64,000 nucleotides of DNA from Tautonia plasticadhaerens (GTDB taxonomy: Bacteria > Planctomycetota > Planctomycetia > Isosphaerales > Isosphaeraceae). The stretch covers positions 6,014,001 to 6,078,000 of the forward strand of contig NZ_CP036426.1 in the NCBI RefSeq assembly GCF_007752535.1, written 5' to 3'. How positions within the stretch are numbered: the stretch's first letter is position 1; the number at the start of each line of letters is the position of its first letter. Under the pieces are notes generated by a model. It saw only the letters and a list, made by a program, of their open reading frames with translations. It was not told where the DNA came from and searched no databases. This document shows positions 1 to 64,000 of this stretch, one piece after another. A program made the translations under genes and the position numbers.

Positions 1-807
1 GGCGACCACCTCGTCGACACGCTTCGCCTCCCCGACGACCAGCGGCTGGGTGCACGGGCGTCCGCGCCTCGGCCTGGGCCGCTCCTCGGGCGGGATCACC
101 CGCGGCTCGCCGGTCCAGACCCGGGCATCGGCCGAGCTGTCCAGCACGTACCGCTTGCCGAGTTGCCGGACGCCCTGCACGAAGGTCGGGCTGTCGCCGT
201 AGACGCCGTCGCCGCCGACCCAGCGGAACGGCACCCCCTCGGCGACCGCGTCGGCGGCCATCGCCAGGGCCAATTCCGGCTTGGTGCGGAAGATCACGCC
301 GGCGGGCACCCCGGCCTCCTCGCGGCGTTCGCCGTCGCCGGCCCACTCCTCGGGCAGGAACAGCCGCCGATCGAGGAAGGTGTGGCCCTTGGCCGAGCAG
401 TAGTCGGCGAAGACGGCGACCTGGCAGTTGTCGGTCCGCCCCAGCGTGCCGGAGTACTGCCGCCTGACGCCGACGGACTTGGTCCCCTTCTTGGGGAACC
501 CGGTCTCGGCGGCATTCCAGGCGGCGTCGTCATCGGCCAGCAGCTCCAGGACCGCGCCGCGCATCTGCCTGAGGATCGCGCCATCGGACCAGGCGCCGGT
601 GCTGATGAAGGCTTGCAGCGAGCGCACCGGGCCGCCGCTGGTCGCCTGGGCGATGTTCTCGATGCTGCGACGCTCGCCGCCGTGGAGCAGCCCCTGGACG
701 AAGCGGCGTGCGTGGACCTGATTCTCGTCGCGGCCGAAGAGGGGGGCGAAGCGGTCGAGGAAGCGGTCGAGTTCGGGCTTGAGGGCCAGGAGTTGGTGTT
801 CGTCCAC
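1..807 (-). CDS. IS701-family DDE transposase, N-terminal part, runs off left edge
   Basis: Reading down from a GTG at 807 the frame stays open for 269 codons to base 1, so the C-terminus lies outside the window. An in-frame TGA at 838-840 excludes a longer N-terminus, and a GAGG sits upstream of the GTG. The protein has the IS701/DDE_5 pattern: a helical N-terminus (LKPELDRFLDRFAPLF), then SVGVRRQYSGTLGRTDNCQV, a first catalytic region around FADY, and GGDGVYGDSP carrying the second acidic residue. The family match is by recognition. Nothing in the visible part is broken. Confidence 0.85.
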   Translation of the reverse strand, partial: MDEHQLLALKPELDRFLDRFAPLFGRDENQVHARRFVQGLLHGGERRSIENIAQATSGGPVRSLQAFISTGAWSDGAILRQMRGAVLELLADDDAAWNAAETGFPKKGTKSVGVRRQYSGTLGRTDNCQVAVFADYCSAKGHTFLDRRLFLPEEWAGDGERREEAGVPAGVIFRTKPELALAMAADAVAEGVPFRWVGGDGVYGDSPTFVQGVRQLGKRYVLDSSADARVWTGEPRVIPPEERPRPRRGRPCTQPLVVGEAKRVDEVVA

Positions 808-906
808 GAGCGATCGCCTCGGGAGGTCCGGCGGGACTCACGAATGATCGCTCTTGTACCCGAAGCCATCGCGGCGTAGAAGAGCAGACCGCCCTGCGCT
901 GTAGTA
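1..906 (-). mobile_element. IS701-like insertion sequence (5' part)
   Basis: This is the element carrying the IS701-type transposase. Its transposase-proximal end is placed near 906 because the recombinase-like remnant at 907-1062 loses similarity there, at a TTAG (minus strand; CTAA at 907-910). IS701 elements usually insert at YTAR-type 4 bp targets. The terminal inverted repeat cannot be proved because the other end is outside the window, so the boundary is an inference. Confidence 0.5.
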
Positions 907-1062
907 CTAAGCCTTCCACCAACGGTTAGCGACCTGCCAGGAGCCCTGCTTGGTCGGTTCGGCGCCGAGTTGTCGGGCCGAGATAGTGTAAAGCTTCCCA
1001 CGGTACTTCTTGTATCAACCCTTGCGGGCGGGAATCCACGACATCAGGAGCTTGTGTGGCAT
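907..1062 (-). pseudogene. Remnant of a tyrosine-recombinase/integrase-like gene (N-terminal fragment)
   Basis: Starting from ATG at 1062 the translation is MPHKLLMSWIPARKG, stop, YKKYRGKLYTISARQLG, then EPTKQGSWQVANRWWKA, stop. This resembles the short basic N-terminal segment (W-x-KK-x-RGK-x-Y-x-(I/V)SxRQLG) of planctomycete site-specific integrases, recognised from memory. An in-frame TGA at 1015-1017 replaces an expected tryptophan (TGG), and the frame ends at TAG 907-909 where the IS701-like element begins. The second insertion sequence sits about 18 bp upstream of the ATG. The catalytic domain is absent. It could also be another protein with the same N-terminal module. Confidence 0.5.
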
Positions 1063-1074
1063 GGTCTGCAAACC

Positions 1075-1080
1075 GTTTTT
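1075..1080. repeat. Target-site duplication GTTTTT, left copy
   Basis: GTTTTT directly abuts the left inverted repeat and is repeated in the same orientation at 2435-2440. A 7 bp duplication does not fit, so 6 bp is the natural length. Confidence 0.75.
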
Positions 1081-1105
1081 GCTGACCGTCACGGATTTTG
1101 GGGGG
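1081..1105 (+). repeat. Left terminal inverted repeat of the 1354 bp IS
   Basis: 25 bp identical in inverted orientation to 2410-2434. The transposase stop codon (1089-1091) is embedded in it. Confidence 0.88.
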
Positions 1106-2339
1106 TAGCCGAGCGGTATCCGCCGAGGGAGGCGGAGATGAGCAGGTTCTGGAGCCAGTCGTCGTGGTAGCGATGGCCGTTGTGACGTTCGGCGGGGCAT
1201 CGCCATCCCTCGTTTGCTCTCGCGACGGCCGGGTGCCAGGGGGCATAGTTCGCCAGAAGCGCCCAGGCCCGGCCGTGGAGTCGGCAGGCGGCAGGTGAGC
1301 CATGTAGGTGCTGGCCGCGGTCGAAGTCGCGGTTCATCCCGCGCATCATCCGGTCCAGCATGTTGCTCGTGCGGTGGCCGCCGGGGTGCGCGTACGCCGT
1401 GGCGTATTCCTTCGACCGGCCGCACAGCTTCTCGACCTGCTCCCGCAGCCACGCCGACATCGCCTGCCGCCGGGCCCATTCGCGCAGCCGCCGCAACCGC
1501 TGCGCGAAGCTCCGGCGCGACGGCGCGTGGTACGATTCCCAGACCCGCTTCGACAGCTCCCGGAACGGCTCGCTCAGCTTGCCCCGACTGCGGATGTCCA
1601 GCCAGCCATGCAGGAAGCAGCGGAGCAGCACGACCAGCGGGAACAGCGTCAGCCACGCCTGATGCGTCGCGGCCCAGCCGTCGACGCTCACCGTCCGGGG
1701 CGCAAACTGCGGCTCGACGTCGCGGCCCTCGGCCTTGAGGACGCCGTAGGCGTCCGTCAGCTCGGCGGCCCCGGCCGACGCGGCCGGCTCGACGCCCAGG
1801 ACGCAGCCGTCGCCGACGGTCGTGGCCAGGTAGACCTTCTCACCGTCGATCGTCTGGTGATGCTCGTCGGCCAGGAGGTGCTCGGGCAGCCGGGCCCGTC
1901 GCACGGTGGTCCCCACGATGCTCGACCGGCCCAGGCCGCACGTCAGCCGATACCAGGACATCGGGTCGCGGCCGAAGACGCGGGCCAGGGCCCAGAACGG
2001 GACGCCGAAGGTCCGCAGGAACAGCGGGCCCTCGGCGTCCGCGACGCGAGCCGCCATGTAGGGCATGAGGAAAGAGGGCCGGACGCTGTTGGCGGCTCCG
2101 TCCCGCAAGCGGATGCGTCGGATCGGCAGTCCCCGCTTGGCCGATGTCCGCTCGTCCTTCAGCTCATAGCCCCGGGCGAACCCCGGCGGGAACAGCTCCG
2201 GGGACGCTCGGAAGCCCTCGTCGAGCAGCCGCCGGAACGCGGCCGGATCGTCGACGGCGTGCGCGTAGGAATCTTCCGAGATGGGCAAGCAGATGGTACG
2301 GTGCCCTCGCGAGGACCGCGCCACGGTCCCGTCGGCCAT
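1089..2339 (-). CDS. DDE-type transposase of the 1354 bp IS
   Basis: 416 aa. The start is the ATG at 2339 (MADGTVARSS), because a very strong Shine-Dalgarno (GGAAGGAGGTGG) lies just upstream; the ATG at 2360 would include that site in the coding region. Candidate RNase H-fold features are an Asp in LLADEHHQTIDGEKVYLATT (about residue 165), an Asp in TVSVDGWAATHQAW (about 225) and a following C-x2-H (RCFLHGW), a motif seen in IS256/Mutator-like transposases. The C-terminal half is rich in Arg and includes HRTSNMLDRMMRGMNR. The gene fills almost all of the element. The family is unassigned; intactness suggests it can still be active. Confidence 0.8.
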   Translation of the reverse strand: MADGTVARSSRGHRTICLPISEDSYAHAVDDPAAFRRLLDEGFRASPELFPPGFARGYELKDERTSAKRGLPIRRIRLRDGAANSVRPSFLMPYMAARVADAEGPLFLRTFGVPFWALARVFGRDPMSWYRLTCGLGRSSIVGTTVRRARLPEHLLADEHHQTIDGEKVYLATTVGDGCVLGVEPAASAGAAELTDAYGVLKAEGRDVEPQFAPRTVSVDGWAATHQAWLTLFPLVVLLRCFLHGWLDIRSRGKLSEPFRELSKRVWESYHAPSRRSFAQRLRRLREWARRQAMSAWLREQVEKLCGRSKEYATAYAHPGGHRTSNMLDRMMRGMNRDFDRGQHLHGSPAACRLHGRAWALLANYAPWHPAVARANEGWRCPAERHNGHRYHDDWLQNLLISASLGGYRSATPQNP

Positions 2340-2409
2340 GATCCACCTCCTTCCGTGCACCGTGGATCATGGCCGTTTTGTCGGATCACGTCAGCACGCC
2401 GGCAGCCAT

Positions 2410-2434
2410 CCCCCCAAAATCCGTGACGGTCAGC
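2410..2434 (-). repeat. Right terminal inverted repeat of the 1354 bp IS
   Basis: 25 bp perfect inverted copy of 1081-1105, lying about 70 bp upstream of the transposase start. Confidence 0.88.
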
Positions 2435-2440
2435 GTTTTT
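2435..2440. repeat. Target-site duplication GTTTTT, right copy
   Basis: Second copy of the 6 bp direct repeat abutting the IS at its right end. Removing 1081-2440 restores an apparent empty site. Confidence 0.75.
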
Positions 2441-2478
2441 GCATACCGGCGGGATTCTCGCCGGTCAAGTCGGTATGC
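2441..2478. other. Nested dyad symmetry next to the IS insertion site
   Basis: GCATACCG (2441-2448) pairs with CGGTATGC (2471-2478), while the inner CCGGCG (2446-2451) pairs with CGCCGG (2459-2464) around a 7-base loop. The two stems share bases and are therefore alternatives. A further outer pair, GTCTGCA before the IS and TGCAGAC at 2476-2482, would flank them in the pre-insertion sequence. The position directly upstream of the recombinase-like remnant suggests a recombinase binding site or operator; this is inference. Confidence 0.45.
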
Positions 2479-2559
2479 AGACTCGAGAGGTGCGGTTGCC
2501 GGAACCTGGCAAAGAAGAAGGACTTGAAAACGGATCAGAGGCCACGCATAAAGACCCAT

Positions 2560-2603
2560 TTCTCTTTGCAGTGCCGTACCTTCGGCCTCTCGGTCACCTC
2601 TCC
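2560..2603 (-). other. tRNA-like fragment (acceptor, D-arm and anticodon-loop-like)
   Basis: On the minus strand from 2603 the sequence GGAGAGGTGACCGAGAGGCC, then GAAGGTACGGCACTGCAAAG, looks like the 5' half of a tRNA: acceptor strand, a D-arm of the class II or Cys type and a CTGCAAA anticodon loop (GCA). The 3' anticodon strand, variable region and T-arm do not follow. A 7 bp complement of the acceptor strand (GAGAGGT, 2596-2602) appears at 2485-2491, 118 nt away. It may be a truncated tRNA left by integration, or chance similarity. Confidence 0.35.
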
Positions 2604-2684
2604 TGGCAACGGCCGGTCGATCTATCGTTCCCGAGCGGGGCGTTTCGGTCAACGGGAAGCCTCCCCGGGGCGACCGGGGGGCGA

Positions 2685-2781
2685 CGGGAGCGTATGGGAA
2701 TCGAACCCACCGGCGACCTGTCTCCAGGCCGCCCGACTGGTTTTGAAGACCAGGGCCGGCACCAGCCGTGCGCCCGCTCCC
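2685..2781 (-). tRNA. selC: tRNA-Sec (anticodon UCA), selenocysteine tRNA
   Basis: 97 nt from 5' end 2781 to discriminator G at 2685. The anticodon arm CTGGT-CTTCAAA-ACCAG carries UCA (complement at 2744-2746), which reads UGA. A 9 bp extra arm (GGCGGCCTG, loop GAGA, CAGGTCGCC), a T-arm with TTCGATT and a long acceptor (GGGAGCG pairing with CGCTCCC, plus an eighth G-A position) fit the 8+5 bacterial SelC plan. CCA is not encoded. It would be charged with serine and converted to selenocysteine. No selA, selB or selD gene lies in this window. Confidence 0.9.
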
Positions 2782-2794
2782 CGAGGGCCGTCCC

Positions 2795-2800
2795 AGCATA
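2795..2800 (-). promoter_or_regulatory. -10-like element TATGCT upstream of tRNA-Sec
   Basis: TATGCT on the minus strand ends 13 bases before the tRNA 5' end, a fitting distance for a start about 7 nt upstream of the mature tRNA. No convincing -35 hexamer is visible 16-18 bases further upstream. Confidence 0.35.
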
Positions 2801-3007
2801 GCCCGGCGGGAGGCCCGACGCGAGGATCCGGGTCGGCTCTTCGCCCAATCCGGCCCGGGGTCCGGCGAATAGAGCGGGGGACGGCGGGGACTATCCCGGT
2901 GCCTGGGCCGTCGTTACCATGCTCCCGTCCCGGCGGCGGCGTGAGTTCACGCCGATCCCGCCGACCCGGATCCGGATCACGCCCCTGGCCTCGAGGAGTC
3001 GCTCGCG

Positions 3008-3832
3008 ATGGCTGCGGACCCCAAAGCAGACCGCCCCGCCCCGCCCCCGGAGATCGATTCGGTCAAGATCTTCTCCTACCCGAAGGTCATCTTCCTCTGG
3101 CCGACGATGGTCTTCGCCTTGATCTGCGGCCTGGGCATGCTCGTCGTCGGCAGCGGGGAGCCGGTCCGGGGGCCGATGGAGGCTGATCCGGTGATCCAGG
3201 TCGAGGGGGAGGAGGTCGCCGGGGCGGATGCGGTGGCGGGCGCCCCGATCGATGATGACCTGCCGCCCGAGAAGGTCCGGCGCTTCTCCAGTTGGCAGAA
3301 CATCATCGGCGTGGTCTTCCTGATCGTCTTCGCCGTGAACATGATCGTGATGTCGCTCGACTTCCCCAGGTTCACCCTGATCGCGGTGATCCTCTTCGTC
3401 TTGATGATGGCCTTCCTGCTGCTGTACCTGGCCTCGCAGGGGGTCGACTTCCTCTCCCCGCTGACGACCCTCTCGAGGTTCCTCTACTTCACGGCCAACG
3501 CGGGCTTCTACTTCGCCATCGCCTCGGTCCTGGGCGTGATCTTCCTGATCATCTGGGCGACCCGCCGCCTGGACTACTGGGAGGTCCGGGCGAATGAGGT
3601 CCTGCACCACCACGGCCCGCTGAGCGATCTGGAGCGCTACCCGACGATCCAGCTGAAGTTCTCCAAGGAGATCCCCGACATCCTGGAGTTCCTCTTGGGG
3701 CTCGGCGCCGGGCGGCTCGTCCTCAACTTCAGCACCGCCGACCGGCAGATCGTGCTCGACCACGTCCTCTTCATCAACGCGAAGGAGGAACAGTTGAAGC
3801 AGATTATGTCCCGGCTCCGGGTCGACGCTTGA
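3008..3832 (+). CDS. Conserved planctomycete membrane protein of unknown function
   Basis: 274 aa, ATG start at 3008. An N-terminal cytoplasmic stretch (MAADPKADRPAPPPEIDSVK) is followed by a hydrophobic segment at about 29-47 (VIFLWPTMVFALICGLGMLVV), an acidic linker, then three more segments at about 98-112, 121-141 and 159-180. A soluble C-terminal domain of about 90 residues ends QLKQIMSRLRVDA. No catalytic motif is seen. It stands alone between the tRNA-Sec gene and a convergent gene, with a strong hairpin directly after its stop. I recognise the general type but no function. Confidence 0.8.
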   Translation: MAADPKADRPAPPPEIDSVKIFSYPKVIFLWPTMVFALICGLGMLVVGSGEPVRGPMEADPVIQVEGEEVAGADAVAGAPIDDDLPPEKVRRFSSWQNIIGVVFLIVFAVNMIVMSLDFPRFTLIAVILFVLMMAFLLLYLASQGVDFLSPLTTLSRFLYFTANAGFYFAIASVLGVIFLIIWATRRLDYWEVRANEVLHHHGPLSDLERYPTIQLKFSKEIPDILEFLLGLGAGRLVLNFSTADRQIVLDHVLFINAKEEQLKQIMSRLRVDA

Positions 3833-3838
3833 TCCGTT

Positions 3839-3870
3839 CGCGGGGCGGCGAGGCCTCAGGCCGCCCCGCG
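3839..3870. terminator. Bidirectional GC hairpin between convergent genes
   Basis: An 11 bp perfect stem (CGCGGGGCGGC at 3839-3849 with GCCGCCCCGCG at 3860-3870) lies between and into the ends of two convergent genes. It lacks a clear U-tract. It overlaps the last codons of the minus-strand gene ending at 3856. Confidence 0.6.
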
Positions 3871-4656
3871 ATCTGCCGGCCTGTTAGCCTCGGTCCCCGC
3901 CCCGGCAGGGAGGCCGAGCAGTTCGTCGAGGACGGGACCGAGCAACGCCTCCTCCAGGTCGGCCAGCCTCCGGGCGACCTGGGCGCCGTCGAGCACGCGG
4001 TGGTCGTAGATCAGCTTCACGGTGACGAGACCCGAGGCGTCGATCGGCCCGTAGGTAAGCGTCGTCGTCAGCGGGCTGATCGGGTGGTACGACTCGGCGC
4101 CGAGGGCCCCGTAACTCGACAGGCCGAAGGTCCCCAGCCGCTTGGCCCGCTTCGGTCCGGAGCAGGCCAGGGTGCTCCACCAGAGGAATCGGCGGATCGG
4201 CGCCGGGTAGCCGCTGATCCGGAGCATCTGGCGGAAGAAGCCGACCCGCTCCAGGGGCCAGGACCGGTACTCGTCCAGCGCCTCCTGCAACTCGGAGATC
4301 GACTGCCGCTCCGGGGCCCGGAACAGGCCGACGCAGATGCAGGGCTCCCCCTCGTGCTCCCGCTCCATCGCCAGGGCGGCGATCGAGTACGGATGCTCGT
4401 AGAGCCGGAGTCGGGGCACCGTGAGCAGGGCCCGCCTCAGGCCCGGGTCCGCGTCGCAGACCAGGCCGTACGCCTTGAGGAAGAGCACCGGCCAGGACGG
4501 CCGGATCGGGTGCGATCGCCGGGCCTCGGCCAGCGGGCCCAGGCGCATCGCCCGGCCGACGGGGACCGAGGGGACTTGCCGGGCGAAGTGCATCATGTCC
4601 AGGATGAACCGTCGGGGCCCGGACAGGGGCAGCGTACGACCCTTGGGCTGGGGCAT
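3856..4656 (-). CDS. 2-oxoacid dehydrogenase acyltransferase-like protein (catalytic domain only)
   Basis: 266 aa. ATG at 4656 (MPQPKGRTLPLSGPRR) has a good GAGGTG ribosome site 5-6 bases upstream; longer frames run into non-coding sequence. The C-terminus has YDHRVLDGAQVARRLADLEE, matching the HxxxDG active-site signature of dihydrolipoamide acyltransferases and chloramphenicol acetyltransferase-like folds. There is no lipoyl or E1/E3-binding domain and no dehydrogenase gene nearby, so it is probably a stand-alone acyltransferase rather than part of a pyruvate dehydrogenase complex. Substrate unknown. Confidence 0.75.
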   Translation of the reverse strand: MPQPKGRTLPLSGPRRFILDMMHFARQVPSVPVGRAMRLGPLAEARRSHPIRPSWPVLFLKAYGLVCDADPGLRRALLTVPRLRLYEHPYSIAALAMEREHEGEPCICVGLFRAPERQSISELQEALDEYRSWPLERVGFFRQMLRISGYPAPIRRFLWWSTLACSGPKRAKRLGTFGLSSYGALGAESYHPISPLTTTLTYGPIDASGLVTVKLIYDHRVLDGAQVARRLADLEEALLGPVLDELLGLPAGAGTEANRPADRGAA

Positions 4657-4837
4657 CCGATCACCTCGGGGCGGGACGGGGACGGACCGGCCTCGACCAT
4701 ACGCACTCCCCCGGATTCCGGGAAGGCGAACCGCCCGACCCGGTCGGCCGAATCCCGAGGCGTCGGGCGGTCGGATCGGCCCTCGCAGCGACCTCGATCC
4801 CGGCCGACCCCCGGACGGTCCCTGACGGAGCGACCTC

Positions 4838-5608
4838 ATGGATTCCCGCCCGAGCATCTTCGTCCATCTTCTCCCCTCGCTCATCCCCGAGGGCGCCCTG
4901 GGGGGCGGGGTGGCGGTCGTCCTCGACGTGCTCCGGGCGACGACGGTGATGGTCCACGCCTTGGCCTCGGGGTGCGAGGCGATCGTCCCCTGCCTGGAGA
5001 TCGAGGAGGCGGAGGAGGTCGCCGCCTCGTTCCCGCCCGGGACGGCGATCCTCGCCGGGGAACGGGGGGGGCTCCCCATCCCCGGCTTCGACCTCGGCAA
5101 CTCCCCCGGTGACTTCCACCCGGAGGTGTGCCGGGGGAAGACGCTGGTGATGACGACCACCAACGGGACCCGGGCGATCCTCTCAAGCCGGGCGGCGGAT
5201 CGGGTGCTGATCGGGGCGTTCCCGAATCTCGGGGCGATCGTGGGGGAGGTGGGAGTGTCCCGGCAGGACATCCACGTCGTCTGCGCCGGGACCGACGGGC
5301 TCGTCAGCTTCGAGGACACGATGCTCGCCGGGTGCCTCGTCCTGGAGCTGGAACGGGGATCGGGGTTGTCCGCGGGGAATGACGCCGCCCTGATCGCCCG
5401 GCGGTGCTGGGAGGCGTCGGGCCCGGGGCCGGGCCTGGCGTCGACCCTGGCGACCGGGAGGGGGGGGCGACGGGTCTCAGGGTTGGGGCTGGGGGCCGAC
5501 ATCGAGGCCGCCGGCCGGGTGAGCCGGTCCGACCTCGTCCCCGAACTGCGACCCGGGCCGCTCCGAATCGTCGCGGCGGGGGCGACCCGGGGGGGCCGGA
5601 TCGGGTAG
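4838..5608 (+). CDS. comB: ComB-family 2-phosphosulfolactate phosphatase
   Basis: 256 aa, ATG at 4838. The family is recognised by VLDVLRATTVMVHAL near residue 30, GERGGLPIPGFDLGNSP near 80, TTTNGTRA near 105, and CAGTDGLVSFEDTMLAG near 150. ComB is a Mg-dependent phosphatase that hydrolyses 2-phosphosulfolactate to sulfolactate in coenzyme M biosynthesis; many non-methanogenic bacteria carry homologues whose role is less clear. No ComA or ComC gene is nearby. The reading frame is intact and close to family length (about 240 aa). Confidence 0.85.
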   Translation: MDSRPSIFVHLLPSLIPEGALGGGVAVVLDVLRATTVMVHALASGCEAIVPCLEIEEAEEVAASFPPGTAILAGERGGLPIPGFDLGNSPGDFHPEVCRGKTLVMTTTNGTRAILSSRAADRVLIGAFPNLGAIVGEVGVSRQDIHVVCAGTDGLVSFEDTMLAGCLVLELERGSGLSAGNDAALIARRCWEASGPGPGLASTLATGRGGRRVSGLGLGADIEAAGRVSRSDLVPELRPGPLRIVAAGATRGGRIG

Positions 5609-5732
5609 AATCGGCGACCGGGCCAAGCGAGCCGGCGACCGGCCCCGCCCGCTTGTCCCGTTCACGACCCTCGATCGAACCCAGGCACCGGGGCGGGCCA
5701 GGCCAAGGTCTGCCCCGAGGAGACGCGACCCG

Positions 5733-7304
5733 ATGGACATGGAGAAGCTGGTTTCCCTCTGCAAGCGACGCGGGTTCATCTTCCCGTCGAGCGAAATCTA
5801 CGGGGGCCTCAACGGGTTCTGGGACTACGGCCCGCTCGGCGTCGAGCTGAAGCGGAACATCAAGGACGCCTGGTGGCGGGACAACGTCACCGGTCGGGAC
5901 GACATGGTCGGGCTCGACTGCTCGATCATCATGAACCCGAGGGTCTGGGAGGCGTCCGGCCACGTCGGCGGCTTCGTCGACCCGATGGTCGACTGCCGGC
6001 AGTCCAAGGAACGCTACCGGGCCGACCAGCTCTACGTCTTCGGCATCGCCCGGGAGATGGCGGGAGCCGGGGATGAGCACGTCCACGAGGGGGCGACCGG
6101 GAGGGAGTTCCCGGCCTGGGTCGAGCACCGCGTCTCGGCCGTCGGCGCCTCCCCGCTCGACGCCTGGGAGGCGGCCAGGCCGAAGGCCGCCAAGCTGCTG
6201 AAGACCAAGCCCGCTGGCCTCGGCGACCCGCCGGCCGGGACGACGGCACTCTACTTGCATCTGGCCCCTGAGGAGCGGGCGAAGGTCGTCGGGCCGGCGG
6301 CCGACGAGCCGGGCACCCTGACCGAGCCCCGGCAGTTCAACCTGATGTTCAAGACGAGCGTCGGGGCCCTGGAAGACGCGTCGAGCGTGGCCTACTTGAG
6401 GCCCGAGACCGCCCAGGGCATCTTCGCCAACTTCAAGAACGTGCTCGACACCAGCCGGGTGAAACTCCCCTTCGGCATCGCCCAGATCGGCAAGAGCTTC
6501 CGCAACGAGATCACCCCGCGGAACTTCACCTTCCGGTCCCGCGAATTCGAGCAGATGGAGATCGAGTTCTTCTGCCGCCCCGAGGACTCCCAGGAGTGGT
6601 ACGCCTACTGGCGGAAGGAGCGGTTCGACTGGTACGTCCGCCACGGCCTCCGGAGCGACCGGCTCCGGCTCCGGGACCACGACCCGGACGAACTGGCCTT
6701 CTATTCGCAGGCGACGGCCGACATCGAGTACGAGTTCCCCTTCGGCGTCAGCGAGCTGGAGGGGATCGCCCATCGGGGGCACTACGACCTCGGCCAGCAC
6801 CAGAAGTTCAGCGGCCGGGACCTGACGTATTTCGACGAGGAGACCAAGCAGCGGTTCCTCCCCCACGTCATCGAGCCCTCGGCCGGGGCCGACCGGGGGA
6901 CGCTGGCGTTCCTCTGCGAGGCCTACGCTGAGGACGAGGTCGGCGGCGAATCCAGGACGGTCCTGAAGTTCCACCCGAGGTTCGCGCCGATCAAGGCGGC
7001 CGTCTTCCCGCTGGTGAAGAAGGACGGCATGCCCGAGAAGGCCGACGCGATCTATCGATCGCTCAAGCGGCGGCACAACGTTTATTATGACGAAAAGGGC
7101 GCCATCGGCCGGCGGTACCGGCGGCAAGATGAGGCGGGGACCCCCTATTGCCTCACCGTCGACGGCCAGTCGCTGGTCGACGGCACCGTGACGATCCGGG
7201 ACCGGGATTCGCTGGTGCAGAAGCGCGTCCCGTCGGACAATCTCGCGGGGCTGATCGGCGACCTGCTCGACGGCACGGTCGGACTCGACACGGTCGGCTC
7301 CTGA
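5733..7304 (+). CDS. glyS: Glycyl-tRNA synthetase, dimeric (class II) type
   Basis: 523 aa. It charges tRNA-Gly with glycine in the cytoplasm. The N-terminus MDMEKLVSLCKRRGFIFPSSEIYGGLNGFWDYGPLG is the standard start of the single-chain alpha2 type. Class II motif 2 is FRNEITPRNFTFRSREFEQMEIEFF (about 258-282). The C-terminal anticodon-binding domain begins near RFAPIKAAVFPLVKK and ends with DGTVTIRDRDSLVQKRV. The segment between about 108 and 195 (after the IAREM) is a family insertion and is Ala/Pro-rich here. ATG 5733 is used; ATG 5739 is also possible. A TAGAAT -10-like box overlaps the comB stop at 5606-5611. Confidence 0.95.
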   Translation: MDMEKLVSLCKRRGFIFPSSEIYGGLNGFWDYGPLGVELKRNIKDAWWRDNVTGRDDMVGLDCSIIMNPRVWEASGHVGGFVDPMVDCRQSKERYRADQLYVFGIAREMAGAGDEHVHEGATGREFPAWVEHRVSAVGASPLDAWEAARPKAAKLLKTKPAGLGDPPAGTTALYLHLAPEERAKVVGPAADEPGTLTEPRQFNLMFKTSVGALEDASSVAYLRPETAQGIFANFKNVLDTSRVKLPFGIAQIGKSFRNEITPRNFTFRSREFEQMEIEFFCRPEDSQEWYAYWRKERFDWYVRHGLRSDRLRLRDHDPDELAFYSQATADIEYEFPFGVSELEGIAHRGHYDLGQHQKFSGRDLTYFDEETKQRFLPHVIEPSAGADRGTLAFLCEAYAEDEVGGESRTVLKFHPRFAPIKAAVFPLVKKDGMPEKADAIYRSLKRRHNVYYDEKGAIGRRYRRQDEAGTPYCLTVDGQSLVDGTVTIRDRDSLVQKRVPSDNLAGLIGDLLDGTVGLDTVGS

Positions 7305-7422
7305 TCCCGCCGACCGGCTCGGCCGGATGTGGCCGACCTCCGCCGCCTACCACGCCCCCGGCCCCGTCCCGGGGGATCCCCGCCCGATCGCTCGGATCGG
7401 CACTCATGAGGCTGGACCCCGT

Positions 7423-8277
7423 ATGCAGCCGTGCATCAACCAGGCCACGACGCTCGGCACCCCGTTCGAGGAGGACATCCCGGCGTTCGGCCGGGCCGGG
7501 TGGAGGGCCGTCGAGCTCTGGCTGACGAAGCTGGAGGAGTTCCTCCGTTCGAGGCCGGTTTCGGAGGCCCGTTCCTTGCTCCAATGCGAGGGGATCCGGC
7601 CCGTCGCCGCCTCGTTCCAAGGGGGGCTGCTGCTCTCCCGGGGGGAGGAGCGACAGGCCCACTGGGACCACTACCGGAGGCGCCTGGATCTGCTCGCCGA
7701 GCTGGGGGTTCCGACGTTGGTCGTCGTGCCGGACTTCGTGACGGCCCCGGAGACGGACGACCTCCGACGATCCGCCGCCTCGCTGAATGAGGCGGCCGAG
7801 CTGGCGGGGTCGAGGGGGGTCCGGCTGGCGGTCGAGTTCCAGAAGACGGCCCGATTCTGCGCCAGCCTGGACACGACGGTCGCCCTGATCTCCCAGAGCG
7901 GTGCCCCGGGGGTCGGCGTCTGCTTCGACGCCTTCCACTACTACACCGGGCCGAGCAAGTTCGAGGACTTGGGCTACCTCTCCGCCGAGAACCTCGCCCT
8001 GGTGCAGCTGAGCGACCTGAGTGGGGTCCCCCGGGAGCTGGCGACCGACTCCGACCGGATCTTCCCCGGGGAGGGGGACTTGCCGACCGGGCCGATCCTG
8101 GACCACTTCGCCCGGGTCGGCTACGACGGACCGGTTTCGCTCGAGGTGCTCAACCCGATGATCTGGCAGATGCCGGTCGACCGGGTTGTCGGGGTCGCCT
8201 TGCAGGCGATGGAGCGGGCGCTGGGAGATCACCTGACATCGCCCGGGCCTCCGGATGCACCGGGGGGGGAGGGCTAG
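7423..8277 (+). CDS. Sugar phosphate isomerase/epimerase-like TIM-barrel protein
   Basis: 284 aa. I start at ATG 7423 (MQPCINQATTLGTPFEED); the open frame continues upstream but there the residues are not family-like. The xylose-isomerase-like barrel is indicated by GWRAVELWLTKLEEFL, VEFQ (metal-binding Glu, about 149), GVCFDAFHYYTG (Asp/His, about 180), LSDLSG and VSLEVLNP (final Glu). These enzymes use a divalent metal and isomerise or epimerise sugars, inositols or related compounds. The substrate cannot be read from sequence. The next gene starts two bases after its stop, so they are probably co-transcribed. Confidence 0.8.
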   Translation: MQPCINQATTLGTPFEEDIPAFGRAGWRAVELWLTKLEEFLRSRPVSEARSLLQCEGIRPVAASFQGGLLLSRGEERQAHWDHYRRRLDLLAELGVPTLVVVPDFVTAPETDDLRRSAASLNEAAELAGSRGVRLAVEFQKTARFCASLDTTVALISQSGAPGVGVCFDAFHYYTGPSKFEDLGYLSAENLALVQLSDLSGVPRELATDSDRIFPGEGDLPTGPILDHFARVGYDGPVSLEVLNPMIWQMPVDRVVGVALQAMERALGDHLTSPGPPDAPGGEG

Positions 8278-8279
8278 CC

Positions 8280-8810
8280 GTGTCGATCGCGATGGTGAAC
8301 CGGCCCCCGGTGGCCATCTACCGCGAGGAACAGTGGTTCAGCCGCTGGATCTACGCGGCCCTGGCCGGGGTGGTGGCCGTGACGATCGGGTACTTCGCCC
8401 GCACCTACGACCCCGCAATCGGGCTCGGGGGCTGGTCTCGCTTTCGGGAATGGCCGCTCCTGGTGGCGATCGGCCTGAGCCTGCCGCCGATGCTCGTGGT
8501 CGGCCTGCTGAAGATGACGACGGAGGTCCACCCGGGCGACCTCCGCCTCTGGTTCGGCCTGCTGCCCACCTACCGTCACGTCGTGCCCCTGGCCGAGATC
8601 CGGGCCGTCGAGCCGGTCCGATATCGACCGATGGCCGACTGCGGGGGCTGGGGGATCCGACGCTGCCGCAACGGCGAGCGCGTCTTCACTGCCCGGGGGG
8701 ATCGGGCCGTCCGGGTCACACTCCAGGACGGGTCCACCCTGCTCATCGGCTCGCAGCGTCCGGAGGAACTGGCGAGGACCCTCGAGCAGGCGGTGCGGAA
8801 CCTCCCCTGA
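8280..8810 (+). CDS. Small two-TM membrane protein with PH-like C-terminal domain
   Basis: 176 aa, GTG start at 8280, two bases after the upstream isomerase-like gene; ATG 8292 (MVNRPPVAIY) is an alternative. Two hydrophobic segments lie at about 22-38 (IYAALAGVVAVTIGYFA) and 58-76. The soluble part (EVHPGDLRLWFGLLPTYRHVVPLAEI to VRVTLQDGSTLLIGSQRPEEL) has the strand pattern of bacterial PH-like domains that sit on the inner membrane. Function unknown; co-transcription with the isomerase-like gene is likely. Confidence 0.7.
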   Translation: MSIAMVNRPPVAIYREEQWFSRWIYAALAGVVAVTIGYFARTYDPAIGLGGWSRFREWPLLVAIGLSLPPMLVVGLLKMTTEVHPGDLRLWFGLLPTYRHVVPLAEIRAVEPVRYRPMADCGGWGIRRCRNGERVFTARGDRAVRVTLQDGSTLLIGSQRPEELARTLEQAVRNLP

Positions 8811-8833
8811 GCGGGATCGGCGGACGGGGTCGG

Positions 8834-9964
8834 TCAGATGGTCAGGGTCCGGTCCCGGGCGACGACCTCCCAGCGATCGACCACCTTGCCGCCCTCGATG
8901 ACGACGGCCTCGCGATGCAGGGCGCAGGTGGGGCAGATGTGGGTGGGGACGGCCAGGACCGCGGTTCCGGGGGGGAAGTCGCCGGAGGCGGGGGTCTCGA
9001 CGAGGAGGTGCTCCTCGTTCTGGGACTTCTGCCTCGCCCCGGGGATCCCGAGCAACAGGACGCGGTCCCCGGCAGGGTCGGAGGCGACCGCCTTGGTGCC
9101 GATGTCCAGGCAGATCAGGCCCTCCCGGGGCCGGCTGACGACCCGGCCGAGCAGCAGGGCCGCCGGGGTGAACCCGAGGTCGGGGAAGGGCAGGTCGTAG
9201 CCGGCGTCGTGCAGGACGATCGTGCCCGGCGAGCATTCGAGGCCGGGCAGGTCGAGCGCGGCGTAGATCGGGAACGGCGGCGTCCCCCCCATCACGAGGC
9301 GGGGGACGGGGAGTCCCCTCGCCTCCAGGCGATCCCGGAGCCCGACCACGCGGTCGACGACCCCCGCCACCGACGCCTTGCGGTCGTCGAGGGCGGGGGC
9401 CTTGGTGTGGCCGTCGTAGGCGTGGAGCCCGTCGGGGACGAGGCCATTCAGGCGGTCGATCTCGGCGTAGAGCTCCTCGGCGGCGGGGCCGGGGGGGATG
9501 CCGGTGCGGTCCATGCCGACGTTCAGGTCGACCAGGGTCGGGAGCGGTCGATCGAGCCCTGCCACGGCGTCGGAGAGCCGCCGGGCCGATTCGGGGTCGT
9601 CGACGACGGCCCGGAAGGTCGTTTCCGGGAATTCGGCCATGAGCTGGGCCATTCGGGCCGGATTCGGCCCGACCAGCGGGTAGGCGAGCAGTACGTCGGG
9701 GCCGCCGGCCCGGGCGACCATCTCGGCCTCGGCGATGGTCGCGCACTTGGACTTAGTGATCCCCATCTCCAGCGACATCCGGACGATCGCCGGCATCTTG
9801 TGGGTCTTGACGTGGGGCCGGAGCCGGTCCGGGGATCCGACCAGGTCGAGCATCCGCCGGAGGTTCGACCGGACCAGGTCGGAGAAGACCACCAGGGCGG
9901 GGCTAGGGAGGGCGGAGGGGTCGTCGATCCGGTAGCGGGGGTCGTCGGCGGCGGGAATGCTCAT
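8834..9964 (-). CDS. D-threonine aldolase / D-serine dehydratase-like PLP enzyme (DSD1 family)
   Basis: 376 aa. Start ATG at 9964 (MSIPAADDPRYRIDDPSALPSPALVV); upstream residues are not family-like. The N-terminal alanine-racemase-like barrel contains the PLP lysine in RPHVKTHKMPAIV (about residue 55). The C-terminal domain contains PTHICPTC, where His-x-Cys is the likely zinc site of D-serine dehydratase and D-threonine aldolase relatives. The enzyme probably cleaves or dehydrates a D-beta-hydroxy amino acid. It is divergent from ilvD with a 156 bp shared upstream region. Confidence 0.85.
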   Translation of the reverse strand: MSIPAADDPRYRIDDPSALPSPALVVFSDLVRSNLRRMLDLVGSPDRLRPHVKTHKMPAIVRMSLEMGITKSKCATIAEAEMVARAGGPDVLLAYPLVGPNPARMAQLMAEFPETTFRAVVDDPESARRLSDAVAGLDRPLPTLVDLNVGMDRTGIPPGPAAEELYAEIDRLNGLVPDGLHAYDGHTKAPALDDRKASVAGVVDRVVGLRDRLEARGLPVPRLVMGGTPPFPIYAALDLPGLECSPGTIVLHDAGYDLPFPDLGFTPAALLLGRVVSRPREGLICLDIGTKAVASDPAGDRVLLLGIPGARQKSQNEEHLLVETPASGDFPPGTAVLAVPTHICPTCALHREAVVIEGGKVVDRWEVVARDRTLTI

Positions 9965-10120
9965 GGTCGTGCGGCCTTTGGCGATCCGGCCCCCGTCGGC
10001 GACCGCGAACCCGGGCCGGGCCGCTGGCGTCGGGGCCGATGATTCGGGACAATATCGGCTTTCCCGAGACCGGGCACAACCCACCGCACACTCTCCTCCC
10101 CGCGCGAGGCTTCACCCCCG

Positions 10121-11818
10121 ATGGAATTCGACCCACGACACCGATCCCGCCTGCTGCTCGACGGACCCGGCCGCGCCGCCGCCCGCTCCTACCTGAAGGC
10201 CGTCGGCTATTCCGAGGAGGATTTGCAGAAGCCGATCGTCGGCATCGCCAACACCTGGACCGAGACGATGACCTGCAACTTCCACCTCCGGGACCTGGCG
10301 GAGGACGTGAAGCGGGGCATCCGGGAGGCGGGTGCGACCCCCATGGAGTTCAACACCGTCGCCATCAGTGACGGCATCACCATGGGCACCGAGGGCATGA
10401 AGACCAGCCTCGTCAGCCGGGAGGTGATCGCCGACTCGATCGAGCTGATGGGACGCGGCCACTACTTCGACGCCGTCCTCTGCCTCGCCGCCTGCGACAA
10501 GACCATGCCCGGCTGCGCGATGGGGCTGCTGCGGCTCGACGTGCCGGGGATGGTCGTCTACGGCGGCTCGATCGCCCCCGGCCGATACAAGGGGAAGGAC
10601 GTCACCATCCAGGACGTCTTCGAGGCGATCGGCGCCCATTCCCGGGGCCGGATGACCGACGAGGAGCTGAAGGAGCTGGAAGGGGCCGCCTGCCCCGGGG
10701 CCGGCGCCTGCGGCGGCCAGTTCACGGCGAACACGATGGCCCTGGCCTTCGAGTTCCTCGGCCTCTCGCCGATCGGCACCGCCAGCCCCCCGGCGATGGA
10801 TCCCCGCAAGAAAGAGGTCGCCTACCGGGCGGGCAAGCTCGTGGTCGAGCAGCTCCGCCGCGGGCTCAAGCCGAAGACCATCCTGACCCGGCTCGCCTTC
10901 GAGAACGCGATCGCCGGCGTGGCCGCCACCGGCGGGTCGACCAACGCGGTGCTCCACCTGCTGGCGATCGCCGGGGAAGTGGGCGTGCCGCTGTCGATCG
11001 ACGACTTCGACACCGTCAGCGCCCGGACCCCCACGCTGGCCGACCTGAAGCCCGGCGGCCGGTTCGTGGCCGCCGACCTCGACCGCGCCGGCGGAGTGCC
11101 GCTGGTGGCGAAGCGGTTGATCGAGGCGGGCCGGCTCGACGGCTCGCAGCTCACGCCCAGCGGCCGGTCGATCGCCGACGAGTCGGCGGTGGCCGTCGAG
11201 GAGCCGGGCCAGGAGGTGGTGCGGCCGCTGGACCGCCCGCTCAAGCTGACGGGGGGCCTGGTGATCCTCCGTGGGAACATCGCGCCGGAGGGCTGCGTCA
11301 TCAAGGTAGCCGGCTCGGAGCGGAATTCCCACCGGGGCCCGGCCCGGGTGTTCGAATCCGAGGAGCAGGCGATGGCCGCCGTGCTCTCCGACCAGATCCA
11401 GCCGGACGACGTGGTGGTGATCCGCTACGAGGGCCCGGCCGGGGGCCCGGGGATGCGGGAGATGCTCGGGGTGACGGCGGCGATCGTCGGGGCCGGGCTC
11501 GGCGAGACGGTCGCCCTGATGACCGACGGCCGGTTCAGCGGCGCCACCCGGGGGCTGATGGCCGGGCACGTCGCCCCCGAGGCCGCCCGGGGGGGGCCGA
11601 TCGCCGCGCTCAAGGACGGAGACGTGATCACCTTCGACATCCCCGGCCGTCGCCTGGACGTGGACCTCTCCGACGAGGAGATCGCCGCCAGGCTCGCGGG
11701 CTGGGCCGCCCCGAAGCCCCGCTACGAGGCCGGCGTGATGGCCAAGTACGCGGCCCTCGTCTCCTCGGCGTCGGAAGGGGCCGTGACCCGGGTCCCGGTG
11801 CCCACGCCCGGGTCGTGA
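10121..11818 (+). CDS. ilvD: Dihydroxy-acid dehydratase
   Basis: 565 aa, ATG at 10121 (MEFDPRHRSRLLLDGPGRAAARSYLKAVGYS). It dehydrates 2,3-dihydroxy-3-methyl acids in isoleucine and valine synthesis. Iron-sulfur ligands are in AACDKTMPGC (about 123) and GACGGQFTANTMA (about 200); the lysine/Mg region and the end RFSGATRGLMAGHVAPEAARGG are canonical. Length matches the bacterial family. It is transcribed alone; the other ilv genes are not in this window. A second IlvD/EDD paralogue (14017-16026) lies 2.2 kb away but is of the YjhG type. Confidence 0.95.
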   Translation: MEFDPRHRSRLLLDGPGRAAARSYLKAVGYSEEDLQKPIVGIANTWTETMTCNFHLRDLAEDVKRGIREAGATPMEFNTVAISDGITMGTEGMKTSLVSREVIADSIELMGRGHYFDAVLCLAACDKTMPGCAMGLLRLDVPGMVVYGGSIAPGRYKGKDVTIQDVFEAIGAHSRGRMTDEELKELEGAACPGAGACGGQFTANTMALAFEFLGLSPIGTASPPAMDPRKKEVAYRAGKLVVEQLRRGLKPKTILTRLAFENAIAGVAATGGSTNAVLHLLAIAGEVGVPLSIDDFDTVSARTPTLADLKPGGRFVAADLDRAGGVPLVAKRLIEAGRLDGSQLTPSGRSIADESAVAVEEPGQEVVRPLDRPLKLTGGLVILRGNIAPEGCVIKVAGSERNSHRGPARVFESEEQAMAAVLSDQIQPDDVVVIRYEGPAGGPGMREMLGVTAAIVGAGLGETVALMTDGRFSGATRGLMAGHVAPEAARGGPIAALKDGDVITFDIPGRRLDVDLSDEEIAARLAGWAAPKPRYEAGVMAKYAALVSSASEGAVTRVPVPTPGS

Positions 11819-12198
11819 GCCGGGAAGGCCAGAGGTCCGGTGCGGGGATCGGCCTGCCCTCCCCGCTCCAGGCGCTTCCGGTCGTCGGCGTGTCCCGGGT
11901 CCGTTCGCTGCGACCACGGCCAGAATGTGTTTGACACGCCCCGGCCCTCCGGTAGGATTGATCGTACGAACCCGCCTCGCGTCGTCCCTGTCGAGACGCA
12001 TTGGCCTCGGTCGGCGCCGATCTGTCGGGCCCTCCGCATCGAGGTTCGCTCCCCCTCCCGTGCCCCGGACGACCCTCCCCATCCCTGTCACGACCGGCGA
12101 TTGCGCATCGCCCGCCGCCCCTCGGACTTCCCCCGAGCCCGGCCCGGGGCGGCCGGTGCCATCTTGGACCCAACCGGGATTGCCGGCGAGGTTCCGCC
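11819..12198 (+). other. 380 bp gene-free leader between ilvD and the tat-like cluster
   Basis: This gap holds one good promoter (11931-11958) and about 235 nt of leader before the next start. Frames through it are open on the plus strand but Arg/Pro-rich and not protein-like. No RNA structure was recognised with confidence. Confidence 0.5.
11931..11958 (+). promoter_or_regulatory. Sigma70-type promoter for the tatA cluster
   Basis: TTGACA (11931-11936), a 16-base spacer, then TAGGAT (11953-11958). The -35 box is a perfect match and the -10 matches 4 of 6. It precedes 12199-13335 genes by a long leader. Confidence 0.65.
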
Positions 12199-12540
12199 GT
12201 GTTCTGGAAACTGGCCTTCACCGTGACCGTCGTCCTGCTGATCGCCGGGCGGTCCTCGACCCTGCGCAATCCTCTGGTCCGGCTGATCCTGCCGAGATCC
12301 TGGGTCGCCGCGCTGTCCGCCCTCCCGGCCCGGAGGGCGGGCGAGGCCGCCCGATCGGGGGCCTCGCCGCCGTCACCGGGCCGGAACTGGTTCGATCGCC
12401 GGGCCCGGTTCATCCTGATCGTGATCGTCCTCTCCGGGGTCGCGGCGCTCCTGGCCACCCGGGCGATGATCTCGAACCGGGCCGACGCGGCGGCCGGGCC
12501 GATCGGACCCCGACCGGGCGTCGCCACCCCGACCCGATGA
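12199..12540 (+). CDS. Small two-TM protein upstream of tatA
   Basis: 113 aa with a GTG start at 12199 (FWKLAFTVTVVLLIAGRSSTLRNP); the frame is open further upstream but reads as low-quality Arg/Pro-rich sequence. Two transmembrane segments are visible at about 2-16 and 72-88 (FILIVIVLSGVAALLATRAMI), with a basic loop between. It lies 60 bp before a tatA-like gene and behind the same promoter, so a link to protein export is possible but only by position. No known domain recognised. Confidence 0.55.
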   Translation: MFWKLAFTVTVVLLIAGRSSTLRNPLVRLILPRSWVAALSALPARRAGEAARSGASPPSPGRNWFDRRARFILIVIVLSGVAALLATRAMISNRADAAAGPIGPRPGVATPTR

Positions 12541-12600
12541 GTTGACCCAGAATCACCGCCGACCCCATCGCTGACCCGACCCCGACCCGGAGACTCCGCC

Positions 12601-12834
12601 ATGTTCCAGGACCTGTTCACCGTCGCCCTGCTCCCCTCGTTCGGCCCCTGGGAACTCGCCGTCATCGGCATGGTCTCCCTGCTGATCTTCGGCAATCGCC
12701 TGCCGAGCGTGATGCGGTCGCTGGGCAAGAGCGTCGTCGAGTTCAAGAAGGGGATGAACAGCATCGAGGAGGAGGTCGACGAGGCCTCCAACGCCGACCC
12801 CAAGAAGCCGGAGCCCGCCGTCAAGGACGCCTGA
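12601..12834 (+). CDS. tatA: TatA/E-family twin-arginine translocase subunit
   Basis: 77 aa, ATG at 12601. The N-terminal membrane helix (GPWELAVIGMVSLLIFGNRLP) is followed by the amphipathic helix VMRSLGKSVVEFKKGMNSI and an acidic, Lys/Pro-rich tail. This is the TatA arrangement, including the FG-x-(R/K)LP hinge. TatA forms the pore-like part of the Tat pathway that exports folded proteins with twin-arginine signals; the DUF1501 protein in this window carries such a signal. tatC is not in the window. It is paired with a second TatA/B-like gene 114 bp downstream. Confidence 0.88.
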   Translation: MFQDLFTVALLPSFGPWELAVIGMVSLLIFGNRLPSVMRSLGKSVVEFKKGMNSIEEEVDEASNADPKKPEPAVKDA

Positions 12835-12948
12835 GCAGGGCTGACCGATGGTCGGCCAGGATGCAACGTGCGTGGGCCGTCGGCGACCGGATGACCGTCT
12901 CGGGGCGGCCCGCCGGGCGTCGAGGGCTCGACATCAAGGGATCGACGT

Positions 12949-13335
12949 ATGACTCCTGGAGTGCTACCGATGCTCTACGCCTTGCTCCCCGGGATCGGCC
13001 CGCAGGAGATGGTCATCATCGGCATCCTCGGCGTGCTCCTGTTCGGCAAGCGGCTGCCCGAGGTGGGCAAGTCCCTGGGCAAGGGGATCGCCGAGTTCCG
13101 CAGGGGCTTCAGCGGAGTCGAGGACGAGATCCGGTCGATCAACCGCCAGGTGACCACGACCAACTCCTCCTCGACCCGCCCCTATACCGGCAGCAGCCCG
13201 ACTGCGTCGGCCCCCGCCGTGTCCAACGACCTGGCCCCCGACCCGGCCGTGCCCAAATTCGAGCCGCCCACCGCTGCGCCGTCCCCCCGGGCCGAGACGG
13301 CCTCGGCGTACGACCCGCAGCCCTACGGCGATTGA
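12949..13335 (+). CDS. tatA: TatA/TatB-family translocase subunit with long Ser/Pro/Ala tail
   Basis: 128 aa from ATG 12949; ATG 12970 (MLYALLPGIG) is also plausible and would give 121 aa. It has the family core GPQEMVIIGILGVLLFGKRLPEVGKSLGKGIAEFRRGFSGVEDEIRSI, then about 70 residues of low-complexity Thr/Ser/Pro/Ala sequence. The longer tail is TatB-like in size, but the sequence motif (FGKRLPEVGKSLG) is TatA-like, so I keep the TatA label. Two such genes in tandem may divide TatA and TatB roles. Confidence 0.8.
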   Translation: MTPGVLPMLYALLPGIGPQEMVIIGILGVLLFGKRLPEVGKSLGKGIAEFRRGFSGVEDEIRSINRQVTTTNSSSTRPYTGSSPTASAPAVSNDLAPDPAVPKFEPPTAAPSPRAETASAYDPQPYGD

Positions 13336-13360
13336 TCCCCGGCCCCGTCCCTCGACCCCC

Positions 13361-13996
13361 ATGAGCCAACCCGCCGGGAATCCCTACGAGCCGCCACGCC
13401 CCGCCGCCGAACTGCCGATCGGCCTCGTCCCGGGAGGGGCCGATCGCGTCACCTCGATCACGTTCCGCTACTCGGAAGATGATTTGAGGAGGGCCGCGAC
13501 GAAACCGGGCCGCCCCACGCTCATCGCCGCGATCCTGTCCTTCGCGGCGGCCTCGGCGATCGGGCCTTACCTGTTCGACGAGGTCCGAGGGGCTGAGTTC
13601 AATTCCAGGGTTGCCAACCTTGCCACGGTCTCGGCGGGGATTGCCCTGCCCCTGCTCGGGCTCTCGTACCTCATCGCCATGCGATTCCGGGGCAGCGGCG
13701 CATCCGAGGCCCCCTTCGAGACGACCATGATCGTCTCGGCCGAAGGGTTGAAGGTCCGGGAGTCCGGGATCGCGGATCTGCACCGGACCTGGCCGAGCAT
13801 CGCCGAGGTCTCGCACGATCGAGACCTCATCCGCTTCGTATTCCTCGTCTTCGACGCGTCCTCCGGCACCTATTCGCCCCGGACCGGGGCGATTGCCCCG
13901 ATCCGGGCTTTCGCCACCGAGGCAGACGCCGCCTCATTCGTGGCCGCTGCCCGGGAGTACCGGGAAGCGGCCGGGCCCTCGATTGACCGACGGTGA
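13361..13996 (+). CDS. YcxB-like membrane protein with NPYEPP N-terminus
   Basis: 211 aa, ATG at 13361. The start MSQPAGNPYEPPRP has the NPYxPP motif common at the N-terminus of planctomycete membrane proteins. Two hydrophobic segments (about 49-66 and 88-106) interrupt a domain resembling YcxB: ITFRYSEDDLRRA before, and TTMIVSAEGLKVRESGIADLHRTWPSIAEV after. It follows tatA by 25 bp and may be in the same transcript. It ends 20 bp from the convergent YjhG-type gene. Function unknown. Confidence 0.65.
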   Translation: MSQPAGNPYEPPRPAAELPIGLVPGGADRVTSITFRYSEDDLRRAATKPGRPTLIAAILSFAAASAIGPYLFDEVRGAEFNSRVANLATVSAGIALPLLGLSYLIAMRFRGSGASEAPFETTMIVSAEGLKVRESGIADLHRTWPSIAEVSHDRDLIRFVFLVFDASSGTYSPRTGAIAPIRAFATEADAASFVAAAREYREAAGPSIDRR

Positions 13997-14016
13997 GGGT
14001 CGGGGCCCCGTCCCGA

Positions 14017-16026
14017 TCATCGAGAAGTCCCCGCCACTCCGCGTCCGGTCGCCCCTCCGCCGATCGCGGCGAGGATCGCCTCGGGATCGTACACGCAGCC
14101 CCCCCAGGTCCCGCCGCCGACCGCCTGGAGGGCGGCCCAGAGGCGCGTGTCGGCCGGGAGGTCCGGGTCGGGGGAGAGATCGGGATGCGAGGTCCGGCCT
14201 GCGAGACGCCGTTCGCCCTCGAAGGGCCCGAACTCCTCGCCGTCGCATCCCACGAGGTCGACCCGGCCGGTGAGGCGGATGCGATCGACCTCGATCCGGA
14301 TCAGGTCGCCGTCCCGGACCCGGCCGATCGGGCCGTCCGCGAGGGCCTCGGGGCCGACGTGGCCGATGCAGGCCCCGGTCGAGACCCCGGAGAAGCGGGC
14401 GTCGGTGATCACGGCGACCTGCTTGCCGAAGGCCAAGTGCTTCAAGGCGGAGGTGACCTGGTAGGTCTCCTCCATCCCCGCCCCCATCGGGCCTCGTCCC
14501 ATCAGCACGATCACGTCTCCGGCACTGATCGGTCGGGCCCCCCCCTGCCCCTTGATCGCGGCCACGGCGTCCCGCTCCCGGGTGAAGACACGGGCCGGGC
14601 CGACCTTGCGGTAGACGCCGTCGGGGTCGACGACCGAGGGGTCGATCGCCGTGCTCTTGACCACCGAGCCGAGCGGGGCCAGGTTGCCGGTCGGGAAGGT
14701 CACCGTGCTGGTCAGGCCTCGCTCGGCGGCGAGGGCCGGGGACATGATCACCTCGTCGGGGTCGACGCCGTCGAGTCGGTTCAACGCGTCCCGGAGCCTC
14801 GACCGACGGTCGCTCGACCGCCACCAATCGAGGACGCGGCCCAGCGGCTCTCCGGTGACGGTCAGGACCGAGACGTCGATCAGCCCGAGGTCCCGCAGGT
14901 GGAGCATCACCTCGGGCACCCCACCGGCAAGGTAGGCGCGGACGGTCGGGTGGTCGAAGGGGCCGTTGGGGAGGACGCTGACGATCCGAGGGACCCGCCG
15001 ATTGACCTCCTGCCAGTCCTCGACCGTCGGCCGTGCCAGGCCCGCGGAGAAGGCGATGGCGGGGATGTGCAGCAGGAGGTTGGTCGATCCCCCGAAGGCC
15101 GCATGCACCGCCATCGCGTTGCGGACGGCGGCGTCGGTGAGCACGTCCCCCAGGGTGAGGCCCTTGCGGGCCATCGCCGACACGGCCCGGGCCGATCGCC
15201 GGGCCATGTCGAGCCAGATCGGCTGGCCGGAGGGGGCGAGCGCGGCGTGGGGGACGCAGAGTCCCATCCCCTCGGCGACGACCTGCGTGGTCGCCGCCGT
15301 GCCGAGGAACTGGCATCCCCCCCCGGGCGAGGCGCAGGCCCGGCAACCGAGGTCGGCCGCCTCGGCCAGCGACAGTTCGCCGTGGACGTATCGGACCCCG
15401 ATCGTCTGGATCTTCCCCGCGTCCTCACCCCGGGAGGGCGGCAGGGTCACGCCCCCGGGGACGAAGACGCCCGGGAATTGCTTCGACCCGGCCAGCGCCA
15501 TCAGCATCGCCGGGGCCCCCTTGTCGCAGGTCGCCACGCCGAGGACCCCCCGGCGGCGGGGGAGCGACCGGATTAGGCGCCGCATGACGATCGCCGCGTC
15601 ATTGCGGTACGGCAGGCTGTCCATCATCCCCGTCGTGCCCTGGGTCCGGCCGTCGCAGGGGTCGGTGACCGCCCCGGCGAAGGGGAGGCCGCCGAGCGAC
15701 CGCAATTCCTCGGCGGCGGCCCGGACGAGCAGGCCGATCTCCCAGTGTCCGGTGTGATAGCCCAGGGCGATTGGCCGGCCGGAGTCGTCCCGCAGGCCGC
15801 CTTGGGTGCTGAGGATCAGGAACGGTTCGTCGGCGGTCGTCGACGGGTCCCAGCCCATCCCGGCGTTCTGGGAGAGGCCGAAGAGGTCTCCCGAGGGCCA
15901 TTCGCGGAGCATCTCGTCGGTCAGCGGCAGCGAGCCTCCCGGGCCCTCGGCCCGGGTCCGCACGTCGAGCGCCTCGGCGGGCGACTCGACGATCGCGGCG
16001 AATTCATCGGGCGTGTTCCGGTCCAT
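14017..16026 (-). CDS. YjhG/YagF-type dehydratase (IlvD/EDD family, probable D-xylonate dehydratase)
   Basis: 669 aa. Start at ATG 16026 ([28 protein letters not shown]), which matches family length (E. coli YjhG and YagF are about 655 aa). Iron-sulfur ligand regions are [27 protein letters not shown] and [14 protein letters not shown]. The C-terminal [26 protein letters not shown] is the family swivel-domain signature. Members dehydrate sugar acids, D-xylonate in the characterised E. coli proteins. No other pentose-catabolism gene is next to it, so the substrate is inferred from family only. Confidence 0.88.
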
Positions 16027-16224
16027 GGCTCGGCCTCGATCGGCAGGGGATCCACGTCGCGCGACCGCCGACGACGCTCGCCCGATGATACCGCGTCCCG
16101 CCTCGCGACGCACGGCTTTGGCACGGGGAATGCACGCCCTGAGATCAAGACATGACACGACGGCGACCGGGACGGGCAACGGTGCCCGACCACCGCCGGG
16201 AGATCGTATCAACTGAGGCGAATC

Positions 16225-16509
16225 ATGGAGATGATCGGGAGCGTCATCGGCTGGGCCTTCTTCGGGCTGATCGTCGGGGCCCTGGCACGGCTCCTCCACC
16301 CGGGCCGCGACGCGATGGGCCTGTTGGCGACGGTCCTGCTGGGGGTCGTCGGCTCGCTTGCCGGCGGCGGAATCTGGTACCTGCTCTCGGGAGCGGACGA
16401 GCCATACAGCGCCGGCGGTTTCTTCTCGGCGCTCATCTGCTCCATCGTCTTGCTGGCGATCGGGCTGTTCGCCAACGAATCGAACAAAGCCAGGATCCGC
16501 GGCCGCTGA
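16225..16509 (+). CDS. GlsB/YeaQ/YmgE-family stress-associated membrane protein
   Basis: 94 aa, ATG at 16225 ([29 protein letters not shown]). Three short hydrophobic segments with [14 protein letters not shown] and [12 protein letters not shown] are the hallmark of the transglycosylase-associated (GlsB/YeaQ) family. These small integral membrane proteins are linked to stress responses, but their mechanism is not established. It is followed 68 bp later by a DUF4112 gene on the same strand, probably co-transcribed. Confidence 0.85.
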
Positions 16510-16577
16510 CCCGGCCCGGCCGGCGAAGGTGACGAGCGACCGGGGCCGATCCCCGAGAACGGACGAGGGAGGATGAG

Positions 16578-16973
16578 ATGGCGACCGTGAAACCGACCCG
16601 GGTCCAGCCCGAGCGTCTCGCGCCGGAACAGGATCGCGTCGACGCGGTCCTGGAGCAGCTCGCCTGGCTGCTGGACGCGAAATTCCGATTGCCCGGCACC
16701 TCGATCCGCTTCGGCGTGGACGCGATCGCCGGCATCCTGCCGGTCATCGGCGACGTGCCGCTCGGTCTCGTCCAGGCCGGCCTGATCGGCCTGGCCATGC
16801 ATCACTACAAATTGCCGAAGGGGGTGATCGGCCGCATGGTCTTCAACGTCCTGCTGGACACGACCGTCGGCTCGATCCCCGTGCTCGGCACGATCTTCGA
16901 CGTCGGCTACAAGGCCAACCTCAAGAACGTGAATCTCGTCCGAGAGGCGATCAAGGCGAAGCGGGCCCGCTGA
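16578..16973 (+). CDS. DUF4112 small membrane protein
   Basis: 131 aa, ATG at 16578. The core [42 protein letters not shown], followed by [35 protein letters not shown], is the DUF4112 pattern: an Arg-Phe-Gly-x-Asp motif, two membrane segments and paired PVIGD / PVLGTIFD motifs. No function is known for the family. A strong hairpin ends this two-gene unit. Confidence 0.85.
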
Positions 16974-16999
16974 CCGGAGTTCGGCGACGGGACGACTCG

Positions 17000-17026
17000 G
17001 GGCGGGGCCGAGCAGGCCCCGCCCCG
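17000..17026. terminator. Strong bidirectional GC hairpin
   Basis: An 11 bp perfect stem (GGGGCGGGGCC at 17000-17010, GGCCCCGCCCC at 17016-17026) with a 5-base loop, lying between the convergent DUF4112 and DUF1501 genes. Confidence 0.65.
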
Positions 17027-17057
17027 CCTGATTCGCGGTCCGAGGGCCCCGGATCGA

Positions 17058-18416
17058 TCAGGAGAACAGTTCGTCGATCGCGTGGCCGCCGTCGACCAGC
17101 CGGATGGGCTGGCCGTCGGGAGTCTGGAAGCGGTGCTCGGGATTGATGCCGAGTGCCGAGTAGAGCGAGGCGGCGAGGTCGTTCGGAGTGACGGGGCGGT
17201 CGCTGGGCAGGTCGCCGATCGCGTCGGTCGCGCCGAGCAGCAACCCGCGAGGCATGCCGCCCCCGGCGAGCAGGACGCTGCTGGCCCGGCCGTGGTGATC
17301 TCGCCCCGCGTTGCCGTTGATCTTCGGCGTCCGGCCGAACTCTCCCATGACCACGACCAGCGTCTCGTCCAGCAGGCCACGCCCGTCCAGGTCGGCGATG
17401 AGGGCGGCGATGCCCCGGTCGATCGGCGGGGCCAGGGTGTCCTTGAGCATCGCGAAATTGTCGACGTGGGTGTCCCAGCCGACGGGCCCCGCGCCCTGGT
17501 CATTGACGGTGACGAAGCCGACCCCCGCCTCGACCAGGCGCCGGGCGAGGAGCATCGACTGGCCGAACTGGGTCCGCCCGAAGCGGTCCCGGACCTCGTC
17601 GGGCTCCTGTTCGATCCGGAATGCCTCCTGGGCCTCCCCTGAGGTGAGCAGGTCGTAGGCCTGCTCGGCGAACGAGTCTCGGCTGGTGGTCAGCGGGGTG
17701 TCGACGACCGACCCGGAGGCGAAGCGGTCGAGCGCGGAGACCATCTCCCGGCGGCGCCGGAGGCGGTCGAGCGTCAGGCGGTCGGGAGGGGTGAGATCCC
17801 GGACCCGGAAGCCGGCTTGATTCGGATCTCCGCCCACGGAGAAGGGGTCGAAGGCGGGGGTCAGGTACCCGCTGGAGGAGAAAAGCGGGGCGGAAGGGAT
17901 GGCGGCGTAGGGGGGCAATGTGCTGGCATCGAAGCCACGGACCTTCGCCACGACGCTCCCGAAGCTCGGGTAGACCAGGGCCGGGCTCGGCCGATAACCG
18001 GTCAGCATATGGTGGGAGGCGCGGTCGTGTTCGGCCTCCGGCGAGGTGATGCTGCGGACCAGGGTCGCCCGGTCGAGCATCTTGGCGATCTCCGGCAGGA
18101 TCTCGCTGATCCGGACGCCGGGGATGCTCGTCTCGATGGGCGAGAACTCGCCCCGGACGTCGTCCGGGGCGTCGGGCTTGGGATCCCAGGTGTCGATGTG
18201 GCTGGGGCCTCCGGAGAGCCAGACGAGGATGCAGGACTTTGCCCGGGGAGTCCCCGAGAGCGTCGCCTCGGTGCCGTAGCCGTCCCGCGCCCGGGCCCGG
18301 GAGCGGAGTCGGAGGAGGTCGTCGAGCCCGAGGCCCAGCATCCCCAGCACGCCGACCCGCAGGAGCGCCCGGCGATTCGGTCCGAGGCACGATCGGTCTG
18401 CGTCGCTCGGTCTCAT
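17058..18416 (-). CDS. DUF1501 secreted protein with Tat signal
   Basis: 452 aa. I start at ATG 18416 (MRPSDADRSCLGPNRRALLRVG); a run of G upstream is the only ribosome-site candidate. The N-terminus has a twin-arginine signal (NRRALLRVGVLGMLGLGLDDLL). DUF1501 is marked by LVWLSGGPSHIDTWDPKPDAP, MFDRATLV-type text (MLDRATLVRSITS), and GEFGRTPKINGNAGRDHHG near 385, an alkaline-phosphatase/sulfatase-like fold. These proteins almost always pair with a DUF1549/DUF1553 protein, here 61 bp upstream on the same strand. Their role in planctomycetes is not defined; carbohydrate or sulfatase-related degradation has been suggested. Confidence 0.92.
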   Translation of the reverse strand: MRPSDADRSCLGPNRRALLRVGVLGMLGLGLDDLLRLRSRARARDGYGTEATLSGTPRAKSCILVWLSGGPSHIDTWDPKPDAPDDVRGEFSPIETSIPGVRISEILPEIAKMLDRATLVRSITSPEAEHDRASHHMLTGYRPSPALVYPSFGSVVAKVRGFDASTLPPYAAIPSAPLFSSSGYLTPAFDPFSVGGDPNQAGFRVRDLTPPDRLTLDRLRRRREMVSALDRFASGSVVDTPLTTSRDSFAEQAYDLLTSGEAQEAFRIEQEPDEVRDRFGRTQFGQSMLLARRLVEAGVGFVTVNDQGAGPVGWDTHVDNFAMLKDTLAPPIDRGIAALIADLDGRGLLDETLVVVMGEFGRTPKINGNAGRDHHGRASSVLLAGGGMPRGLLLGATDAIGDLPSDRPVTPNDLAASLYSALGINPEHRFQTPDGQPIRLVDGGHAIDELFS

Positions 18417-18477
18417 GGCGAGCCCCCCTTCCCGATCCGCCTCGGAATCGGTCCGGTATGGTTTGGTTCGATCGGGA

Positions 18478-21069
18478 TCAATGATTGAACGCAAATTCCC
18501 GGGAATTCAGCAAGGCCCAGAAGAGGTCTTCCGAGGCATCCCGGATCGAGTCGGCCTCGTCGAGGACGGCGGACCAGTGCCCCGTCTCCTCCTCGGTCGG
18601 CTTCCGGCAGAGGGTCCGGAGGTAGAGATTCTCGACGACCTCCCCGGGCATCGGGTCGAATTCGAGCAGGCCAGGGAGGTACCCGTCGAAGCGGCCGATC
18701 CGGTTGTCGATCTCGTTGCCGCCGATGAGCAGCAGCGCCTGGCGGAGGCTCAAGGTCGGGGAGGCCACCGGCGAGCAGCCGCCGACCCTCGGGCAGCGGC
18801 CGAAGGTGTCGAGCAGGGTGCTCGGGATGGCCGGATCGCTGACCTGGACCGCCTTCATCGTCTCGGCCTGCCCCTGCCCGCCCCCACGGACCAGGCTGAA
18901 GCGGAGGTCGGTGTCGGTCGCCTGCGCCAGGGCGTCGGCCATCTGGTGGGCCGTCAGCGGGCGGGGAATCTGGTGGGAGAACAGGCGAGTGTCCCGCTCG
19001 TTGCCGGGCACCGGCGTCGACGAGAGCCCGTAGGCCTCAGAGGTGGCGACCGTCCGGATCAGGTGCCGGAGATCGAAGTCGTGGGCGACGAAGTCGCTCG
19101 CCAGGGCGTCGAGCAGCTCGGGGTGGACCGGGGGGTTGCCGGCGCTGAGGTCGTCGGCGGGCTCGGCCAGGCCTCGACCGAAGAACTGGGCCCAGACCCA
19201 GTTGGCCGTCGATCGGGCGAAGAATGGGTTCTCCGGGGCGGTCATCCATGCGGCGAGTGCGGCCCTGGGATCCTCATCGGTCGGCAAGTCGACGGCGGGC
19301 CCGCCGGGGAGGACCGGATGTGCGGGCTCGCCGGTCCGCTGATGGTTCACGACGCCGTCCGGGTCGACCGTCACCGCGTCGCCGGCCATCATCATTTGCC
19401 CGGGCACCGGGGCGGGGCGCCGGACCTTGGCGAAGAAGGCGGCGAGGCCGTAGTAATCGTCCTGGGTCCAGACGTCGAACGGGTGGTCGTGACACTGGGC
19501 GCAGCGGAACCGCTGGCCGAGGAACCGCTGGGCGGTCAGCTCGGCCCGCTCCCGGGCGTCCTGTCCTTCGAGGGCGTAATTGACGGGTCCGCCTTCGAGG
19601 TCGTTCGGGTCGCCCAGCGCGGTCAGCAGAGTGGTGACGAATTCGTCCCAGGGGGTCTCGGACGCGAGCTGGTCGCGGACCCAGTCGTTGTAGCGGTAGA
19701 CCCCGGCGCCGAACCGGGCCTGACTGATCTGGAGCAGGTCGCCGAGTTTGTTGTGCCAGAAGTCGACGAAGAGGGGATTGTCCATGAGTCGGTCGACGAG
19801 CTTCGTCCGCTTCTCGGGGTCCTCGTCGTCGAGGAAGGCCCGAATCTGGTCCGGACGGGGCTGCTGGCCGATCAGGTCGAGCGTCACCCGGCGGAGGAAG
19901 CTCGCGTCGTCGGCCGGGGGGCTCGGGGGGACCTTGAGCGAGGCAAGCCGTTCGAACAGGTGACCGTCGATCAGGTTCCGCCTCGGGAGGGCGTCGAAGT
20001 CGAAGTCGAGGTCCGGGTTGATCAGGGTCGCCAGGCGACTGGAGACCACGGACGTCCGGTAGCGGACGATCACGTCCGTCTCGGCGCGACGGAGCAGCTC
20101 GGCCCGGCCGTTCACGTCGATCGCGGCGGTGCTGTCGTCGCCGACATCGAACCGGGAGAGCCGGGTCACGTCCCGCTCGTGGCCGTCCTCGAACCGGGCG
20201 ACGACCCGGAGTTGTTGCGGGCCCGGGTCGCCGAGGCGGGCATCCCGGGGCCGGACCTCGACCGAGGCGACTTCCCCGTGGCTCGTCCCGTGCCGCTCGT
20301 GGGCACCGTCGGCGATCCAGGCCCGGAGGGTCCGGTAGTCGTCCGAGCCGGCCAGCAGCACCCGGCCTCCCCCGTGGGGGGCTCGGCCGGCCGCCTTGCG
20401 GAGCAGCAAGCTCTCGTCGGGGTCGAGGGTCGAGAGTCTTCGGCCGCCGGCCTCCCGTGTGATCGCCCGGTAGTCGCGCTCGGGATCGTAGCCGAAGAGG
20501 GAGAGGTGGAAGCCGTTCTGGCCGTCGGCCTTGCCGTGGCACCCGCCGCCGTTGCAGCCGTACTTGGTGAAGATTGGCACGACGTCGGCCTCGAAGTTCC
20601 AGGGCCGATCGATCGAGGAGTCGACCGTGATCTCGGTCGTCGCCGCCGATCCATCCTCGTCGGTGGCGGTGACGGTGGCGACGCCCTCCCGGACGGCCTT
20701 GACGTAGCCGAGCGAGTCGACGGCGACGACCCCCGGGGGATCGACGGTCCAGTTGACGAGTCCCGTCAGGTCCCTGCGGCCTCCCCCGACTTCGGTGATC
20801 GAGGCCACCAACTGGATGCCGGGGTCGTCGGCCAGGAGGGTCGACCGAGGCGGCTCGATCTCGACGACGGCTTCGGGTCCGGGCACCGGCGGATCGCCCC
20901 GATCCGCGAGGCGATCCGGTTTCTCGAGCACGGGCTGAACCGTGGAGTCTCGTGCCGGCGGAGTGGCCTGACCCATCCCTCCCTTGGGGGGGTTAGAACC
21001 GCCGCACCCTGCCATCGTGCCGACGACGAGCAAGAGCGCCCAGACTCGTCGCGTCGGTGGGAGTCGCAT
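18478..21069 (-). CDS. DUF1549/DUF1553 lipoprotein with Ig-like domain
   Basis: 863 aa. MRLPPTRRVWALLLVVGTMAGCGGSN is a lipoprotein signal (lipobox MAGC). It is followed by a bacterial Ig-like domain (LVNWTVDPPGVVAVDSLGYVKAVREGVATVTATD), then a cytochrome-like segment with C-x4-C-H (GCNGGGCHGKADGQ), a second Ig-like segment, DUF1549 (FLRRVTLDLIGQQPRPDQIRAFL, about 470) and DUF1553 at the C-terminus. The C-x4-C-H spacing differs from the normal CxxCH heme site. It forms an operon with the DUF1501 gene downstream. A promoter is visible at 21163-21191. Confidence 0.92.
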   Translation of the reverse strand: MRLPPTRRVWALLLVVGTMAGCGGSNPPKGGMGQATPPARDSTVQPVLEKPDRLADRGDPPVPGPEAVVEIEPPRSTLLADDPGIQLVASITEVGGGRRDLTGLVNWTVDPPGVVAVDSLGYVKAVREGVATVTATDEDGSAATTEITVDSSIDRPWNFEADVVPIFTKYGCNGGGCHGKADGQNGFHLSLFGYDPERDYRAITREAGGRRLSTLDPDESLLLRKAAGRAPHGGGRVLLAGSDDYRTLRAWIADGAHERHGTSHGEVASVEVRPRDARLGDPGPQQLRVVARFEDGHERDVTRLSRFDVGDDSTAAIDVNGRAELLRRAETDVIVRYRTSVVSSRLATLINPDLDFDFDALPRRNLIDGHLFERLASLKVPPSPPADDASFLRRVTLDLIGQQPRPDQIRAFLDDEDPEKRTKLVDRLMDNPLFVDFWHNKLGDLLQISQARFGAGVYRYNDWVRDQLASETPWDEFVTTLLTALGDPNDLEGGPVNYALEGQDARERAELTAQRFLGQRFRCAQCHDHPFDVWTQDDYYGLAAFFAKVRRPAPVPGQMMMAGDAVTVDPDGVVNHQRTGEPAHPVLPGGPAVDLPTDEDPRAALAAWMTAPENPFFARSTANWVWAQFFGRGLAEPADDLSAGNPPVHPELLDALASDFVAHDFDLRHLIRTVATSEAYGLSSTPVPGNERDTRLFSHQIPRPLTAHQMADALAQATDTDLRFSLVRGGGQGQAETMKAVQVSDPAIPSTLLDTFGRCPRVGGCSPVASPTLSLRQALLLIGGNEIDNRIGRFDGYLPGLLEFDPMPGEVVENLYLRTLCRKPTEEETGHWSAVLDEADSIRDASEDLFWALLNSREFAFNH

Positions 21070-21162
21070 CGCACGGCCCTCGGGGGCGGTTTCGGGATGG
21101 GGACGCTGGGCCGACCGGAACGATCGGGGACGTGAGTTCGCCGGTTGGTCTTCGTCCCTCCG

Positions 21163-21191
21163 ATCCTAATCTTATCGTGGAATCGTCGCAA
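21163..21191 (-). promoter_or_regulatory. Promoter for the DUF1549-DUF1501 unit
   Basis: On the minus strand TTGCGA (21186-21191), 17-base spacer, TAGGAT (21163-21168). It lies 94 bp before the lipoprotein start. Confidence 0.5.
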
Positions 21192-21282
21192 GCGAATCCC
21201 GACACTCGTCGGAGGGGGCCTGTACTGCGGCCTAGGCGGATCGCGAAGGCGGGCCGCCTCCCGAAACCGCAGGGACCCACGG

Positions 21283-21310
21283 TTGACGTACCGGACCGAC
21301 GGGATATGAT
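21283..21310 (+). promoter_or_regulatory. Promoter for the GbsR/MarR regulator
   Basis: TTGACG (21283-21288), 16-base spacer, TATGAT (21305-21310): 5 of 6 matches in each box. The predicted start is about 20 bp before the ATG. Confidence 0.65.
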
Positions 21311-21314
21311 CAAA

Positions 21315-21326
21315 CAGAAGTTTCTG
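21315..21326. promoter_or_regulatory. Operator-like dyad at the regulator start site
   Basis: CAGAA-GT-TTCTG is a near-perfect palindrome at the expected transcription start of the MarR-type gene. MarR proteins often bind such sites to repress themselves; this is inference. Confidence 0.4.
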
Positions 21327-21337
21327 ACCGGACCGAA

Positions 21338-21967
21338 ATGGATGAACGAGCCGTGGAACTGACGCCGGCTGGGTTGAAATTCGTGCTGCATTGGGGCGAG
21401 ATGGGCCAGGCGTGGGGGATCAACCGCACGATGGCCCAGGTCCATGCCCTGCTGTTCATCTCCCCCGAGGCGATCGACGCCGCGACGATCAGCACGCTGC
21501 TGGGCGTGAGCCGATCGAACGTCTCGACGAGCCTCCGGGAGCTGATCACCTGGGGGGTGGTGCGCCGGGTCCACGTCATCGGCTGTCGCTGCGACCGATT
21601 CGAAGCCCTGAAGGACGTCTTCGAGACGTTCCGGGTGATCATGGCGGAGCGGAAGCGTCGGGAGATGGACCCCACGATCGCCTTGCTGGAACACTGCGTC
21701 GGGGAGGCCGAGGCGGCCGGCCCGGGCGAGGCCTACACCCGTGAGCAGCTCGAGAAGATGCTCGACTTCACCCGGATGGTGACCGTCTTCTACAGCCACA
21801 TCGACCGGCTCCCGACCCCGGCCCTCCAGGCGTTGTTCCGGGGAGGCTCGACGCTGGCCCGGGTCTTCGGAGGCCCGGGCACGCCCCGTCGCCCCGATCC
21901 GTCCCGAGAGGCGGAGACGGTCCCCCCGGAGGCCGAGATCCCGGGGCCCGGGACGGACCGCGTCTAG
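21338..21967 (+). CDS. GbsR/MarR-family transcriptional regulator
   Basis: 209 aa, ATG at 21338 (MDERAVELTPAGLKFVLHWGEMGQAWGINRTMAQVHALLF). The winged helix includes ISTLLGVSRSNVSTSLRELITWGVVRRVHVIGCRCDRFEALKD, which is the GbsR subgroup rather than classic MarR. GbsR-type regulators often respond to small molecules or osmotic state. The upstream promoter and dyad suggest autoregulation. The C-terminal 60 residues are Pro/Arg-rich and end overlapping by 4 bp with a convergent gene. Confidence 0.85.
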   Translation: MDERAVELTPAGLKFVLHWGEMGQAWGINRTMAQVHALLFISPEAIDAATISTLLGVSRSNVSTSLRELITWGVVRRVHVIGCRCDRFEALKDVFETFRVIMAERKRREMDPTIALLEHCVGEAEAAGPGEAYTREQLEKMLDFTRMVTVFYSHIDRLPTPALQALFRGGSTLARVFGGPGTPRRPDPSREAETVPPEAEIPGPGTDRV

Positions 21968-23583
21968 AACGGGATCGAGGTCCCCGATTGCGCCTTGGGT
22001 TTTGAGGCGGGCTCCGGGGCGGGGACGCCAGTCCCACGACCGGGCGCCGGTGGCGGGGGGGCGTCGGGTGCCGTCGACTCGGGCGGAAGGTTAGCCGGTT
22101 GAGACCCCCCACGGGGGGCGACGGCCGGGGGCGCGGACGGGGATCGGGCGACGAGGTTCGACGAGCCCGACGAATCGGGGGCTCCCGCCTGCTGCTGGGA
22201 TTGGCGGTACGCTTCGAGATAGGCGTTGTATGCCTCGTCGTCGAGGTAACGCTCGACCAGGGCCCGGACCTCGGCCAGCTCCGACTGCGCGGTCCGGGTG
22301 AGGATCGGGACGCCGAGTTCGGCCTGGTCTCGCCGGGCGTCCTCGGTCAGCCGGGCGAGCCGGTCCTCGAACTCACGCCTCGGCGTCAGCCGGAGGTACT
22401 CGTCGAGTAGTCGTTTCACCTCATCCCAGGCCTGGCCCGAGGCCCGGGAATCGAGCCTCGCTTCCAGGACCCCGCGACGGGCGATCAGGTCGACGACTTC
22501 GTCCTGGAGGGCTTTGAGGCGGAACTCCAGCGCGACGGCCTCGGGGCGGGGCTCGACGGGGACCTCGCGTTCCTCGGCGGTCTCCCCGGGCAGCACGGGG
22601 AACTCCCGGAGCGGCTCGACGCCGCCTGCCATTAATCGGAGCACGACGAGGTCGTCGGAGAACCGGGGGGGCAGGGAGACTCGCCCCTCGCGGTCGGTCG
22701 TGCCTACCTCGGTGACGACCCGATCCCGGATCCCCCGGGCGGTCAGGACGTAGCCTGCGGCCGGGTGCTGCCGGTCCCCTTCCCCGGCCACGAAGCGGAA
22801 CCGAGTCGGGACGTCGGCAGGAGTGATGCCCAGGGCGACGAGCCGGTAGCGGCCCGCGACCTGCTTCGGCAACGGCCGTCGAAGCCCGCTCACCACCTCG
22901 CACCTGGCGGTCGGGCCGTTGACGTCCTCGACGTGGAGGTAGGTGAATGGGATCGACCGGATCTCTCGCACCGAGTTCTTCGGCCCGAGGAAGACGTAAT
23001 AGGGGCGGAAGACCGTCCCGGGGACGACCACCCGGCCGACCGGATCCGGGCCGGGCAGGGAAGCCCCCTGCACCAGCAGTTCGACGCCCCCCTCGGTGCG
23101 CTCGATCTCGGCGATCGGCGAGAAGACCCGTCGGGACAGCTCGAAGAGGGACCGGGGGGCGTCCCCCGGGAAGGGGGCGGGCTGCCGGTAGAGCGGGCCG
23201 AACTGCAGGGTCGTCGCGTCGAACTCGCGGCCGACCAATGTGTATCCGCCCCCGGACCCGGACGGCTCGATCCGGAGGAACCAGCCCTTCTCCGCCCCGT
23301 CGACCCGGGGTGCGACCGCCTCCTCGACCAGATCCGCCGGGGTCCTGCCCCGAAGCGGGCCCTCACCGTCCTGGAGCTCGATTTGCCAGGATGACCCCAC
23401 GAACCGGCGGGCCAGTTCGAGCCAGTCGTCGACCAGATCCCGGGCCGTCGCGGGGCCCATCCTGGCGCCGGGATCGACCGACACCCAGGCCCGGATCGAG
23501 TACGGGCGCCCGGCCAGGTCGGGGGGAGGGCTCGATCCCTGTTCCTGCGAGATCGCGACCCCGGGGACCAGGAACCAGGCCAT
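21964..23583 (-). CDS. Secreted protein of unknown function with Pro-rich tail
   Basis: 539 aa from ATG 23583 (MAWFLVPGVAISQEQG). The signal peptide is short from this start; a CTG at 23616, overlapping the upstream stop, would add LSPLGIALA and give a better one. The middle (TVFRPYYVFLGPKNSVREIRSIPFTYLHVEDV, then CEVVSGLRRPLPKQVAGRYRLVALGI) looks like a beta-rich domain. Residues about 330-470 contain helices (EFRLKALQDEVVDLIARRGVLEARLDS). The last 80 residues are Ser/Pro/Ala-rich. It is tightly linked to the binding-protein gene upstream, suggesting a joint task. Confidence 0.65.
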   Translation of the reverse strand: MAWFLVPGVAISQEQGSSPPPDLAGRPYSIRAWVSVDPGARMGPATARDLVDDWLELARRFVGSSWQIELQDGEGPLRGRTPADLVEEAVAPRVDGAEKGWFLRIEPSGSGGGYTLVGREFDATTLQFGPLYRQPAPFPGDAPRSLFELSRRVFSPIAEIERTEGGVELLVQGASLPGPDPVGRVVVPGTVFRPYYVFLGPKNSVREIRSIPFTYLHVEDVNGPTARCEVVSGLRRPLPKQVAGRYRLVALGITPADVPTRFRFVAGEGDRQHPAAGYVLTARGIRDRVVTEVGTTDREGRVSLPPRFSDDLVVLRLMAGGVEPLREFPVLPGETAEEREVPVEPRPEAVALEFRLKALQDEVVDLIARRGVLEARLDSRASGQAWDEVKRLLDEYLRLTPRREFEDRLARLTEDARRDQAELGVPILTRTAQSELAEVRALVERYLDDEAYNAYLEAYRQSQQQAGAPDSSGSSNLVARSPSAPPAVAPRGGSQPANLPPESTAPDAPPPPAPGRGTGVPAPEPASKPKAQSGTSIPF

Positions 23584-23612
23584 CGCGAGGGCGATCCCGA
23601 GGGGGGAGAGGC

Positions 23613-26039
23613 TCAGCGCTCGTCCGGCTCGAACCAGGGTTCGATGGTCCACGACTCGATCCCCTCGTAGAGGGCGTCGGCCTCCTCGGCCGGGCCGGTC
23701 AATCGGGTGCGCCACGCGTAGTGCTCCTGGAGTTGCCAGAGCGGGAGGATCGGCAGCTCGTCCCTCGCCTCTCGGTCGAGGGCGATGACCTGATCCCGGG
23801 CGGTCGGCAGGTCCTGGACCTGCTCCAGGCCTAGTAGCAATTGGAGGATTCGAGGGCTGGCGATCGCGCCCAGTCCGTCGCTGCTCGTCGGCGCGAGGTA
23901 GCCCGGGCAGAGGACGGGGCCGGCATCCCGGATCGGGTCGTCGACCGGCGCGGCCCGGTATGCCAGGTCGAAGCGGCCCCCGCGCCGGAGTTCGCCTTCC
24001 AGGTCCGATTGCGGCCGCTCGGCGGGAGTGACTTTCACCCCCGCTTCGGCGAACGCCTCCACCAGGCCCGGGACGACCGCCCGGGCGGCCGGGATCGCCG
24101 GGTAGGCGAGGGTCAACTCGATCTCGTCGAGTTCCATCTCCTGCTTGGCCGCCCGGACCAGCATCTTCGCCAGCAGCGGGTCGTGCCCCAGGGGGGCCAC
24201 GTCCGAGGCGTCGGCGAAGCTCCCGACGGGGAACGGACCGTCGCTGGGGACCGTCGACGTCTCCAGGGGCCTGCGGAGCACCCGCTCTTGAAGCAACTCG
24301 ACGCGGTCGACGGCGAAGCTCAACCCGCGTCGGAGCGATCGATTGCGGAGGACCGCGTTCCGGCCGTCGATCGCGATCCAGTGCATCCGAGGGGATCGGT
24401 AGCGCCCGACCCGAATCTCGGGATCCCGCCCCAGTTCTTCGAGCCGGGCGAGGGGGACCGACTCCAGCAGGGACACCTCCCCCCGGAGCAGCGCGGCGAC
24501 CGGGTCGGCCTCGGGGGAAAATCGTCGCTCCTCGACCCGGGCGATCGGGATGGTGCCCGAGGACGAGACTTCGGCGCGGTCGAGTCGGGCGGTCCTCGGG
24601 GTCAGCGGGCCCAGGACGAACGGGCCGCTGCCGATGGGCCGGGGGCCGTCCGGGGTCCAGACCAGGCCGTCTCGCCCGGCGTGGGCCGGGCCGACCGGGA
24701 TCAGGAGCCATCCGGCCGGGTCCAGGGGGGCCCGCCGCAGCGTCACCTCGACCTCCCGCTCCCCCAGGATCGTGACCCGGGAGAGGAGGTCGGCCCATCG
24801 GGCGTCGAAGCCGATCGTGCTCGGCAAGGCCCGGTCGGCGAGGGCCCGGGCCACGTCGGCGGCGCCGATCGCCCGGGAGTCGTCGTTCCAGGAGAACCCT
24901 TCCTTGATCCGGAGGTTCAGGCGACGGCCGATGTCGCCGCTCGTCAGCTCGGCGGCGAGCTGGTCGGGACGATCGCCGAGCGTGGCCGCCTCGGTGGTGT
25001 CGGCCAGGATCGGCAGGTAGAGCAACCGGATGACCCGGCCGTCGGCCGGGCACTCGACGAAGGGGCCGGGTCGTCGGGACACGTCGATCACGGCCACGTC
25101 GAGCACCGGGGCCTGCCGGAAGGCCTCCTCGTACTGCCGGGCGATCTCCTCGTCGTCCGACCAGATGCGGAGCGCCTGGGCCAGCCGCTCGACCCGGTCG
25201 GGTCCGGTCAGGTCGTCGGCCTGCTCCGCGAGGCGTCGGGCCCGGGTGATGAACCGCTGCTCCATCTGGGCGGCTTCGGGGCTCTCCGGTGCCAGGGACC
25301 GGAGTTCCGAGAGGACCCGACGACCCGTCGCGAACGCCCCCTGGTCGAACGCCGATTTGATCCGGCCCGAGTATCCCTCGGCGAGCAGCTTCGGGAGGCC
25401 GGGGTATTCGGGGGATCTCTTATAGAGCTCACCGAGCAGTCGGAGGCCTTCATCGACCCGCCCCTTGGTCAGGGCGTCCCGCCCTTCGAGCAGGGCGATC
25501 CGGTCCGCCGTCTCCCGGAGCCCTCGCCAGTCGGCGTCGCGCGTCTGGACGGCGAGGACGAGCTCGAAGGCGCGGTCGAAGTCGCTGGAATTGGCCCGTC
25601 GGAGCGCGTCGGAGAGGAGGATGTCCTCGAAGTAGTCGGCCCGCTGGATCGAGGTGATCTTGACGTAGTAGTCCTTGGGTTCCTCGTCCTGGGTCCGGAT
25701 GACGATCGCGTTCTCGCTCGGGTCGCGCTTCAGGTCGGGTGCCTTGCTCACGAGCAGCCCGCCGACGCGTTCGAAGGGCGGATCCTCTTTCGCCTCCGCG
25801 GCCCGGATCGCCTCCTTGTCGGGGAGGGGGCGGGGGCTGACCGGGTCGACGAAGAGGACCGTGCCGTCGATCAGGGTCAGGCGGTCGAAGGGCGGGTCCC
25901 GGAGCAAGTCTCGGTCGGTGGGGATCGGGACGTCGGGCAGCTGCGAGGCATCCAGGCCGCCGCCCGCGATTGAGATGACGACGACGAGTGCGACCAGGCC
26001 GGCCGCCAGCGGACGGGGGGCGAGTCGGAGGGGGTGCAT
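23613..26039 (-). CDS. Secreted TPR-like protein fused to an oligopeptide-binding (SBP_bac_5-type) domain
   Basis: 808 aa, ATG at 26039 (MHPLRLAPRPLAAGLVALVVVISIAGGGLDASQ), a clear signal peptide. Residues about 50-330 are helical repeats (FELVLAVQTRDADWRGLRETADRIALLEGRDAL). From about 345 the pattern is a family-5 solute-binding protein: RVIRLLYLPILAD, LNLRIKEGFSWNDDSRAIGAADVARAL, IGSGPFVLGPLTP, and LRRGLSFAVDRVELLQ. There are no permease or ATPase genes beside it, which is odd for an ABC importer. It may have become a binding or scaffold protein. A TATGAT box lies at 26100-26105 on the minus strand. Confidence 0.75.
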   Translation of the reverse strand: MHPLRLAPRPLAAGLVALVVVISIAGGGLDASQLPDVPIPTDRDLLRDPPFDRLTLIDGTVLFVDPVSPRPLPDKEAIRAAEAKEDPPFERVGGLLVSKAPDLKRDPSENAIVIRTQDEEPKDYYVKITSIQRADYFEDILLSDALRRANSSDFDRAFELVLAVQTRDADWRGLRETADRIALLEGRDALTKGRVDEGLRLLGELYKRSPEYPGLPKLLAEGYSGRIKSAFDQGAFATGRRVLSELRSLAPESPEAAQMEQRFITRARRLAEQADDLTGPDRVERLAQALRIWSDDEEIARQYEEAFRQAPVLDVAVIDVSRRPGPFVECPADGRVIRLLYLPILADTTEAATLGDRPDQLAAELTSGDIGRRLNLRIKEGFSWNDDSRAIGAADVARALADRALPSTIGFDARWADLLSRVTILGEREVEVTLRRAPLDPAGWLLIPVGPAHAGRDGLVWTPDGPRPIGSGPFVLGPLTPRTARLDRAEVSSSGTIPIARVEERRFSPEADPVAALLRGEVSLLESVPLARLEELGRDPEIRVGRYRSPRMHWIAIDGRNAVLRNRSLRRGLSFAVDRVELLQERVLRRPLETSTVPSDGPFPVGSFADASDVAPLGHDPLLAKMLVRAAKQEMELDEIELTLAYPAIPAARAVVPGLVEAFAEAGVKVTPAERPQSDLEGELRRGGRFDLAYRAAPVDDPIRDAGPVLCPGYLAPTSSDGLGAIASPRILQLLLGLEQVQDLPTARDQVIALDREARDELPILPLWQLQEHYAWRTRLTGPAEEADALYEGIESWTIEPWFEPDER

Positions 26040-26162
26040 GGCGGTCCGATCGTCGCGAGGTCGGTTCCGTTGGGTGGGAGGCGCCTGCCTCTCCAATCCA
26101 TCATATCTCCCGGGACGACTCCCGGGAACCAATCGCCCCGGGGGGATGTCGGGCCATGTCCC

Positions 26163-26191
26163 GTGACCTCTCCCGCGGTCGATCGTAGAAT
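26163..26191 (+). promoter_or_regulatory. Promoter for the tricorn-like protease
   Basis: GTGACC (26163-26168), 17-base spacer, TAGAAT (26186-26191). Matches are 4 of 6 and 5 of 6. Confidence 0.45.
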
Positions 26192-26283
26192 CGACCCGAT
26201 TCCCGGCCGGACACGCCCCGGTCGGGGCCGGACGGCACCAGGTGCCCAGGAATGACTCGCCCCGCGACGGAGACGCACCGACC

Positions 26284-29200
26284 ATGACGCGACCCCGGAC
26301 CTTCGCCCTCGGGATGATTGCCCTCGCCGCCCTCGCGGCGTGTCCCGGCCGGGCGACGGCGCAGACCAAGCTCCTCCGGTTCCCGGACCTCCACGGCGAC
26401 ACCGTCGTCTTCACCTATGCCGGAGACCTCTGGACCGCCCCCGTCTCCGGGGGCCTCGCCCGTCGTCTGACCGCCCATCCCGGCCTGGAGCTGTTCGCCA
26501 AGTTCTCCCCCGACGGCTCCCAGATCGCCTTCACCGGCCAGTATGACGGCGACGAGCAGGTCTACGTTGTTCCCAGCACCGGGGGGGAGCCGAGGCGGCT
26601 GACCCACTACCCGGCACGAGGACCGTTGCCCCCCCGATGGGGCTACGACAATCAAGTCTATGGCTGGGACCCCGACGGCTCCTCCGTGCTCTTCCGTTCG
26701 ATGAGGGACGGCTTCGACCTGACCGACACCCGGCTCTACACCGTCCCCTCCTCCGGGGGCCTCCCCGAGCCGTTGCCGATGCCCGTCTCCGGGGGCGGCG
26801 ACCTCTCCCCGGACGGCGAGAAGGTCGTCTACTCCCCGCTGACCCGGGATTTCCGCTCCTGGAAGCGCTATGAGGGGGGATGGGCCCAGGACCTCTACGT
26901 CTTCGACCTCGACTCGGCCGCGATCTCGCCCGTCTCCCACTCCGATCGGACCGAGCGCGACCCCATGTGGATCGGCGACGCGATCTACTTCGCCTCCGAC
27001 CGCTCCGGCACGCTCAACCTCTACGAGTTCGACATCGCCACCGGCGAAACGACCGCGATCACCGAGGAGGAGGTCTGGGACGTCCGATGGCCGAGCAAGG
27101 CCGACGATTCCCGGATCATCTTCGAGAAGGCGGGGGAGCTGAGCGTCCTCGACCTGGACTCGGGCGAGGCGAATGCGATCGCGATCAACGTCCCGCACGA
27201 TGCCCTCGCCGGGCGGCCGCAACGGGTCGACGCCTCCGACGTGCTGGAGGACTTCGAGCTGAGCCCCAAGGGGGAGCGGGCCCTGTTCGTGGCCCGGGGA
27301 GACGTCTTCAGCGCCCCCATCGAGCACGGACCGACCCGCAACCTCACCCGGTCCCCCGGCGCCCACGACCGGGCCGCCCGATGGTCGCCCGACGGGGCCG
27401 AGGTCCTCTTCCTGTCCGACCGATCGGGCGAGGAGGAACTTTACCTCATCGCGCAGGACGGCCTCGGCGAGCCCACGCAACTGACGACCGGCGGCGAGGC
27501 CCGGAAGCTCAACCCGGTCTGGTCCCCAGACGGATCTCGGGTCGCCTTCGCCGAGCAAGACGGGAAAATCTTCGTCCTGACCGTGGAGTCCAAGGAAGTG
27601 GTCGAGATCGCCGACGAGGCCGAGGGCGAATCGCTCGATTACGCCTGGTCGCCCGACGGCAACTGGCTCGCGTTCAGCCTCAGCGACCCGACCGATTATC
27701 GATCGCTCTACATCTGGGGCGTCGAAGATGGTGAGGCGCGACGGGTCACCGGCGAGATGTTCAATGAGTACGGCCCCTCCTGGGATCCGGAGGGCAACTA
27801 TCTCTATTACCTCAGCGACCGCGACTACGCCCCCCAGATCTCCAGCATCGAATGGAACTACGCCCTCGACCGAGAGGTCGGCATCTTCGCGATGGCCCTG
27901 CGCAAGGACGTCAAGAATCCCTTCCCCCCCGAGATCGACGAGGTGACGATCGAGGAGGAGCCCGAGGAGGGCGAGGGCGACGACGAGAAGGACGAGGACG
28001 AGGATGAAGGCCAGGACTCGGACGACGAGGACCAGGATGAGGAGTCGGACGAGGGTGAGGACGAGTCGGGGGAGGGCGAGGATGGGGAGGCGATCAAGAT
28101 CGACTTCGACGGCCTCTCCTCCCGATCCGTCAGGGTCCCCGTCCCGGCGGACAACTACTCCGGCCTGACCGCCATCGAGGGCCACCTGCTCTACGCGCGG
28201 TCCGGGGCGTTCTTCTACGGGAGGGACTCCGAGGATCCGACGACCCTGGTCGTCTACTCGGTCGAGGACCGCGAGGCGACCGACCTGGCCGAGGACATTC
28301 AGGGTCATGCCCTTTCACTCGATGGGAAGAAGGTCCTCGTGCAGTCGGGAGGCGGATTCTCGATGCTCGACGCCAACCCAGGCGGCAAGGATTCCGCCAA
28401 GCCCGTCTCGACGGACGGCCTGAGGGTCGATCGCGTCCCGTCGGAGGAATGGCCACAGATCTTCGACGAGGTCTGGCGCCGCTACCGCGACTATTTCTAC
28501 GTCGAAAACATGCACGGATACGACTGGGAGGCGCTCCGAGACCGCTACCGTCCCCTGCTCTACCACGTCGGCCACCGCTCGGACCTGAACTACGTCATCA
28601 GCGAGATGATCGCCGAGCTGAACGTCGGCCACGCCTACATCACCGGCGGGGATTACGAGGTCCCCGACCGGCCGAGCGTGGCCCTGCTCGGATGCCGGTT
28701 CGAGCTGGACGAGGAGGCCGGGCGGTACCGGATCTCGGAGATCTTCGAGGGCCAGAACGAGGAGGAAACGTACCGGTCTCCGCTCACGGAAGTCGGGGTG
28801 GACGTCGACGAGGGGGATTACCTCCTGTCGATCGACGGCGTCGACCTGACCGCCGACCGCAACCCCTTCGAGCTGCTCCGGGACAAGGCCGGATCGCCGA
28901 TCACGCTGGAGGTCGCCGATGGGCCCAATCGGGAGGAGGCCCGCACCGTCACCGTCCAACCCCGATCGAGCGAGGCGGAACTGATCTACCTGGCCTGGGT
29001 GGAAGGGAATCGCCGGGAGGTCGCCGAGGCGACGGGCGGCAAGGTCGGCTACATCCACATCCCGGACATGGGGGCGAACGGCCTCCGGGAGTTCATCAAG
29101 ACGTACTACCCGCAGATCCGCAAGCAGGGCCTCGTGGTGGACGTCCGCAACAACGGCGGGGGGAACGTCTCGCAGATGCTCATCGAGCGGCTCGACCGGA

Positions 29201-29646
29201 GGCTCCTGGGCACCCGATTCAGCCGGAACGGCGACCGAGCGGGCACGTACCCGGAGGCGGTCTTCCACGGCCACATGGCCTGCCTGATCAACTCCAACAG
29301 CGCCTCCGACGGCGACATCTTCCCGGCCCGCTTCCGGGCCGCCGGGCTCGGTCCGCTGATCGGCAAGCGATCCTGGGGAGGCGTGATCGGCATCACCGAT
29401 CACGGACCCCTGATCGACGGCGGCGGGGTGAACGTGCCCGAGTTCGGGACCAACGACGTCGACGGCTCCTGGATCATCGAAGGCTATGGGGTCGAGCCCG
29501 ACATCGAGGTCGACAACGACCCGGCCTCCGTCATCGCCGGGAAGGACCCGCAGCTCGAACGCGGCATCGCCGAGGTGCTCGACGCGATCGAGGCCGATCC
29601 CAGGCGCCTGCCCGAGCGGCCGGCACCCCCGGTGAAGCTCGATTGA
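26284..29646 (+). CDS. Tricorn-like S41 protease with acidic insertion
   Basis: 1120 aa from ATG 26284 (MTRPRTFALGMIALAALAACPGRATAQ), a signal peptide; ATG 26242 is also in frame. Order: TolB-like beta-propeller repeats (FSPDGSQIAF, WSPDGAEVLFLSDRSG, WSPDGSRVAFAEQDG), a region with Asp/Glu runs at about 551-605, a second propeller, then C1, PDZ (VDEGDYLLSIDGVDLTADRN) and S41 core. LNVGHAYITGG carries the catalytic-type His and INSNSASDGDIFP (about 1000) the Ser. Tricorn proteases degrade peptides in the cytosol of archaea; a signal peptide here suggests an exported form. The acidic insertion is unusual. Confidence 0.9.
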   Translation: MTRPRTFALGMIALAALAACPGRATAQTKLLRFPDLHGDTVVFTYAGDLWTAPVSGGLARRLTAHPGLELFAKFSPDGSQIAFTGQYDGDEQVYVVPSTGGEPRRLTHYPARGPLPPRWGYDNQVYGWDPDGSSVLFRSMRDGFDLTDTRLYTVPSSGGLPEPLPMPVSGGGDLSPDGEKVVYSPLTRDFRSWKRYEGGWAQDLYVFDLDSAAISPVSHSDRTERDPMWIGDAIYFASDRSGTLNLYEFDIATGETTAITEEEVWDVRWPSKADDSRIIFEKAGELSVLDLDSGEANAIAINVPHDALAGRPQRVDASDVLEDFELSPKGERALFVARGDVFSAPIEHGPTRNLTRSPGAHDRAARWSPDGAEVLFLSDRSGEEELYLIAQDGLGEPTQLTTGGEARKLNPVWSPDGSRVAFAEQDGKIFVLTVESKEVVEIADEAEGESLDYAWSPDGNWLAFSLSDPTDYRSLYIWGVEDGEARRVTGEMFNEYGPSWDPEGNYLYYLSDRDYAPQISSIEWNYALDREVGIFAMALRKDVKNPFPPEIDEVTIEEEPEEGEGDDEKDEDEDEGQDSDDEDQDEESDEGEDESGEGEDGEAIKIDFDGLSSRSVRVPVPADNYSGLTAIEGHLLYARSGAFFYGRDSEDPTTLVVYSVEDREATDLAEDIQGHALSLDGKKVLVQSGGGFSMLDANPGGKDSAKPVSTDGLRVDRVPSEEWPQIFDEVWRRYRDYFYVENMHGYDWEALRDRYRPLLYHVGHRSDLNYVISEMIAELNVGHAYITGGDYEVPDRPSVALLGCRFELDEEAGRYRISEIFEGQNEEETYRSPLTEVGVDVDEGDYLLSIDGVDLTADRNPFELLRDKAGSPITLEVADGPNREEARTVTVQPRSSEAELIYLAWVEGNRREVAEATGGKVGYIHIPDMGANGLREFIKTYYPQIRKQGLVVDVRNNGGGNVSQMLIERLDRRLLGTRFSRNGDRAGTYPEAVFHGHMACLINSNSASDGDIFPARFRAAGLGPLIGKRSWGGVIGITDHGPLIDGGGVNVPEFGTNDVDGSWIIEGYGVEPDIEVDNDPASVIAGKDPQLERGIAEVLDAIEADPRRLPERPAPPVKLD

Positions 29647-29656
29647 CCCCGGGGGT

Positions 29657-29684
29657 CCGGCCCGGTGCCGTCGACCCGGGCCGG
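29657..29684 (+). terminator. GC hairpin after the protease gene
   Basis: CCGGCCCGG (29657-29665) pairs with CCGGGCCGG (29676-29684) 11 bases after the stop codon; no U-tract. Confidence 0.45.
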
Positions 29685-29744
29685 CCCCCGAGTGTACCCT
29701 CGGGCGTTGTTCCGTCCCACCGCCAGACGATCGAGGACCCCGTC

Positions 29745-30890
29745 ATGTCGTCGAGCCCGACCGAAGCGTTCTACGAGGGCCGGGGGATCCCGGTCGAGCT
29801 GGCCCAGGTCGAGGACACCCTGGATCGACTCTGGGGCCCCGCGGCCGAGAAGGCCGGGGGGCCGGAACTGGACGACCCGGCCGTGACCCGGGTGGTGCTG
29901 GCCAACGTGGTGATCGCGTCGCTCGGCCCCGATCATCCCGGGCTGGATGCGACGATCGGCGCGATCACCGAGCGTTACCCCTCCCGACTGATCGTCCTGC
30001 GATCGTCGGGCGATCCCGGGAGGCACCTGGACGCGGAGGTTTCGGCCCAGTGCCACCTCCCCTCCCCCGGCCGCCCCCAGGTCTGCAGCGAGGTCATCAT
30101 CCTCCGCGCGAGCCCGGAAGGTCGGGATCTCCTCCCCGGCGCGGTCCGCTCGCTGAGGGAGTCTGATCTCCACTCGGTCCTCTGGTGGTGCGGCGATCCC
30201 CGGGAGGCGTCAAACCTGTTCGACGAGTTGTCGGAGGGGTCGACACGAGTCCTCCTCGACCTGCCCGATCCCTCGGGCGATCCGGCCGCGTTGGCCTGGG
30301 CGAATGAGGTCGACCCGGCCCATCGCGTCCGGGACCTCGCCTGGTTCGGCCTCACCCCCTGGCGCGAGCGCGTCGCCGACCTGTTCGACCCGCCTGCCAC
30401 CGGAGAGCTCGGCCGGGTCGCCTCGATCCGGATCCGGGCCCAGGCCGAGTCGACCGGGCGGCCCCCGAGGGCGGCGGCCTGGCTCGTCGCCTGGCTCGCC
30501 GGGCAACTCGGCTGGGAGCCGGTCGGATCGCCCCGGGTGGGAGGCGCCGGCCGGATCGAGGCGACGCTCCGGAAGCCAGGAGGGGAGGTCTCGGTGCGGA
30601 TCGAGTCCGAGGCGAGTCCGGACTGCCGGCGTCCCCGAATCGTCTCGGTCGAGCTGGGACTCCCCTGCGATTCCAGGCCCGGCGGGGGCGTCCGCGTCGA
30701 GCGATCCGGATCCGAAACCTGCGAGGTGCACATCGCCCTGGCCGACCGCACCGAGCCGGCCTTCCCCCGGTTCGTAGTGGCGCCGGAGTACGACGCCACG
30801 AAGCTGGTCGCCGCGGCGTTACTCACCGACCGGAACGACCCCCCCTACCGCCGGGCCCTGCCGATCGCCCTCTGGCTGCTCGGCCGCTGA
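29745..30890 (+). CDS. opcA: OpcA-like glucose-6-phosphate dehydrogenase assembly/effector protein
   Basis: 381 aa, ATG at 29745 (MSSSPTEAFYEGRGIPVELAQVEDTLDRLWG). The family pattern is TRVVLANVVIAS, ITERYPSRLIVLR, CSEVIILRASPEGRDLLPGAVRSLRESDLHSVLWWCGDP, and DLAWFGLTPWRERVADLFDPP. OpcA supports assembly and redox activation of glucose-6-phosphate dehydrogenase in cyanobacteria and actinobacteria. zwf is not adjacent here. Length is close to the family's. It ends one base from a convergent gene. Confidence 0.82.
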   Translation: MSSSPTEAFYEGRGIPVELAQVEDTLDRLWGPAAEKAGGPELDDPAVTRVVLANVVIASLGPDHPGLDATIGAITERYPSRLIVLRSSGDPGRHLDAEVSAQCHLPSPGRPQVCSEVIILRASPEGRDLLPGAVRSLRESDLHSVLWWCGDPREASNLFDELSEGSTRVLLDLPDPSGDPAALAWANEVDPAHRVRDLAWFGLTPWRERVADLFDPPATGELGRVASIRIRAQAESTGRPPRAAAWLVAWLAGQLGWEPVGSPRVGGAGRIEATLRKPGGEVSVRIESEASPDCRRPRIVSVELGLPCDSRPGGGVRVERSGSETCEVHIALADRTEPAFPRFVVAPEYDATKLVAAALLTDRNDPPYRRALPIALWLLGR

Positions 30891-30891
30891 A

Positions 30892-31443
30892 TCATCCCAG
30901 CTCCAGCGGGGGGACGAACCTCCCGAGCGACTGCGACATCTCGTCCGCGATCGCGAACGGCTCGGGGAACAAGTCCTTGAGGTCGGGCGCCGGCGCGATC
31001 GCCATCGCTTCCTGGCCGAGGTTGACCCGGATCAGGGCGAGCGGGATGATCCGGGAGCGTCGCTCCCTCGGGATCGCGGAGGCGAGCGACTCCTCGTCCG
31101 CCGGTCCGATCGGCTCGGGGGAGATGACGACGCTCGTCAGGCCGATCACCAGCCCCGGCCCCCCCTTCGGCCACGGAGGGTAGCGGCCGTGGACCGCCCG
31201 TCCGATCCGATCGAGCAGCCGTCGCAGGTCCGATGAAGATGAGGAAAGGTCGGCCGGCTGCCGGACGAAGGCGACCACGCTCAACGCGTGCCCGAGCACC
31301 GGGAACCAGTGGAGTCGGACCGGTCGGAGGTCGTAGCGGATGACCTCGAGCGGGGGGTCTCGATAGTCCTCTCCGTCGTCTGGCCGGCAGCCGATCGGCC
31401 CGAGGATGCCCGAGATCCGATCGAAGAACTCCTCGTGCGTCAT
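30892..31443 (-). CDS. Hypothetical protein, convergent with opcA
   Basis: 183 aa, ATG at 31443 (MTHEEFFDRISGILGPIGCRPDDGEDYRDPP). Apparent alpha/beta protein with a conserved-looking core RYDLRPVRLHWFPVLGHALSVVAFVRQP, then a serine-rich loop SSSSSDL and VNLGQEAMAIAPAPDLKDLFPEP. No signal peptide or membrane segment. The coding bias is like its neighbours and the frame ends one base from opcA. No family recognised. Confidence 0.6.
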   Translation of the reverse strand: MTHEEFFDRISGILGPIGCRPDDGEDYRDPPLEVIRYDLRPVRLHWFPVLGHALSVVAFVRQPADLSSSSSDLRRLLDRIGRAVHGRYPPWPKGGPGLVIGLTSVVISPEPIGPADEESLASAIPRERRSRIIPLALIRVNLGQEAMAIAPAPDLKDLFPEPFAIADEMSQSLGRFVPPLELG

Positions 31444-31583
31444 GCCGTCCCGCCCCCTCGCTCCCCCCTGGCGATCCCCGACGGGGTGGCCGTAGGATAA
31501 CCGCTCGGCCGGCCCCCGGCCACGTCCGGGACCCGAGGCCCCGGACCTCCCACCCCATCCCGTCCGGATCTCGGAGGATCTCC

Positions 31584-32822
31584 ATGGTTTGTCGCCTTCG
31601 ATGGGCGCCCGTGCTGCTGGTCGCGCTCGCCTCCCCGGCCGCGATCGCCGGCGAGCCCAAGCTGGTCATCCGGGGTATCGGGCTCGACCTCGGGGAGACC
31701 CCCGTGTTCGCCCCGGTCGACGCCCCAGACCTCGAACCCGGTCCGTTCCTGCTCCGAAGGGCCGACGGAGGCGGTCCGACGATCGCCGCCCAGGTCGTCC
31801 GAGACGGCGAGCTGACGGCGATCGCCGCGGTCCTGCCGTCCCTCGGTGCCGACGAGGTCGCGGAGTTCGAGCTCGCCCACGCCGACCCCGCCTCGTCGGG
31901 GGCGGACGAGGGCGTCCGGATCGAACCCGAGGGCCGAGACCTCCGCGTGACCATCGACGGCGAACTCTTCACCGTCTACCGGGGGGACGACGGCCCGAAG
32001 CCATACTTCTACCCCGTGATCGGGCCGACCGGCTCCCCGATCACCCGGGCCTATCCCATGGCCGACGTCGAGGGCGAGGACCGCGACCACCCCCACCAGC
32101 GATCGTTCTGGTTCACCCACGGCGATGTGGACGGGACGGATTTCTGGGCCTCCGACCCCCTGAATCGCCCGAACCCGAAGTTCGGGACGATCGAGGAGGC
32201 CGATCGCCCGACGGTGGTCGAGGGACCGGTGGTCGGCATCATCCGGACCAGCAACGCCTGGAAGTCCCCGACCGGAGACCTCCTCTGCACCGACGATCGT
32301 TCCTGGCGGACCTACGACACTGAAGGCGCCCGGATCATCGACTTCGACGTGACCATCAATGCCGGTGACGGCCCCGTCACCTTCGGCGACACGAAGGAGG
32401 GCATGTTCGGCCTCCGCCTGGCATCGAGCATGAACGTGAGGAATGAGACCGGGGGCCGGATCACCAACGCCGAGGGGATCACCGATTTGGACGCCTGGGG
32501 CAAGGCCTCCCCCTGGGTCGATTACGCCGGGCCGGTCGGGGGCGAGACGCTCGGCGTGGCGATCCTCAATCACCCCGACAGCTTCCGATACCCGACCACC
32601 TGGCACGTCCGGGACTACGGCCTCTTCGCGGCCAACCCGTTCGGCTACGGCGACTTCAAGTACGGCGGCGGGGAAGGAGCCCATACCATCCCCGCGGGCA
32701 AGTCGATCCGGTTCCGTTATCGGGTGATCCTGCACGAGGGCGACACCGAACAGTCCGACATCGGCCGGGCCTTCCGAGCCTACGCCTCGCCTCCCCAGTT
32801 CGAGGTCGTCTCGTCCGAATGA
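31584..32822 (+). CDS. DUF6807 (PmoA-like) secreted protein
   Basis: 412 aa, ATG at 31584 with a signal peptide (MVCRLRWAPVLLVALASPAAIAGEP). The C-terminal two-thirds has the family pattern: PYFYPVIGPTGSPITRAYPM, HPHQRSFWFTHGDVDGTDFWA, DFDVTINAGDGPVTFGDTKEGMFGLRLASSM, and VDYAGPVGGETLGVAILNHPDSFRYPTTWHVRDYGLFAANPFG. The family is historically named PmoA-like in planctomycetes, but it is not methane monooxygenase and a carbohydrate-related role is more likely. Its exact role is unknown. Confidence 0.82.
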   Translation: MVCRLRWAPVLLVALASPAAIAGEPKLVIRGIGLDLGETPVFAPVDAPDLEPGPFLLRRADGGGPTIAAQVVRDGELTAIAAVLPSLGADEVAEFELAHADPASSGADEGVRIEPEGRDLRVTIDGELFTVYRGDDGPKPYFYPVIGPTGSPITRAYPMADVEGEDRDHPHQRSFWFTHGDVDGTDFWASDPLNRPNPKFGTIEEADRPTVVEGPVVGIIRTSNAWKSPTGDLLCTDDRSWRTYDTEGARIIDFDVTINAGDGPVTFGDTKEGMFGLRLASSMNVRNETGGRITNAEGITDLDAWGKASPWVDYAGPVGGETLGVAILNHPDSFRYPTTWHVRDYGLFAANPFGYGDFKYGGGEGAHTIPAGKSIRFRYRVILHEGDTEQSDIGRAFRAYASPPQFEVVSSE

Positions 32823-32864
32823 ACCGGCGAGATCGATCGGTGTCCTCGGTGATCCGATGGCCGG

Positions 32865-33473
32865 TCACCGAGGACCCCGAGGGAGCAGGGAGCGACGGGC
32901 CACTCCAACGACGCCGTCGACCCGCTGGTCGTGCGGCTCGTCCGGGACCTGGTCGATCCACTGGAGATCGAGGACCAGCGAGTATCGGGGTGCCTCGGGG
33001 CGGAGGGTGGGGAGGAGCCGGTCGTAATAGCCGGCCCCCCGGCCGATCCGATACCCTCGGGGGTCGAACGCGATCCCGGGGACGAGGGCCCAGTCGACGG
33101 CACCCGGCTCGACGACCGAGGTCCCCGGGGACGGCTCGGGGATCCCGAACGGCCCCGGCTCAAGGTCACGTTCCAGGTCCTCCACGAGGTGCAGGCGGAG
33201 CAGGCGGGCCTCCCGGTCGACCCGGGGGCAGGCGACCGCCTTGCCCTGCTCCCGAGCCCATTGAACCATGCCCCGAGTCTCGAACTCCTCGGGCAGGTGG
33301 GCGAGGTACAGCAGCAATACTTCGGCCGAGTCGAGGCCGGGGAGCCCCGGGAAGAGCCGTCCGAGCGCCTCCTCCTCCCGTCGCCGATCGGTGGGATCCA
33401 TCGCCAGGATCCGGCCCACGACCTCGCGTCGGAGCCTCCGCTTCGCCCCTCGGGCCGGGTCGGCGTTGGACAC
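32865..33473 (-). CDS. 5-formyltetrahydrofolate cyclo-ligase
   Basis: 202 aa. I start at GTG 33473 (SNADPARGAKRRLRREVVGRI), because the family N-terminus begins here and a GAGGG lies upstream; the ATG 33605 would extend into the 6S RNA. It converts 5-formyl-THF to 5,10-methenyl-THF with ATP. Motifs: KRRLRREVVGRIL, VLLLYLAHLPEEFETRGMVQWA (substrate loop), WALVPGIAFDPRGYRIGRGAGYYDRLL (nucleotide site). The gene follows the 6S RNA, an arrangement seen widely in bacteria (ssrS-ygfA). Confidence 0.92.
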   Translation of the reverse strand: MSNADPARGAKRRLRREVVGRILAMDPTDRRREEEALGRLFPGLPGLDSAEVLLLYLAHLPEEFETRGMVQWAREQGKAVACPRVDREARLLRLHLVEDLERDLEPGPFGIPEPSPGTSVVEPGAVDWALVPGIAFDPRGYRIGRGAGYYDRLLPTLRPEAPRYSLVLDLQWIDQVPDEPHDQRVDGVVGVARRSLLPRGPR

Positions 33474-33549
33474 GATGGCGACCCTCGGGGTGGCTAGACC
33501 AGGAGCCCGGCCCCCGCCGCTTTGAAGAAGAGGCGAGGAACGGGCTCGA

Positions 33550-33725
33550 TGGTAAGTCCTCCACCGAAATGCCGTCCGGGGCGGTTTTGAGAACCCGCAG
33601 TTCAAGTGGGGCGCTCAGATCCGCTGGCCAGGCCGAGGGATCGTTCGGGCCCCTACGGGTTTAGCGTTGGTTCTCCAAATAGCGACGCCCCTCGCGAACA
33701 TGGCAGAGGGCCCGGCGAACCGGAC
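33550..33725 (-). ncRNA. ssrS: 6S RNA (ssrS), RNA polymerase regulator
   Basis: No protein is visible here. The transcript folds as a 6S RNA: closing stem CCTC/GAGG (33706-33709 with 33558-33561), TGCC/GGCA (33702-33705 with 33570-33573) and GGGGC/GCCCC (33687-33691 with 33578-33582); a central bubble of 11 and 6 nt; then GAGAACC/GGTTCTC (33669-33675 with 33589-33595) and a terminal arm. The 3' side GGCATTTCGG matches the bacterial 6S consensus (E. coli GGCATCTCGG), and the 5' ATGTTCGC also matches E. coli. A 5-FCL gene follows. 6S RNA binds sigma70 holoenzyme in stationary phase. Exact ends are approximate. Confidence 0.85.
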
Positions 33726-33731
33726 AAGTGA

Positions 33732-33760
33732 ACTGTAGCACCGGGCCGCCCTGGCTTCAA
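33732..33760 (-). promoter_or_regulatory. 6S RNA promoter
   Basis: TTGAAG (33755-33760), 17-base spacer, TACAGT (33732-33737) on the minus strand: 4 of 6 matches in each box and ideal spacing. The -35 box overlaps the stop codon of the upstream UvrB/C-motif gene, so 6S RNA likely has its own start near 33725. Confidence 0.7.
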
Positions 33761-34539
33761 GGGGAGGGGTCGGGATCCGATCGGCTGGCGGCGACCCCGT
33801 CCTGGAGGCGACGAATCTGATCCCGGATCCGCGCCGCTTCTTCATAATCTTCCCTGGCGACCGCGTTGCGGAGCTGGTCGTCGAGCCGCTCGACCGGGTC
33901 GACCTCCCGGCCGCGATCGATCTCCCGGCGCAACTCTCTCAGGAGGATCAGCTCCTGGCAACCGGCGAGCTTCTCCTGCTGCTTGTGCTCGCGGTAGAAG
34001 GCCTTGATCGCGGTGATCCCCTCGTCGATCCGTCGCATCGCGTCGCGGTGGGCGCCCCGATCGACGGCCTGCTGGGCCAGGGCCCTGGCCCGCATCATCG
34101 TGACATAGGGGCGGTACTGGTCGAAGGCCGCCTTGTCCCGGTCCCGGGCCGCGTGGGACCGGACGAAGTCGAAGAGCTTCAGGTTCCGCTCGGTGTCCCG
34201 GGCGACGAGGTCGTATCGGCCGAGGTGGAACAGGGCGACGTAGCGGTGGTAGTACTGGATGCCCTCCCGCATCAACTCCTCGCAATCCGAGGCATCCAGG
34301 CCGTAGGGCTCCCCGTCCGAGTCGAATTCCCGGGCCCGGGACTCGTGGAAGTCCAGGAGCGACTCGACCCCGAAGGGTCGGTCGCCGTCGGGCCTCCCGG
34401 AAAGCTCCATCTGGAGCAGCCCGAGGTCGAGTCTCATCTGCAGCTTGTCCCGGCCGTCTAGGCCCGAGACGATCCGGACCTGGAACTCGTCGGGGTCGTG
34501 GTCCCATCCGGCCAGGATCGGCGTGATGTCCCTGCTCAA
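33757..34539 (-). CDS. UvrB/UvrC-motif protein
   Basis: 260 aa. The best start is TTG 34539 (SRDITPILAGWDHDPDEFQVRIVSG) with GGAGG 8 bases upstream; ATG 34656 would add unrelated residues. The conserved N-terminal region WDHDPDEFQVRIVSGLDGRDKLQMRLDLGLLQMEL is shared with planctomycete homologues. A long helical middle follows. The C-terminus (VERLDDQLRNAVAREDYEEAARIRDQIRRLQ) is a UvrB/UvrC motif, a helical hairpin for protein contact. It is not a DNA repair endonuclease itself. The stop codon overlaps the 6S promoter. Confidence 0.8.
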   Translation of the reverse strand: MSRDITPILAGWDHDPDEFQVRIVSGLDGRDKLQMRLDLGLLQMELSGRPDGDRPFGVESLLDFHESRAREFDSDGEPYGLDASDCEELMREGIQYYHRYVALFHLGRYDLVARDTERNLKLFDFVRSHAARDRDKAAFDQYRPYVTMMRARALAQQAVDRGAHRDAMRRIDEGITAIKAFYREHKQQEKLAGCQELILLRELRREIDRGREVDPVERLDDQLRNAVAREDYEEAARIRDQIRRLQDGVAASRSDPDPSP

Positions 34540-34660
34540 GGGTCGAACCTCCAGGTCCCCCGGCGGCCGAGCGGGTCGGGACAGGCCCGGCCTCGATCCG
34601 GTCCCGGTCCCGGGGGCGACTGATCGAAGTGTATGTCCGTGATGGCGTCTCGACAAACGA

Positions 34661-34702
34661 GAACGCCGCGCCCCCCCCTTCGGGGGTGGAGGCGCGGCGT
34701 TC
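34661..34702 (-). terminator. Strong terminator hairpin downstream of DUF4912 gene
   Basis: GAACGCCGCGCC (34661-34672) pairs with GGCGCGGCGTTC (34691-34702), extended inward by a C-run/G-run around TTC. It lies 33 nt after the minus-strand stop, followed on that strand by TCGTTTG. Confidence 0.7.
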
Positions 34703-34734
34703 GCTGGGGAGGAGGGCCGGGGTGGCCGGGTCGA

Positions 34735-35814
34735 TCAGAGTTCGTTGCCGTCGTGGATCATCGGCTCGAGCTCCTTGGTATTCCGCTCGACGGCCAAGAC
34801 GATCGTCCGCTCCTCGACCCCGTCGGGGCTGGAGGAGACGGCCGGGATGATCTGGCGACTATCCGGGAGGCTGAAGCGGACGGAGAAGGAGCCGTCGGGC
34901 CGGAGTTTCACCGGCTCGCCCTGGAGGGTGACCTTCGCGTTGGGCTCGGTCGTACCGTAGACGATCAGCTCGGCATCGATCTCGAAGTGGAAGTCCCGGC
35001 CGCAGGATCCGTTATGCAGGGCGCCGGTGCCGAGGCTGGAGAAGTTCAGCGGGTTCATCGGCCGCCGCAACCGTTCCTCGAAGATTTCCTGCAGATCCCG
35101 GGAGGCCGAGCCGCCGTGGAGCGACTGCTTGAAGATGGTCTGGTACTGGGCATCGACGCTCGCCCAGTGCTCGTCGAGCAGGTCGGAGCAGCCGGCCCTG
35201 GGGGTGGTCACGACATTCGACCGGGCGAGGACGAAGAACCGCCCCTGCCGGGAGAGGTAGCCGATGTCGATGCGATAGGACCGCGGGGGGTCGCAGACGT
35301 CGATGTACCAGTTGTTCACCCCGCCGTGAATCGGGATGTCGCGGACCGCCCGCTCGGCGTTCGAAGTGGTGTCCTCGCTGGTCACGTCCATCACGCGGAG
35401 GATCGGCCGGGCGGTGTGCCACTCCTGGCCCATGGCGGCCTGGGCCCGGCCGAGGGTGGCCCGGCTGAGTTCCCAGTAGGTGTGCAGCCAGTAGGGGTCC
35501 CGGACCGAGGTGATGATCCGGTCCTTCACGCAACCGTGGTCGAGCGTCCGGGGCGGGGTGAGGGCCGAGGACGCCTCGTCCTCAGTCGCCGCCATGGGGC
35601 GGGCCCGGCGGCGGGCGTCTCGCCCCTTGACCTCGGACGTATGCTGCTTCCGAGTGCCGACCTTGCGGGATGGTGAGGGCGGAGGGGCCGTGGCGGCGGT
35701 GAGGGCTCGAACGAGCTGGTCCTTCCGCATCGCGTGCCAACCGGGGATCCCCCGGTCCTTCGCCATCCGGGCCAGCTCCTTCTTATTGCAGTCCTTGAGC
35801 GTCTCGACAGTCAT
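34735..35814 (-). CDS. DUF4912 protein with Rho-N/SAP-like N-terminus
   Basis: 359 aa, ATG at 35814 (MTVETLKDCNKKELARMAKDRG). Residues 1-40 form a Rho-N/SAP-like helix-turn (LARMAKDRGIPGWHAMRKDQLVRAL). After an Arg/Pro-rich linker, the DUF4912 domain begins near 100: KDRIITSVRDPYWLHTYWELSRATLGRAQAAMG, with RSYRIDIGYLSRQGRFFVLARSNVV. The C-terminal IYGTTEPNAKVTLQGEPVKLRPDGSFSVRFSLPDSRQ fits the repeated beta motif of such proteins. DUF4912 is a nucleic-acid-linked or envelope-linked domain of unknown function. The gene is a single unit ended by a strong hairpin. Confidence 0.82.
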   Translation of the reverse strand: MTVETLKDCNKKELARMAKDRGIPGWHAMRKDQLVRALTAATAPPPSPSRKVGTRKQHTSEVKGRDARRRARPMAATEDEASSALTPPRTLDHGCVKDRIITSVRDPYWLHTYWELSRATLGRAQAAMGQEWHTARPILRVMDVTSEDTTSNAERAVRDIPIHGGVNNWYIDVCDPPRSYRIDIGYLSRQGRFFVLARSNVVTTPRAGCSDLLDEHWASVDAQYQTIFKQSLHGGSASRDLQEIFEERLRRPMNPLNFSSLGTGALHNGSCGRDFHFEIDAELIVYGTTEPNAKVTLQGEPVKLRPDGSFSVRFSLPDSRQIIPAVSSSPDGVEERTIVLAVERNTKELEPMIHDGNEL

Positions 35815-36142
35815 CTGTGGCCACTCCGTCTCCGGGCCGCGGGGCGGGACCCCGCGGCCCGTCGTGATCATCGCGGGCATCATCCGTGAGTGGGCCGATC
35901 CGGAGAAATCCGTGCCTCCCGGACTGCGGACTGGCGATCGACGCCAGACGATCGGCGTACGATGGGCGCGAGACCGGATCCCGATGGACTGTTCGCTCCG
36001 AAAACACCGAGGGCGGCCATCCGATCCCCCGACCTGGGAATCAGACGCCGCCCGTCCTGTCGATTCGGTGCTGGAGCGAGCCTGTGCCCATCGGCAGGTC
36101 CCTCTCATCGCTCTGCGGGATCGCGGGCGTAACTTCCAGCTA

Positions 36143-36159
36143 CCGTGGTGATACCACGG
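36143..36159. promoter_or_regulatory. Perfect dyad CCGTGGT-GAT-ACCACGG
   Basis: A 7 bp perfect inverted repeat with a 3-base centre about 140 bp upstream of the predicted atp promoter. It could be a regulator site or small hairpin. Confidence 0.4.
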
Positions 36160-36192
36160 ACGGCAATCCCCTGTCAATGAAAATTTGGGGAC

Positions 36193-36216
36193 AACTGTCC
36201 GATGCCGGACAGTTGC
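36193..36216. promoter_or_regulatory. Perfect 10 bp dyad CAACTGTCCG-ATGC-CGGACAGTTG
   Basis: A 10 bp perfect inverted repeat about 86 bp upstream of the -35 box of the atp promoter, with another CAGTTG shortly downstream. It could bind a dimeric regulator or serve as a hairpin for a transcript of either strand. Confidence 0.45.
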
Positions 36217-36301
36217 ACCGCCTCGATACAGTTGCGCGGGCGCCGGTTCCCGGGCCACGGTCCCTCTTGTGAAAAATTTCTCAAAGTCATCCCCTGGGGA
36301 G

Positions 36302-36331
36302 TTGACAGCGCCGTCCGCGGCACGGTATCAC
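36302..36331 (+). promoter_or_regulatory. Promoter of the atp operon
   Basis: TTGACA (36302-36307, perfect), 18-base spacer, TATCAC (36326-36331). It lies 128 bp upstream of the first gene. Confidence 0.65.
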
Positions 36332-36458
36332 CGTTCCTCATCGGCGGGACGATCGTGGGCCCAGCTCGGTCCCTACGACCGGGAGGCTTGGCGCCCGGGT
36401 CCCGTTGCCGCGATCGACGCGGCCGCAGCCCCGGGCGAGGCGGGGCCAGGAATCTGCC

Positions 36459-36692
36459 GTGCCCCCCGAGCAGCCCCAGAGCCCCCTATCCGTCGGCGTC
36501 TCCTGGGCCTACCGGATCACGGCAATCGGCCTGGAGTTCTCGCTCCCGACGCTCGCCGGGTACCTGCTCGATCGCCGATGGGAGAGTTCGCCGGTCGCCA
36601 CGCTGATCGGCGCTTGCCTCGGCTTCGCCGCCGGGCTCTACCACCTGATCCTGCTGACCGGTCACGGCCGGCACCCGGGCCGGGGCGAGTGA
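36459..36692 (+). CDS. AtpI/AtpZ-like small membrane protein, first gene of the atp operon
   Basis: 77 aa with GTG start at 36459 (PPEQPQSPLSVGVSWAYRITAIGLEFSLPTLAGYLLDRRW); an ATG at 36405 is in frame but its extra residues are low-complexity. Two transmembrane segments, the first ending GYLLDRRWESSPVATLIGACLGFAAGLYHLIL, are typical for AtpZ/AtpI, small proteins preceding F-type ATP synthase genes that assist c-ring assembly or Mg transport. It is 63 bp before atpB. Confidence 0.75.
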   Translation: MPPEQPQSPLSVGVSWAYRITAIGLEFSLPTLAGYLLDRRWESSPVATLIGACLGFAAGLYHLILLTGHGRHPGRGE

Positions 36693-36755
36693 CCCCGGCC
36701 CCCGAGCGACCCGGACCGAGATCGATCGCCCCCTCCCCGAGCCTCACCGAAGACC

Positions 36756-37571
36756 ATGGCTGAAGAACACGCCCACAGCCCGCTGGACCACGTGGTCGAC
36801 CATCCGACCCTGGAGTTCCCGTTCGTCGGCGAACTGGAGCTGCCGGTGATCCAGGGAATCCAGGTGACGCGCTTCATGGTGATGGAGGCACTGGCCGCGG
36901 TGCTCGTGATCGCCGTATTCGTGCCCCTGGCTCGGCATGCGGCCAAGAACCGCGTGACGAGGGGGCCCCTGCTGAACACGTTCGAGTCGATGGTCCTGTT
37001 CATCCGGGACCAGATCGCCCGGCCGGCGATCGGGGGCCACCACGCCGACCGTTTCCTGCCGTTCCTCTGGACGATCTTCTTCTTCGTGCTCTTCTGCAAC
37101 CTGCTGGGGATGATCCCCGGCGGGGCCTCGGCCACCGGCAACATCAACGTGACGGCCGTGCTGGCGTTGATGACCCTCTGCGCCGTGATCGTCGCCGGGG
37201 TGGAGGAGATGGGGGTGGCGGGCTTCTTCAAGAACCTGATCCCTCACATGGATTTGCCCGTCTACTTCAAGGTCGTGCTGGTGCCGCTGATGTTCGTGAT
37301 CGAGGTGGCCGGCCTGCTGATCCGGCACGTCGTGCTCTCGGTGCGACTCTTCGCGAACATGCTGGCCGGCCACATCGTGCTGGCGGTGATCCTCGGTTTC
37401 GCCCTGACGGTGGGCCAGGCGGCCCTCTACATCAAGGGGCCGGTGATCGCCGCCAGCGTCGGCGGCGTGGTCTTGCTGAGCCTGCTTGAGCTCTTCGTCG
37501 CGTTCCTGCAGGCCTACATTTTCACGTTCCTGTCTGCCCTGTTCATCGGCTCGGCCGTCCATTCCCACTGA
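36756..37571 (+). CDS. atpB: ATP synthase F0 subunit a
   Basis: 271 aa, ATG at 36756 (MAEEHAHSPLDHVVDHPTLEFP). It forms the proton half-channels next to the c-ring. Multiple hydrophobic helices are present; the essential arginine lies in VVLSVRLFANMLAGHIVLAVI (about 206-226). FLPFLWTIFFFVLFCNLLGMIPGG is the conserved helix pair. Family length is normal (about 230-290 aa). It is the second gene of the operon with subunit c 100 bp downstream. Confidence 0.95.
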   Translation: MAEEHAHSPLDHVVDHPTLEFPFVGELELPVIQGIQVTRFMVMEALAAVLVIAVFVPLARHAAKNRVTRGPLLNTFESMVLFIRDQIARPAIGGHHADRFLPFLWTIFFFVLFCNLLGMIPGGASATGNINVTAVLALMTLCAVIVAGVEEMGVAGFFKNLIPHMDLPVYFKVVLVPLMFVIEVAGLLIRHVVLSVRLFANMLAGHIVLAVILGFALTVGQAALYIKGPVIAASVGGVVLLSLLELFVAFLQAYIFTFLSALFIGSAVHSH

Positions 37572-37671
37572 CCCGTACCCGAACCCCGGCGGGCCGACCG
37601 GCGGCGGGCGTTCGCCGTGCCCGAGGCCCTCGATCGAACGACCCCAATCCCCCTACGGAGTGTTCCCCGCC

Positions 37672-38052
37672 ATGTCGATCGCGAAGATCGCCGCCCCGGC
37701 CCTGGTCCTCGCCGCCGTGCTGCTCATCCCCGCCGCCTCGGCCCTCGCCCAGCAGGACTCCGCCCCGGTCGTCACCTACCAGGCCGCGGACGCCGACGAG
37801 GCCGCCCGGGTCGCCAACGCCGCCTCGAACAAGGGCGCCTTCTACGACACGCGGGCCATGGGCGTCGGCCTGGTGATCATCGGCGCCGGCCTCGGCATCG
37901 GCTGGCTGACCCGATCGGCCGTCGAGAGCATGGCCCGCCAGCCGGAGCTGGCCGGCAACATCCAGACGGCCATGATCATCTCGGCCGCGCTGATCGAGGG
38001 CGTCACGTTCTTCGCGCTGATCATCATCGGCTTCATCCTGACCGCGTACTGA
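37672..38052 (+). CDS. atpE: ATP synthase F0 subunit c with N-terminal extension
   Basis: 126 aa, ATG at 37672. A usual c subunit is 70-90 aa. Here the first 25 residues (MSIAKIAAPALVLAAVLLIPAASALAQ) look like a signal peptide, then about 35 polar residues precede the hairpin: GVGLVIIGAGLGIGWLTRSAVESMARQPELAGNIQTAMIISAALIEGVTFFALIIIGFIL. The ion-binding glutamate is in ALIEG, and RQPE is the polar loop that contacts F1. The Na+-type ES motif is absent, so proton coupling is more likely. Either the extension is cleaved or the mature c ring carries it. Confidence 0.93.
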   Translation: MSIAKIAAPALVLAAVLLIPAASALAQQDSAPVVTYQAADADEAARVANAASNKGAFYDTRAMGVGLVIIGAGLGIGWLTRSAVESMARQPELAGNIQTAMIISAALIEGVTFFALIIIGFILTAY

Positions 38053-38059
38053 CGGACGG

Positions 38060-38092
38060 CCCGGGGCGTCCCCACCCTTCGGGCGCCCCGGG
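38060..38092 (+). promoter_or_regulatory. Intercistronic hairpin after atpE
   Basis: CCCGGGGCG (38060-38068) pairs with CGCCCCGGG (38084-38092), beginning 8 bases after the atpE stop. It could attenuate downstream transcription or protect the atpE end of the mRNA, which is needed in excess for the c-ring. It is not expected to be a full terminator. Confidence 0.5.
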
Positions 38093-38176
38093 GGTCGTCC
38101 GGTACTCGCCAACTCCCCCTCCCCGTCGCCCCGAACCGATCGCCGAGAACCGACCCGATCGCGAGGCCCCCCTGCG

Positions 38177-38893
38177 ATGCTCCGGAGCAAGACCCCGGCC
38201 CACCGGCCGTCGATCCTCACTCTGATGACCCTGACGCTGCTCCTGATCGCCGGCCCCCGATCGTCGGCCGTCGCCCAGGACGAGACCGCCCCGGGCGCGG
38301 AGGCCGGCCACACCCCGGCCGCCGGCGAGGAGGCCCACGGCGGAGGCGCCGAGGCCGCCCACGGCGGGGACGACGTCAACATCCTCGCCCCCCAGCCCAC
38401 GCTGGCCGTCTACACGCTCGTCGTCTTCCTGATCCTCCTGGCCGTCCTCTGGCGGTTCGCCTGGGGGCCGCTCTCCAAGGCCCTGCACGACCGGGAGCAT
38501 ACGCTGGAAACGGCGTTCCAGGACGCCGAGAAGGCCCGGGCCGAGGCCGCTTCGCTGCTGGAGCAGCACCGCAAGCAGATGGAGCAGGTCCAGGACCAGG
38601 TCCGCCAGATCATGGAGGAGGCCAACCGCAAGGCGCAGGCCGCCTATCAGGAGCGGCTCGACCAGGCGCGGGCCGACGCCGAGGCCACCGCCCAGCGCGC
38701 CTCCCGGGAGATCGCCGGGGCCAAGGAGCAGGCCCTCACCGAGATCTACGAGAAGTCGGCCGACCTGGCCGTCACCGTCGCCGGCCGGATCCTCCAGCGG
38801 GAGATCGGCGTCGACGAGCAGCGTCGGCTGATTGACGTCGCCTCGCTGGAACTCCAGGCGGTCGGACCCGACGGCCGCGGAGGCATCTCCTGA
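38177..38893 (+). CDS. atpF: ATP synthase F0 subunit b with signal-like extension
   Basis: 238 aa, ATG at 38177. A first hydrophobic segment (ILTLMTLTLLLIAGPRSSAVAQ) resembles a signal peptide. A Glu/Gly/His/Ala-rich stretch to about 70 precedes the usual subunit b: membrane helix at about 76-94 (LAVYTLVVFLILLAVLWRFAWGPLSKAL) and a long charged coiled-coil stalk (DAEKARAEAASLLEQHRKQMEQVQDQV). It connects F0 to F1 through delta. Standard b subunits are about 160 aa, so the N-terminus is an addition. Confidence 0.93.
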   Translation: MLRSKTPAHRPSILTLMTLTLLLIAGPRSSAVAQDETAPGAEAGHTPAAGEEAHGGGAEAAHGGDDVNILAPQPTLAVYTLVVFLILLAVLWRFAWGPLSKALHDREHTLETAFQDAEKARAEAASLLEQHRKQMEQVQDQVRQIMEEANRKAQAAYQERLDQARADAEATAQRASREIAGAKEQALTEIYEKSADLAVTVAGRILQREIGVDEQRRLIDVASLELQAVGPDGRGGIS

Positions 38894-38894
38894 G

Positions 38895-39533
38895 ATGAGC
38901 AGCACCGCCCATCACACGCCCGACGTGACCGGCACCGCCCTCGAGGAAGGTGCCGACGAGATCGCCCGGACCTACGCCGTGGCGCTGCTCAACTCCGCCG
39001 AGTCGCAGGGCGAGACCGATGCCGTCCTCGACGAGCTGGACGAACTCTCTGCCGACGTCTTCCGGGACCAGCCCGAGTTCGCCCGCCTCTTGAGCTTCGG
39101 CATCAGCGACCCGGAGCGTCGAGACCAGCTCTTGACCTCGGCATTCGAGGGCCGGGCCCTCCCGACGGTCCTTCGCTTCCTCCGGGTGCTCAACCGCCGA
39201 AACCGGCTCCGACTGATCCCGGCGATCGCGGTGACGGCCCGGGCGATCTGGGACCGGCGCAACAACCGCGTGCCGGTGGCCGTCAAGACGGCGGTCCCCC
39301 TCGACGACAGCCAGCGTGAGTCGCTCAAGCATCGTCTCCTCGCCCTGACCGGGGGCGCGACCCCGATGCTCTCCGAGGAGGTCGAGCCCGAGATCCTCGG
39401 CGGACTGGTCGTCCAGGTGGGCGACCAGCTCTTCGACGCCTCGATCCGAGGCCGGCTGCGGCGAATCCGGGCCGAGCTGACCCGAGGCCGGGCCGGGGAG
39501 ATCCGCCGCCGGACCGATCTCGTGACCGACTGA
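38895..39533 (+). CDS. atpH: ATP synthase F1 subunit delta
   Basis: 212 aa, ATG at 38895 ([36 protein letters not shown]), one base after the atpF stop; ATG 38832 would overlap atpF. The conserved ends are [25 protein letters not shown] and the C-terminal [37 protein letters not shown]. It joins the b stalk to the alpha3beta3 head. About 30 residues longer than typical at its N-terminus. Confidence 0.93.
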
Positions 39534-39628
39534 CCGTCACCGAACACCCCAAACGTGACCCGAGCCGGCGGCATGCCCCAGCCGAGCACCCGGCCCCCCG
39601 AGCCAGCCCCCCCTTCCAAGGTCGACCC

Positions 39629-41350
<1,722 letters not shown>

Positions 41351-41392
41351 TCCGATCCCCATGCGTTGACCGTCCCACCCCCGGTCGTCTGT

Positions 41393-41416
41393 CCCCGGCC
41401 CGGCAACGGGCCGGGG
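41393..41416 (+). promoter_or_regulatory. Intercistronic hairpin between atpA and atpG
   Basis: CCCCGGCCCG (41393-41402), GCAA tetraloop, CGGGCCGGGG (41407-41416). A perfect 10 bp stem capped by a GNRA loop is very stable. It may set differential stability for the alpha and gamma parts of the mRNA. Confidence 0.5.
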
Positions 41417-41518
41417 GGCACGTGCCCCGGGGGTCGACGGGTTCGGTCACCCGGGCGAAGGCCCGCCACCACCCGGCCCGTTGGAACCGGCCCACCCCGA
41501 GACGAGACGCCACCGACC

Positions 41519-42427
41519 ATGGCCAAGGCCCGAGCGATAATCAAGCGCCGCAAGGCGGTCCAGAACATCAAGAAGATCACGCGGACGATGGAGTTGATCG
41601 CCACCGCCCGCTTCCGAAAGGCGTTGGACCGCGCCACCCAGGCCGAGGCCTATACCCGGAAGATCGCCGAGATCGTGGCCGACCTGCGCGGCACCTCCTC
41701 CCAGGTCTCGCACCCGCTGCTGGAGGAACGGGCTCCGGTCCGCCGGGTCGCCGTGCTCGTGCTCACGAGCAATCGGGGACTCGCCGGCAGCTACAACGGG
41801 AATGTCCTCCGGATGGCGACCCGGAACTACGAGGAGCACCAGGAGTCGGGCAGGCCGGTCAACCTCGAGGTCTCCGGCAAGCGCGGCATCGCCTTCCTCA
41901 AGTTCCGTCGAATCCCGATCGACACGACCTACACCACGTTCGAGGATCGCCCGCAGTTCGAGGAGGTCGAGGTCCTGGCGAATCAGTACATCGGCCAGTT
42001 CCTCCGCGGGGAGATCGACAGGTTGGAGGTGGTCTACACGAAGTTCCTCTCCTCCTCCCGGCAAGTCCCCGTCACCGAGACGCTCCTGCCGATGACGGTC
42101 GCCCAGGTCGGCGAGGACACCTCCCGGCATCCGGCGAAGGGGGCGGCCCCCGGCCGCAAGGTGGCCCACGTCCCCTACGAGTTCCTCCCCGACCCGGCGA
42201 GCATCCTCGAGGAGATCGTCCCCGCCTCGTTCAAGGTCCGGCTGTTCAAGTGTTTCCTCGACGCGGCCGTCAGCGAGCAGATCATGCGGATGATTGCCAT
42301 GCGGGGGGCGACCGAGAATGCCGACGAGATGGTCAAGACCCTCACCCGGCAGTACAACCGCGCCCGGCAGTCCCAGATCACCCGGGAGTTGTCCGAGATC
42401 ATCGGCGGCGCCGCCGCCCTGGAATGA
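41519..42427 (+). CDS. atpG: ATP synthase F1 subunit gamma
   Basis: 302 aa, ATG at 41519 (MAKARAIIKRRKAVQNIKKITRTMELIATARFRKALDRA). The N-terminal helix and the C-terminal helix (FKVRLFKCFLDAAVSEQIMRMIAMRGATENADEMVKTLTRQYNRARQSQITRELSEIIGGAAALE) form the rotor axle. Length is near normal (about 285-300). ATG 41366 would begin inside the intergenic hairpin and is rejected. Confidence 0.95.
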   Translation: MAKARAIIKRRKAVQNIKKITRTMELIATARFRKALDRATQAEAYTRKIAEIVADLRGTSSQVSHPLLEERAPVRRVAVLVLTSNRGLAGSYNGNVLRMATRNYEEHQESGRPVNLEVSGKRGIAFLKFRRIPIDTTYTTFEDRPQFEEVEVLANQYIGQFLRGEIDRLEVVYTKFLSSSRQVPVTETLLPMTVAQVGEDTSRHPAKGAAPGRKVAHVPYEFLPDPASILEEIVPASFKVRLFKCFLDAAVSEQIMRMIAMRGATENADEMVKTLTRQYNRARQSQITRELSEIIGGAAALE

Positions 42428-42449
42428 TCACCCGTCGACGCGCCCGTGA

Positions 42450-43955
<1,506 letters not shown>

Positions 43956-44029
43956 GCCCTTCCGACCTCGCCGTCGCCTTGCCCGAAGCGAGAATGCCCC
44001 GAGAACGAACCGGGAGACCCTGATCGGCC

Positions 44030-44518
44030 ATGTCCACCACTGCGGCCCTGATCGACCCCGAGGATGGTTTCGACACCCCGCCGGGCAGCCCGGTGAAGAA
44101 GGAACATCGCGGAGTGCGCTGCGTCATCGTCACCCCCGAGGCGACCATCCTCGACGAGCATGCCGAGTTCGTCGCCCTGCCGCTCTACGACGGCGAACTC
44201 GGGGTGCTCCCGGGGCGGGCGCCAGTGATCGGTCGTCTCGGTTATGGCGAACTCCGGATCCGCACCGGGGAGATCGCCCGGCGTTTCTTCGTCGACGGCG
44301 GATTCGCCCAGATCCGGGACGACGTGGTCACCGTCCTCACGTCCCGGGCCTTCCGCGTCGATCAGATCGACGCCGATGCCGCCCGGTCCGAGCTGGACTC
44401 CGCCAAGTCTCGACGGGCGACCACCGACCTGGACCAGGTCGAGAAGCAACGGGCCGAGGACCGCGCCCGGGCCCTGTTGCGGCTCTCCGGCCGGGGTACC
44501 GCCTCCCCTGCCCGATGA
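44030..44518 (+). CDS. atpC: ATP synthase F1 subunit epsilon
   Basis: 162 aa, ATG at 44030 (MSTTAALIDPEDGFDTPPGSPVKKEHRGVRCVIVTPEATILDEHAEFVALPLYDGELGVLPGRAPVIGRLGYGELRIRTGE). The beta-sandwich carries the standard LYDGELGVLPGRAPVIGRLG. The C-terminus has a helical tail that regulates ATPase activity. It has an N-terminal extension of about 25 residues before the beta-sandwich. Last gene of the operon, followed by a strong hairpin. Confidence 0.93.
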   Translation: MSTTAALIDPEDGFDTPPGSPVKKEHRGVRCVIVTPEATILDEHAEFVALPLYDGELGVLPGRAPVIGRLGYGELRIRTGEIARRFFVDGGFAQIRDDVVTVLTSRAFRVDQIDADAARSELDSAKSRRATTDLDQVEKQRAEDRARALLRLSGRGTASPAR

Positions 44519-44563
44519 CCAAACCCGCCCCGGGGTCACGCGGCCCCGGATCGGAGCGACCCG

Positions 44564-44585
44564 CCCGCGTCGAGTTCGACGCGGG
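44564..44585. terminator. Bidirectional terminator hairpin after atpC
   Basis: CCCGCGTCGA (44564-44573), GT loop, TCGACGCGGG (44576-44585). It sits between the convergent atpC and FHA genes, preceded by a second GC hairpin near 44530. Confidence 0.6.
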
Positions 44586-44620
44586 TCGCCGTATCAAGCA
44601 ATATTCATGGCGTCCCGGGC

Positions 44621-47600
44621 TCACTCCGTCGAGGATTCGGCTCGAATCAACGGCATCGGTCGGACGGTGCCGGGCCCGACGGGGACGATGAGCGCGTCGC
44701 CGAGCAACGAGGGGCCTCCCGCGGGGAGCGGGGTCAGCCCGAATCGGTCGATCGATGCGCCGTCGAACAGCGATCGTCGATGCAGCGTGCCACCCAGGGT
44801 CAGCAGCCAGACCTCGTCGCCGCCGATCGAGGGCGGCCCGGCCAGCGTGTCTCCCTCCAGGTCGATCGTCCAGAGCCGTTCTCCCCCGGGGCCGAACGCG
44901 ATCACCTTGCCCGAGGCGTCCGCGACGACGACGGTCCCGGTCGCCGCGTCGGTGTAGGGCCCGAGCGCCAGGGGGGCGTCCAGCTCCCAGGCACCGGCCG
45001 GGCTGAGGTCGCGGGCGGCGAGTGCCCGGATCCATCCGTCGGCGGTGGCCAGGATCACGGTATCCATGGTCGACCCCGGCGGGGCGACGAGTTCCTGATT
45101 GAGGTCCACCTCGACTTCGACCATCAGGCTCGGCCGCCCTCCGTCTTCCCGGACCAGGCGTCGGACGGTCCCGTCCCGGTCGGCCAGCGCGACGGCATCC
45201 CCATCGAGCAGGGCCGGGTCGAGCCATCGGAGTGGCCCGTCGCCGGTGAAGCTCGGCAAGAGAGGATCGGCCTGGGGGCCGCCGGTCCTCGGGTCGACGA
45301 GGTAGGCCCTCCCATCGACGCCCGGGACGAGCAGATTCCCCCCCCAGACCATGGGGCTGGCAGCCAGGGGTGAGGGGAGCACGACCCGGGTGAGGTCGCC
45401 GGGGCCGTCTCCGCGGACGTAGAGGTGGTCGGCCTCGGCCGGCGGCAGGATCAGCGTCACGTCACCGGCTTCGAGCCGCCTGAGCCGGCCGACCGGCAGC
45501 CGTCGATCGCCCGGTCGGGGCAGCATCTCCTGGACGAATCCACCTGCCTCGATCGACTCGATTGGCAGGAGGAGTCGGCGACCATCCCCGGAAAGCGTGT
45601 CGAGGCCCCGGCCGTCGGGCGTCGGCTCCGCGGGGGTCGGCCAGGGGGAGCCGAGCAAGGTCCTCCAGGCCACGGATCCACTCCGGGGCTCGACACACCA
45701 GAGCGATGCCCCCCGGCCAAGCTCTGGCTGCTGGGTGAGGATCATCCGGCCCTCGACGACCTGGGGGGGGGCCGTCGCGGCGCCGGCCTGGGAGAGGGTC
45801 CAACCGGAGGAGATCTTCCCCTGCTCCGCGTCGAGCTGGTAGAGGGCCGAGCGGGCCGAGGCGACCCAGAGCTCTCGATCGGTCCGCGCGTAGGCGAAGG
45901 TCGGCCCGAGGCGAGACCCTTCCGCGACGGTCCGGGCGATGAGCTTGAACGGGTCCTCCTGTTCATAGGGGCCGATCGCGTAGGACGAAATGCCCCCGCG
46001 ATCCGTCGCCGACCAGATCACCTGCCCGGAGGAGGGAGGGGTCTCCCAGGTCCAGCCGAGGTGATCGAGGCGTTGCCTCAGGCGGAGACTCGTCCCGTCC
46101 TCACCGATCTGGAAGATCGACCATCGCCCCGAGTCGGGGCGGTCGTTCTCGGCCACGATGAAATACTTGCCGAGGCGGGCGGGCGGACACGCCGCGGCCC
46201 CGGACTGGTGGCCGATGTACTCGACGGCGACGCACTCCAGCGGGTCGCGTCGGATCACGAAGGCGACCGCCGAGTGGCCGAGGACGTAGTAATATCGCCC
46301 AAGTTCGTCGGAGACCGGCGTCCTGGAGAGCCTCCGGCCGAGGTCGACGGCCCCTTGGCGCTCGCCGGTCGACACGTTGAACAGGAGGAGCCTCCCCTCG
46401 ATCGTCCCCTGGGCGATCTGATTGCCCAGGATGAGCGGGGGGTCGGCCACCGGCCCGCCGAGTTTCTGTCGCCAGACGAGCCGGCCGTCGGCCCCGTCGA
46501 GGCGGACGAGGTCGTCGTGGCGGGCATCGACCACGAGCACGTCCCCGCCGGCACCCGGGATCGGCACCGGGGGGAACGGGCAGTCGAGCCCGACGGGGAC
46601 GTGCCAGACCGGGGCGCCGTGGTCCGGGTCGATCCCGTACGCCAGGCCGTCGGCCACGGCGAAGGCGAGCGACCCGTCGCCGTCGGCGGGCTCGAGGGTC
46701 GAGCGGAGGACCAGCGAAGTCGGCGGCCCGAGCGGGTCGGGACGGGGCTCGGTCGAGGCCCGGATCCGGTCGGCCTCGACGGAGGTCTCTTTTCGGAGCA
46801 ATTCGTTCGCCGACCGCAGCCGGGACACGACCTCGGGGTCGTCCGCCAGGTCGGGATGACGCACGACCAGGGAATCCCGGGCGTCGTACGTCGCCTCGGG
46901 GTCGCCGGCCCGGAGCCCGGCGTCCATCGCCGCGAGGGCCTCCGCCCGGTGTCGGGACTTGGTCACGGAGGCCCGGGCTCCTTCGAGCTCATCGGCGACG
47001 CCGTTACGGTCGCGGGCCAGCGTCGCGGCGGAGCCGCCGACCCGGTCATGCAGGGCGATCGCGGCCTCCGCCTGGGAGAGCGCCTCGGCGTCGGCGAGCC
47101 GGCCGGCGCGGTCGATCAGGCCGGTGATGATCTCCATGACAGCCGAGGCGAGGTCGGCCCGGGAGTCGTCGAATGCGGGTTCCTGCCGGGTCCCCTCGAA
47201 CATCGAACCGGCGGCCTCCAGGGCGCTCGCCCAGGCCGGGTTCCCCCCGGTGGTGAACTGCCGGACCCGGGACATGGCCGACCGGACTCGGGCGTCGGAA
47301 GCGTGCTCGTGGCCGGGATAGGAGTCCAGGTAGGCGTCGAACCGCTCGATCGCATTGCGGTATTCGGCATTCTCCATGCTTTCGTTCGCCCGGGAATAGG
47401 CGCGGTCCGCGGACATCTCGCGGATGATCCCGTAGAGCCCGAACCCGAGGGAGATCATCAGGACCACGGTGAGCCCGAGCACGATCACCACCGGTGAGGA
47501 CAGGACGCGTTCCTCCCCCGGCGCCTGGTCCTTGCCGAAGAGGATCGACTGGACCCATCGCACCGGCGATCGGAACGGGCTTGGCGCATTGGGTGACTCG

Positions 47601-48136
47601 ATCCCCGGCGGCCGGGCCTTCGAGGGGCTCGGCGCCGGGCGATCGCCACCACGTCGCCTCGGGTTAGGCCTGACCGGGGTGCCGGGGGGAGGATCGAGGG
47701 CCTCCTCCACCTCGCCGAAATCGGCCTCGAAGGAGGGAGGGGCCACCTCCCCCGGCATCCCGCCCATCTGCCCGCCCCAGCCGCCGCCGACCGCCGCGCC
47801 GGGGCGTGCCCGCACCTTGGTCTTCTCGAAATCGGCCGGGCCGTCGTCCGGGGTGATCAGGAAGACGCGGGCCTTGCCGACCCGAAGCTCGCTCCCCTGC
47901 CTGAAGCTGGAAGACACGACCTTCTTGCCGTCGACCTCGATCGCCCTGGCCTCCGGAGTCGCCTCGATCTTGTACCGGTCCGTCTTCCAGCGAAGCCGCC
48001 CGTGGAAGGGCAAGGCGGACGGGTCGCCGAGCACGATGTCGCACTTCGGGTCGGAGCCGATGAGGACCTGCTGGTCCCTGGTGATGGTCAGGTACTCGAC
48101 CCGCCCCTTGCCGTCGTGGATCTCGAGGGTCGCCAT
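44621..48136 (-). CDS. FHA-domain membrane protein with TPR-like and beta-propeller regions
   Basis: 1171 aa, ATG at 48136 (MATLEIHDGKGRVEYLTITRDQQVLIGSDPKCDIVLGDP). The FHA domain (about 1-100) recognises phospho-threonine peptides; GSDPKCDIVLGDPSALPFHGRLRW has the FHA Gly/Arg/Ser-type core. A Pro-rich linker precedes one membrane helix (about 212-234, VVIVLGLTVVLMISLGFGLYGI). Helical repeats (YRNAIERFDAYLDSYPGHEHASDARVRSAMSRV) follow, then PQQ-like beta-propeller repeats from about 450 to the end (GADGRLVWRQKLGGPVADPPLIL, DPRTGGPQADPLLPSF). This is a sensor or scaffold architecture linking cytoplasm and periplasm. Confidence 0.85.
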   Translation of the reverse strand: MATLEIHDGKGRVEYLTITRDQQVLIGSDPKCDIVLGDPSALPFHGRLRWKTDRYKIEATPEARAIEVDGKKVVSSSFRQGSELRVGKARVFLITPDDGPADFEKTKVRARPGAAVGGGWGGQMGGMPGEVAPPSFEADFGEVEEALDPPPGTPVRPNPRRRGGDRPAPSPSKARPPGIESPNAPSPFRSPVRWVQSILFGKDQAPGEERVLSSPVVIVLGLTVVLMISLGFGLYGIIREMSADRAYSRANESMENAEYRNAIERFDAYLDSYPGHEHASDARVRSAMSRVRQFTTGGNPAWASALEAAGSMFEGTRQEPAFDDSRADLASAVMEIITGLIDRAGRLADAEALSQAEAAIALHDRVGGSAATLARDRNGVADELEGARASVTKSRHRAEALAAMDAGLRAGDPEATYDARDSLVVRHPDLADDPEVVSRLRSANELLRKETSVEADRIRASTEPRPDPLGPPTSLVLRSTLEPADGDGSLAFAVADGLAYGIDPDHGAPVWHVPVGLDCPFPPVPIPGAGGDVLVVDARHDDLVRLDGADGRLVWRQKLGGPVADPPLILGNQIAQGTIEGRLLLFNVSTGERQGAVDLGRRLSRTPVSDELGRYYYVLGHSAVAFVIRRDPLECVAVEYIGHQSGAAACPPARLGKYFIVAENDRPDSGRWSIFQIGEDGTSLRLRQRLDHLGWTWETPPSSGQVIWSATDRGGISSYAIGPYEQEDPFKLIARTVAEGSRLGPTFAYARTDRELWVASARSALYQLDAEQGKISSGWTLSQAGAATAPPQVVEGRMILTQQPELGRGASLWCVEPRSGSVAWRTLLGSPWPTPAEPTPDGRGLDTLSGDGRRLLLPIESIEAGGFVQEMLPRPGDRRLPVGRLRRLEAGDVTLILPPAEADHLYVRGDGPGDLTRVVLPSPLAASPMVWGGNLLVPGVDGRAYLVDPRTGGPQADPLLPSFTGDGPLRWLDPALLDGDAVALADRDGTVRRLVREDGGRPSLMVEVEVDLNQELVAPPGSTMDTVILATADGWIRALAARDLSPAGAWELDAPLALGPYTDAATGTVVVADASGKVIAFGPGGERLWTIDLEGDTLAGPPSIGGDEVWLLTLGGTLHRRSLFDGASIDRFGLTPLPAGGPSLLGDALIVPVGPGTVRPMPLIRAESSTE

Positions 48137-48221
48137 GCGTCGCATCCGGGGGTGGGGATCGGACGATCGGGGCCGTCCCCGATCGGCGTCCGGGCTTCGG
48201 CTCGACTCGAATGAGTGGAGT

Positions 48222-49184
48222 TCAATTCAGGGGCTGCTGGTCGATGACCTCGAACGCGTACCGGTTGCCGGCCGGGACGACGGTGAAGCGGGTTGTGCGG
48301 ATTTCCGCCGGCTGGAGCCCCTTGTACTGCTGCTCAAGCCGGGCGAGGATCTGCTCGACCTGGTCCGGGAAGAACTGGAAGATCGGCTCCCTCGGGCCGA
48401 TCGCGATGCCGGCCTTGCGGAGCAGTTCGATGTCTGACTGCCGACGCCCTCCCCCCTGCCAGAGGAAGTAAAGCCGCTCGTCGTTGCCCCGATTCGTCAC
48501 CCGGACGTCGGGCCTGGCCTTCGTGAAATTGGCGGCGTAGTGCATCTGGCCGTCGAGGACCGTCGCCATCTCCACCCCGAAGAAGTCGAGGAGGCGGGCG
48601 TATTCGTCGAGCGTCTGGCCCGGGTTGTAGAGGATACTCCAGCGCTGCTCCCGGGGGACGCCGCCGTCCCCGCCGCCGAGACCGTACGAGGCCGCCCCGG
48701 AGCCGAGCTTCGAGGCCCGGATGCCGGTGGCGACCGCCCCGCCCTGGGGCATCTCCTCGGCCAGGTCGGCGAACTGCTCGTCGGCCAGCGCCTCCACCAT
48801 CGCCGAGGGCGTCTGCTGCACGGCGGGTTCCTCGAAATCCGCGGGGGACAGCTCGCTGTTAGAGGCGAAGGCCGCAGCCGCCGCATCGCTCACGTCGACC
48901 CGCTCGGTCGAGTCCTCCTCTCCCTCCGGCGTGCCACCGCCGCCGAACACCTCGATGATCCGGATCTCGGCCGGGACATTCTTGGCGTAGGACTGGTTCG
49001 TCAGGTAGATCAGCCCGAGCCATCCCACGACGATCACCGAGCCGATGATCACCGCCATAAGCAGCGACGTGACCCGGTCGTAGGCCGATTCCCCGTAGAT
49101 GCGAGGGCCGATCGGCTGGAGAGCCTCGGAGGCCGGCCCGGGCGGGGTCGGGGTCGACGTGTCGGGAGTATTTCGTGCCGTCAT
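48222..49184 (-). CDS. Single-TM membrane protein linked to the FHA gene
   Basis: 320 aa, ATG at 49184 (MTARNTPDTSTPTPPGPASEALQP). A cytoplasmic Pro/Thr-rich N-terminus, one membrane helix at about 45-65 (SLLMAVIIGSVIVVGWLGLIYL), an Ala/Glu/Pro-rich periplasmic linker, then a folded C-terminal domain from about 195 (RWSILYNPGQTLDEYARLLDFFGVEMATVLDGQMHYAANFTKARPDVR). It is 86 bp upstream of the FHA gene and 48 bp downstream of the cyclase-repeat gene on the same strand. No known function. Confidence 0.75.
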   Translation of the reverse strand: MTARNTPDTSTPTPPGPASEALQPIGPRIYGESAYDRVTSLLMAVIIGSVIVVGWLGLIYLTNQSYAKNVPAEIRIIEVFGGGGTPEGEEDSTERVDVSDAAAAAFASNSELSPADFEEPAVQQTPSAMVEALADEQFADLAEEMPQGGAVATGIRASKLGSGAASYGLGGGDGGVPREQRWSILYNPGQTLDEYARLLDFFGVEMATVLDGQMHYAANFTKARPDVRVTNRGNDERLYFLWQGGGRRQSDIELLRKAGIAIGPREPIFQFFPDQVEQILARLEQQYKGLQPAEIRTTRFTVVPAGNRYAFEVIDQQPLN

Positions 49185-49231
49185 GGGGCGGTCTCGCGTC
49201 GGATCGGCCCGGTCGCCGCCAGGAGTGGGGC

Positions 49232-50797
49232 CTAATCGACCAGTTCCGGGGGGCGGACCGATTCGTACCACGCCCGCCATCGCTCCGCGGATGCCCGCTT
49301 CTGCTCGGCGTCGGCGTTCGGGGGCGGCCCGAAGCCGTCGAGGCGCCGGCTGATCAGGCCGAGCCCGTAGCGGGCGGTCGCCACTACCTCGTCGTTCGGA
49401 TCTTCCAGCGCGGCGATCAAATCCGGGACCACGTCGAGGTCCCCGGTCCGGGCCAGGGCCCAGGCGGCCGTCAGTCGCTGCGAGGGGATGCCGTCCAGCA
49501 ACAGGACCCGGAAGCGGTCCTTGTAGGGCTTCAATGCGAGCGAGCCGCTCGTGAAGTAGCGGTCGATCAGGCCCGACAGGGCCGACTCGGTCCCGTCGGC
49601 CCGGGCGTCCTCCAGCACCGCGAGCATCTCGTCGATGGCCCCATTCATCGGCCGGACGACCACTCGACCCTGGGCGACCGTGAGGTTTTCGAGGTTCTCG
49701 GGTAACCCCCGGCCGCCGAGGAGCGTCCCCGAGGCGAGTCGCTCGACCTTGATCCGGGCCATCGACTTCTCCGTGGCCCGGGTCAGGAACAGCAGGGCCC
49801 AGGACGTATTCGGGATGGCGTCGTACTGGGCATTCCAGCTCCCGTCGCCCCCCTGGGAGCTGACGATGTACTGGCCGCCGACCCGGAACCAGTCGACCGA
49901 GCCGAATTGATCCTGCTCACCCAGGCCGCCGACCCGCTCGCAGCCGTAGAGGCCGTAATAGCTCGATGGGCCGAACAGCGTGTCCTGTCCCGGCCTGAAG
50001 TTGCGGGCGATCCAGGCAATCCCCTGGCCGATCGCCTGCTCGAACTGGGAATCGGTCAGGCCGACCCGATACTCCGCCAGGTCGCTGTCGGGGATCAGCG
50101 GGGTCAGCAGCGGGCTGATCGGCCTCGATCGGCGTTTCTTGTACGGGGCGAGTTGCATCCGGCAGATCATGATACTGCCGGTCCCGGCCGCGGTCATCGA
50201 GACGGTCGGCGGGCTGGGAGCATCGGGGTGATAGTTCCACCCCCCCCCTCGCTGCACCGACATGTACCAGCGGGCCGCCCGCTCCCAGACGCTCGGCGGC
50301 ACCCGGATCCCGGCGTTCTCGGCCTCCCAGAGGCCGAGGACGGCGTACTGCGAGATCGAGCAGTCTCCCGTGTCTCCGGTCCTGGCGGAATAATCCCAGG
50401 CGCCGTTGCTCTTCTGCTTGCCGATCAGGTAGGCCGCCGCCGAGCGGAGCATCGGCCGATAGGCGACGGGGTCGAGATTGGCCATCATCATGCAGGCGAC
50501 CCCCGTCTCGTAGATGTCCGCCCCGCCGGATCGGGCGGGGGCGTAGCCATCGGACGTGGAGGCCCTGAGCGCCGTCTTGACCGTCTCCTGCAGGGCCTGG
50601 TCGTCCTTCGGGACGCCGGCTTTGATCATCGCCAGGGCCGCGAGGGCGGCCTGGCCGGGATCGGTTTCCGGTCCCCTGGACTTGAGGAACTGGACCCCCT
50701 TGGCGACCTGAGCCCCCTGCCCCCTCGCGGAATCGGGGAAGCCGCAGGCGGCCAGGAGGACGAGCATCGGGATGGAGAGGCACGATCGAGCGGGCAT
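49232..50797 (-). CDS. Prenyltransferase/squalene-cyclase-repeat lipoprotein
   Basis: 521 aa, ATG at 50797. The signal has a lipobox (LLAACGFPD). It contains alpha-toroid repeats like those of squalene-hopene cyclases: GQAALAALAMIKAGVPKDD, IYETGVACMMMANLDP, YLIGKQKSNGAWDYS, YAVLGLWEAENAGI, GGDGSWNAQYDAIPNTSWALLFLTRATEKS. No DxDD cyclase acid motif is visible, so it is probably not an enzyme. The C-terminus (TAAWALARTGDLDVVPDLIAALEDPNDEVVATARYGLGLIS) is HEAT-like. This fold family is frequent in planctomycete secreted proteins near FHA or TM proteins. Confidence 0.82.
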   Translation of the reverse strand: MPARSCLSIPMLVLLAACGFPDSARGQGAQVAKGVQFLKSRGPETDPGQAALAALAMIKAGVPKDDQALQETVKTALRASTSDGYAPARSGGADIYETGVACMMMANLDPVAYRPMLRSAAAYLIGKQKSNGAWDYSARTGDTGDCSISQYAVLGLWEAENAGIRVPPSVWERAARWYMSVQRGGGWNYHPDAPSPPTVSMTAAGTGSIMICRMQLAPYKKRRSRPISPLLTPLIPDSDLAEYRVGLTDSQFEQAIGQGIAWIARNFRPGQDTLFGPSSYYGLYGCERVGGLGEQDQFGSVDWFRVGGQYIVSSQGGDGSWNAQYDAIPNTSWALLFLTRATEKSMARIKVERLASGTLLGGRGLPENLENLTVAQGRVVVRPMNGAIDEMLAVLEDARADGTESALSGLIDRYFTSGSLALKPYKDRFRVLLLDGIPSQRLTAAWALARTGDLDVVPDLIAALEDPNDEVVATARYGLGLISRRLDGFGPPPNADAEQKRASAERWRAWYESVRPPELVD

Positions 50798-50907
50798 GTT
50801 CGTGCGGTCTTCGGCCGGTCGTTCGACGGGGCATCGATCCGAGCATCCATCTTATTATGACTCGGACTCGACCCTCGGGGAAGCGCGACGCGTCGGGGGG
50901 AGGCCGA

Positions 50908-51735
50908 TCAGTCCTCGGTCAGGGGCCGGACCTCGAACCGGCGGCAGAACAGTTCCGCCCCCTCGGACTGGAGCAGGATCTTGCCCTTGGTGAGGCTGGA
51001 GCCGGTGCCGACGTTGACCACGTAACCGTTGACGATGTTGGTGATCCGGTCGCCGTCGCAGATGACTTCCATCCGGTTCCATTCCCCGGCGGGCATCTCC
51101 ACGTCCCGGGCGCCCCGGAAGCCGAGCACGTCTTCCCACTCGGGATCACGACCCCACCAGTTGAACCGGGCCGAATCGCGGGTCTCGGGGGAGCCGTCGA
51201 CCGGGTCGAAGTAGAGCTGTCCCCCGTCCTCCCGGACCGAACAGGTCAGACTCGGCCGCCCGGCGCCGCCGACCAGGATGAAGTCGCCACAGCCTCCCTC
51301 AATGATCTGACACTCCACCGACTCCATCCACTGTCCGCCGGCCGCGCCGTCCTCGCCGACGCAGTGCAGCAGGATGCCCGAGTCCCGGGACCGTTCGGCC
51401 CGGGGGGCGAAGGTCTCATCTCCCCATCGCCACTCGACGATCAGGTGATAATCCTCGAATTCTTCCTCGGTCGTGATGCCGCCCCACTCCTCGCCGCTGA
51501 TCCGGATCTCGCCGTCGACGATCGAGAAGACGCCCTCGGGATCCTCGTACTTGTGGTCTTTCAGATACGAGTAGAAGCCGGAGAGATCCTTCCCATTGAA
51601 GGCGAGGACCGGCTCCCCCGTCGAATGCTCAGGCAGGTCGTTCGCGAAGGGCGGCACGTCCTGGATCGGTCCCGAGGTCGGGGCCAGGAACGAGGAGAGC
51701 AGCAGGGCGGCTCCGGGGAGGAACGCTGGCGTCAT
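50908..51735 (-). CDS. DUF1080 (3-keto-disaccharide hydrolase-like) secreted protein
   Basis: 275 aa, ATG at 51735 (MTPAFLPGAALLLSSFLAPTSGPI), a signal peptide; the next in-frame ATG is 51750. The DUF1080 domain (about 45-275) shows VLAFNGKDLSGFYSYLKD, FEDYHLIVEWRWGDETF, RDSGILLHCVG, and WNRMEVICDGDRITNIVNGYVVNV, ending GKILLQSEGAELFCRRFEVRPL. It is a beta-jelly-roll-like domain related to glycoside binding or hydrolysis, frequent in planctomycetes. Partners unknown. Confidence 0.9.
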   Translation of the reverse strand: MTPAFLPGAALLLSSFLAPTSGPIQDVPPFANDLPEHSTGEPVLAFNGKDLSGFYSYLKDHKYEDPEGVFSIVDGEIRISGEEWGGITTEEEFEDYHLIVEWRWGDETFAPRAERSRDSGILLHCVGEDGAAGGQWMESVECQIIEGGCGDFILVGGAGRPSLTCSVREDGGQLYFDPVDGSPETRDSARFNWWGRDPEWEDVLGFRGARDVEMPAGEWNRMEVICDGDRITNIVNGYVVNVGTGSSLTKGKILLQSEGAELFCRRFEVRPLTED

Positions 51736-51769
51736 GGGAGGGGCTCGCACAAGGGTGGGGAGGGTCGGA

Positions 51770-52048
51770 TCAACCTCGCCGGCGATGGACCTCGGCGCCG
51801 AGGTCCCGGCAGAGGGTCGAGACCCGGTCGAGCAGGGCCGGATCGGGGCAGGGGATCGAGAGGAGCATGCCCTGGTTCCCCTCGATCTGATCCGGGGCGG
51901 TCACGCCGAGTCGATCGGCCCGGGCGCCGAGGCCGACGACGAGTTGGACCGCCAGGTTTCCCTGGGCCGAATTCCGGAAGTAGGCGAGGACTCGGGGGTC
52001 GTTCGCGGCCTCCGGTACGGAGCCGGGGCGAATCTGGGGGGATTCCAT
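51770..52048 (-). CDS. Small hypothetical protein
   Basis: 92 aa, ATG at 52048 (MESPQIRPGSVPEAANDPRVLAYFRN). It has an alpha/beta look: LAVQLVVGLGARADRLGVTAPDQIEGNQGMLLSIPCPDPALLDRVSTLCRDLGAEV. No signal or membrane segment. It lies 34 bp before the DUF1080 gene on the same strand. Family not recognised; coding potential is moderate because long shadow ORFs are common here. Confidence 0.5.
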   Translation of the reverse strand: MESPQIRPGSVPEAANDPRVLAYFRNSAQGNLAVQLVVGLGARADRLGVTAPDQIEGNQGMLLSIPCPDPALLDRVSTLCRDLGAEVHRRRG

Positions 52049-52187
52049 GTTGGAGCGTCGGTGCGGGCGTCCGGGCCGAAGCTGGCGGCGGCCGGGAACG
52101 CCCTCGGCGCCGCCCGAAGCTGACGAATCCGGACGATCCCGAGAGTGTGACCCGACGGGCCCGGCGACGCAAGCCGCCGGCGACAGA

Positions 52188-53129
52188 TCAGCGGTCGTCC
52201 CCGGGGGCGTCCTTCAATTTCCGGAGCGCGACGGCGACCTCCGCCATCGTCGAGAACCGGTCTTCCTTGCGGCGAGCGAGGGCGCGATCGACCACCCCGC
52301 AGAGATCCGCCGGGAGGCCGGGAGCCACCTCGGCCAGCTTCATCGGCTCGGCATTCATCCGGTGGCGGATCATGGCCATTTGGTCGCCGGTCATCTCGTA
52401 GGGCAGGCGATTGGACACCATCTCGAAGGCCAGCACTCCGAAGGAGAATACGTCGATCCGGCGGTCGGTGGACTCGCGACGGATCAGTTCCGGGGCCATG
52501 TACTGGAGCGTCCCGGTGCGGTTGCCCGGCCGGTGGAAGCGGGGCTCGTCGGGCACGGCCAGGCCGAAGTCGATGATCTTGCAGACGTTCTCGCGATTGA
52601 CCAGCACGTTCTTCGGGCCGAAGTCGTGGTGGATGTAGCCGCAGCGATGCACCGCGTCGAGCCCGTCGGCCGTCTGGATGAGCAGGTCGAGCTTCCCGGA
52701 CAGGTCCCGGGCCCCGATCTTCCGGATCTCGTTGAGACTGACCCCCTCGATGAACTCCATCGAGAGCCAGTGCTCCTTCTTCGTGGAAAGCCCGAAATCG
52801 TAAGTGAGCACCACGTTGCGGTGCCGGATGGCGGCCCCGATCGACCCCTCGGGCGGCCTGCCTTCTTTCACGGCCCGGGCCAGGGCGTCCGCGGTCTTCT
52901 GCGCGTTCTGGACCTTGAGGCAGACGGAGCGCTTCTGGTCGTTGTCGAGCGCCTTGGAGACGTACGACATCGTCCCCTGGCTCGTCTCCGCCAGGATGGT
53001 GAAGCGGCGCGTGAGGTTGACCCGCTTCATCTTGGGGACGGCGGCGGGCTTCTCTTTCTTCGGGAGCTCGGGGGACTTCTTCCCGGGCTTCGTCTCCTTC
53101 GACTTCGACCCGAATAGCTTTCCGAACAT
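52188..53129 (-). CDS. Ser/Thr protein kinase-like protein
   Basis: 313 aa, ATG at 53129 (MFGKLFGSKSKETKPGKKSPELPKKEK), a Lys-rich N-terminus. The kinase domain shows a Gly-loop-like AETSQGTMSYVSKA, VCLKVQN (ATP lysine), the catalytic loop as YIHHDFGPKNVLV (HHD instead of HRD; Asp and Asn kept), KIIDFGLA and the MAPELIRRESTDRRIDVFSFGVLAFEMV activation/APE region. All catalytic residues except the HRD arginine are present, so it may be active but not activation-loop regulated in the usual way. No extracellular domain. Close to FHA proteins 4 kb away. Confidence 0.85.
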   Translation of the reverse strand: MFGKLFGSKSKETKPGKKSPELPKKEKPAAVPKMKRVNLTRRFTILAETSQGTMSYVSKALDNDQKRSVCLKVQNAQKTADALARAVKEGRPPEGSIGAAIRHRNVVLTYDFGLSTKKEHWLSMEFIEGVSLNEIRKIGARDLSGKLDLLIQTADGLDAVHRCGYIHHDFGPKNVLVNRENVCKIIDFGLAVPDEPRFHRPGNRTGTLQYMAPELIRRESTDRRIDVFSFGVLAFEMVSNRLPYEMTGDQMAMIRHRMNAEPMKLAEVAPGLPADLCGVVDRALARRKEDRFSTMAEVAVALRKLKDAPGDDR

Positions 53130-53461
53130 GATGCCGTCGCCTCCCGAGGATCCGGGCCGGCCGCCGGCGGGCGACTCGGGCCTCGCGATCGGAACTCGCC
53201 CCGCCCCTCGATCCTATCCCGACCATCCCGGCCGGGGAACGGGTGGCCCGGGGAACGCCGCGGCGAGGTCCACGGGATCGGCCCCCCCGGGATCATCCTA
53301 CGCGACCCGGGTGCCCCGGTGACTCGGCCCGGCGCTCCCCGTTTGGCCCATCTCGGGTTATCGCCGCCGCCCCTCCTCCGTTAGAATGGGAGGCCGAGGC
53401 GCACGAGGCGTCCTTCGCAGCCGATCCCTCCCCCTCTTCCTCCCAACCGGAAGGAGTCTCG
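53130..53461. other. 332 bp divergent intergenic region
   Basis: It separates the kinase-like gene (minus) and the FKBP gene (plus). A TAGAAT -10-like box lies at 53382-53387 without a clear -35 box. I see no RNA gene, repeat or further coding sequence in it. Confidence 0.4.
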
Positions 53462-54229
53462 ATGAGTGACCTGATGGTCATGGCGTTGGGCGCCCTGCTG
53501 GTCGCGAGCCCAGCCGCCGCGCGGGCCCAGGACCAGCCGGCACCGAAGCAGGCCCAGGCATCCCAGGGCGACCCGTCGCCCCTGCCCGACCTCAACTCCA
53601 AGGCCAGTTACGGATTCGGCCTCAATATCGGCCGCACGCTGAAGACGCAGGCCGATCAGTTCCGGCTCGACGCCACGCTCGTCGCCCGGGGCATCGCCGA
53701 CGGCCTGACCGACTCCCAGCCCCTGCTGACCGAGGAACAGTGCAATCAGGTGATGGAGGAGTTCGAGAAGCAGCTCCTCGCCCGGCAGATGGAAGCCGAG
53801 AAGGAGATGCTCGAGGCGAACAAGGAACAGGCCGCCTCGAACAAGGCCGCCGGCGAAGCCTACCTTGCCGAAAATGGCAAGAAGCCGGGGGTCAAGATGC
53901 TCAGCTCCGGCATCCAGTACGAGCCGATGAAGGCGGGGCAGGGGGCGACCCCGACCCTCACCGACACCGTCACGATCAACTACAAGGGCACGCTGCTCGA
54001 CGGCACGGTCTTCGACTCGACCGACGGCAAGGGCCCGATGACCTTCCCCGTCGGCGAGTTCATCGAGGGCTGGAAGCAGTCGCTCCAGCTGATGAAGGTC
54101 GGCGACAAGTGGCGGGTCGTCATCCCCCCGGAGTTGGCCTACGGCGAGTCGGGGACCCCGGGCGGCCCCATCCCCCCCAACGCCACCCTGATCTTCGAGA
54201 TCGAGCTGCTCGGAATCGCCGGCAAGTGA
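53462..54229 (+). CDS. FKBP-type peptidyl-prolyl cis-trans isomerase with N-terminal dimerisation region
   Basis: 255 aa. I start at ATG 53462 (MSDLMVMALGALLVASPAAARAQDQ), which gives a signal peptide; 53243 would add unrelated residues. The FkpA-type N-terminal region (KASYGFGLNIGRTLKTQADQFRLDATLVARGIADGLTDSQPLLTEEQCNQVM) forms a dimer arm. The FKBP domain (about 175-250) has VTINYKGTLLDGTVFDSTDGKGPMTFPVGEFIEGWKQSLQLMKVGDKWRVVIPPELAYGE. It accelerates proline isomerisation in the periplasm. Confidence 0.93.
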   Translation: MSDLMVMALGALLVASPAAARAQDQPAPKQAQASQGDPSPLPDLNSKASYGFGLNIGRTLKTQADQFRLDATLVARGIADGLTDSQPLLTEEQCNQVMEEFEKQLLARQMEAEKEMLEANKEQAASNKAAGEAYLAENGKKPGVKMLSSGIQYEPMKAGQGATPTLTDTVTINYKGTLLDGTVFDSTDGKGPMTFPVGEFIEGWKQSLQLMKVGDKWRVVIPPELAYGESGTPGGPIPPNATLIFEIELLGIAGK

Positions 54230-54410
54230 TCCGCATCGGCCGCCGCCCGACTGGACCGGGGTGGGCACCCCTCGTCGGGCCACCGAACGAACATGGCGGC
54301 GCGCACGTAGAAGCCCGGGAGACCCGGGGTGGGGCGACAATCCCGGGCCAGCGATCAGGTCTGTCTTCCCTCTCGAATCCACCAGCAAATCGAAAGGATT
54401 TCTTCCCAAT

Positions 54411-54704
54411 ATGAGGATCTACGTCGGAAATCTTAGCTATTCGGTGACTTCGGAGATGCTGCGGTCGATGTTCGAGCCCTTCGGCACCGTGGACTGGGCC
54501 GAGGTTCAGACCAAGATGAGGACCGGCCGCTCCCGAGGGTTCGGCCTCGTCGACATGCCCGACGACGACCAAGCCCGCGCGGCGGTCGAGGCCCTGGACG
54601 GCTCGGAGGTCGAGGGTCGTGTCCTCTCGGTCAACGAGTCAAGGCCCCGACGATCGGTCCGAGACCTCTACGCCGGCGGCTGGTCCGCCTCGGCTCGTCG
54701 TTGA
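54411..54704 (+). CDS. RRM-type RNA-binding protein
   Basis: 97 aa, ATG at 54411 (MRIYVGNLSYSVTSEMLRSMFEPFGTVDWAEVQTKMRTGRSRGFGLVDMPDDDQARAAVEALDG). RNP2 is IYVGNL and RNP1 is RSRGFGLV. A short Arg-rich tail follows. Such small RRM proteins occur in cyanobacteria and planctomycetes and are often cold-induced. The 180 bp leader is less GC-rich than its surroundings, fitting regulated translation. ATG 54261 is rejected because it reads non-family sequence. Confidence 0.9.
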   Translation: MRIYVGNLSYSVTSEMLRSMFEPFGTVDWAEVQTKMRTGRSRGFGLVDMPDDDQARAAVEALDGSEVEGRVLSVNESRPRRSVRDLYAGGWSASARR

Positions 54705-54871
54705 GCCGCCCCCACCGGCCTCGATCGCGGCCCGGCCCCCGGCCGGCCCGCGATCGGGGCCGACGACTCGGGATTGCGGGGAACTCGGCCGGGGCGTAGC
54801 GTATGCTTCGTACCATGGGCCTCCGCCGGTCCCCTCACCGATCCCCCCTGACACCACGCCCCACTGCTCCC

Positions 54872-55687
54872 ATGAACGCCGACGAAGGCCGGACCCTTGC
54901 CGTCTTCATCGACCTGGAGAACCTCGCCCTGGGGTTCGAAAGCCAGAAGAAGCCCCGATTCGACATCCAAAAGGTGCTCGAACGGCTCGTCGAGAAGGGC
55001 AAGATCATCGTCAAGAAAGCCTACTGCGACTGGAATCGCTACCAGGCCTACACCGCCCCCTTCCACGAGTCGGCCATCGAGCTGATCGAGATCCCCCGGC
55101 GCAGCCAGACGGGCAAGAACTCGGCCGACATCCGGCTAGTGGTCGATGCGATGGACCTCGCCTGGAGCAAGTCCCACATCGACACCTTCGTGATCGTCTC
55201 GGGGGATTCCGACTTCTCCCCGCTCGTCTCCAAGCTCAAGGAGAATGACAAGCACGTCATCGGCGTCGGCATGAAAGGCTCGACCTCCGAGCTTCTCCGG
55301 GACAATTGCGACGAGTTCATCTATTACGAGGACCTCGAGCGCTACGAGCAGGACGAGCAGGAGACGGTCAAGCAGCTCGACTCCTCCATCCCCGAGAAGA
55401 AGCGGGAGGTCTTCACCCTGCTCATCGAGGCCTGCAACGCCCTGACCCGGGAGAATCACGACATCCTCTACGCGTCGATGATCAAGGAGACGATGAAGCG
55501 GAAGAAGCCCTCGTTCGACGAGAGCTACTACGGCTACAAGACCTTCACCCATTTGCTGGAGGAGGCCGACAACGCCGCCGTCGTCGACATCGCCCGGAGC
55601 CCCAAGAGCGGCACCTACGTCGTCACCCGGTTCGGCGACCGCAAGGCGATCCTCAACGGCCGGGCCAAGCCGAAGCGGTCGTCCTGA
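54872..55687 (+). CDS. NYN/LabA (DUF88) domain protein with OST-HTH-like C-terminus
   Basis: 271 aa, ATG at 54872 (MNADEGRTLAVFIDLENLALGFESQKKPRFD). The NYN domain has the acidic motifs FIDLENL, ADIRLVVDAMDLAW and IVSGDSDFSPLV, typical of PIN-like ribonucleases. The C-terminal part (VFTLLIEACNALTRENHDILYASMIKETMKRKKPSFDESYYGYKTFTHLLEEADNAAVVDIARS) fits an OST-HTH/LOTUS RNA-binding module. It may cleave or bind RNA. A TATGCT box at 54802-54807 could be its -10. Confidence 0.88.
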   Translation: MNADEGRTLAVFIDLENLALGFESQKKPRFDIQKVLERLVEKGKIIVKKAYCDWNRYQAYTAPFHESAIELIEIPRRSQTGKNSADIRLVVDAMDLAWSKSHIDTFVIVSGDSDFSPLVSKLKENDKHVIGVGMKGSTSELLRDNCDEFIYYEDLERYEQDEQETVKQLDSSIPEKKREVFTLLIEACNALTRENHDILYASMIKETMKRKKPSFDESYYGYKTFTHLLEEADNAAVVDIARSPKSGTYVVTRFGDRKAILNGRAKPKRSS

Positions 55688-55868
55688 ACCGGGCCGCCCG
55701 GATGCCCGACGTCCCCGGACCCGGCGAAACGATCGACGGCCCCCCGGCATCGTGGTTGCTCAGATCTTCTCATCAGGCCGGGGATCGTTGCCGGGGGCGG
55801 GTCGAACCCGAGGTCGCCCGCCGGACCTGACCAAGGAACCCCGGTCGGAGATCGACCGGGGCCCTCAG

Positions 55869-56651
55869 ATGAGCCGCAGCACCCTGGCCGAAGATCGCCG
55901 AGCGGATTCGGCCGAGTCCCCGGGGGGATCGGATCCGAGGGTCCTTTGCATCCTCGTCCTCCCCCGCGTGGGGATCGAGCCGATCTTCTATTACGAGCCG
56001 AGACTCGGCGACGAGGACTCGGGGGATGACGACTCCACCTCCGGTTTGACGACGGCCACGGACGGGCCCCGGGCCCGATCCGACCGGCTCCTGACCTGGA
56101 TCCGGGACGCCGAGTCCCATGCGCCCGCCTGGCTCCGATCGCCGATCTCCTGGCTCAAGGCGAAGCTGCCGGCCGACGAGCGACTGCTCATGGCCCTCCG
56201 CAACGCGAAGGCCATCACACTCGTCCACCCGAGCACCCTCCCCGCCGAGGAAGCCCGGCTGGCCTGGCGGGAGTACCTCGGGAATCGCCTCCGGTTCCGG
56301 CTCTCCTGGCTCCTGCTCGATCTCGTGATCCTGGTCCCCTCGATCTTGATCTCGGTCCTGCCGGGGCCGAACGTGGTCGGTCTCTGGGTCGCGTTCCGGG
56401 TGATCGCCCATGCGGTCGCCCTGTTCGGGATTTCCCGGGCGACCCGGGGGCGGATCGGCCTCTCCTCCCGCGTCTCCCCGATGCTCGACGGCCCGGTGAT
56501 CTCCAATCGACGCGAGGCCGAGCGGGTCCAAAAGCACTTCAACCTGATCGGACTCCGGGGTCGATTGAAGCGAGAACGCGTGGTCGCCCGGATTCGGATC
56601 CGCGATCGTCGATCCGCCGGAGGGCTCCGCACCGAGGAGGCCCGACGGTGA
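55869..56651 (+). CDS. Membrane protein resembling the mitochondrial K+/H+ exchange-related family
   Basis: 260 aa, ATG at 55869 (MSRSTLAEDRRADSAESPGGSDPRVLCILVLP). A hydrophobic pair at about 155-200 (LSWLLLDLVILVPSILISVLPGPNVVGLWVAFRVIAHAVALFGISRA) follows an AITLVHPSTLPAEEARLAWREYLGNR motif. This layout resembles Mit_KHE1-type proteins, by recognition only. Its stop overlaps the start of the next gene by 4 bp, so it is translationally coupled to a phospholipid enzyme. Function unknown. Confidence 0.6.
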   Translation: MSRSTLAEDRRADSAESPGGSDPRVLCILVLPRVGIEPIFYYEPRLGDEDSGDDDSTSGLTTATDGPRARSDRLLTWIRDAESHAPAWLRSPISWLKAKLPADERLLMALRNAKAITLVHPSTLPAEEARLAWREYLGNRLRFRLSWLLLDLVILVPSILISVLPGPNVVGLWVAFRVIAHAVALFGISRATRGRIGLSSRVSPMLDGPVISNRREAERVQKHFNLIGLRGRLKRERVVARIRIRDRRSAGGLRTEEARR

Positions 56652-57256
56652 GCCGATCGTCCCGGGCGATGGCCCACTTCCTGCCCAACATCCTGACCTT
56701 CGCGAGGATCGGCCTGGCGGGGATTTTCCCGCTGACCAGCCCCTCGTACTGGCCGACGATCCTCATCCTGTCCGCCGCAAGCGACGCCTTCGATGGCGCC
56801 TTCAGCCGCCTCTTCCATGCGTCGAGCACGTTCGGCCGGACTCTCGATCCGATCGCCGACAAGCTCTTCATCGGGGTCGTGCTGCTGACGTTGCTGGCCG
56901 AGGGGATCGTGACGGTCCCCGACTTGCTCCTGGTCGCGGCCCGGGATCTCGCCGTCCTCTCCGGGGTGCTGCTGGCCGTCTCACTCAAGGGTTGGCGGTC
57001 GGTCCGCCACATGCCGCCTCGACCCCTGGGGAAGGCGACGACGGCCCTCCAGTTCCTCTTCCTGTTCTGGCTGGTGTACACTGCCCGCTCGGCCCCGGTT
57101 CCGCTGCTCGCCCTGACCGGTGCGGTCAGCGTCCTGGCGGGGATCGACTACCTCCGCCAACCCCACCGGTCGATGCCCGAGGATGCGGCGCGACGCGTCG
57201 CCAGCGACGATGCGACTGCTGAGCTACAACATCCACAAGGGGATCGGCGGTCGTGA
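56648..57256 (+). CDS. CDP-alcohol phosphatidyltransferase (PgsA/cardiolipin-synthase-like)
   Basis: 202 aa, GTG start at 56648 (SRSSRAMAHFLPNILTFARIGLAGIFPL), overlapping the previous gene as GTGA. The signature D-x2-DG-x2-A-R-x8-G-x3-D-x3-D is present as DAFDGAFSRLFHASSTFGRTLDPIADK (the Ala is replaced by Ser). Six hydrophobic segments fit a phospholipid synthase that joins CDP-diacylglycerol to an alcohol. The 3' end overlaps the next gene by 47 bp. Substrate not determined. Confidence 0.87.
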   Translation: MSRSSRAMAHFLPNILTFARIGLAGIFPLTSPSYWPTILILSAASDAFDGAFSRLFHASSTFGRTLDPIADKLFIGVVLLTLLAEGIVTVPDLLLVAARDLAVLSGVLLAVSLKGWRSVRHMPPRPLGKATTALQFLFLFWLVYTARSAPVPLLALTGAVSVLAGIDYLRQPHRSMPEDAARRVASDDATAELQHPQGDRRS

Positions 57257-57995
57257 TCGCCGATACGACCTCGATCGGATCATCGCCGTGATCTCCCACG
57301 AGCGGCCCGACCTGATCTGCCTCCAGGAGGTCGCCGACGGGATCCCGAGGGCGGGCGGCGGGGACCAGGTCGCCGCGTTCTCGGGGGCGTTCCCGGACTA
57401 CCACCCCGTCTCCCAGACGAACCACCGATTCCGGGTCGGATCCTACGGCAACCTGCTCCTCGCCCGCTGGAAGGTCGAGCGATCGCACGACGTCTGCTTG
57501 CGGTACCTGAATCGCAAGAAGCGGGGGGCCCAGCTGGTGGTCGTCTCGACGCCGACCGGCCCGCTGCACCTGATCAACTGGCACCTGGGCCTGCATGAAA
57601 GCACCCGGCAGTGGCAGGCCTCCTATTTGCTCGAGCACCATTGCTACCGGGAATCGTGCCACCTGCCGACGGTCATCGTCGGCGACTTCAACGACTGGCG
57701 GAACACCCTGGCCAGGGGCCCGTTCGCCCGTCACGGCCTGCGCCAGGTGACGGAGCCGCTCCAACGCTTCCGATCCTTCCCGGCCTACCTGGCGATGAGT
57801 TCGCTGGACAAGATCTTCTGCTGCCCCCAGGTCGAGGTCGAGCAGGCCCACGTCGTCCGCTCGAGGCTCGCCCGGGACGCCTCGGACCACCTCCCGTTGG
57901 TCCTCGACTTCCGCATGAAGCACCGGGCCTCCCGGGTCGAGGGGACGAGTCAGGTCGAACCCGGGCATAAGCACCAGGAGGCCCGACACGCCTGA
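57210..57995 (+). CDS. Endonuclease/exonuclease/phosphatase-family phosphodiesterase
   Basis: 261 aa, ATG at 57210 (MRLLSYNIHKGIGGRDRRYDLDRIIAVISHERPDLICLQEV), overlapping the previous gene by 47 bp. Family motifs: SYNIHKG, ICLQEV (metal Glu), NWHLGLH, IVGDFNDW, and SDHLPLVLDF (catalytic His). Beside a CDP-alcohol transferase it may act on a lipid or phosphodiester, as in other bacterial cardiolipin-type clusters; this is inference. No signal peptide. Confidence 0.87.
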   Translation: MRLLSYNIHKGIGGRDRRYDLDRIIAVISHERPDLICLQEVADGIPRAGGGDQVAAFSGAFPDYHPVSQTNHRFRVGSYGNLLLARWKVERSHDVCLRYLNRKKRGAQLVVVSTPTGPLHLINWHLGLHESTRQWQASYLLEHHCYRESCHLPTVIVGDFNDWRNTLARGPFARHGLRQVTEPLQRFRSFPAYLAMSSLDKIFCCPQVEVEQAHVVRSRLARDASDHLPLVLDFRMKHRASRVEGTSQVEPGHKHQEARHA

Positions 57996-58004
57996 CGGCC
58001 CCGG

Positions 58005-59078
58005 TCAGGCGACCCTCCTCGGCGTCCCCTTCAGGGCCTCGGCGACCGCCGGCCAGACTCGATCCGGGGAAAGCTCGACCATGCATTCCATCCGGTCGCA
58101 GGTCCGGATGCAGCTCCCCGCACACCAGACGCCTGCCCGGATCACGGTCGATCCGGGGCCGTAGGGGCCGGTCTTCGCCGGATCCGTGCAGGTGAACACC
58201 GCGATCACCCGGGCCCCCGAGGCGACGGCCAGGTGCAGCGGCCCCGTGTCGTTGGAGAGGACCAGGTCGGACTCGCTCGCGACGGCGGCGAGCCCCGAGA
58301 GCGTCGTCTTCCCGGTCAGGTCCCGGACCGGCAGACCGACCGCACCGAGGCGGCCAGCGATCTCCTCGGCCAGTGGCCGATCCTCCGGGGCGCCGACGAC
58401 CACCACCCCCGCGCCCGCCGTCGTGATCGCCCTGCGGGCGACCTCGGCGAAGTGCCGGGGCGGCCACCGCTTGGTGACCCATCGCGCCCCGGGGTTGATC
58501 ACCATCAAAGGCCGGGGGAGATCCCCGACCGCTTCCCTCGCCCACCGCCGATCCTCTTCCCGGATCGGGAGCGAGAATCGCGGTCGAGCGACATCCGCCC
58601 CGAAGGCCGATGCCACGTCGAGCAGGCGGTCGACCGCGTGTTCCGCCCGGGAACCGATCCGATGGGTGTAGGTCCACCCGGCCCCTTCCCTCGCGTCGGC
58701 ACGGCCGACCCGCACCGGGGCCCCGGTGGCGAACGCCATCAGGCCGGAGCGGAATAGCCCTTGCAGGTCGATCGCCAGGTCGAATCGACGCCGCCTCAAG
58801 CCAATCAGGAATCGGGACGACACGCCGAGGCCCCTCGGGCCGACCCCGGCCCGGGAGCGGTCGAACGGGATGACCTCGTCCAGGTCCGGGTGCCCCTCGA
58901 CCAGGCCGATGAGCCCCCGATTGATCACCCAGGAGAATCGGGCGTCTGGCCAACGACCCCGGAGGGCCGAGAGGACTGGCAACGCGTGGACCACGTCCCC
59001 GAGGGCGCTCGGCTTGATCAGGCAGACTTGGCCGGGTTCCAGCTGGGCCAGGTCTCGGACCGTTCTCGAAGTCGACAT
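58005..59078 (-). CDS. Glycosyltransferase family 9 (heptosyltransferase-like)
   Basis: 357 aa, ATG at 59078 (MSTSRTVRDLAQLEPGQVCLIKPSALGDVVHALPVLSAL). The N-terminal ICLIKPSALGDVVHALPVLSALRGRWPDA and C-terminal LVLSNDTGPLHLAVASGARVIAVFTCTDPAKTGPYGPGS are GT9 hallmarks. These enzymes add heptose or other sugars to the lipopolysaccharide core, consistent with a diderm envelope. A Cys-rich C-terminus (CAGSCIRTCDRMECM) is common in this subgroup. Confidence 0.9.
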   Translation of the reverse strand: MSTSRTVRDLAQLEPGQVCLIKPSALGDVVHALPVLSALRGRWPDARFSWVINRGLIGLVEGHPDLDEVIPFDRSRAGVGPRGLGVSSRFLIGLRRRRFDLAIDLQGLFRSGLMAFATGAPVRVGRADAREGAGWTYTHRIGSRAEHAVDRLLDVASAFGADVARPRFSLPIREEDRRWAREAVGDLPRPLMVINPGARWVTKRWPPRHFAEVARRAITTAGAGVVVVGAPEDRPLAEEIAGRLGAVGLPVRDLTGKTTLSGLAAVASESDLVLSNDTGPLHLAVASGARVIAVFTCTDPAKTGPYGPGSTVIRAGVWCAGSCIRTCDRMECMVELSPDRVWPAVAEALKGTPRRVA

Positions 59079-59182
59079 GGTCGGTCCCTCCCTCCCCGCC
59101 GCCGCCGCGGTCCGGTATCCTAGCGAGGGTCGGTGTCTTCGACCATGCGAAATACCCCGGGACGGACCGGATCGGAACCCGA

Positions 59183-60133
59183 ATGATCGCCTCGATCGCC
59201 CTCGCCACCGTCCTCGGCACCATCGAGCGCGGGACCGTGACGTTCTCGCCCTCCCCGGCGGAAGCGACGGTCCCCGATGGGTTCCGGCTCGGGGCGGACA
59301 CCTTCGCCTTCGAGCTTCGGCCGATCCGGAAGACGGCGAGCTACTCGGTCTCGACCCTGACCTTCCCCTCCCCGGTCGTCTCGCCGGACCCTTCGAACAA
59401 CGTGGTCCACGCGGAATATTTCCGGCCCGATCGGCCGGGGGAGCGGCCCGGGGCGATCGTCCTGCACATCCTCGGGGCCGATTTCGCCCTCTCCCGATAC
59501 ATGGCCGCCAGGCTGGCCGATCGGGGCGTCGCCGTCCTGTTCGTCAAGCTCCCCTACTACGGGGAACGTCGCCCGGTCGGGATGGAGGCCCGGTTGCTGT
59601 CCTCGGACATCGAACGCTCGGTGCTGGCGATGCGGCAGGGGGTCTGCGACGTCCGACGAGCCTCGACCTGGCTCGCGGCCCGGGAAGAGGTGGACGCCGG
59701 CCGGATCGGCGTGACCGGGATCAGCCTGGGGGGCCTGGTCTCCGCCCTGGCGGCGGAGGCCGACCCGGGGCTCGACCGGGTGGCGATCCTCCTGGCCGGG
59801 GGCGGCCTGGCCGACATCCTCTGGAACCTGCCGGAGTCCGAGGCCCGGGAGTCCCGGAACGCCTGGATCGAGTCGGGACGGAGCCGGGAGGACCTGGAGG
59901 CATTGACCCGGCCGTTCGACCCGCTCACGTACGCCGACCGGCTCCGATCGAAGCGGGTCCTCATGATCGCCGGCCGGTCGGACGAGATCATCCCCCCCGA
60001 GGCGGCCTCCCGACTCTGGGAGGCCGCCGGCCGGCCGCCGATCCGGTGGTACGACTGCGGCCATTACTCCGCCGCCGGCTACCTGTTGCCCGCCGTCCGG
60101 GAGGTCGTCGACTTCTTCGAGACTCGACCCTGA
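59183..60133 (+). CDS. Alpha/beta hydrolase, dienelactone-hydrolase-like
   Basis: 316 aa, ATG at 59183 (MIASIALATVLGTIERGTVTFSPSPAEATVPD). The catalytic Ser is in GVTGISLGGLVSALAAEADP (G-x-S-x-G at about 180), the Asp in GRSDEIIPPEA, and the His in DCGHYSAAGYLLP. A 70-residue N-terminal region precedes the first core strand (GAIVLHILG). No clear signal peptide. Substrate unknown. Divergent from the GT9 gene. Confidence 0.82.
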   Translation: MIASIALATVLGTIERGTVTFSPSPAEATVPDGFRLGADTFAFELRPIRKTASYSVSTLTFPSPVVSPDPSNNVVHAEYFRPDRPGERPGAIVLHILGADFALSRYMAARLADRGVAVLFVKLPYYGERRPVGMEARLLSSDIERSVLAMRQGVCDVRRASTWLAAREEVDAGRIGVTGISLGGLVSALAAEADPGLDRVAILLAGGGLADILWNLPESEARESRNAWIESGRSREDLEALTRPFDPLTYADRLRSKRVLMIAGRSDEIIPPEAASRLWEAAGRPPIRWYDCGHYSAAGYLLPAVREVVDFFETRP

Positions 60134-60237
60134 TCGGCCCGGAATCGGTCGATCCGGGCACGTCGCGTTGATCCACGGACACCGGCCGGGTATCTTCCGG
60201 CCTGATCGCCGGCCGAACCGGCCTCCAGGGGGTTGGA

Positions 60238-60651
60238 ATGAACGCGAAGGTCACGAGCGTCTTCCTTTACGTCAGCGACATCGTGCGATCGCGCGACTTC
60301 TACCATGAGGTCGTCGGCGCGGGGGTCGTCCAGGAACTGGCCGAGTACGAGGGGGGGCCGATCGCCCTGGTCGTGCTCCGGTTCGGCTCCTTCACGATCA
60401 TGCTCCACCCGCAGGACGCCCACGACGAGGAGTTCCGGGACCAGCGCCTCGGCCTGGGGATCCATCTCCAGATCCAGGTCGAGGACGTCGACCGCTTCTA
60501 CCAGCATTGCATCGAGCAGGGTGCGATCATCGGCGTCTCCGGGGAGCCGGTCGACCAGTCCTGGGGCTGGCGAGAGTTCGCCCTGCGGGACCCGGACGGT
60601 TACGTCTGGTCGGTCTACCAGGACAAGTCCGACGGTCACTGGACCTCCTGA
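60238..60651 (+). CDS. VOC-family (glyoxalase/bleomycin-resistance-like) protein
   Basis: 137 aa, ATG at 60238 (MNAKVTSVFLYVSDIVRSRDFYHEVVGAGVVQEL). The two beta-alpha-beta units are visible: VSDIVRSRDFYHEVVGAG and IHLQIQVEDVDRFYQHCIEQGA. SWGWREFALRDPDGYVWSVYQ is the metal-binding end. Typical activities are metal-dependent isomerisation, lyase or ring-cleavage; the substrate is not predictable. Its stop overlaps by 16 bp with the convergent TSUP gene. Confidence 0.85.
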   Translation: MNAKVTSVFLYVSDIVRSRDFYHEVVGAGVVQELAEYEGGPIALVVLRFGSFTIMLHPQDAHDEEFRDQRLGLGIHLQIQVEDVDRFYQHCIEQGAIIGVSGEPVDQSWGWREFALRDPDGYVWSVYQDKSDGHWTS

Positions 60652-61094
60652 TCGGGCGGCAATTCCCCGGGCCGCCCCGGCGCCTCGGCCTCCACCGGCA
60701 ATGCCTTCGGCCTGGGCGTCACCCCGGCGGGGGCGAGCAGGAAGTAGGCGCCGCAGGAGATCAGGAAGATGCCGTAGAGGCGTTTCATCACCGGGGCCGG
60801 GAAGAGGCCGGCGATCATCGCCCCGCCGAAGATGCCGATCAGCAGGCCGAGTGCCATGCTCAGGCCGAAACCGATCCGGACGTGCCCGAGCTTGTAATAC
60901 TGGATCACCCCCAGGATGCCCACGGGTAAGACCTGGGCCAGCAGCGAGGTCCCGGTCGCCGTCTTGATCGGGAAGGAGAAGAGGAGGATCATCGCGGGCA
61001 CCATCACCAGGCCGCCGCCGATCCCGAACACCCCGCCGAGCACGCCGGCGAAGAGACCGAGCGCCAATCCGCCGAAGAGCAGGTCCCGGTCCAT
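60636..61094 (-). CDS. Half-size TSUP (TauE/SafE) transporter
   Basis: 152 aa, ATG at 61094 (MDRDLLFGGLALGLFAGVLGGVFGIGGGLVMVPAMILLF), overlapping the rsmE stop as ATGA. The motif GVFGIGGGLVMVPAMI is the TSUP signature. Normal TSUP proteins have 7-9 helices in two repeats of about 125 aa; this has one repeat plus a tail, so it must dimerise to transport. Predicted substrate: sulfite or small organosulfonates. Coupled to rsmE by the overlap. Confidence 0.82.
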   Translation of the reverse strand: MDRDLLFGGLALGLFAGVLGGVFGIGGGLVMVPAMILLFSFPIKTATGTSLLAQVLPVGILGVIQYYKLGHVRIGFGLSMALGLLIGIFGGAMIAGLFPAPVMKRLYGIFLISCGAYFLLAPAGVTPRPKALPVEAEAPGRPGELPPDQEVQ

Positions 61095-61801
61095 CACTCG
61101 AGTGTCCCCTCGTTCAATGCCAGGATCGCCGAGCAGGCCGCCAGGCCCGCCGTCTCGACCCTCAGGATCGTCGGCCCGAGGCCGATCGCGTTCCACCCGG
61201 CGGCGATCGCCCACCCGGCCTCCTCGTCGGTGAAGCCCCCTTCCGGCCCGATCGCCAGGGTCGCCCGCCGGATCGGCCCGAGCCGACCGATCGAGACCCC
61301 GCCCGGGTGGGCGATCAGCCCCTCCCCGTCCGGGCCGAGTTCCAGGAACTCCTCCCAGGAGATCGGCCCCGCCAGCTCCATCAGCCGGTCTCTCCCGCAT
61401 TGCTTGCACGCCTCGATCACGACCCGACGCAGGCGGTCCAGCTTGCTCGACCTGGGGTCGACGACCGAGCGACCGGTCCGGAGCGGCACGAGGCGTCGGA
61501 CGCCCAGCTCCGTCGCCTTCTCGATCAACCAGTCGAAGCGGTCCCCCTTGGGGACGGCGGTCGCCAACGTCAGCTCGGCGCTCGGCCCGGGCCTCGCGGG
61601 CGAGGACGCCTCGATCGCGACCTCGACCCTTCCATTCCCGATCGACTCGATCCGCGCCAGGAACGACCGCCCCCGGCCGTCGAACAACTCCACGGGATCG
61701 CCCGGCCTGGCCCGTCGGACCCGGGAGAGGTGGTGCGCCTCGGGCCCCGAGACGACCGCCCGGCCGTCGGGGATCGGTTCGGGGAAATAGACGCGTTCCA
61801 T
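61094..61801 (-). CDS. rsmE: 16S rRNA m3U1498 methyltransferase
   Basis: 235 aa, ATG at 61801 (MERVYFPEPIPDGRAVVSGPEAHHLSRVRRARPGDPVELFDGRG). It methylates 16S rRNA U1498 with S-adenosylmethionine. SPOUT-fold motifs: ATAVPKGDRFDWLIEKATELGVRRLVPL, CGRDRLMELAGP-type, LAIGPEGGFTDEEAGWAIAAGW, and LGPTILRVETAGLAACSAILAL, the knot region. Length normal (about 235-245). Confidence 0.94.
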   Translation of the reverse strand: MERVYFPEPIPDGRAVVSGPEAHHLSRVRRARPGDPVELFDGRGRSFLARIESIGNGRVEVAIEASSPARPGPSAELTLATAVPKGDRFDWLIEKATELGVRRLVPLRTGRSVVDPRSSKLDRLRRVVIEACKQCGRDRLMELAGPISWEEFLELGPDGEGLIAHPGGVSIGRLGPIRRATLAIGPEGGFTDEEAGWAIAAGWNAIGLGPTILRVETAGLAACSAILALNEGTLE

Positions 61802-61915
61802 CGGCGGTCTTCGAGGCGGGGGGATTGGTGCAAGCCGGGGGGTCATCCTAACCGATCCAAGAGGGCGGTTCGAGGGCGGCTCGGGGAGAGTCGGCCCGAT
61901 CGAGGTCGAAGCGGG

Positions 61916-62722
61916 ATGGCCATGAGCTGGTTGCAGCACTGGGAACTCCGGTTCGATCCCTTCCGGCCGGGTGCGGCCCCGTTCGTCGCCATCCCGGGCC
62001 ACGAGGAGGCCGTCCGACGGCTGGTCCACCTCGTCTCGAACGGCGAACCCCGGGGAGAGATCCGGGGAGAGGATGGGATCGGCAAGTCGATGACGCTCGA
62101 TGAGGCCGTCCGGCGGCTCCGACGACCCGACCGGCGGATCCTCTCGGTCCGACGGCCGGCGGACGGGGGGAGCGTCCTCCGGGGACTCGCCTCCGCGCTG
62201 GGGCATCGACTCGACCATGGCCCGGGTCGCCCGGAACTCATCGCCCGACTGCTCGACTCGGCCAGGCTCGCACGATCCCAGAACATCGGCCTGCTGGTCG
62301 CCGTCGACGACGACGGGCTCCTCGACCTCGAGGAGGACCTCCGGCTGCTCGAGCGGGTCGAGGCAATCGGCCGGCAGTCCGGGTGCCGCTTCACCATGCT
62401 CGTCACCGGCCGGTCCACCCCCGATCGCGTCGCCTCGTGGCCCCTGGTCATCCGTCTCGATCGCCTGACTCATCGCGAAAGCTCGGCCTATCTCGCCGAG
62501 AAGTTGCGGGCCGCCGGGGCCGGGCGATGGCCGTTCTCCGACCGCGCCCTGCTCCGGCTCCACGCGCTTTCGGGGGGCGTCCCCGCCGCGATCGACCGGC
62601 TCTCGGGGCTGGCGCTCCGGGCCGGGGCGATCGACGAGGTCCCGGAGATCCCCGAACAGCTCATCGAAGGGATCGCCCGGGAGTGTGAGGGCCCCCGGCA
62701 CGCGGCCCTCGGCCGAACCTAG
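61916..62722 (+). CDS. ExeA/GspA-like AAA ATPase
   Basis: 268 aa, ATG at 61916 (MAMSWLQHWELRFDPFRPGAAPFVAIPGHEEAVRRLVHLVSNG). Walker A: IRGEDGIGKSMTLDEAVR. The segment LLVAVDDDGLLDLEEDLRLLERV sits at the Walker B place, with Asp where the ATPase normally has DEA-H. The following regions (RFTMLVTGR, RLDRLTHRESSAYLAEKLRAAG, LLRLHALSGGVPAAIDRLSGLAL) fit ExeA-type ATPases, which assist secretion or transposition. It is shorter than full ExeA and has no peptidoglycan-binding domain. Confidence 0.8.
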   Translation: MAMSWLQHWELRFDPFRPGAAPFVAIPGHEEAVRRLVHLVSNGEPRGEIRGEDGIGKSMTLDEAVRRLRRPDRRILSVRRPADGGSVLRGLASALGHRLDHGPGRPELIARLLDSARLARSQNIGLLVAVDDDGLLDLEEDLRLLERVEAIGRQSGCRFTMLVTGRSTPDRVASWPLVIRLDRLTHRESSAYLAEKLRAAGAGRWPFSDRALLRLHALSGGVPAAIDRLSGLALRAGAIDEVPEIPEQLIEGIARECEGPRHAALGRT

Positions 62723-62804
62723 GCAAGCGGGCCCGGGCCATGCTAGATTGGACGGCCGGATCGACCTGCCCCTCCCTCCCGGATCGAGCCCGAAGCCGCC
62801 GCCG

Positions 62805-63398
62805 ATGGACCGATCGACGACCGTCACGGATACCCCCCTGAAGAATCGCTCCCTCGCGGCCCTGCTCGCCGCGACGTGGCCCGGCTTGGGCCACCTGTAC
62901 CAGGGGCGTTACCGCAAGGGCTTGCTCTACCTGATCTGCATCTTCGGGCTCTACGCCGTCGGCTTCGCCCTGGGTGACGGCGCGAACGTCTACTGGAGCT
63001 GGACGAATCCGCTCCGGGACCCGGAACATTTCCGCCTGTACTACCTCGGGCAGTTCTGGGTCGGACTGCCCGCCTGGCCCGCCGTGCTCCAGGCGACGCT
63101 CGTCCATTTCGGCCATCAGCCGCTGTTCAACGGGTTCATGGCGGCCCCGCTGTTGGATCCGTCGATGGACGAGAATGTCCGGCGGGTGATGGAAGGGGTC
63201 GTCCGCCGCGCCTTCTCTCTGCACCAGAAGTATGGCGGACTCAAGGAGATCGGCGACATCTACACGACGATCGCCGGCTTGCTGAACGTCCTGGCCATCT
63301 ACGACGCCTTCGAGGGGCCCGCCCACCGGGACGAGACGACCGCCGACGAGCCCGACCACGAGTCGTCCGGGACCAAGGCCGAGGGGGCGACCGCCTGA
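62805..63398 (+). CDS. DUF6677-like multi-TM membrane protein
   Basis: 197 aa, ATG at 62805 (MDRSTTVTDTPLKNRSLAALLAATWPGLGHLYQGRYRKGLLYLICIFGLY). The start (ATWPGLGHLYQGRYRKGLLY) is the TM2/DUF6677-type membrane motif. Further hydrophobic segments occur near 80-110 and 155-170. A -10-like TAGATT lies at 62744-62749. Its stop overlaps the start of the next gene by one base. Function unknown. Confidence 0.72.
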   Translation: MDRSTTVTDTPLKNRSLAALLAATWPGLGHLYQGRYRKGLLYLICIFGLYAVGFALGDGANVYWSWTNPLRDPEHFRLYYLGQFWVGLPAWPAVLQATLVHFGHQPLFNGFMAAPLLDPSMDENVRRVMEGVVRRAFSLHQKYGGLKEIGDIYTTIAGLLNVLAIYDAFEGPAHRDETTADEPDHESSGTKAEGATA

Positions 63399-63598
63399 TG
63401 TTCGTCCCCATCCTCGGCGTCATCAACGCCTACTGGTTCGCCTTGCCGCTCATCCTGGCAATCAGCCTCGTCTACGCCGCGTCCCGGCACGAGGCCTGGG
63501 GCCGCATCCTCCGGCACGCCGCCCGGCTGTTCGTCATGATCACCGGGGTGCTCGCCCTGGCCACGGCGATCTTGTTGCTGATCAACACGCAGGTCTGA
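63398..63598 (+). CDS. Small two-TM protein
   Basis: 66 aa, ATG at 63398 overlapping the previous gene (TGATG). Two hydrophobic segments (LPLILAISLVYAA and MITGVLALATAILLLIN). Translationally coupled to the DUF6677-like protein, so it is likely its partner. No known domain. Confidence 0.65.
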   Translation: MFVPILGVINAYWFALPLILAISLVYAASRHEAWGRILRHAARLFVMITGVLALATAILLLINTQV

Positions 63599-63612
63599 TC
63601 CCGGCCCGCCGG

Positions 63613-64000
63613 TCATCTAGACGAGGGGCCCTGACCCGATCCCATCCCGTAATCGTCCTCCTCCTCGGCCTCGCCTTGCCCGAACGACGGGTCGAGGATG
63701 ACGGGTCCGAAGGCATCGAGGAGGGGGTCGTAGTCGACCTCGGGATAGCTCCCTTCGTGCAGCGGCACCGGGGGAGCCGGCGGGACGGGCGGCGCGGGGG
63801 CGACCCGGGGAGGGGGCTGGATGGCCGTCGGCTCTTGCGACTGCGACTGGGGTCGGTGCGGTTGCGGGACCGCCCGGGGGGGAGGCGTGTGCGGCGGGCG
63901 GTCGAGCAGGTGGCCGACGTCGGCCCGATCGCCGAGATAGTAGCGTCGGACGTCGGGGTTCTCCAGGAATTCGACCCGGTTCCCCTCGGCCACCACTCGA
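63613..64000 (-). CDS. C-terminal end of an LptB-like ABC transporter ATPase, runs off right edge
   Basis: The frame is open to base 64000 and reads RVVAEGNRVEFLENPDVRRYYLGDRADVGHLL at its visible start, matching the end of LptB-type ABC ATPases (NPDVRRYYLG). Its N-terminus with Walker motifs lies outside. A long Pro/Gln-rich tail with an acidic patch (EEEDDYG) follows, unusual for LptB. LptB drives lipopolysaccharide export, which would fit a diderm cell. Confidence 0.7.
   Translation of the reverse strand, partial: RVVAEGNRVEFLENPDVRRYYLGDRADVGHLLDRPPHTPPPRAVPQPHRPQSQSQEPTAIQPPPRVAPAPPVPPAPPVPLHEGSYPEVDYDPLLDAFGPVILDPSFGQGEAEEEDDYGMGSGQGPSSR

Follow-up and report, generated by a model that had tools for sequence, protein, structure and literature searches.

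A selenocysteine tRNA gene with a G-A eighth acceptor layer and the scattered selenocysteine genes of Tautonia

Does the tRNA-Sec gene (selC) of this locus, whose eighth acceptor pair is G-A, belong to a working selenocysteine (Sec) system, and which proteins might that system serve? The gene lies in a 64-kb stretch of DNA that was analysed as a whole (G000:C1:6014001-6078000; the window) in the genome of Tautonia plasticadhaerens (G000, 9.4 Mb, 6 contigs), and was compared with those of three other Tautonia genomes, G001 (Tautonia sociabilis), G002 and G003. An earlier note had recognised a SelC of a planctomycete from the UCA anticodon, a 9-bp extra arm and 8+5-type arms. The host is indeed a planctomycete, as Tautonia is a member of the Isosphaeraceae (Planctomycetota), and both ARAGORN and the Rfam covariance model for bacterial tRNA-Sec agree with the identification.

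The tRNA-Sec gene and its fold

The gene was delimited by ARAGORN, Rfam RF01852 and segmentation to positions 2685..2781 on the minus strand. ARAGORN called 2686-2779 on this strand as tRNA-SeC with anticodon TCA, and RF01852 matched 2686-2781(-) over model positions 1-91 of 91 (65.9 bits, E 3.3e-11; gathering score 47), the sole Rfam gathering-level match within the window. The discriminator base G73, the complement of the plus-strand C at 2685, falls one base outside the Rfam match, and the CCA end is unencoded. Across the whole source genome, RF01852 gave 13 matches at E<=0.001, the second best of them weaker (50.0 bits) and shorter, and matches were also found in all 14 control genomes, 5 above the cut-off. 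These weaker matches are probably long-arm Ser/Leu tRNAs, and the window selC, with its 65.9 bits over 96 nt, stands clear of them.

Segmentation placed the 5' acceptor strand GGGAGCGG at 2774..2781(-), with its eighth base, G, at 2774, and the 3' acceptor strand ACGCTCCC at 2686..2693(-), with the A at 2693 opposite G8, so that seven pairs are followed by G8-A as the eighth. The T arm (2694..2710, minus strand) has a 5-bp stem, GTGGG/CCCAT (GUGGG/CCCAU in RNA letters), and the loop TTCGATT; the acceptor/T helix thus comprises 13 layers, of which 12 are standard pairs and layer 8 is G-A. The extra (variable) arm at 2711..2736(-) is 26 nt long with a 9-bp stem, and the anticodon TCA (UCA) at 2744..2746(-), found by both ARAGORN and segmentation, sits in the arm CTGGT-CTTCAAA-ACCAG, with a 5-bp stem and the loop CUUCAAA. 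The linker and D arm together span 20 nt (2754..2773, minus strand); manual segmentation and the folding of same-genus sequences assign them a 6-bp D stem with one bulged base, and in the folds of G002 and G003 this stem closes a loop of 4 bases. The minimum-energy fold of the source-genome tRNA is an alternative, in which part of the acceptor-side linker pairs with the D arm.

With the bacterial tRNA-Sec described by RF01852, the gene shares the UCA anticodon, the long extra arm, the 6-bp D stem with 4-base loop, the 8+5 layers and G73, whereas its eighth layer is G-A, its CCA is unencoded and its D stem has one bulged base, a feature common to almost all planctomycete relatives examined. The bulge was considered as a novelty and dropped, because it is common in relatives and published for Clostridiales: the same 20-nt D region was found in 31 of 33 relatives, and a bulge at 13a of tRNA-Sec occurs in Clostridiales according to PMC5330540. 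The D region also has this length in 91 of 93 parsed genes from a cross-phylum pattern search, among the matches listed.

Since a long extra arm and G73 are, as is generally known and as noted in PMC7609411, also found in tRNA-Ser, the gene could in principle encode a UCA suppressor or another class II tRNA, Ser-like or an allo-tRNA, that reads UGA as serine. We regard this as extremely improbable, given that the tRNA has eight acceptor layers and a 6-bp D stem with 4-base loop, that it matches the Sec model best, along the model's full length, and that the genome encodes SelA, SelB and SelD. The tRNA is instead an ordinary selC of a known system, set apart by one minor structural oddity.

Selenocysteine machinery and predicted selenoproteins

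None of selA, selB and selD lies within the 64-kb window, as the earlier note had remarked; they are scattered in the genome, not absent from it. The selA gene (C1:2121692-2123047; 513 bits, Pfam SelA domain) adjoins selB (C1:2123100-2124998; 348 bits, Pfam SelB winged-helix domain) 3.9 Mb from selC, and selD (C1:1193090-1194028; 352 bits, one in-frame TGA) lies 4.8 Mb from selC, all three scoring above the curated cut-offs. The Sec machinery of Tautonia is therefore complete and spread over three places, with selA-selB, selD and selC apart in one genome. All four genes, selC, selA, selB and selD, are kept in each of the four Tautonia genomes.

To identify candidate targets, genes were read by choice with TGA as U. 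In selD itself, the TGA falls at the redox position (NCAGUAGK, CAGU); it is found at this position in all four Tautonia genomes, and a Cys codon takes its place in the relatives G017, G022, G027 and G030. With the SelD motif, rows were obtained for 16 of the 28 loci scanned (two genomes counted twice) but not for the other 12. Directly upstream of selD lies a SelW-like gene with TGA at the redox position (EYCALU, CALU); among the genomes compared, 22 of the 26 places matched by PF10262 show the SelW-like TGA, and every one of these 22 lies in a genome that has sel genes. An AhpD-like protein (NQCPYU, CPYU) is encoded in all four Tautonia genomes. A Prx-like protein (ADWUPFC) is encoded in the source genome, and its TGA form is also present in T. 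sociabilis; beside the Prx-like gene of the source genome lies one for a Trx-like protein (ASWUAGC), which occurs in G002 and G003 as well. SelD, SelW-like CxxU, AhpD-like CxxU, Prx-like UxxC and Trx-like UxxC proteins are all among the prokaryotic selenoprotein families listed in PMC2398784.

The earlier note's expectation that the organism encodes selenoproteins is thus borne out, as far as sequence can tell, by selA, selB and selD together with five TGA-containing redox genes, those for SelD and for the SelW-, AhpD-, Prx- and Trx-like proteins. Five predicted selenoproteins is a lower bound, because the search covered a limited set of families (PF10262, PF00578, PF00085, PF02627, TIGR00476, TIGR01553 and one formate dehydrogenase); the PF00085 search of four genomes returned no TGA-containing match. 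A GC-rich hairpin follows the TGA in selD and in the SelW-like gene, in single-sequence folds from a GC-rich genome made without a shuffled control, and hairpins after the TGA also appear in folds of further target genes, again of single sequences without shuffled control or covariation.

Formate dehydrogenase, which the earlier note had suggested as an example of a UGA-containing homologue, was considered as a Tautonia target and rejected. No match to TIGR01553 (FdhN-type formate dehydrogenase) was above cut-off in the four Tautonia genomes, and a search with one formate dehydrogenase found best matches in the source genome that were 31-34% identical and contained no in-frame stop. TIGR01553 was above cut-off in 10 of 59 relatives, and in every one of them the joined match contained 1 TGA. 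As a separate observation, a short formate-dehydrogenase-like Sec protein (SCNRTUHAPSVAGL), which apparently has no N-terminal iron-sulphur domain, was seen at loci L114, L115, L116 and L117 (in G008, G017, G013 and G019, respectively); at L114 its gene adjoins an FdhD-like gene recognised by eye. Copies at least 70% identical to it and with an in-frame TGA were present in 8 of 59 relatives, none of them Tautonia.

In the predicted pathway, SerRS would charge the selC tRNA with serine, and SelA would turn Ser-tRNA into Sec-tRNA using selenophosphate supplied by SelD, which is itself predicted to contain Sec. SelB would then deliver Sec-tRNA at in-frame UGA codons that have a hairpin downstream, allowing read-through in the predicted targets, namely SelD and the SelW-like CxxU, AhpD-like CxxU, Prx-like UxxC and Trx-like UxxC proteins.

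Gene neighbourhood and spread among relatives

The tRNA gene and the genes on its high-coordinate side (about 2680-7300, plus coordinates) are syntenic in all three other Tautonia genomes. Horizontal arrival of selC is not supported, because the tRNA and its flanking genes are syntenic across Tautonia. On the other side, positions 1081-2434 of the window constitute an insertion sequence bounded by perfect terminal inverted repeats of 25 nt, and it ends about 250 bp past the tRNA 3' end. Its open reading frame (1089-2360, minus strand, 423 aa) had no Pfam match at E 0.001, and the element had no match in the selC neighbourhoods compared from the three other Tautonia genomes.

Among 59 related genomes, tRNA-Sec was counted as present at an RF01852 match of at least 62 bits, and tallies were made by hand from the tables. 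By this measure 33 of the 59 carry tRNA-Sec, and in 31 of these 33 selA, selB and selD are all above cut-off; the two exceptions are G015, with a selA divided between two contigs, and G029, which has no selB above cut-off. Of the remaining 26 genomes, G009, G024 and G032 have two sel genes each, G040 has a weak selA-like gene (273.7 bits) as its sole sel gene, and 22 have none of the four sel genes above threshold. With 22 of 59 genomes lacking sel genes and 33 of 59 carrying tRNA-Sec, the distribution of Sec use in the family is therefore patchy, in line with the uneven use that the earlier note had described for the group. SelA-like proteins of 155-274 bits were also seen in G040, G049 and G057, genomes without tRNA-Sec, selB or selD above threshold, and probably represent a PLP enzyme that is related to SelA but serves a different role. 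At locus L280 (G041:C184:22000-33000), from a relative of another family, genes for a SelW-like protein, selD, selB, selA and selC stand in a row, as opposed to the scattered genes of Tautonia.

A full-text search of the open-licence literature found no paper joining Tautonia and selenocysteine. Isosphaera pallida belongs to the Isosphaeraceae. Sec use in this family is already in print through I. pallida, for which PMC4807772 describes a full Sec-insertion gene set, as it does for Gemmata obscuriglobus and two planctomycete isolates (P1 and P2). In strain P1 the Sec genes are, by that account, likewise not all together. Tautonia differs from the systems described there in that no formate dehydrogenase selenoprotein was found, the predicted targets being SelD and the four other redox proteins.

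The eighth acceptor layer

All four Tautonia genomes have the G8-A combination, as does G008. Layer 8 is non-standard in 13 of the 33 related tRNA-Sec genes (G-A in 5, U-C in 5, G-G in 2 and A-A in 1), a set made up of 30 genes from a first segmentation and 3 added from a second; among the 30, the segmentation of G006 went wrong in the extra and T arms owing to its T loop, TCCGA, which leaves the eighth pair unaffected. In the cross-phylum pattern search, 93 of 116 loci could be parsed, the 23 left out including some near locus ends and some with presumably other T loops. Among the matches listed, 26 of the 93 parsed genes have a non-standard layer 8 (A-G in 11, U-C in 8, G-G in 4 and G-A in 3), a biased sample and not a census, because the pattern itself prescribes part of both the D arm and the anticodon arm. 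Again among the matches listed, the 11 A-G cases consist of 10 from genomes named as Neomarinimicrobiota or Marinimicrobia and 1 from a bacterium of the FCB group. Those with G-A come from T. sociabilis, Melghiribacillus thermohalophilus and a deltaproteobacterial MAG, and in 7 of the 8 with U-C the C could pair instead with the G before the T stem, giving a 7/6 arrangement. The G-A pair that the earlier note had called unusual is thus real and uncommon, but it is not peculiar to Tautonia: with 13 of 33 relatives and 26 of the 93 listed pattern genes lacking a standard pair, a non-standard eighth pair is recurrent.

Bulged bases and an acceptor/T helix of 12 bp have been described for bacterial tRNA-Sec (PMC5330540), and the 8/5 structure, the contact of the D arm with SelA and occasional acceptor mismatches are reviewed in PMC7609411. 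Like the 7/5 (12-bp) tRNA-Sec of Secmarker (PMC5330540) and that of the Cloacimonetes type, the Tautonia tRNA has only 12 standard acceptor and T pairs. In those forms 7 residues, frequently including a bulge, separate the T stem from G73, whereas Tautonia has 8, so that 13 layers are kept with a mismatch. G8-A may stack as a non-canonical pair; the acceptor/T helix would in this way retain its 13 layers even though layer 8 lacks a standard pair.

A broken eighth pair could also be the first lesion in a decaying, non-functional selC of a lineage that is losing Sec. Such a relic would fit with the 22 relatives devoid of sel genes, with the insertion sequence close to the tRNA 3' end and with the degenerate SelW-like gene of T. 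sociabilis; yet every other stem of the tRNA pairs, selC and the three protein factors are kept throughout the four Tautonia genomes, the SelD and AhpD-like TGA codons are conserved in all four, and many genomes with the full machinery have non-standard eighth pairs. We consider decay of selC very unlikely, and the gene is almost certainly a functional selC of a Sec-using Tautonia with predicted selenoprotein targets.

The SelW-like gene of T. sociabilis (L274, G001:C39, near 93486-93659) is an observation in its own right. It keeps the TGA, its partner Cys is replaced by Arg (RALU) and further conserved residues are also changed, so that the gene looks, from its sequence, as if it were decaying. 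With this Cys lost, the genus does not keep all of the predicted targets intact.

Tautonia therefore joins the Sec-using planctomycetes, with a complete machinery, a small predicted thiol-redox selenoproteome and no formate dehydrogenase found. It is possible, and we propose it tentatively as somewhat short of an even chance, that layer 8 of bacterial tRNA-Sec needs length and not standard pairing. If so, the G-A of Tautonia, the A-G of Neomarinimicrobiota and the U-C of several Gemmataceae, Isosphaeraceae and Proteobacteria, in which the T stem can gain a sixth pair, would be natural tests of the 13-bp-helix rule of SelA and SelB. The repeated loss of the standard eighth pair offers natural variants with which to test the gauging of the tRNA-Sec helix by SelA and SelB.

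Follow-up and report, generated by a model that had tools for sequence, protein, structure and literature searches.

A 6S RNA gene of Tautonia plasticadhaerens with its own predicted promoter and a probable clade-specific hairpin at the 5' end

6S RNA is among the most widespread regulatory RNAs of bacteria; as a mimic of the open promoter, it blocks RNA polymerase. Its described architecture begins at the closing stem, and in Escherichia coli the RNA is trimmed from longer precursors. In Bacillus subtilis, 6S-1 RNA is a rod with a P2 helix and a central bubble made of a 5' and a 3' strand (PMC8876501), all of which recur in the RNA described here. Ms1 RNA of actinobacteria is likewise 6S-like and binds RNA polymerase, but it binds the core enzyme without sigma and belongs to a separate family (PMC4191392; PMC9130861). 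In planctomycetes, a passage in PMC5673643 (citing Wehner et al., 2014) reports 6S RNA as absent from Pirellula and Rhodopirellula, and probably from Thermogutta. The Rfam 6S model (RF00013) alone, however, matches 184 of 392 Planctomycetota genomes, so that statement covers part of the phylum; 6S RNA in planctomycetes is itself not new, and an earlier note on this DNA was fair in calling it little studied there.

Here we consider one such locus in T. plasticadhaerens (Isosphaeraceae), within a stretch of 64,000 nucleotides that was analysed as a whole ("the window"). We place a probability of roughly 0.85 on the overall reading that the locus is a single 6S RNA gene with its own sigma-70-type promoter and a clade-specific 5' hairpin. 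Judged from sequence, it adds one more member to the known 6S family, and by virtue of the predicted hairpin it counts as a new structural variant. Relative to canonical 6S RNA (RF00013; E. coli ssrS), it retains a full-length match, the closing stem, P2, the central bubble and the apical arm, but differs in carrying a 16-nt hairpin before the closing stem and in its shorter core (~152 nt).

Identity and fold of the 6S core

The earlier note had proposed 6S RNA from a closing stem, a central bubble, the motif GGCATTTCGG and the downstream 5-FCL (5-formyltetrahydrofolate cyclo-ligase) gene, and had named the Rfam model as the check. That identity is borne out by agreement among a significant Rfam match, family relatives above the cut-off, structure, single copy and neighbourhood. 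RF00013 matches 33554-33712 on the minus strand over the whole model (1-187) at 44.3 bits (E-value 1.9e-7 when 1 kb was searched)—though just under the gathering score of 46.4, a 2.1-bit shortfall against a cut-off that is the curators' choice and not a biological property. Because of this shortfall a default scan, and annotation based on it, misses the gene: the default Rfam scan of the window did not report 6S RNA and returned only a tRNA-Sec (2686-2781, minus strand; RF01852, 65.9 bits, gathering score 47). In a search of the whole genome (9,395,224 bases, six contigs) the locus was the only RF00013 match (E 4.1e-7), i.e., there is a single 6S copy. A chance match within high-GC intergenic DNA would fit both the score below the gathering cut-off and an unremarkable RNA folding energy (z -1.26), but it is refuted by the comparative evidence—the genome-wide E-value, the 16 of 45 relatives scoring above the cut-off, covariation, and the conserved promoter and neighbours—and deserves practically no credence. 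The locus is almost certainly a single 6S RNA gene on the minus strand, with the following parts.

33558-33709, minus strand: 6S RNA core (RF00013; 139 bits with family model R1, whose training set includes the window; family alignment)
33695-33709, minus strand: closing stem, 5' strand CCUCUGCCAUGUUCG, near-invariant in 35 sequences (consensus-fold pairs 1-7, 11-12 and 14-15)
33686-33691, minus strand: inner helix of the closing arm, 5' strand GGGGCG, pairing with 33578-33583 (consensus fold, permutation)
33669-33676, minus strand: P2 (downstream duplex; name from PMC8876501), 5' strand GGAGAACC (consensus fold)
33654-33668, minus strand: central bubble, 5' side AACGCUAAACCCGUA, mostly unpaired in the consensus fold
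33596-33607, minus strand: central bubble, 3' side ACUUGAACUGCG (Rfam alignment, consensus fold)
33589-33595, minus strand: P2, 3' strand GGUUCUC (consensus fold)
33578-33583, minus strand: inner helix of the closing arm, 3' strand CGCCCC (consensus fold, permutation)
33558-33574, minus strand: closing stem, 3' strand CGGCAUUUCGGUGGAGG, containing GGCATTTCGG (Rfam alignment, family alignment, consensus fold)

Closing stem, central bubble and apical stem can all be recognised, together with the 3' closing strand CGGCATTTCGGTGGAGG, and they are conserved across 35 aligned sequences. Consensus and single-sequence folds both give a rod with a closing stem, a large central bubble and an apical stem, the apical arm also being present in the consensus fold, where the closing stem reads CCUCUGCC-AUG-UU-CG / CGGCAU-GGUGGAGG. 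For eight of the 35 consensus pairs, at least one sequence carries changes in both partners, such that the helices are supported by covariation, while P2 is nearly invariant and says little on this point. The inner closing helix covaries as well: its own sides average -11.1 kcal/mol vs -9.2 kcal/mol with the 3' sides reshuffled, a pairing unmatched in 20000 of 20000 permutations, a kind of count that kinship inflates. At this position E. coli 6S RNA has GCGGGC/GCCUGC. We rejected GGGGCG/CGCCCC as a novel helix closing the central bubble and assigned it to the closing arm, the bubble lying further in, because of this E. coli sequence comparison and the P2/CB nomenclature (PMC8876501).

Within the family, RF00013 matches 38 of 45 genomes at E <=1, including the 16 above the cut-off. 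One weak match (L038, in genome G040) was false, and the true locus there was found by model R1, which was built from 35 Isosphaeraceae sequences. R1 places a 6S gene in 42 of 45 Isosphaeraceae genomes, among them every one of the 26 good-quality genomes, always in one copy, a count that measures completeness and is not independent proof, most of these sequences being in its training set. More independent support comes from the class as a whole, where R1 finds 6S RNA in 150 of 248 genomes, several of them also above the Rfam cut-off (e.g., G408). It also reaches planctomycete families in which Rfam is weak or silent (L185, L182 in G500, and others); in the genome with L185 (G365) R1 recovers a 6S gene and Rfam none even at laxer settings. 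Several near-complete genomes of family f3 yielded no 6S RNA with either model. Tautonia sociabilis was placed in the same genus as the window genome.

Promoter and 5' hairpin

Upstream of the core, the following elements lie between the stop of the preceding gene and the closing stem.

33755-33760, minus strand: -35 box TTGAAG, in which the UVR-motif gene has its TGA stop (33757-33759)
33732-33737, minus strand: -10 box TACAGT, 17 nt from the -35 box
33710-33725, minus strand: 5' hairpin GUCCGG-UUCG-CCGGGC (comparison across Isosphaeraceae loci; forms in the MFE structure)

The proposed TTGAAG-N17-TACAGT promoter overlapping the upstream stop is there in the sequence (33760-33732), and a TTGxxx-N16/17-TAxxxT promoter is conserved among Isosphaeraceae relatives; a strict-rule scan for promoters and terminators found nothing, and the promoter rests on comparison. 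Independent expression of the 6S gene from its own predicted promoter is a sound inference. The overlap of stop and putative -35 box recurs in 10 of 34 Isosphaeraceae loci from five genera and is, by sequence comparison, a recurrent compact arrangement, the remaining loci having a gap of 25-553 nt except for one deeper overlap. At 33757-33760 and at loci L012, L014, L018, L019, L023, L028, L030, L077 and L081, the UVR-motif TGA is part of the TTGA in the 6S -35 box.

The 5' hairpin was missed in the earlier note. It lies downstream of the -10 box and runs up to the closing stem without a linker, its first base falling at the predicted +1 (33725). The usual form of 6S RNA would start in or just before the closing stem; here the predicted +1 lies 16 nt upstream of it, and a helix is predicted within a few nucleotides of the 5' end, as in an end-protecting stem-loop. 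Measured from +1 through the 3' strand of the closing stem, the predicted RNA has 168 nt (~172 nt with a tail), near the 175 nt given in the earlier note, or ~223 nt if its 3' end is the hairpin that follows the 6S RNA. Of 40 Isosphaeraceae loci, 36 have such a hairpin, and they represent 19 of 21 genera and 29 distinct arm pairs; across these loci the first paired base stands a median of 5 nt past the -10 hexamer (i.e., at about the predicted +1), and linkers of 1-7 nt separate hairpin and closing stem in other genera. UUCG and CUCG loops are common in Isosphaeraceae; elsewhere UUCG, GCAA and GCGA loops are found.

The pairing pattern points to RNA. The inner pairs comprise 193 Watson-Crick, 50 G.T (G.U in RNA), no A.C and 3 mismatches; standard pairs account for 243 of the 246 in total, a share that drops to 18-50% when the arms are slid. 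G.T pairs are present in 18 of the 19 hairpin-bearing genera and A.C in none, although the hairpin search scored the two equally and a DNA palindrome would show both. With one sequence per genus, arms paired with their own partners reach -8.3 to -8.7 kcal/mol vs about -5 kcal/mol when swapped, unmatched in 20 x 2000 permutations; this excess is partly built in, the arms having been picked as the best stem per sequence, but the G.U/A.C count is unaffected. We therefore regard it as highly probable that the hairpin is transcribed and selected as RNA. No description of a 5' hairpin on 6S RNA was found in the literature searched, which covered a minority of 6S papers, and priority for it is not established.

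Genera g19 and g5 lack the hairpin, as do most Gemmataceae and the other classes, and it is therefore dispensable for 6S function. In g19, g5 and most Gemmataceae the -10 box stands only 6-10 nt before the closing stem, and the RNA is accordingly expected to start directly at the stem. Two main leader classes emerge—mostly 6-16 nt without a hairpin and 22-46 nt with one—with a few long leaders lacking a hairpin as exceptions (e.g., genus g23); at many loci of other families no clear promoter is seen. A hairpin unrelated in sequence stands at the corresponding position in 11 of the 18 loci from family f2, 6 of the 17 from Gemmataceae and 2 of the 20 from other Planctomycetia families, and in other classes 1 of 30 loci passes the energy limit, a doubtful case in which pairing begins directly at the -10 box. 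Gemmataceae and other planctomycete 6S RNAs found with R1 share core motifs (CCTCTGC-RTGTTCG, TTGGCGAACC in Gemmataceae), but most differ from the window RNA in lacking the hairpin, in the short distance from -10 box to stem and in a longer apical arm. A protein tree of the neighbouring 5-formyltetrahydrofolate cyclo-ligase (5-FCL) did not decide between gain and loss of the hairpin in g19 and g5.

Possible roles of the 5' hairpin

From 6S biology, the RNA would occupy the primary-sigma holoenzyme as an open-promoter mimic at growth stop, and a short pRNA copied from the 5' side of the bubble would release the polymerase, as in known 6S RNAs (PMC8876501). P2 (GGAGAACC/GGUUCUC) would then melt and the GUUC of its 3' strand re-pair with the GAAC of the 3' bubble; the P2 GUUC can pair with either the 5'-strand GAAC or the 3'-bubble GAAC, which fits an E. 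coli-type switch. In this respect the Isosphaeraceae 3' bubble (UUGAAC...GUUC) differs from B. subtilis 6S-1 and appears nearer the E. coli-type rearrangement. The pRNA presumably starts near the 5' end of the bubble's 5' side, by analogy with E. coli U44, and the window pRNA is predicted to begin 5'-GUUGGUUCUCC. As for the hairpin, it may hold the triphosphorylated 5' end within a blunt helix that stacks on the closing stem, and such a helix would shield a long-lived 6S RNA from pyrophosphate removal (RppH-type) and from 5'-end-dependent cleavage by RNase E.

We favour such end protection as the hairpin's main role, at somewhat less than even odds, because the genome carries an RNase E/G gene (E 4.9e-103), because no RNase J match over the cut-off was found in it, and because 5'-terminal stem-loops stabilise the bacterial mRNAs ompA and papA, according to works cited in PMC3997798. 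The resemblance to these stabilisers lies in a stem-loop at the extreme 5' end in an RNase E bacterium; the window stem-loop, by contrast, is on a non-coding RNA and its stabilising role is a proposal. The hairpin might instead be a processing signal, a leader removed by RNase III or RNase E to leave a conventional 6S RNA. The precursors of E. coli 6S RNA offer a precedent, the conserved core does not include the hairpin, and hairpin-less relatives begin directly at the closing stem; yet 6-9 bp arms make a short target for RNase III, and to keep pairing through 29 arm pairs would be wasteful in a segment that is removed, when related lineages simply start at the stem, so we consider this unlikely.

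Somewhat less likely again is that the hairpin tunes the 6S/RNA polymerase cycle, through a longer mimic of downstream DNA or through protein binding. In Tautonia it abuts the closing stem and can stack on the arm that mimics downstream DNA, but linkers in other genera and widely differing hairpin sizes in other families speak against a precise fit. An inverted repeat at +1 to +16 could also be a DNA operator through which a repressor or activator controls the 6S gene, and a short palindrome exactly at the predicted transcription start is in a common operator position. We rejected this reading, to which we give very little weight, on the 50 G.U against 0 A.C pairs on the transcribed strand; arm sequences moreover vary freely among genera, the loops are UUCG and GNRA-type, and unrelated sequences take the same place in other families. 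For Planctomycetia as a whole, we tentatively suggest that 6S RNA has repeatedly gained or lost a 5'-terminal hairpin at a fixed place, with effects on RNA retention or RNA polymerase engagement, which would make it an unrecognised 6S domain.

Gene neighbourhood and wider meaning

The gene neighbours named in the earlier note were confirmed by their Pfam domains, and a further hairpin separates the 6S RNA from the downstream gene.

33757-34656, minus strand: upstream gene for a UvrB/C-motif protein (PF02151, 38.7 bits; start uncertain)
33503-33547, minus strand: 3' hairpin after the 6S RNA (MFE -31.8 kcal/mol, z -5.05)
32865-33473, minus strand: downstream 5-FCL gene (PF01812, 113 bits; start GTG at 33473 inferred)

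The mechanically called 5-FCL reading frame extends into the 6S RNA. Many relatives have a terminator-like counterpart of the 3' hairpin with a T run, but in the window it has no T run and no terminator was found under the scan rule, so read-through into 5-FCL is possible. As in E. coli, where ygfA is next downstream of ssrS, the 5-FCL gene comes after 6S RNA at 41 of the 42 Isosphaeraceae loci, at 40 of them within 300 nt, and a UVR-motif gene precedes it in 34 of 42. Within the stretch examined around each locus, the other planctomycete loci tested had no 5-FCL gene near 6S RNA; in the outside genomes checked with PF01812, Gemmataceae included, 5-FCL lies elsewhere where it was found, with one exception. 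This is L048 (G149:C356:8939-12119), which alone among the planctomycetes tested from outside Isosphaeraceae has 5-FCL near 6S RNA; the gene (C356:7966-8499) stands ~2 kb downstream on the same strand. In the 5-FCL protein tree (window 32865-33473; L165-L169) a long branch separates Isosphaeraceae from f2 and Gemmataceae, whose 5-FCL may not be the direct counterpart of the Isosphaeraceae gene beside 6S RNA.

The tight 6S/5-FCL linkage in Isosphaeraceae, absent from other planctomycetes tested, bears on the ssrS-ygfA pairing of E. coli, which is unexplained (PMC2848244), and a planctomycete model finds 6S genes that lie below the Rfam cut-off. T. plasticadhaerens has a generation time of 29 h (PMC7716859), and in slow-growing bacteria a long RNA life may count. 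A clade with the hairpin, together with its naturally hairpin-less relatives, offers a ready experiment on 6S RNA stability and turnover.
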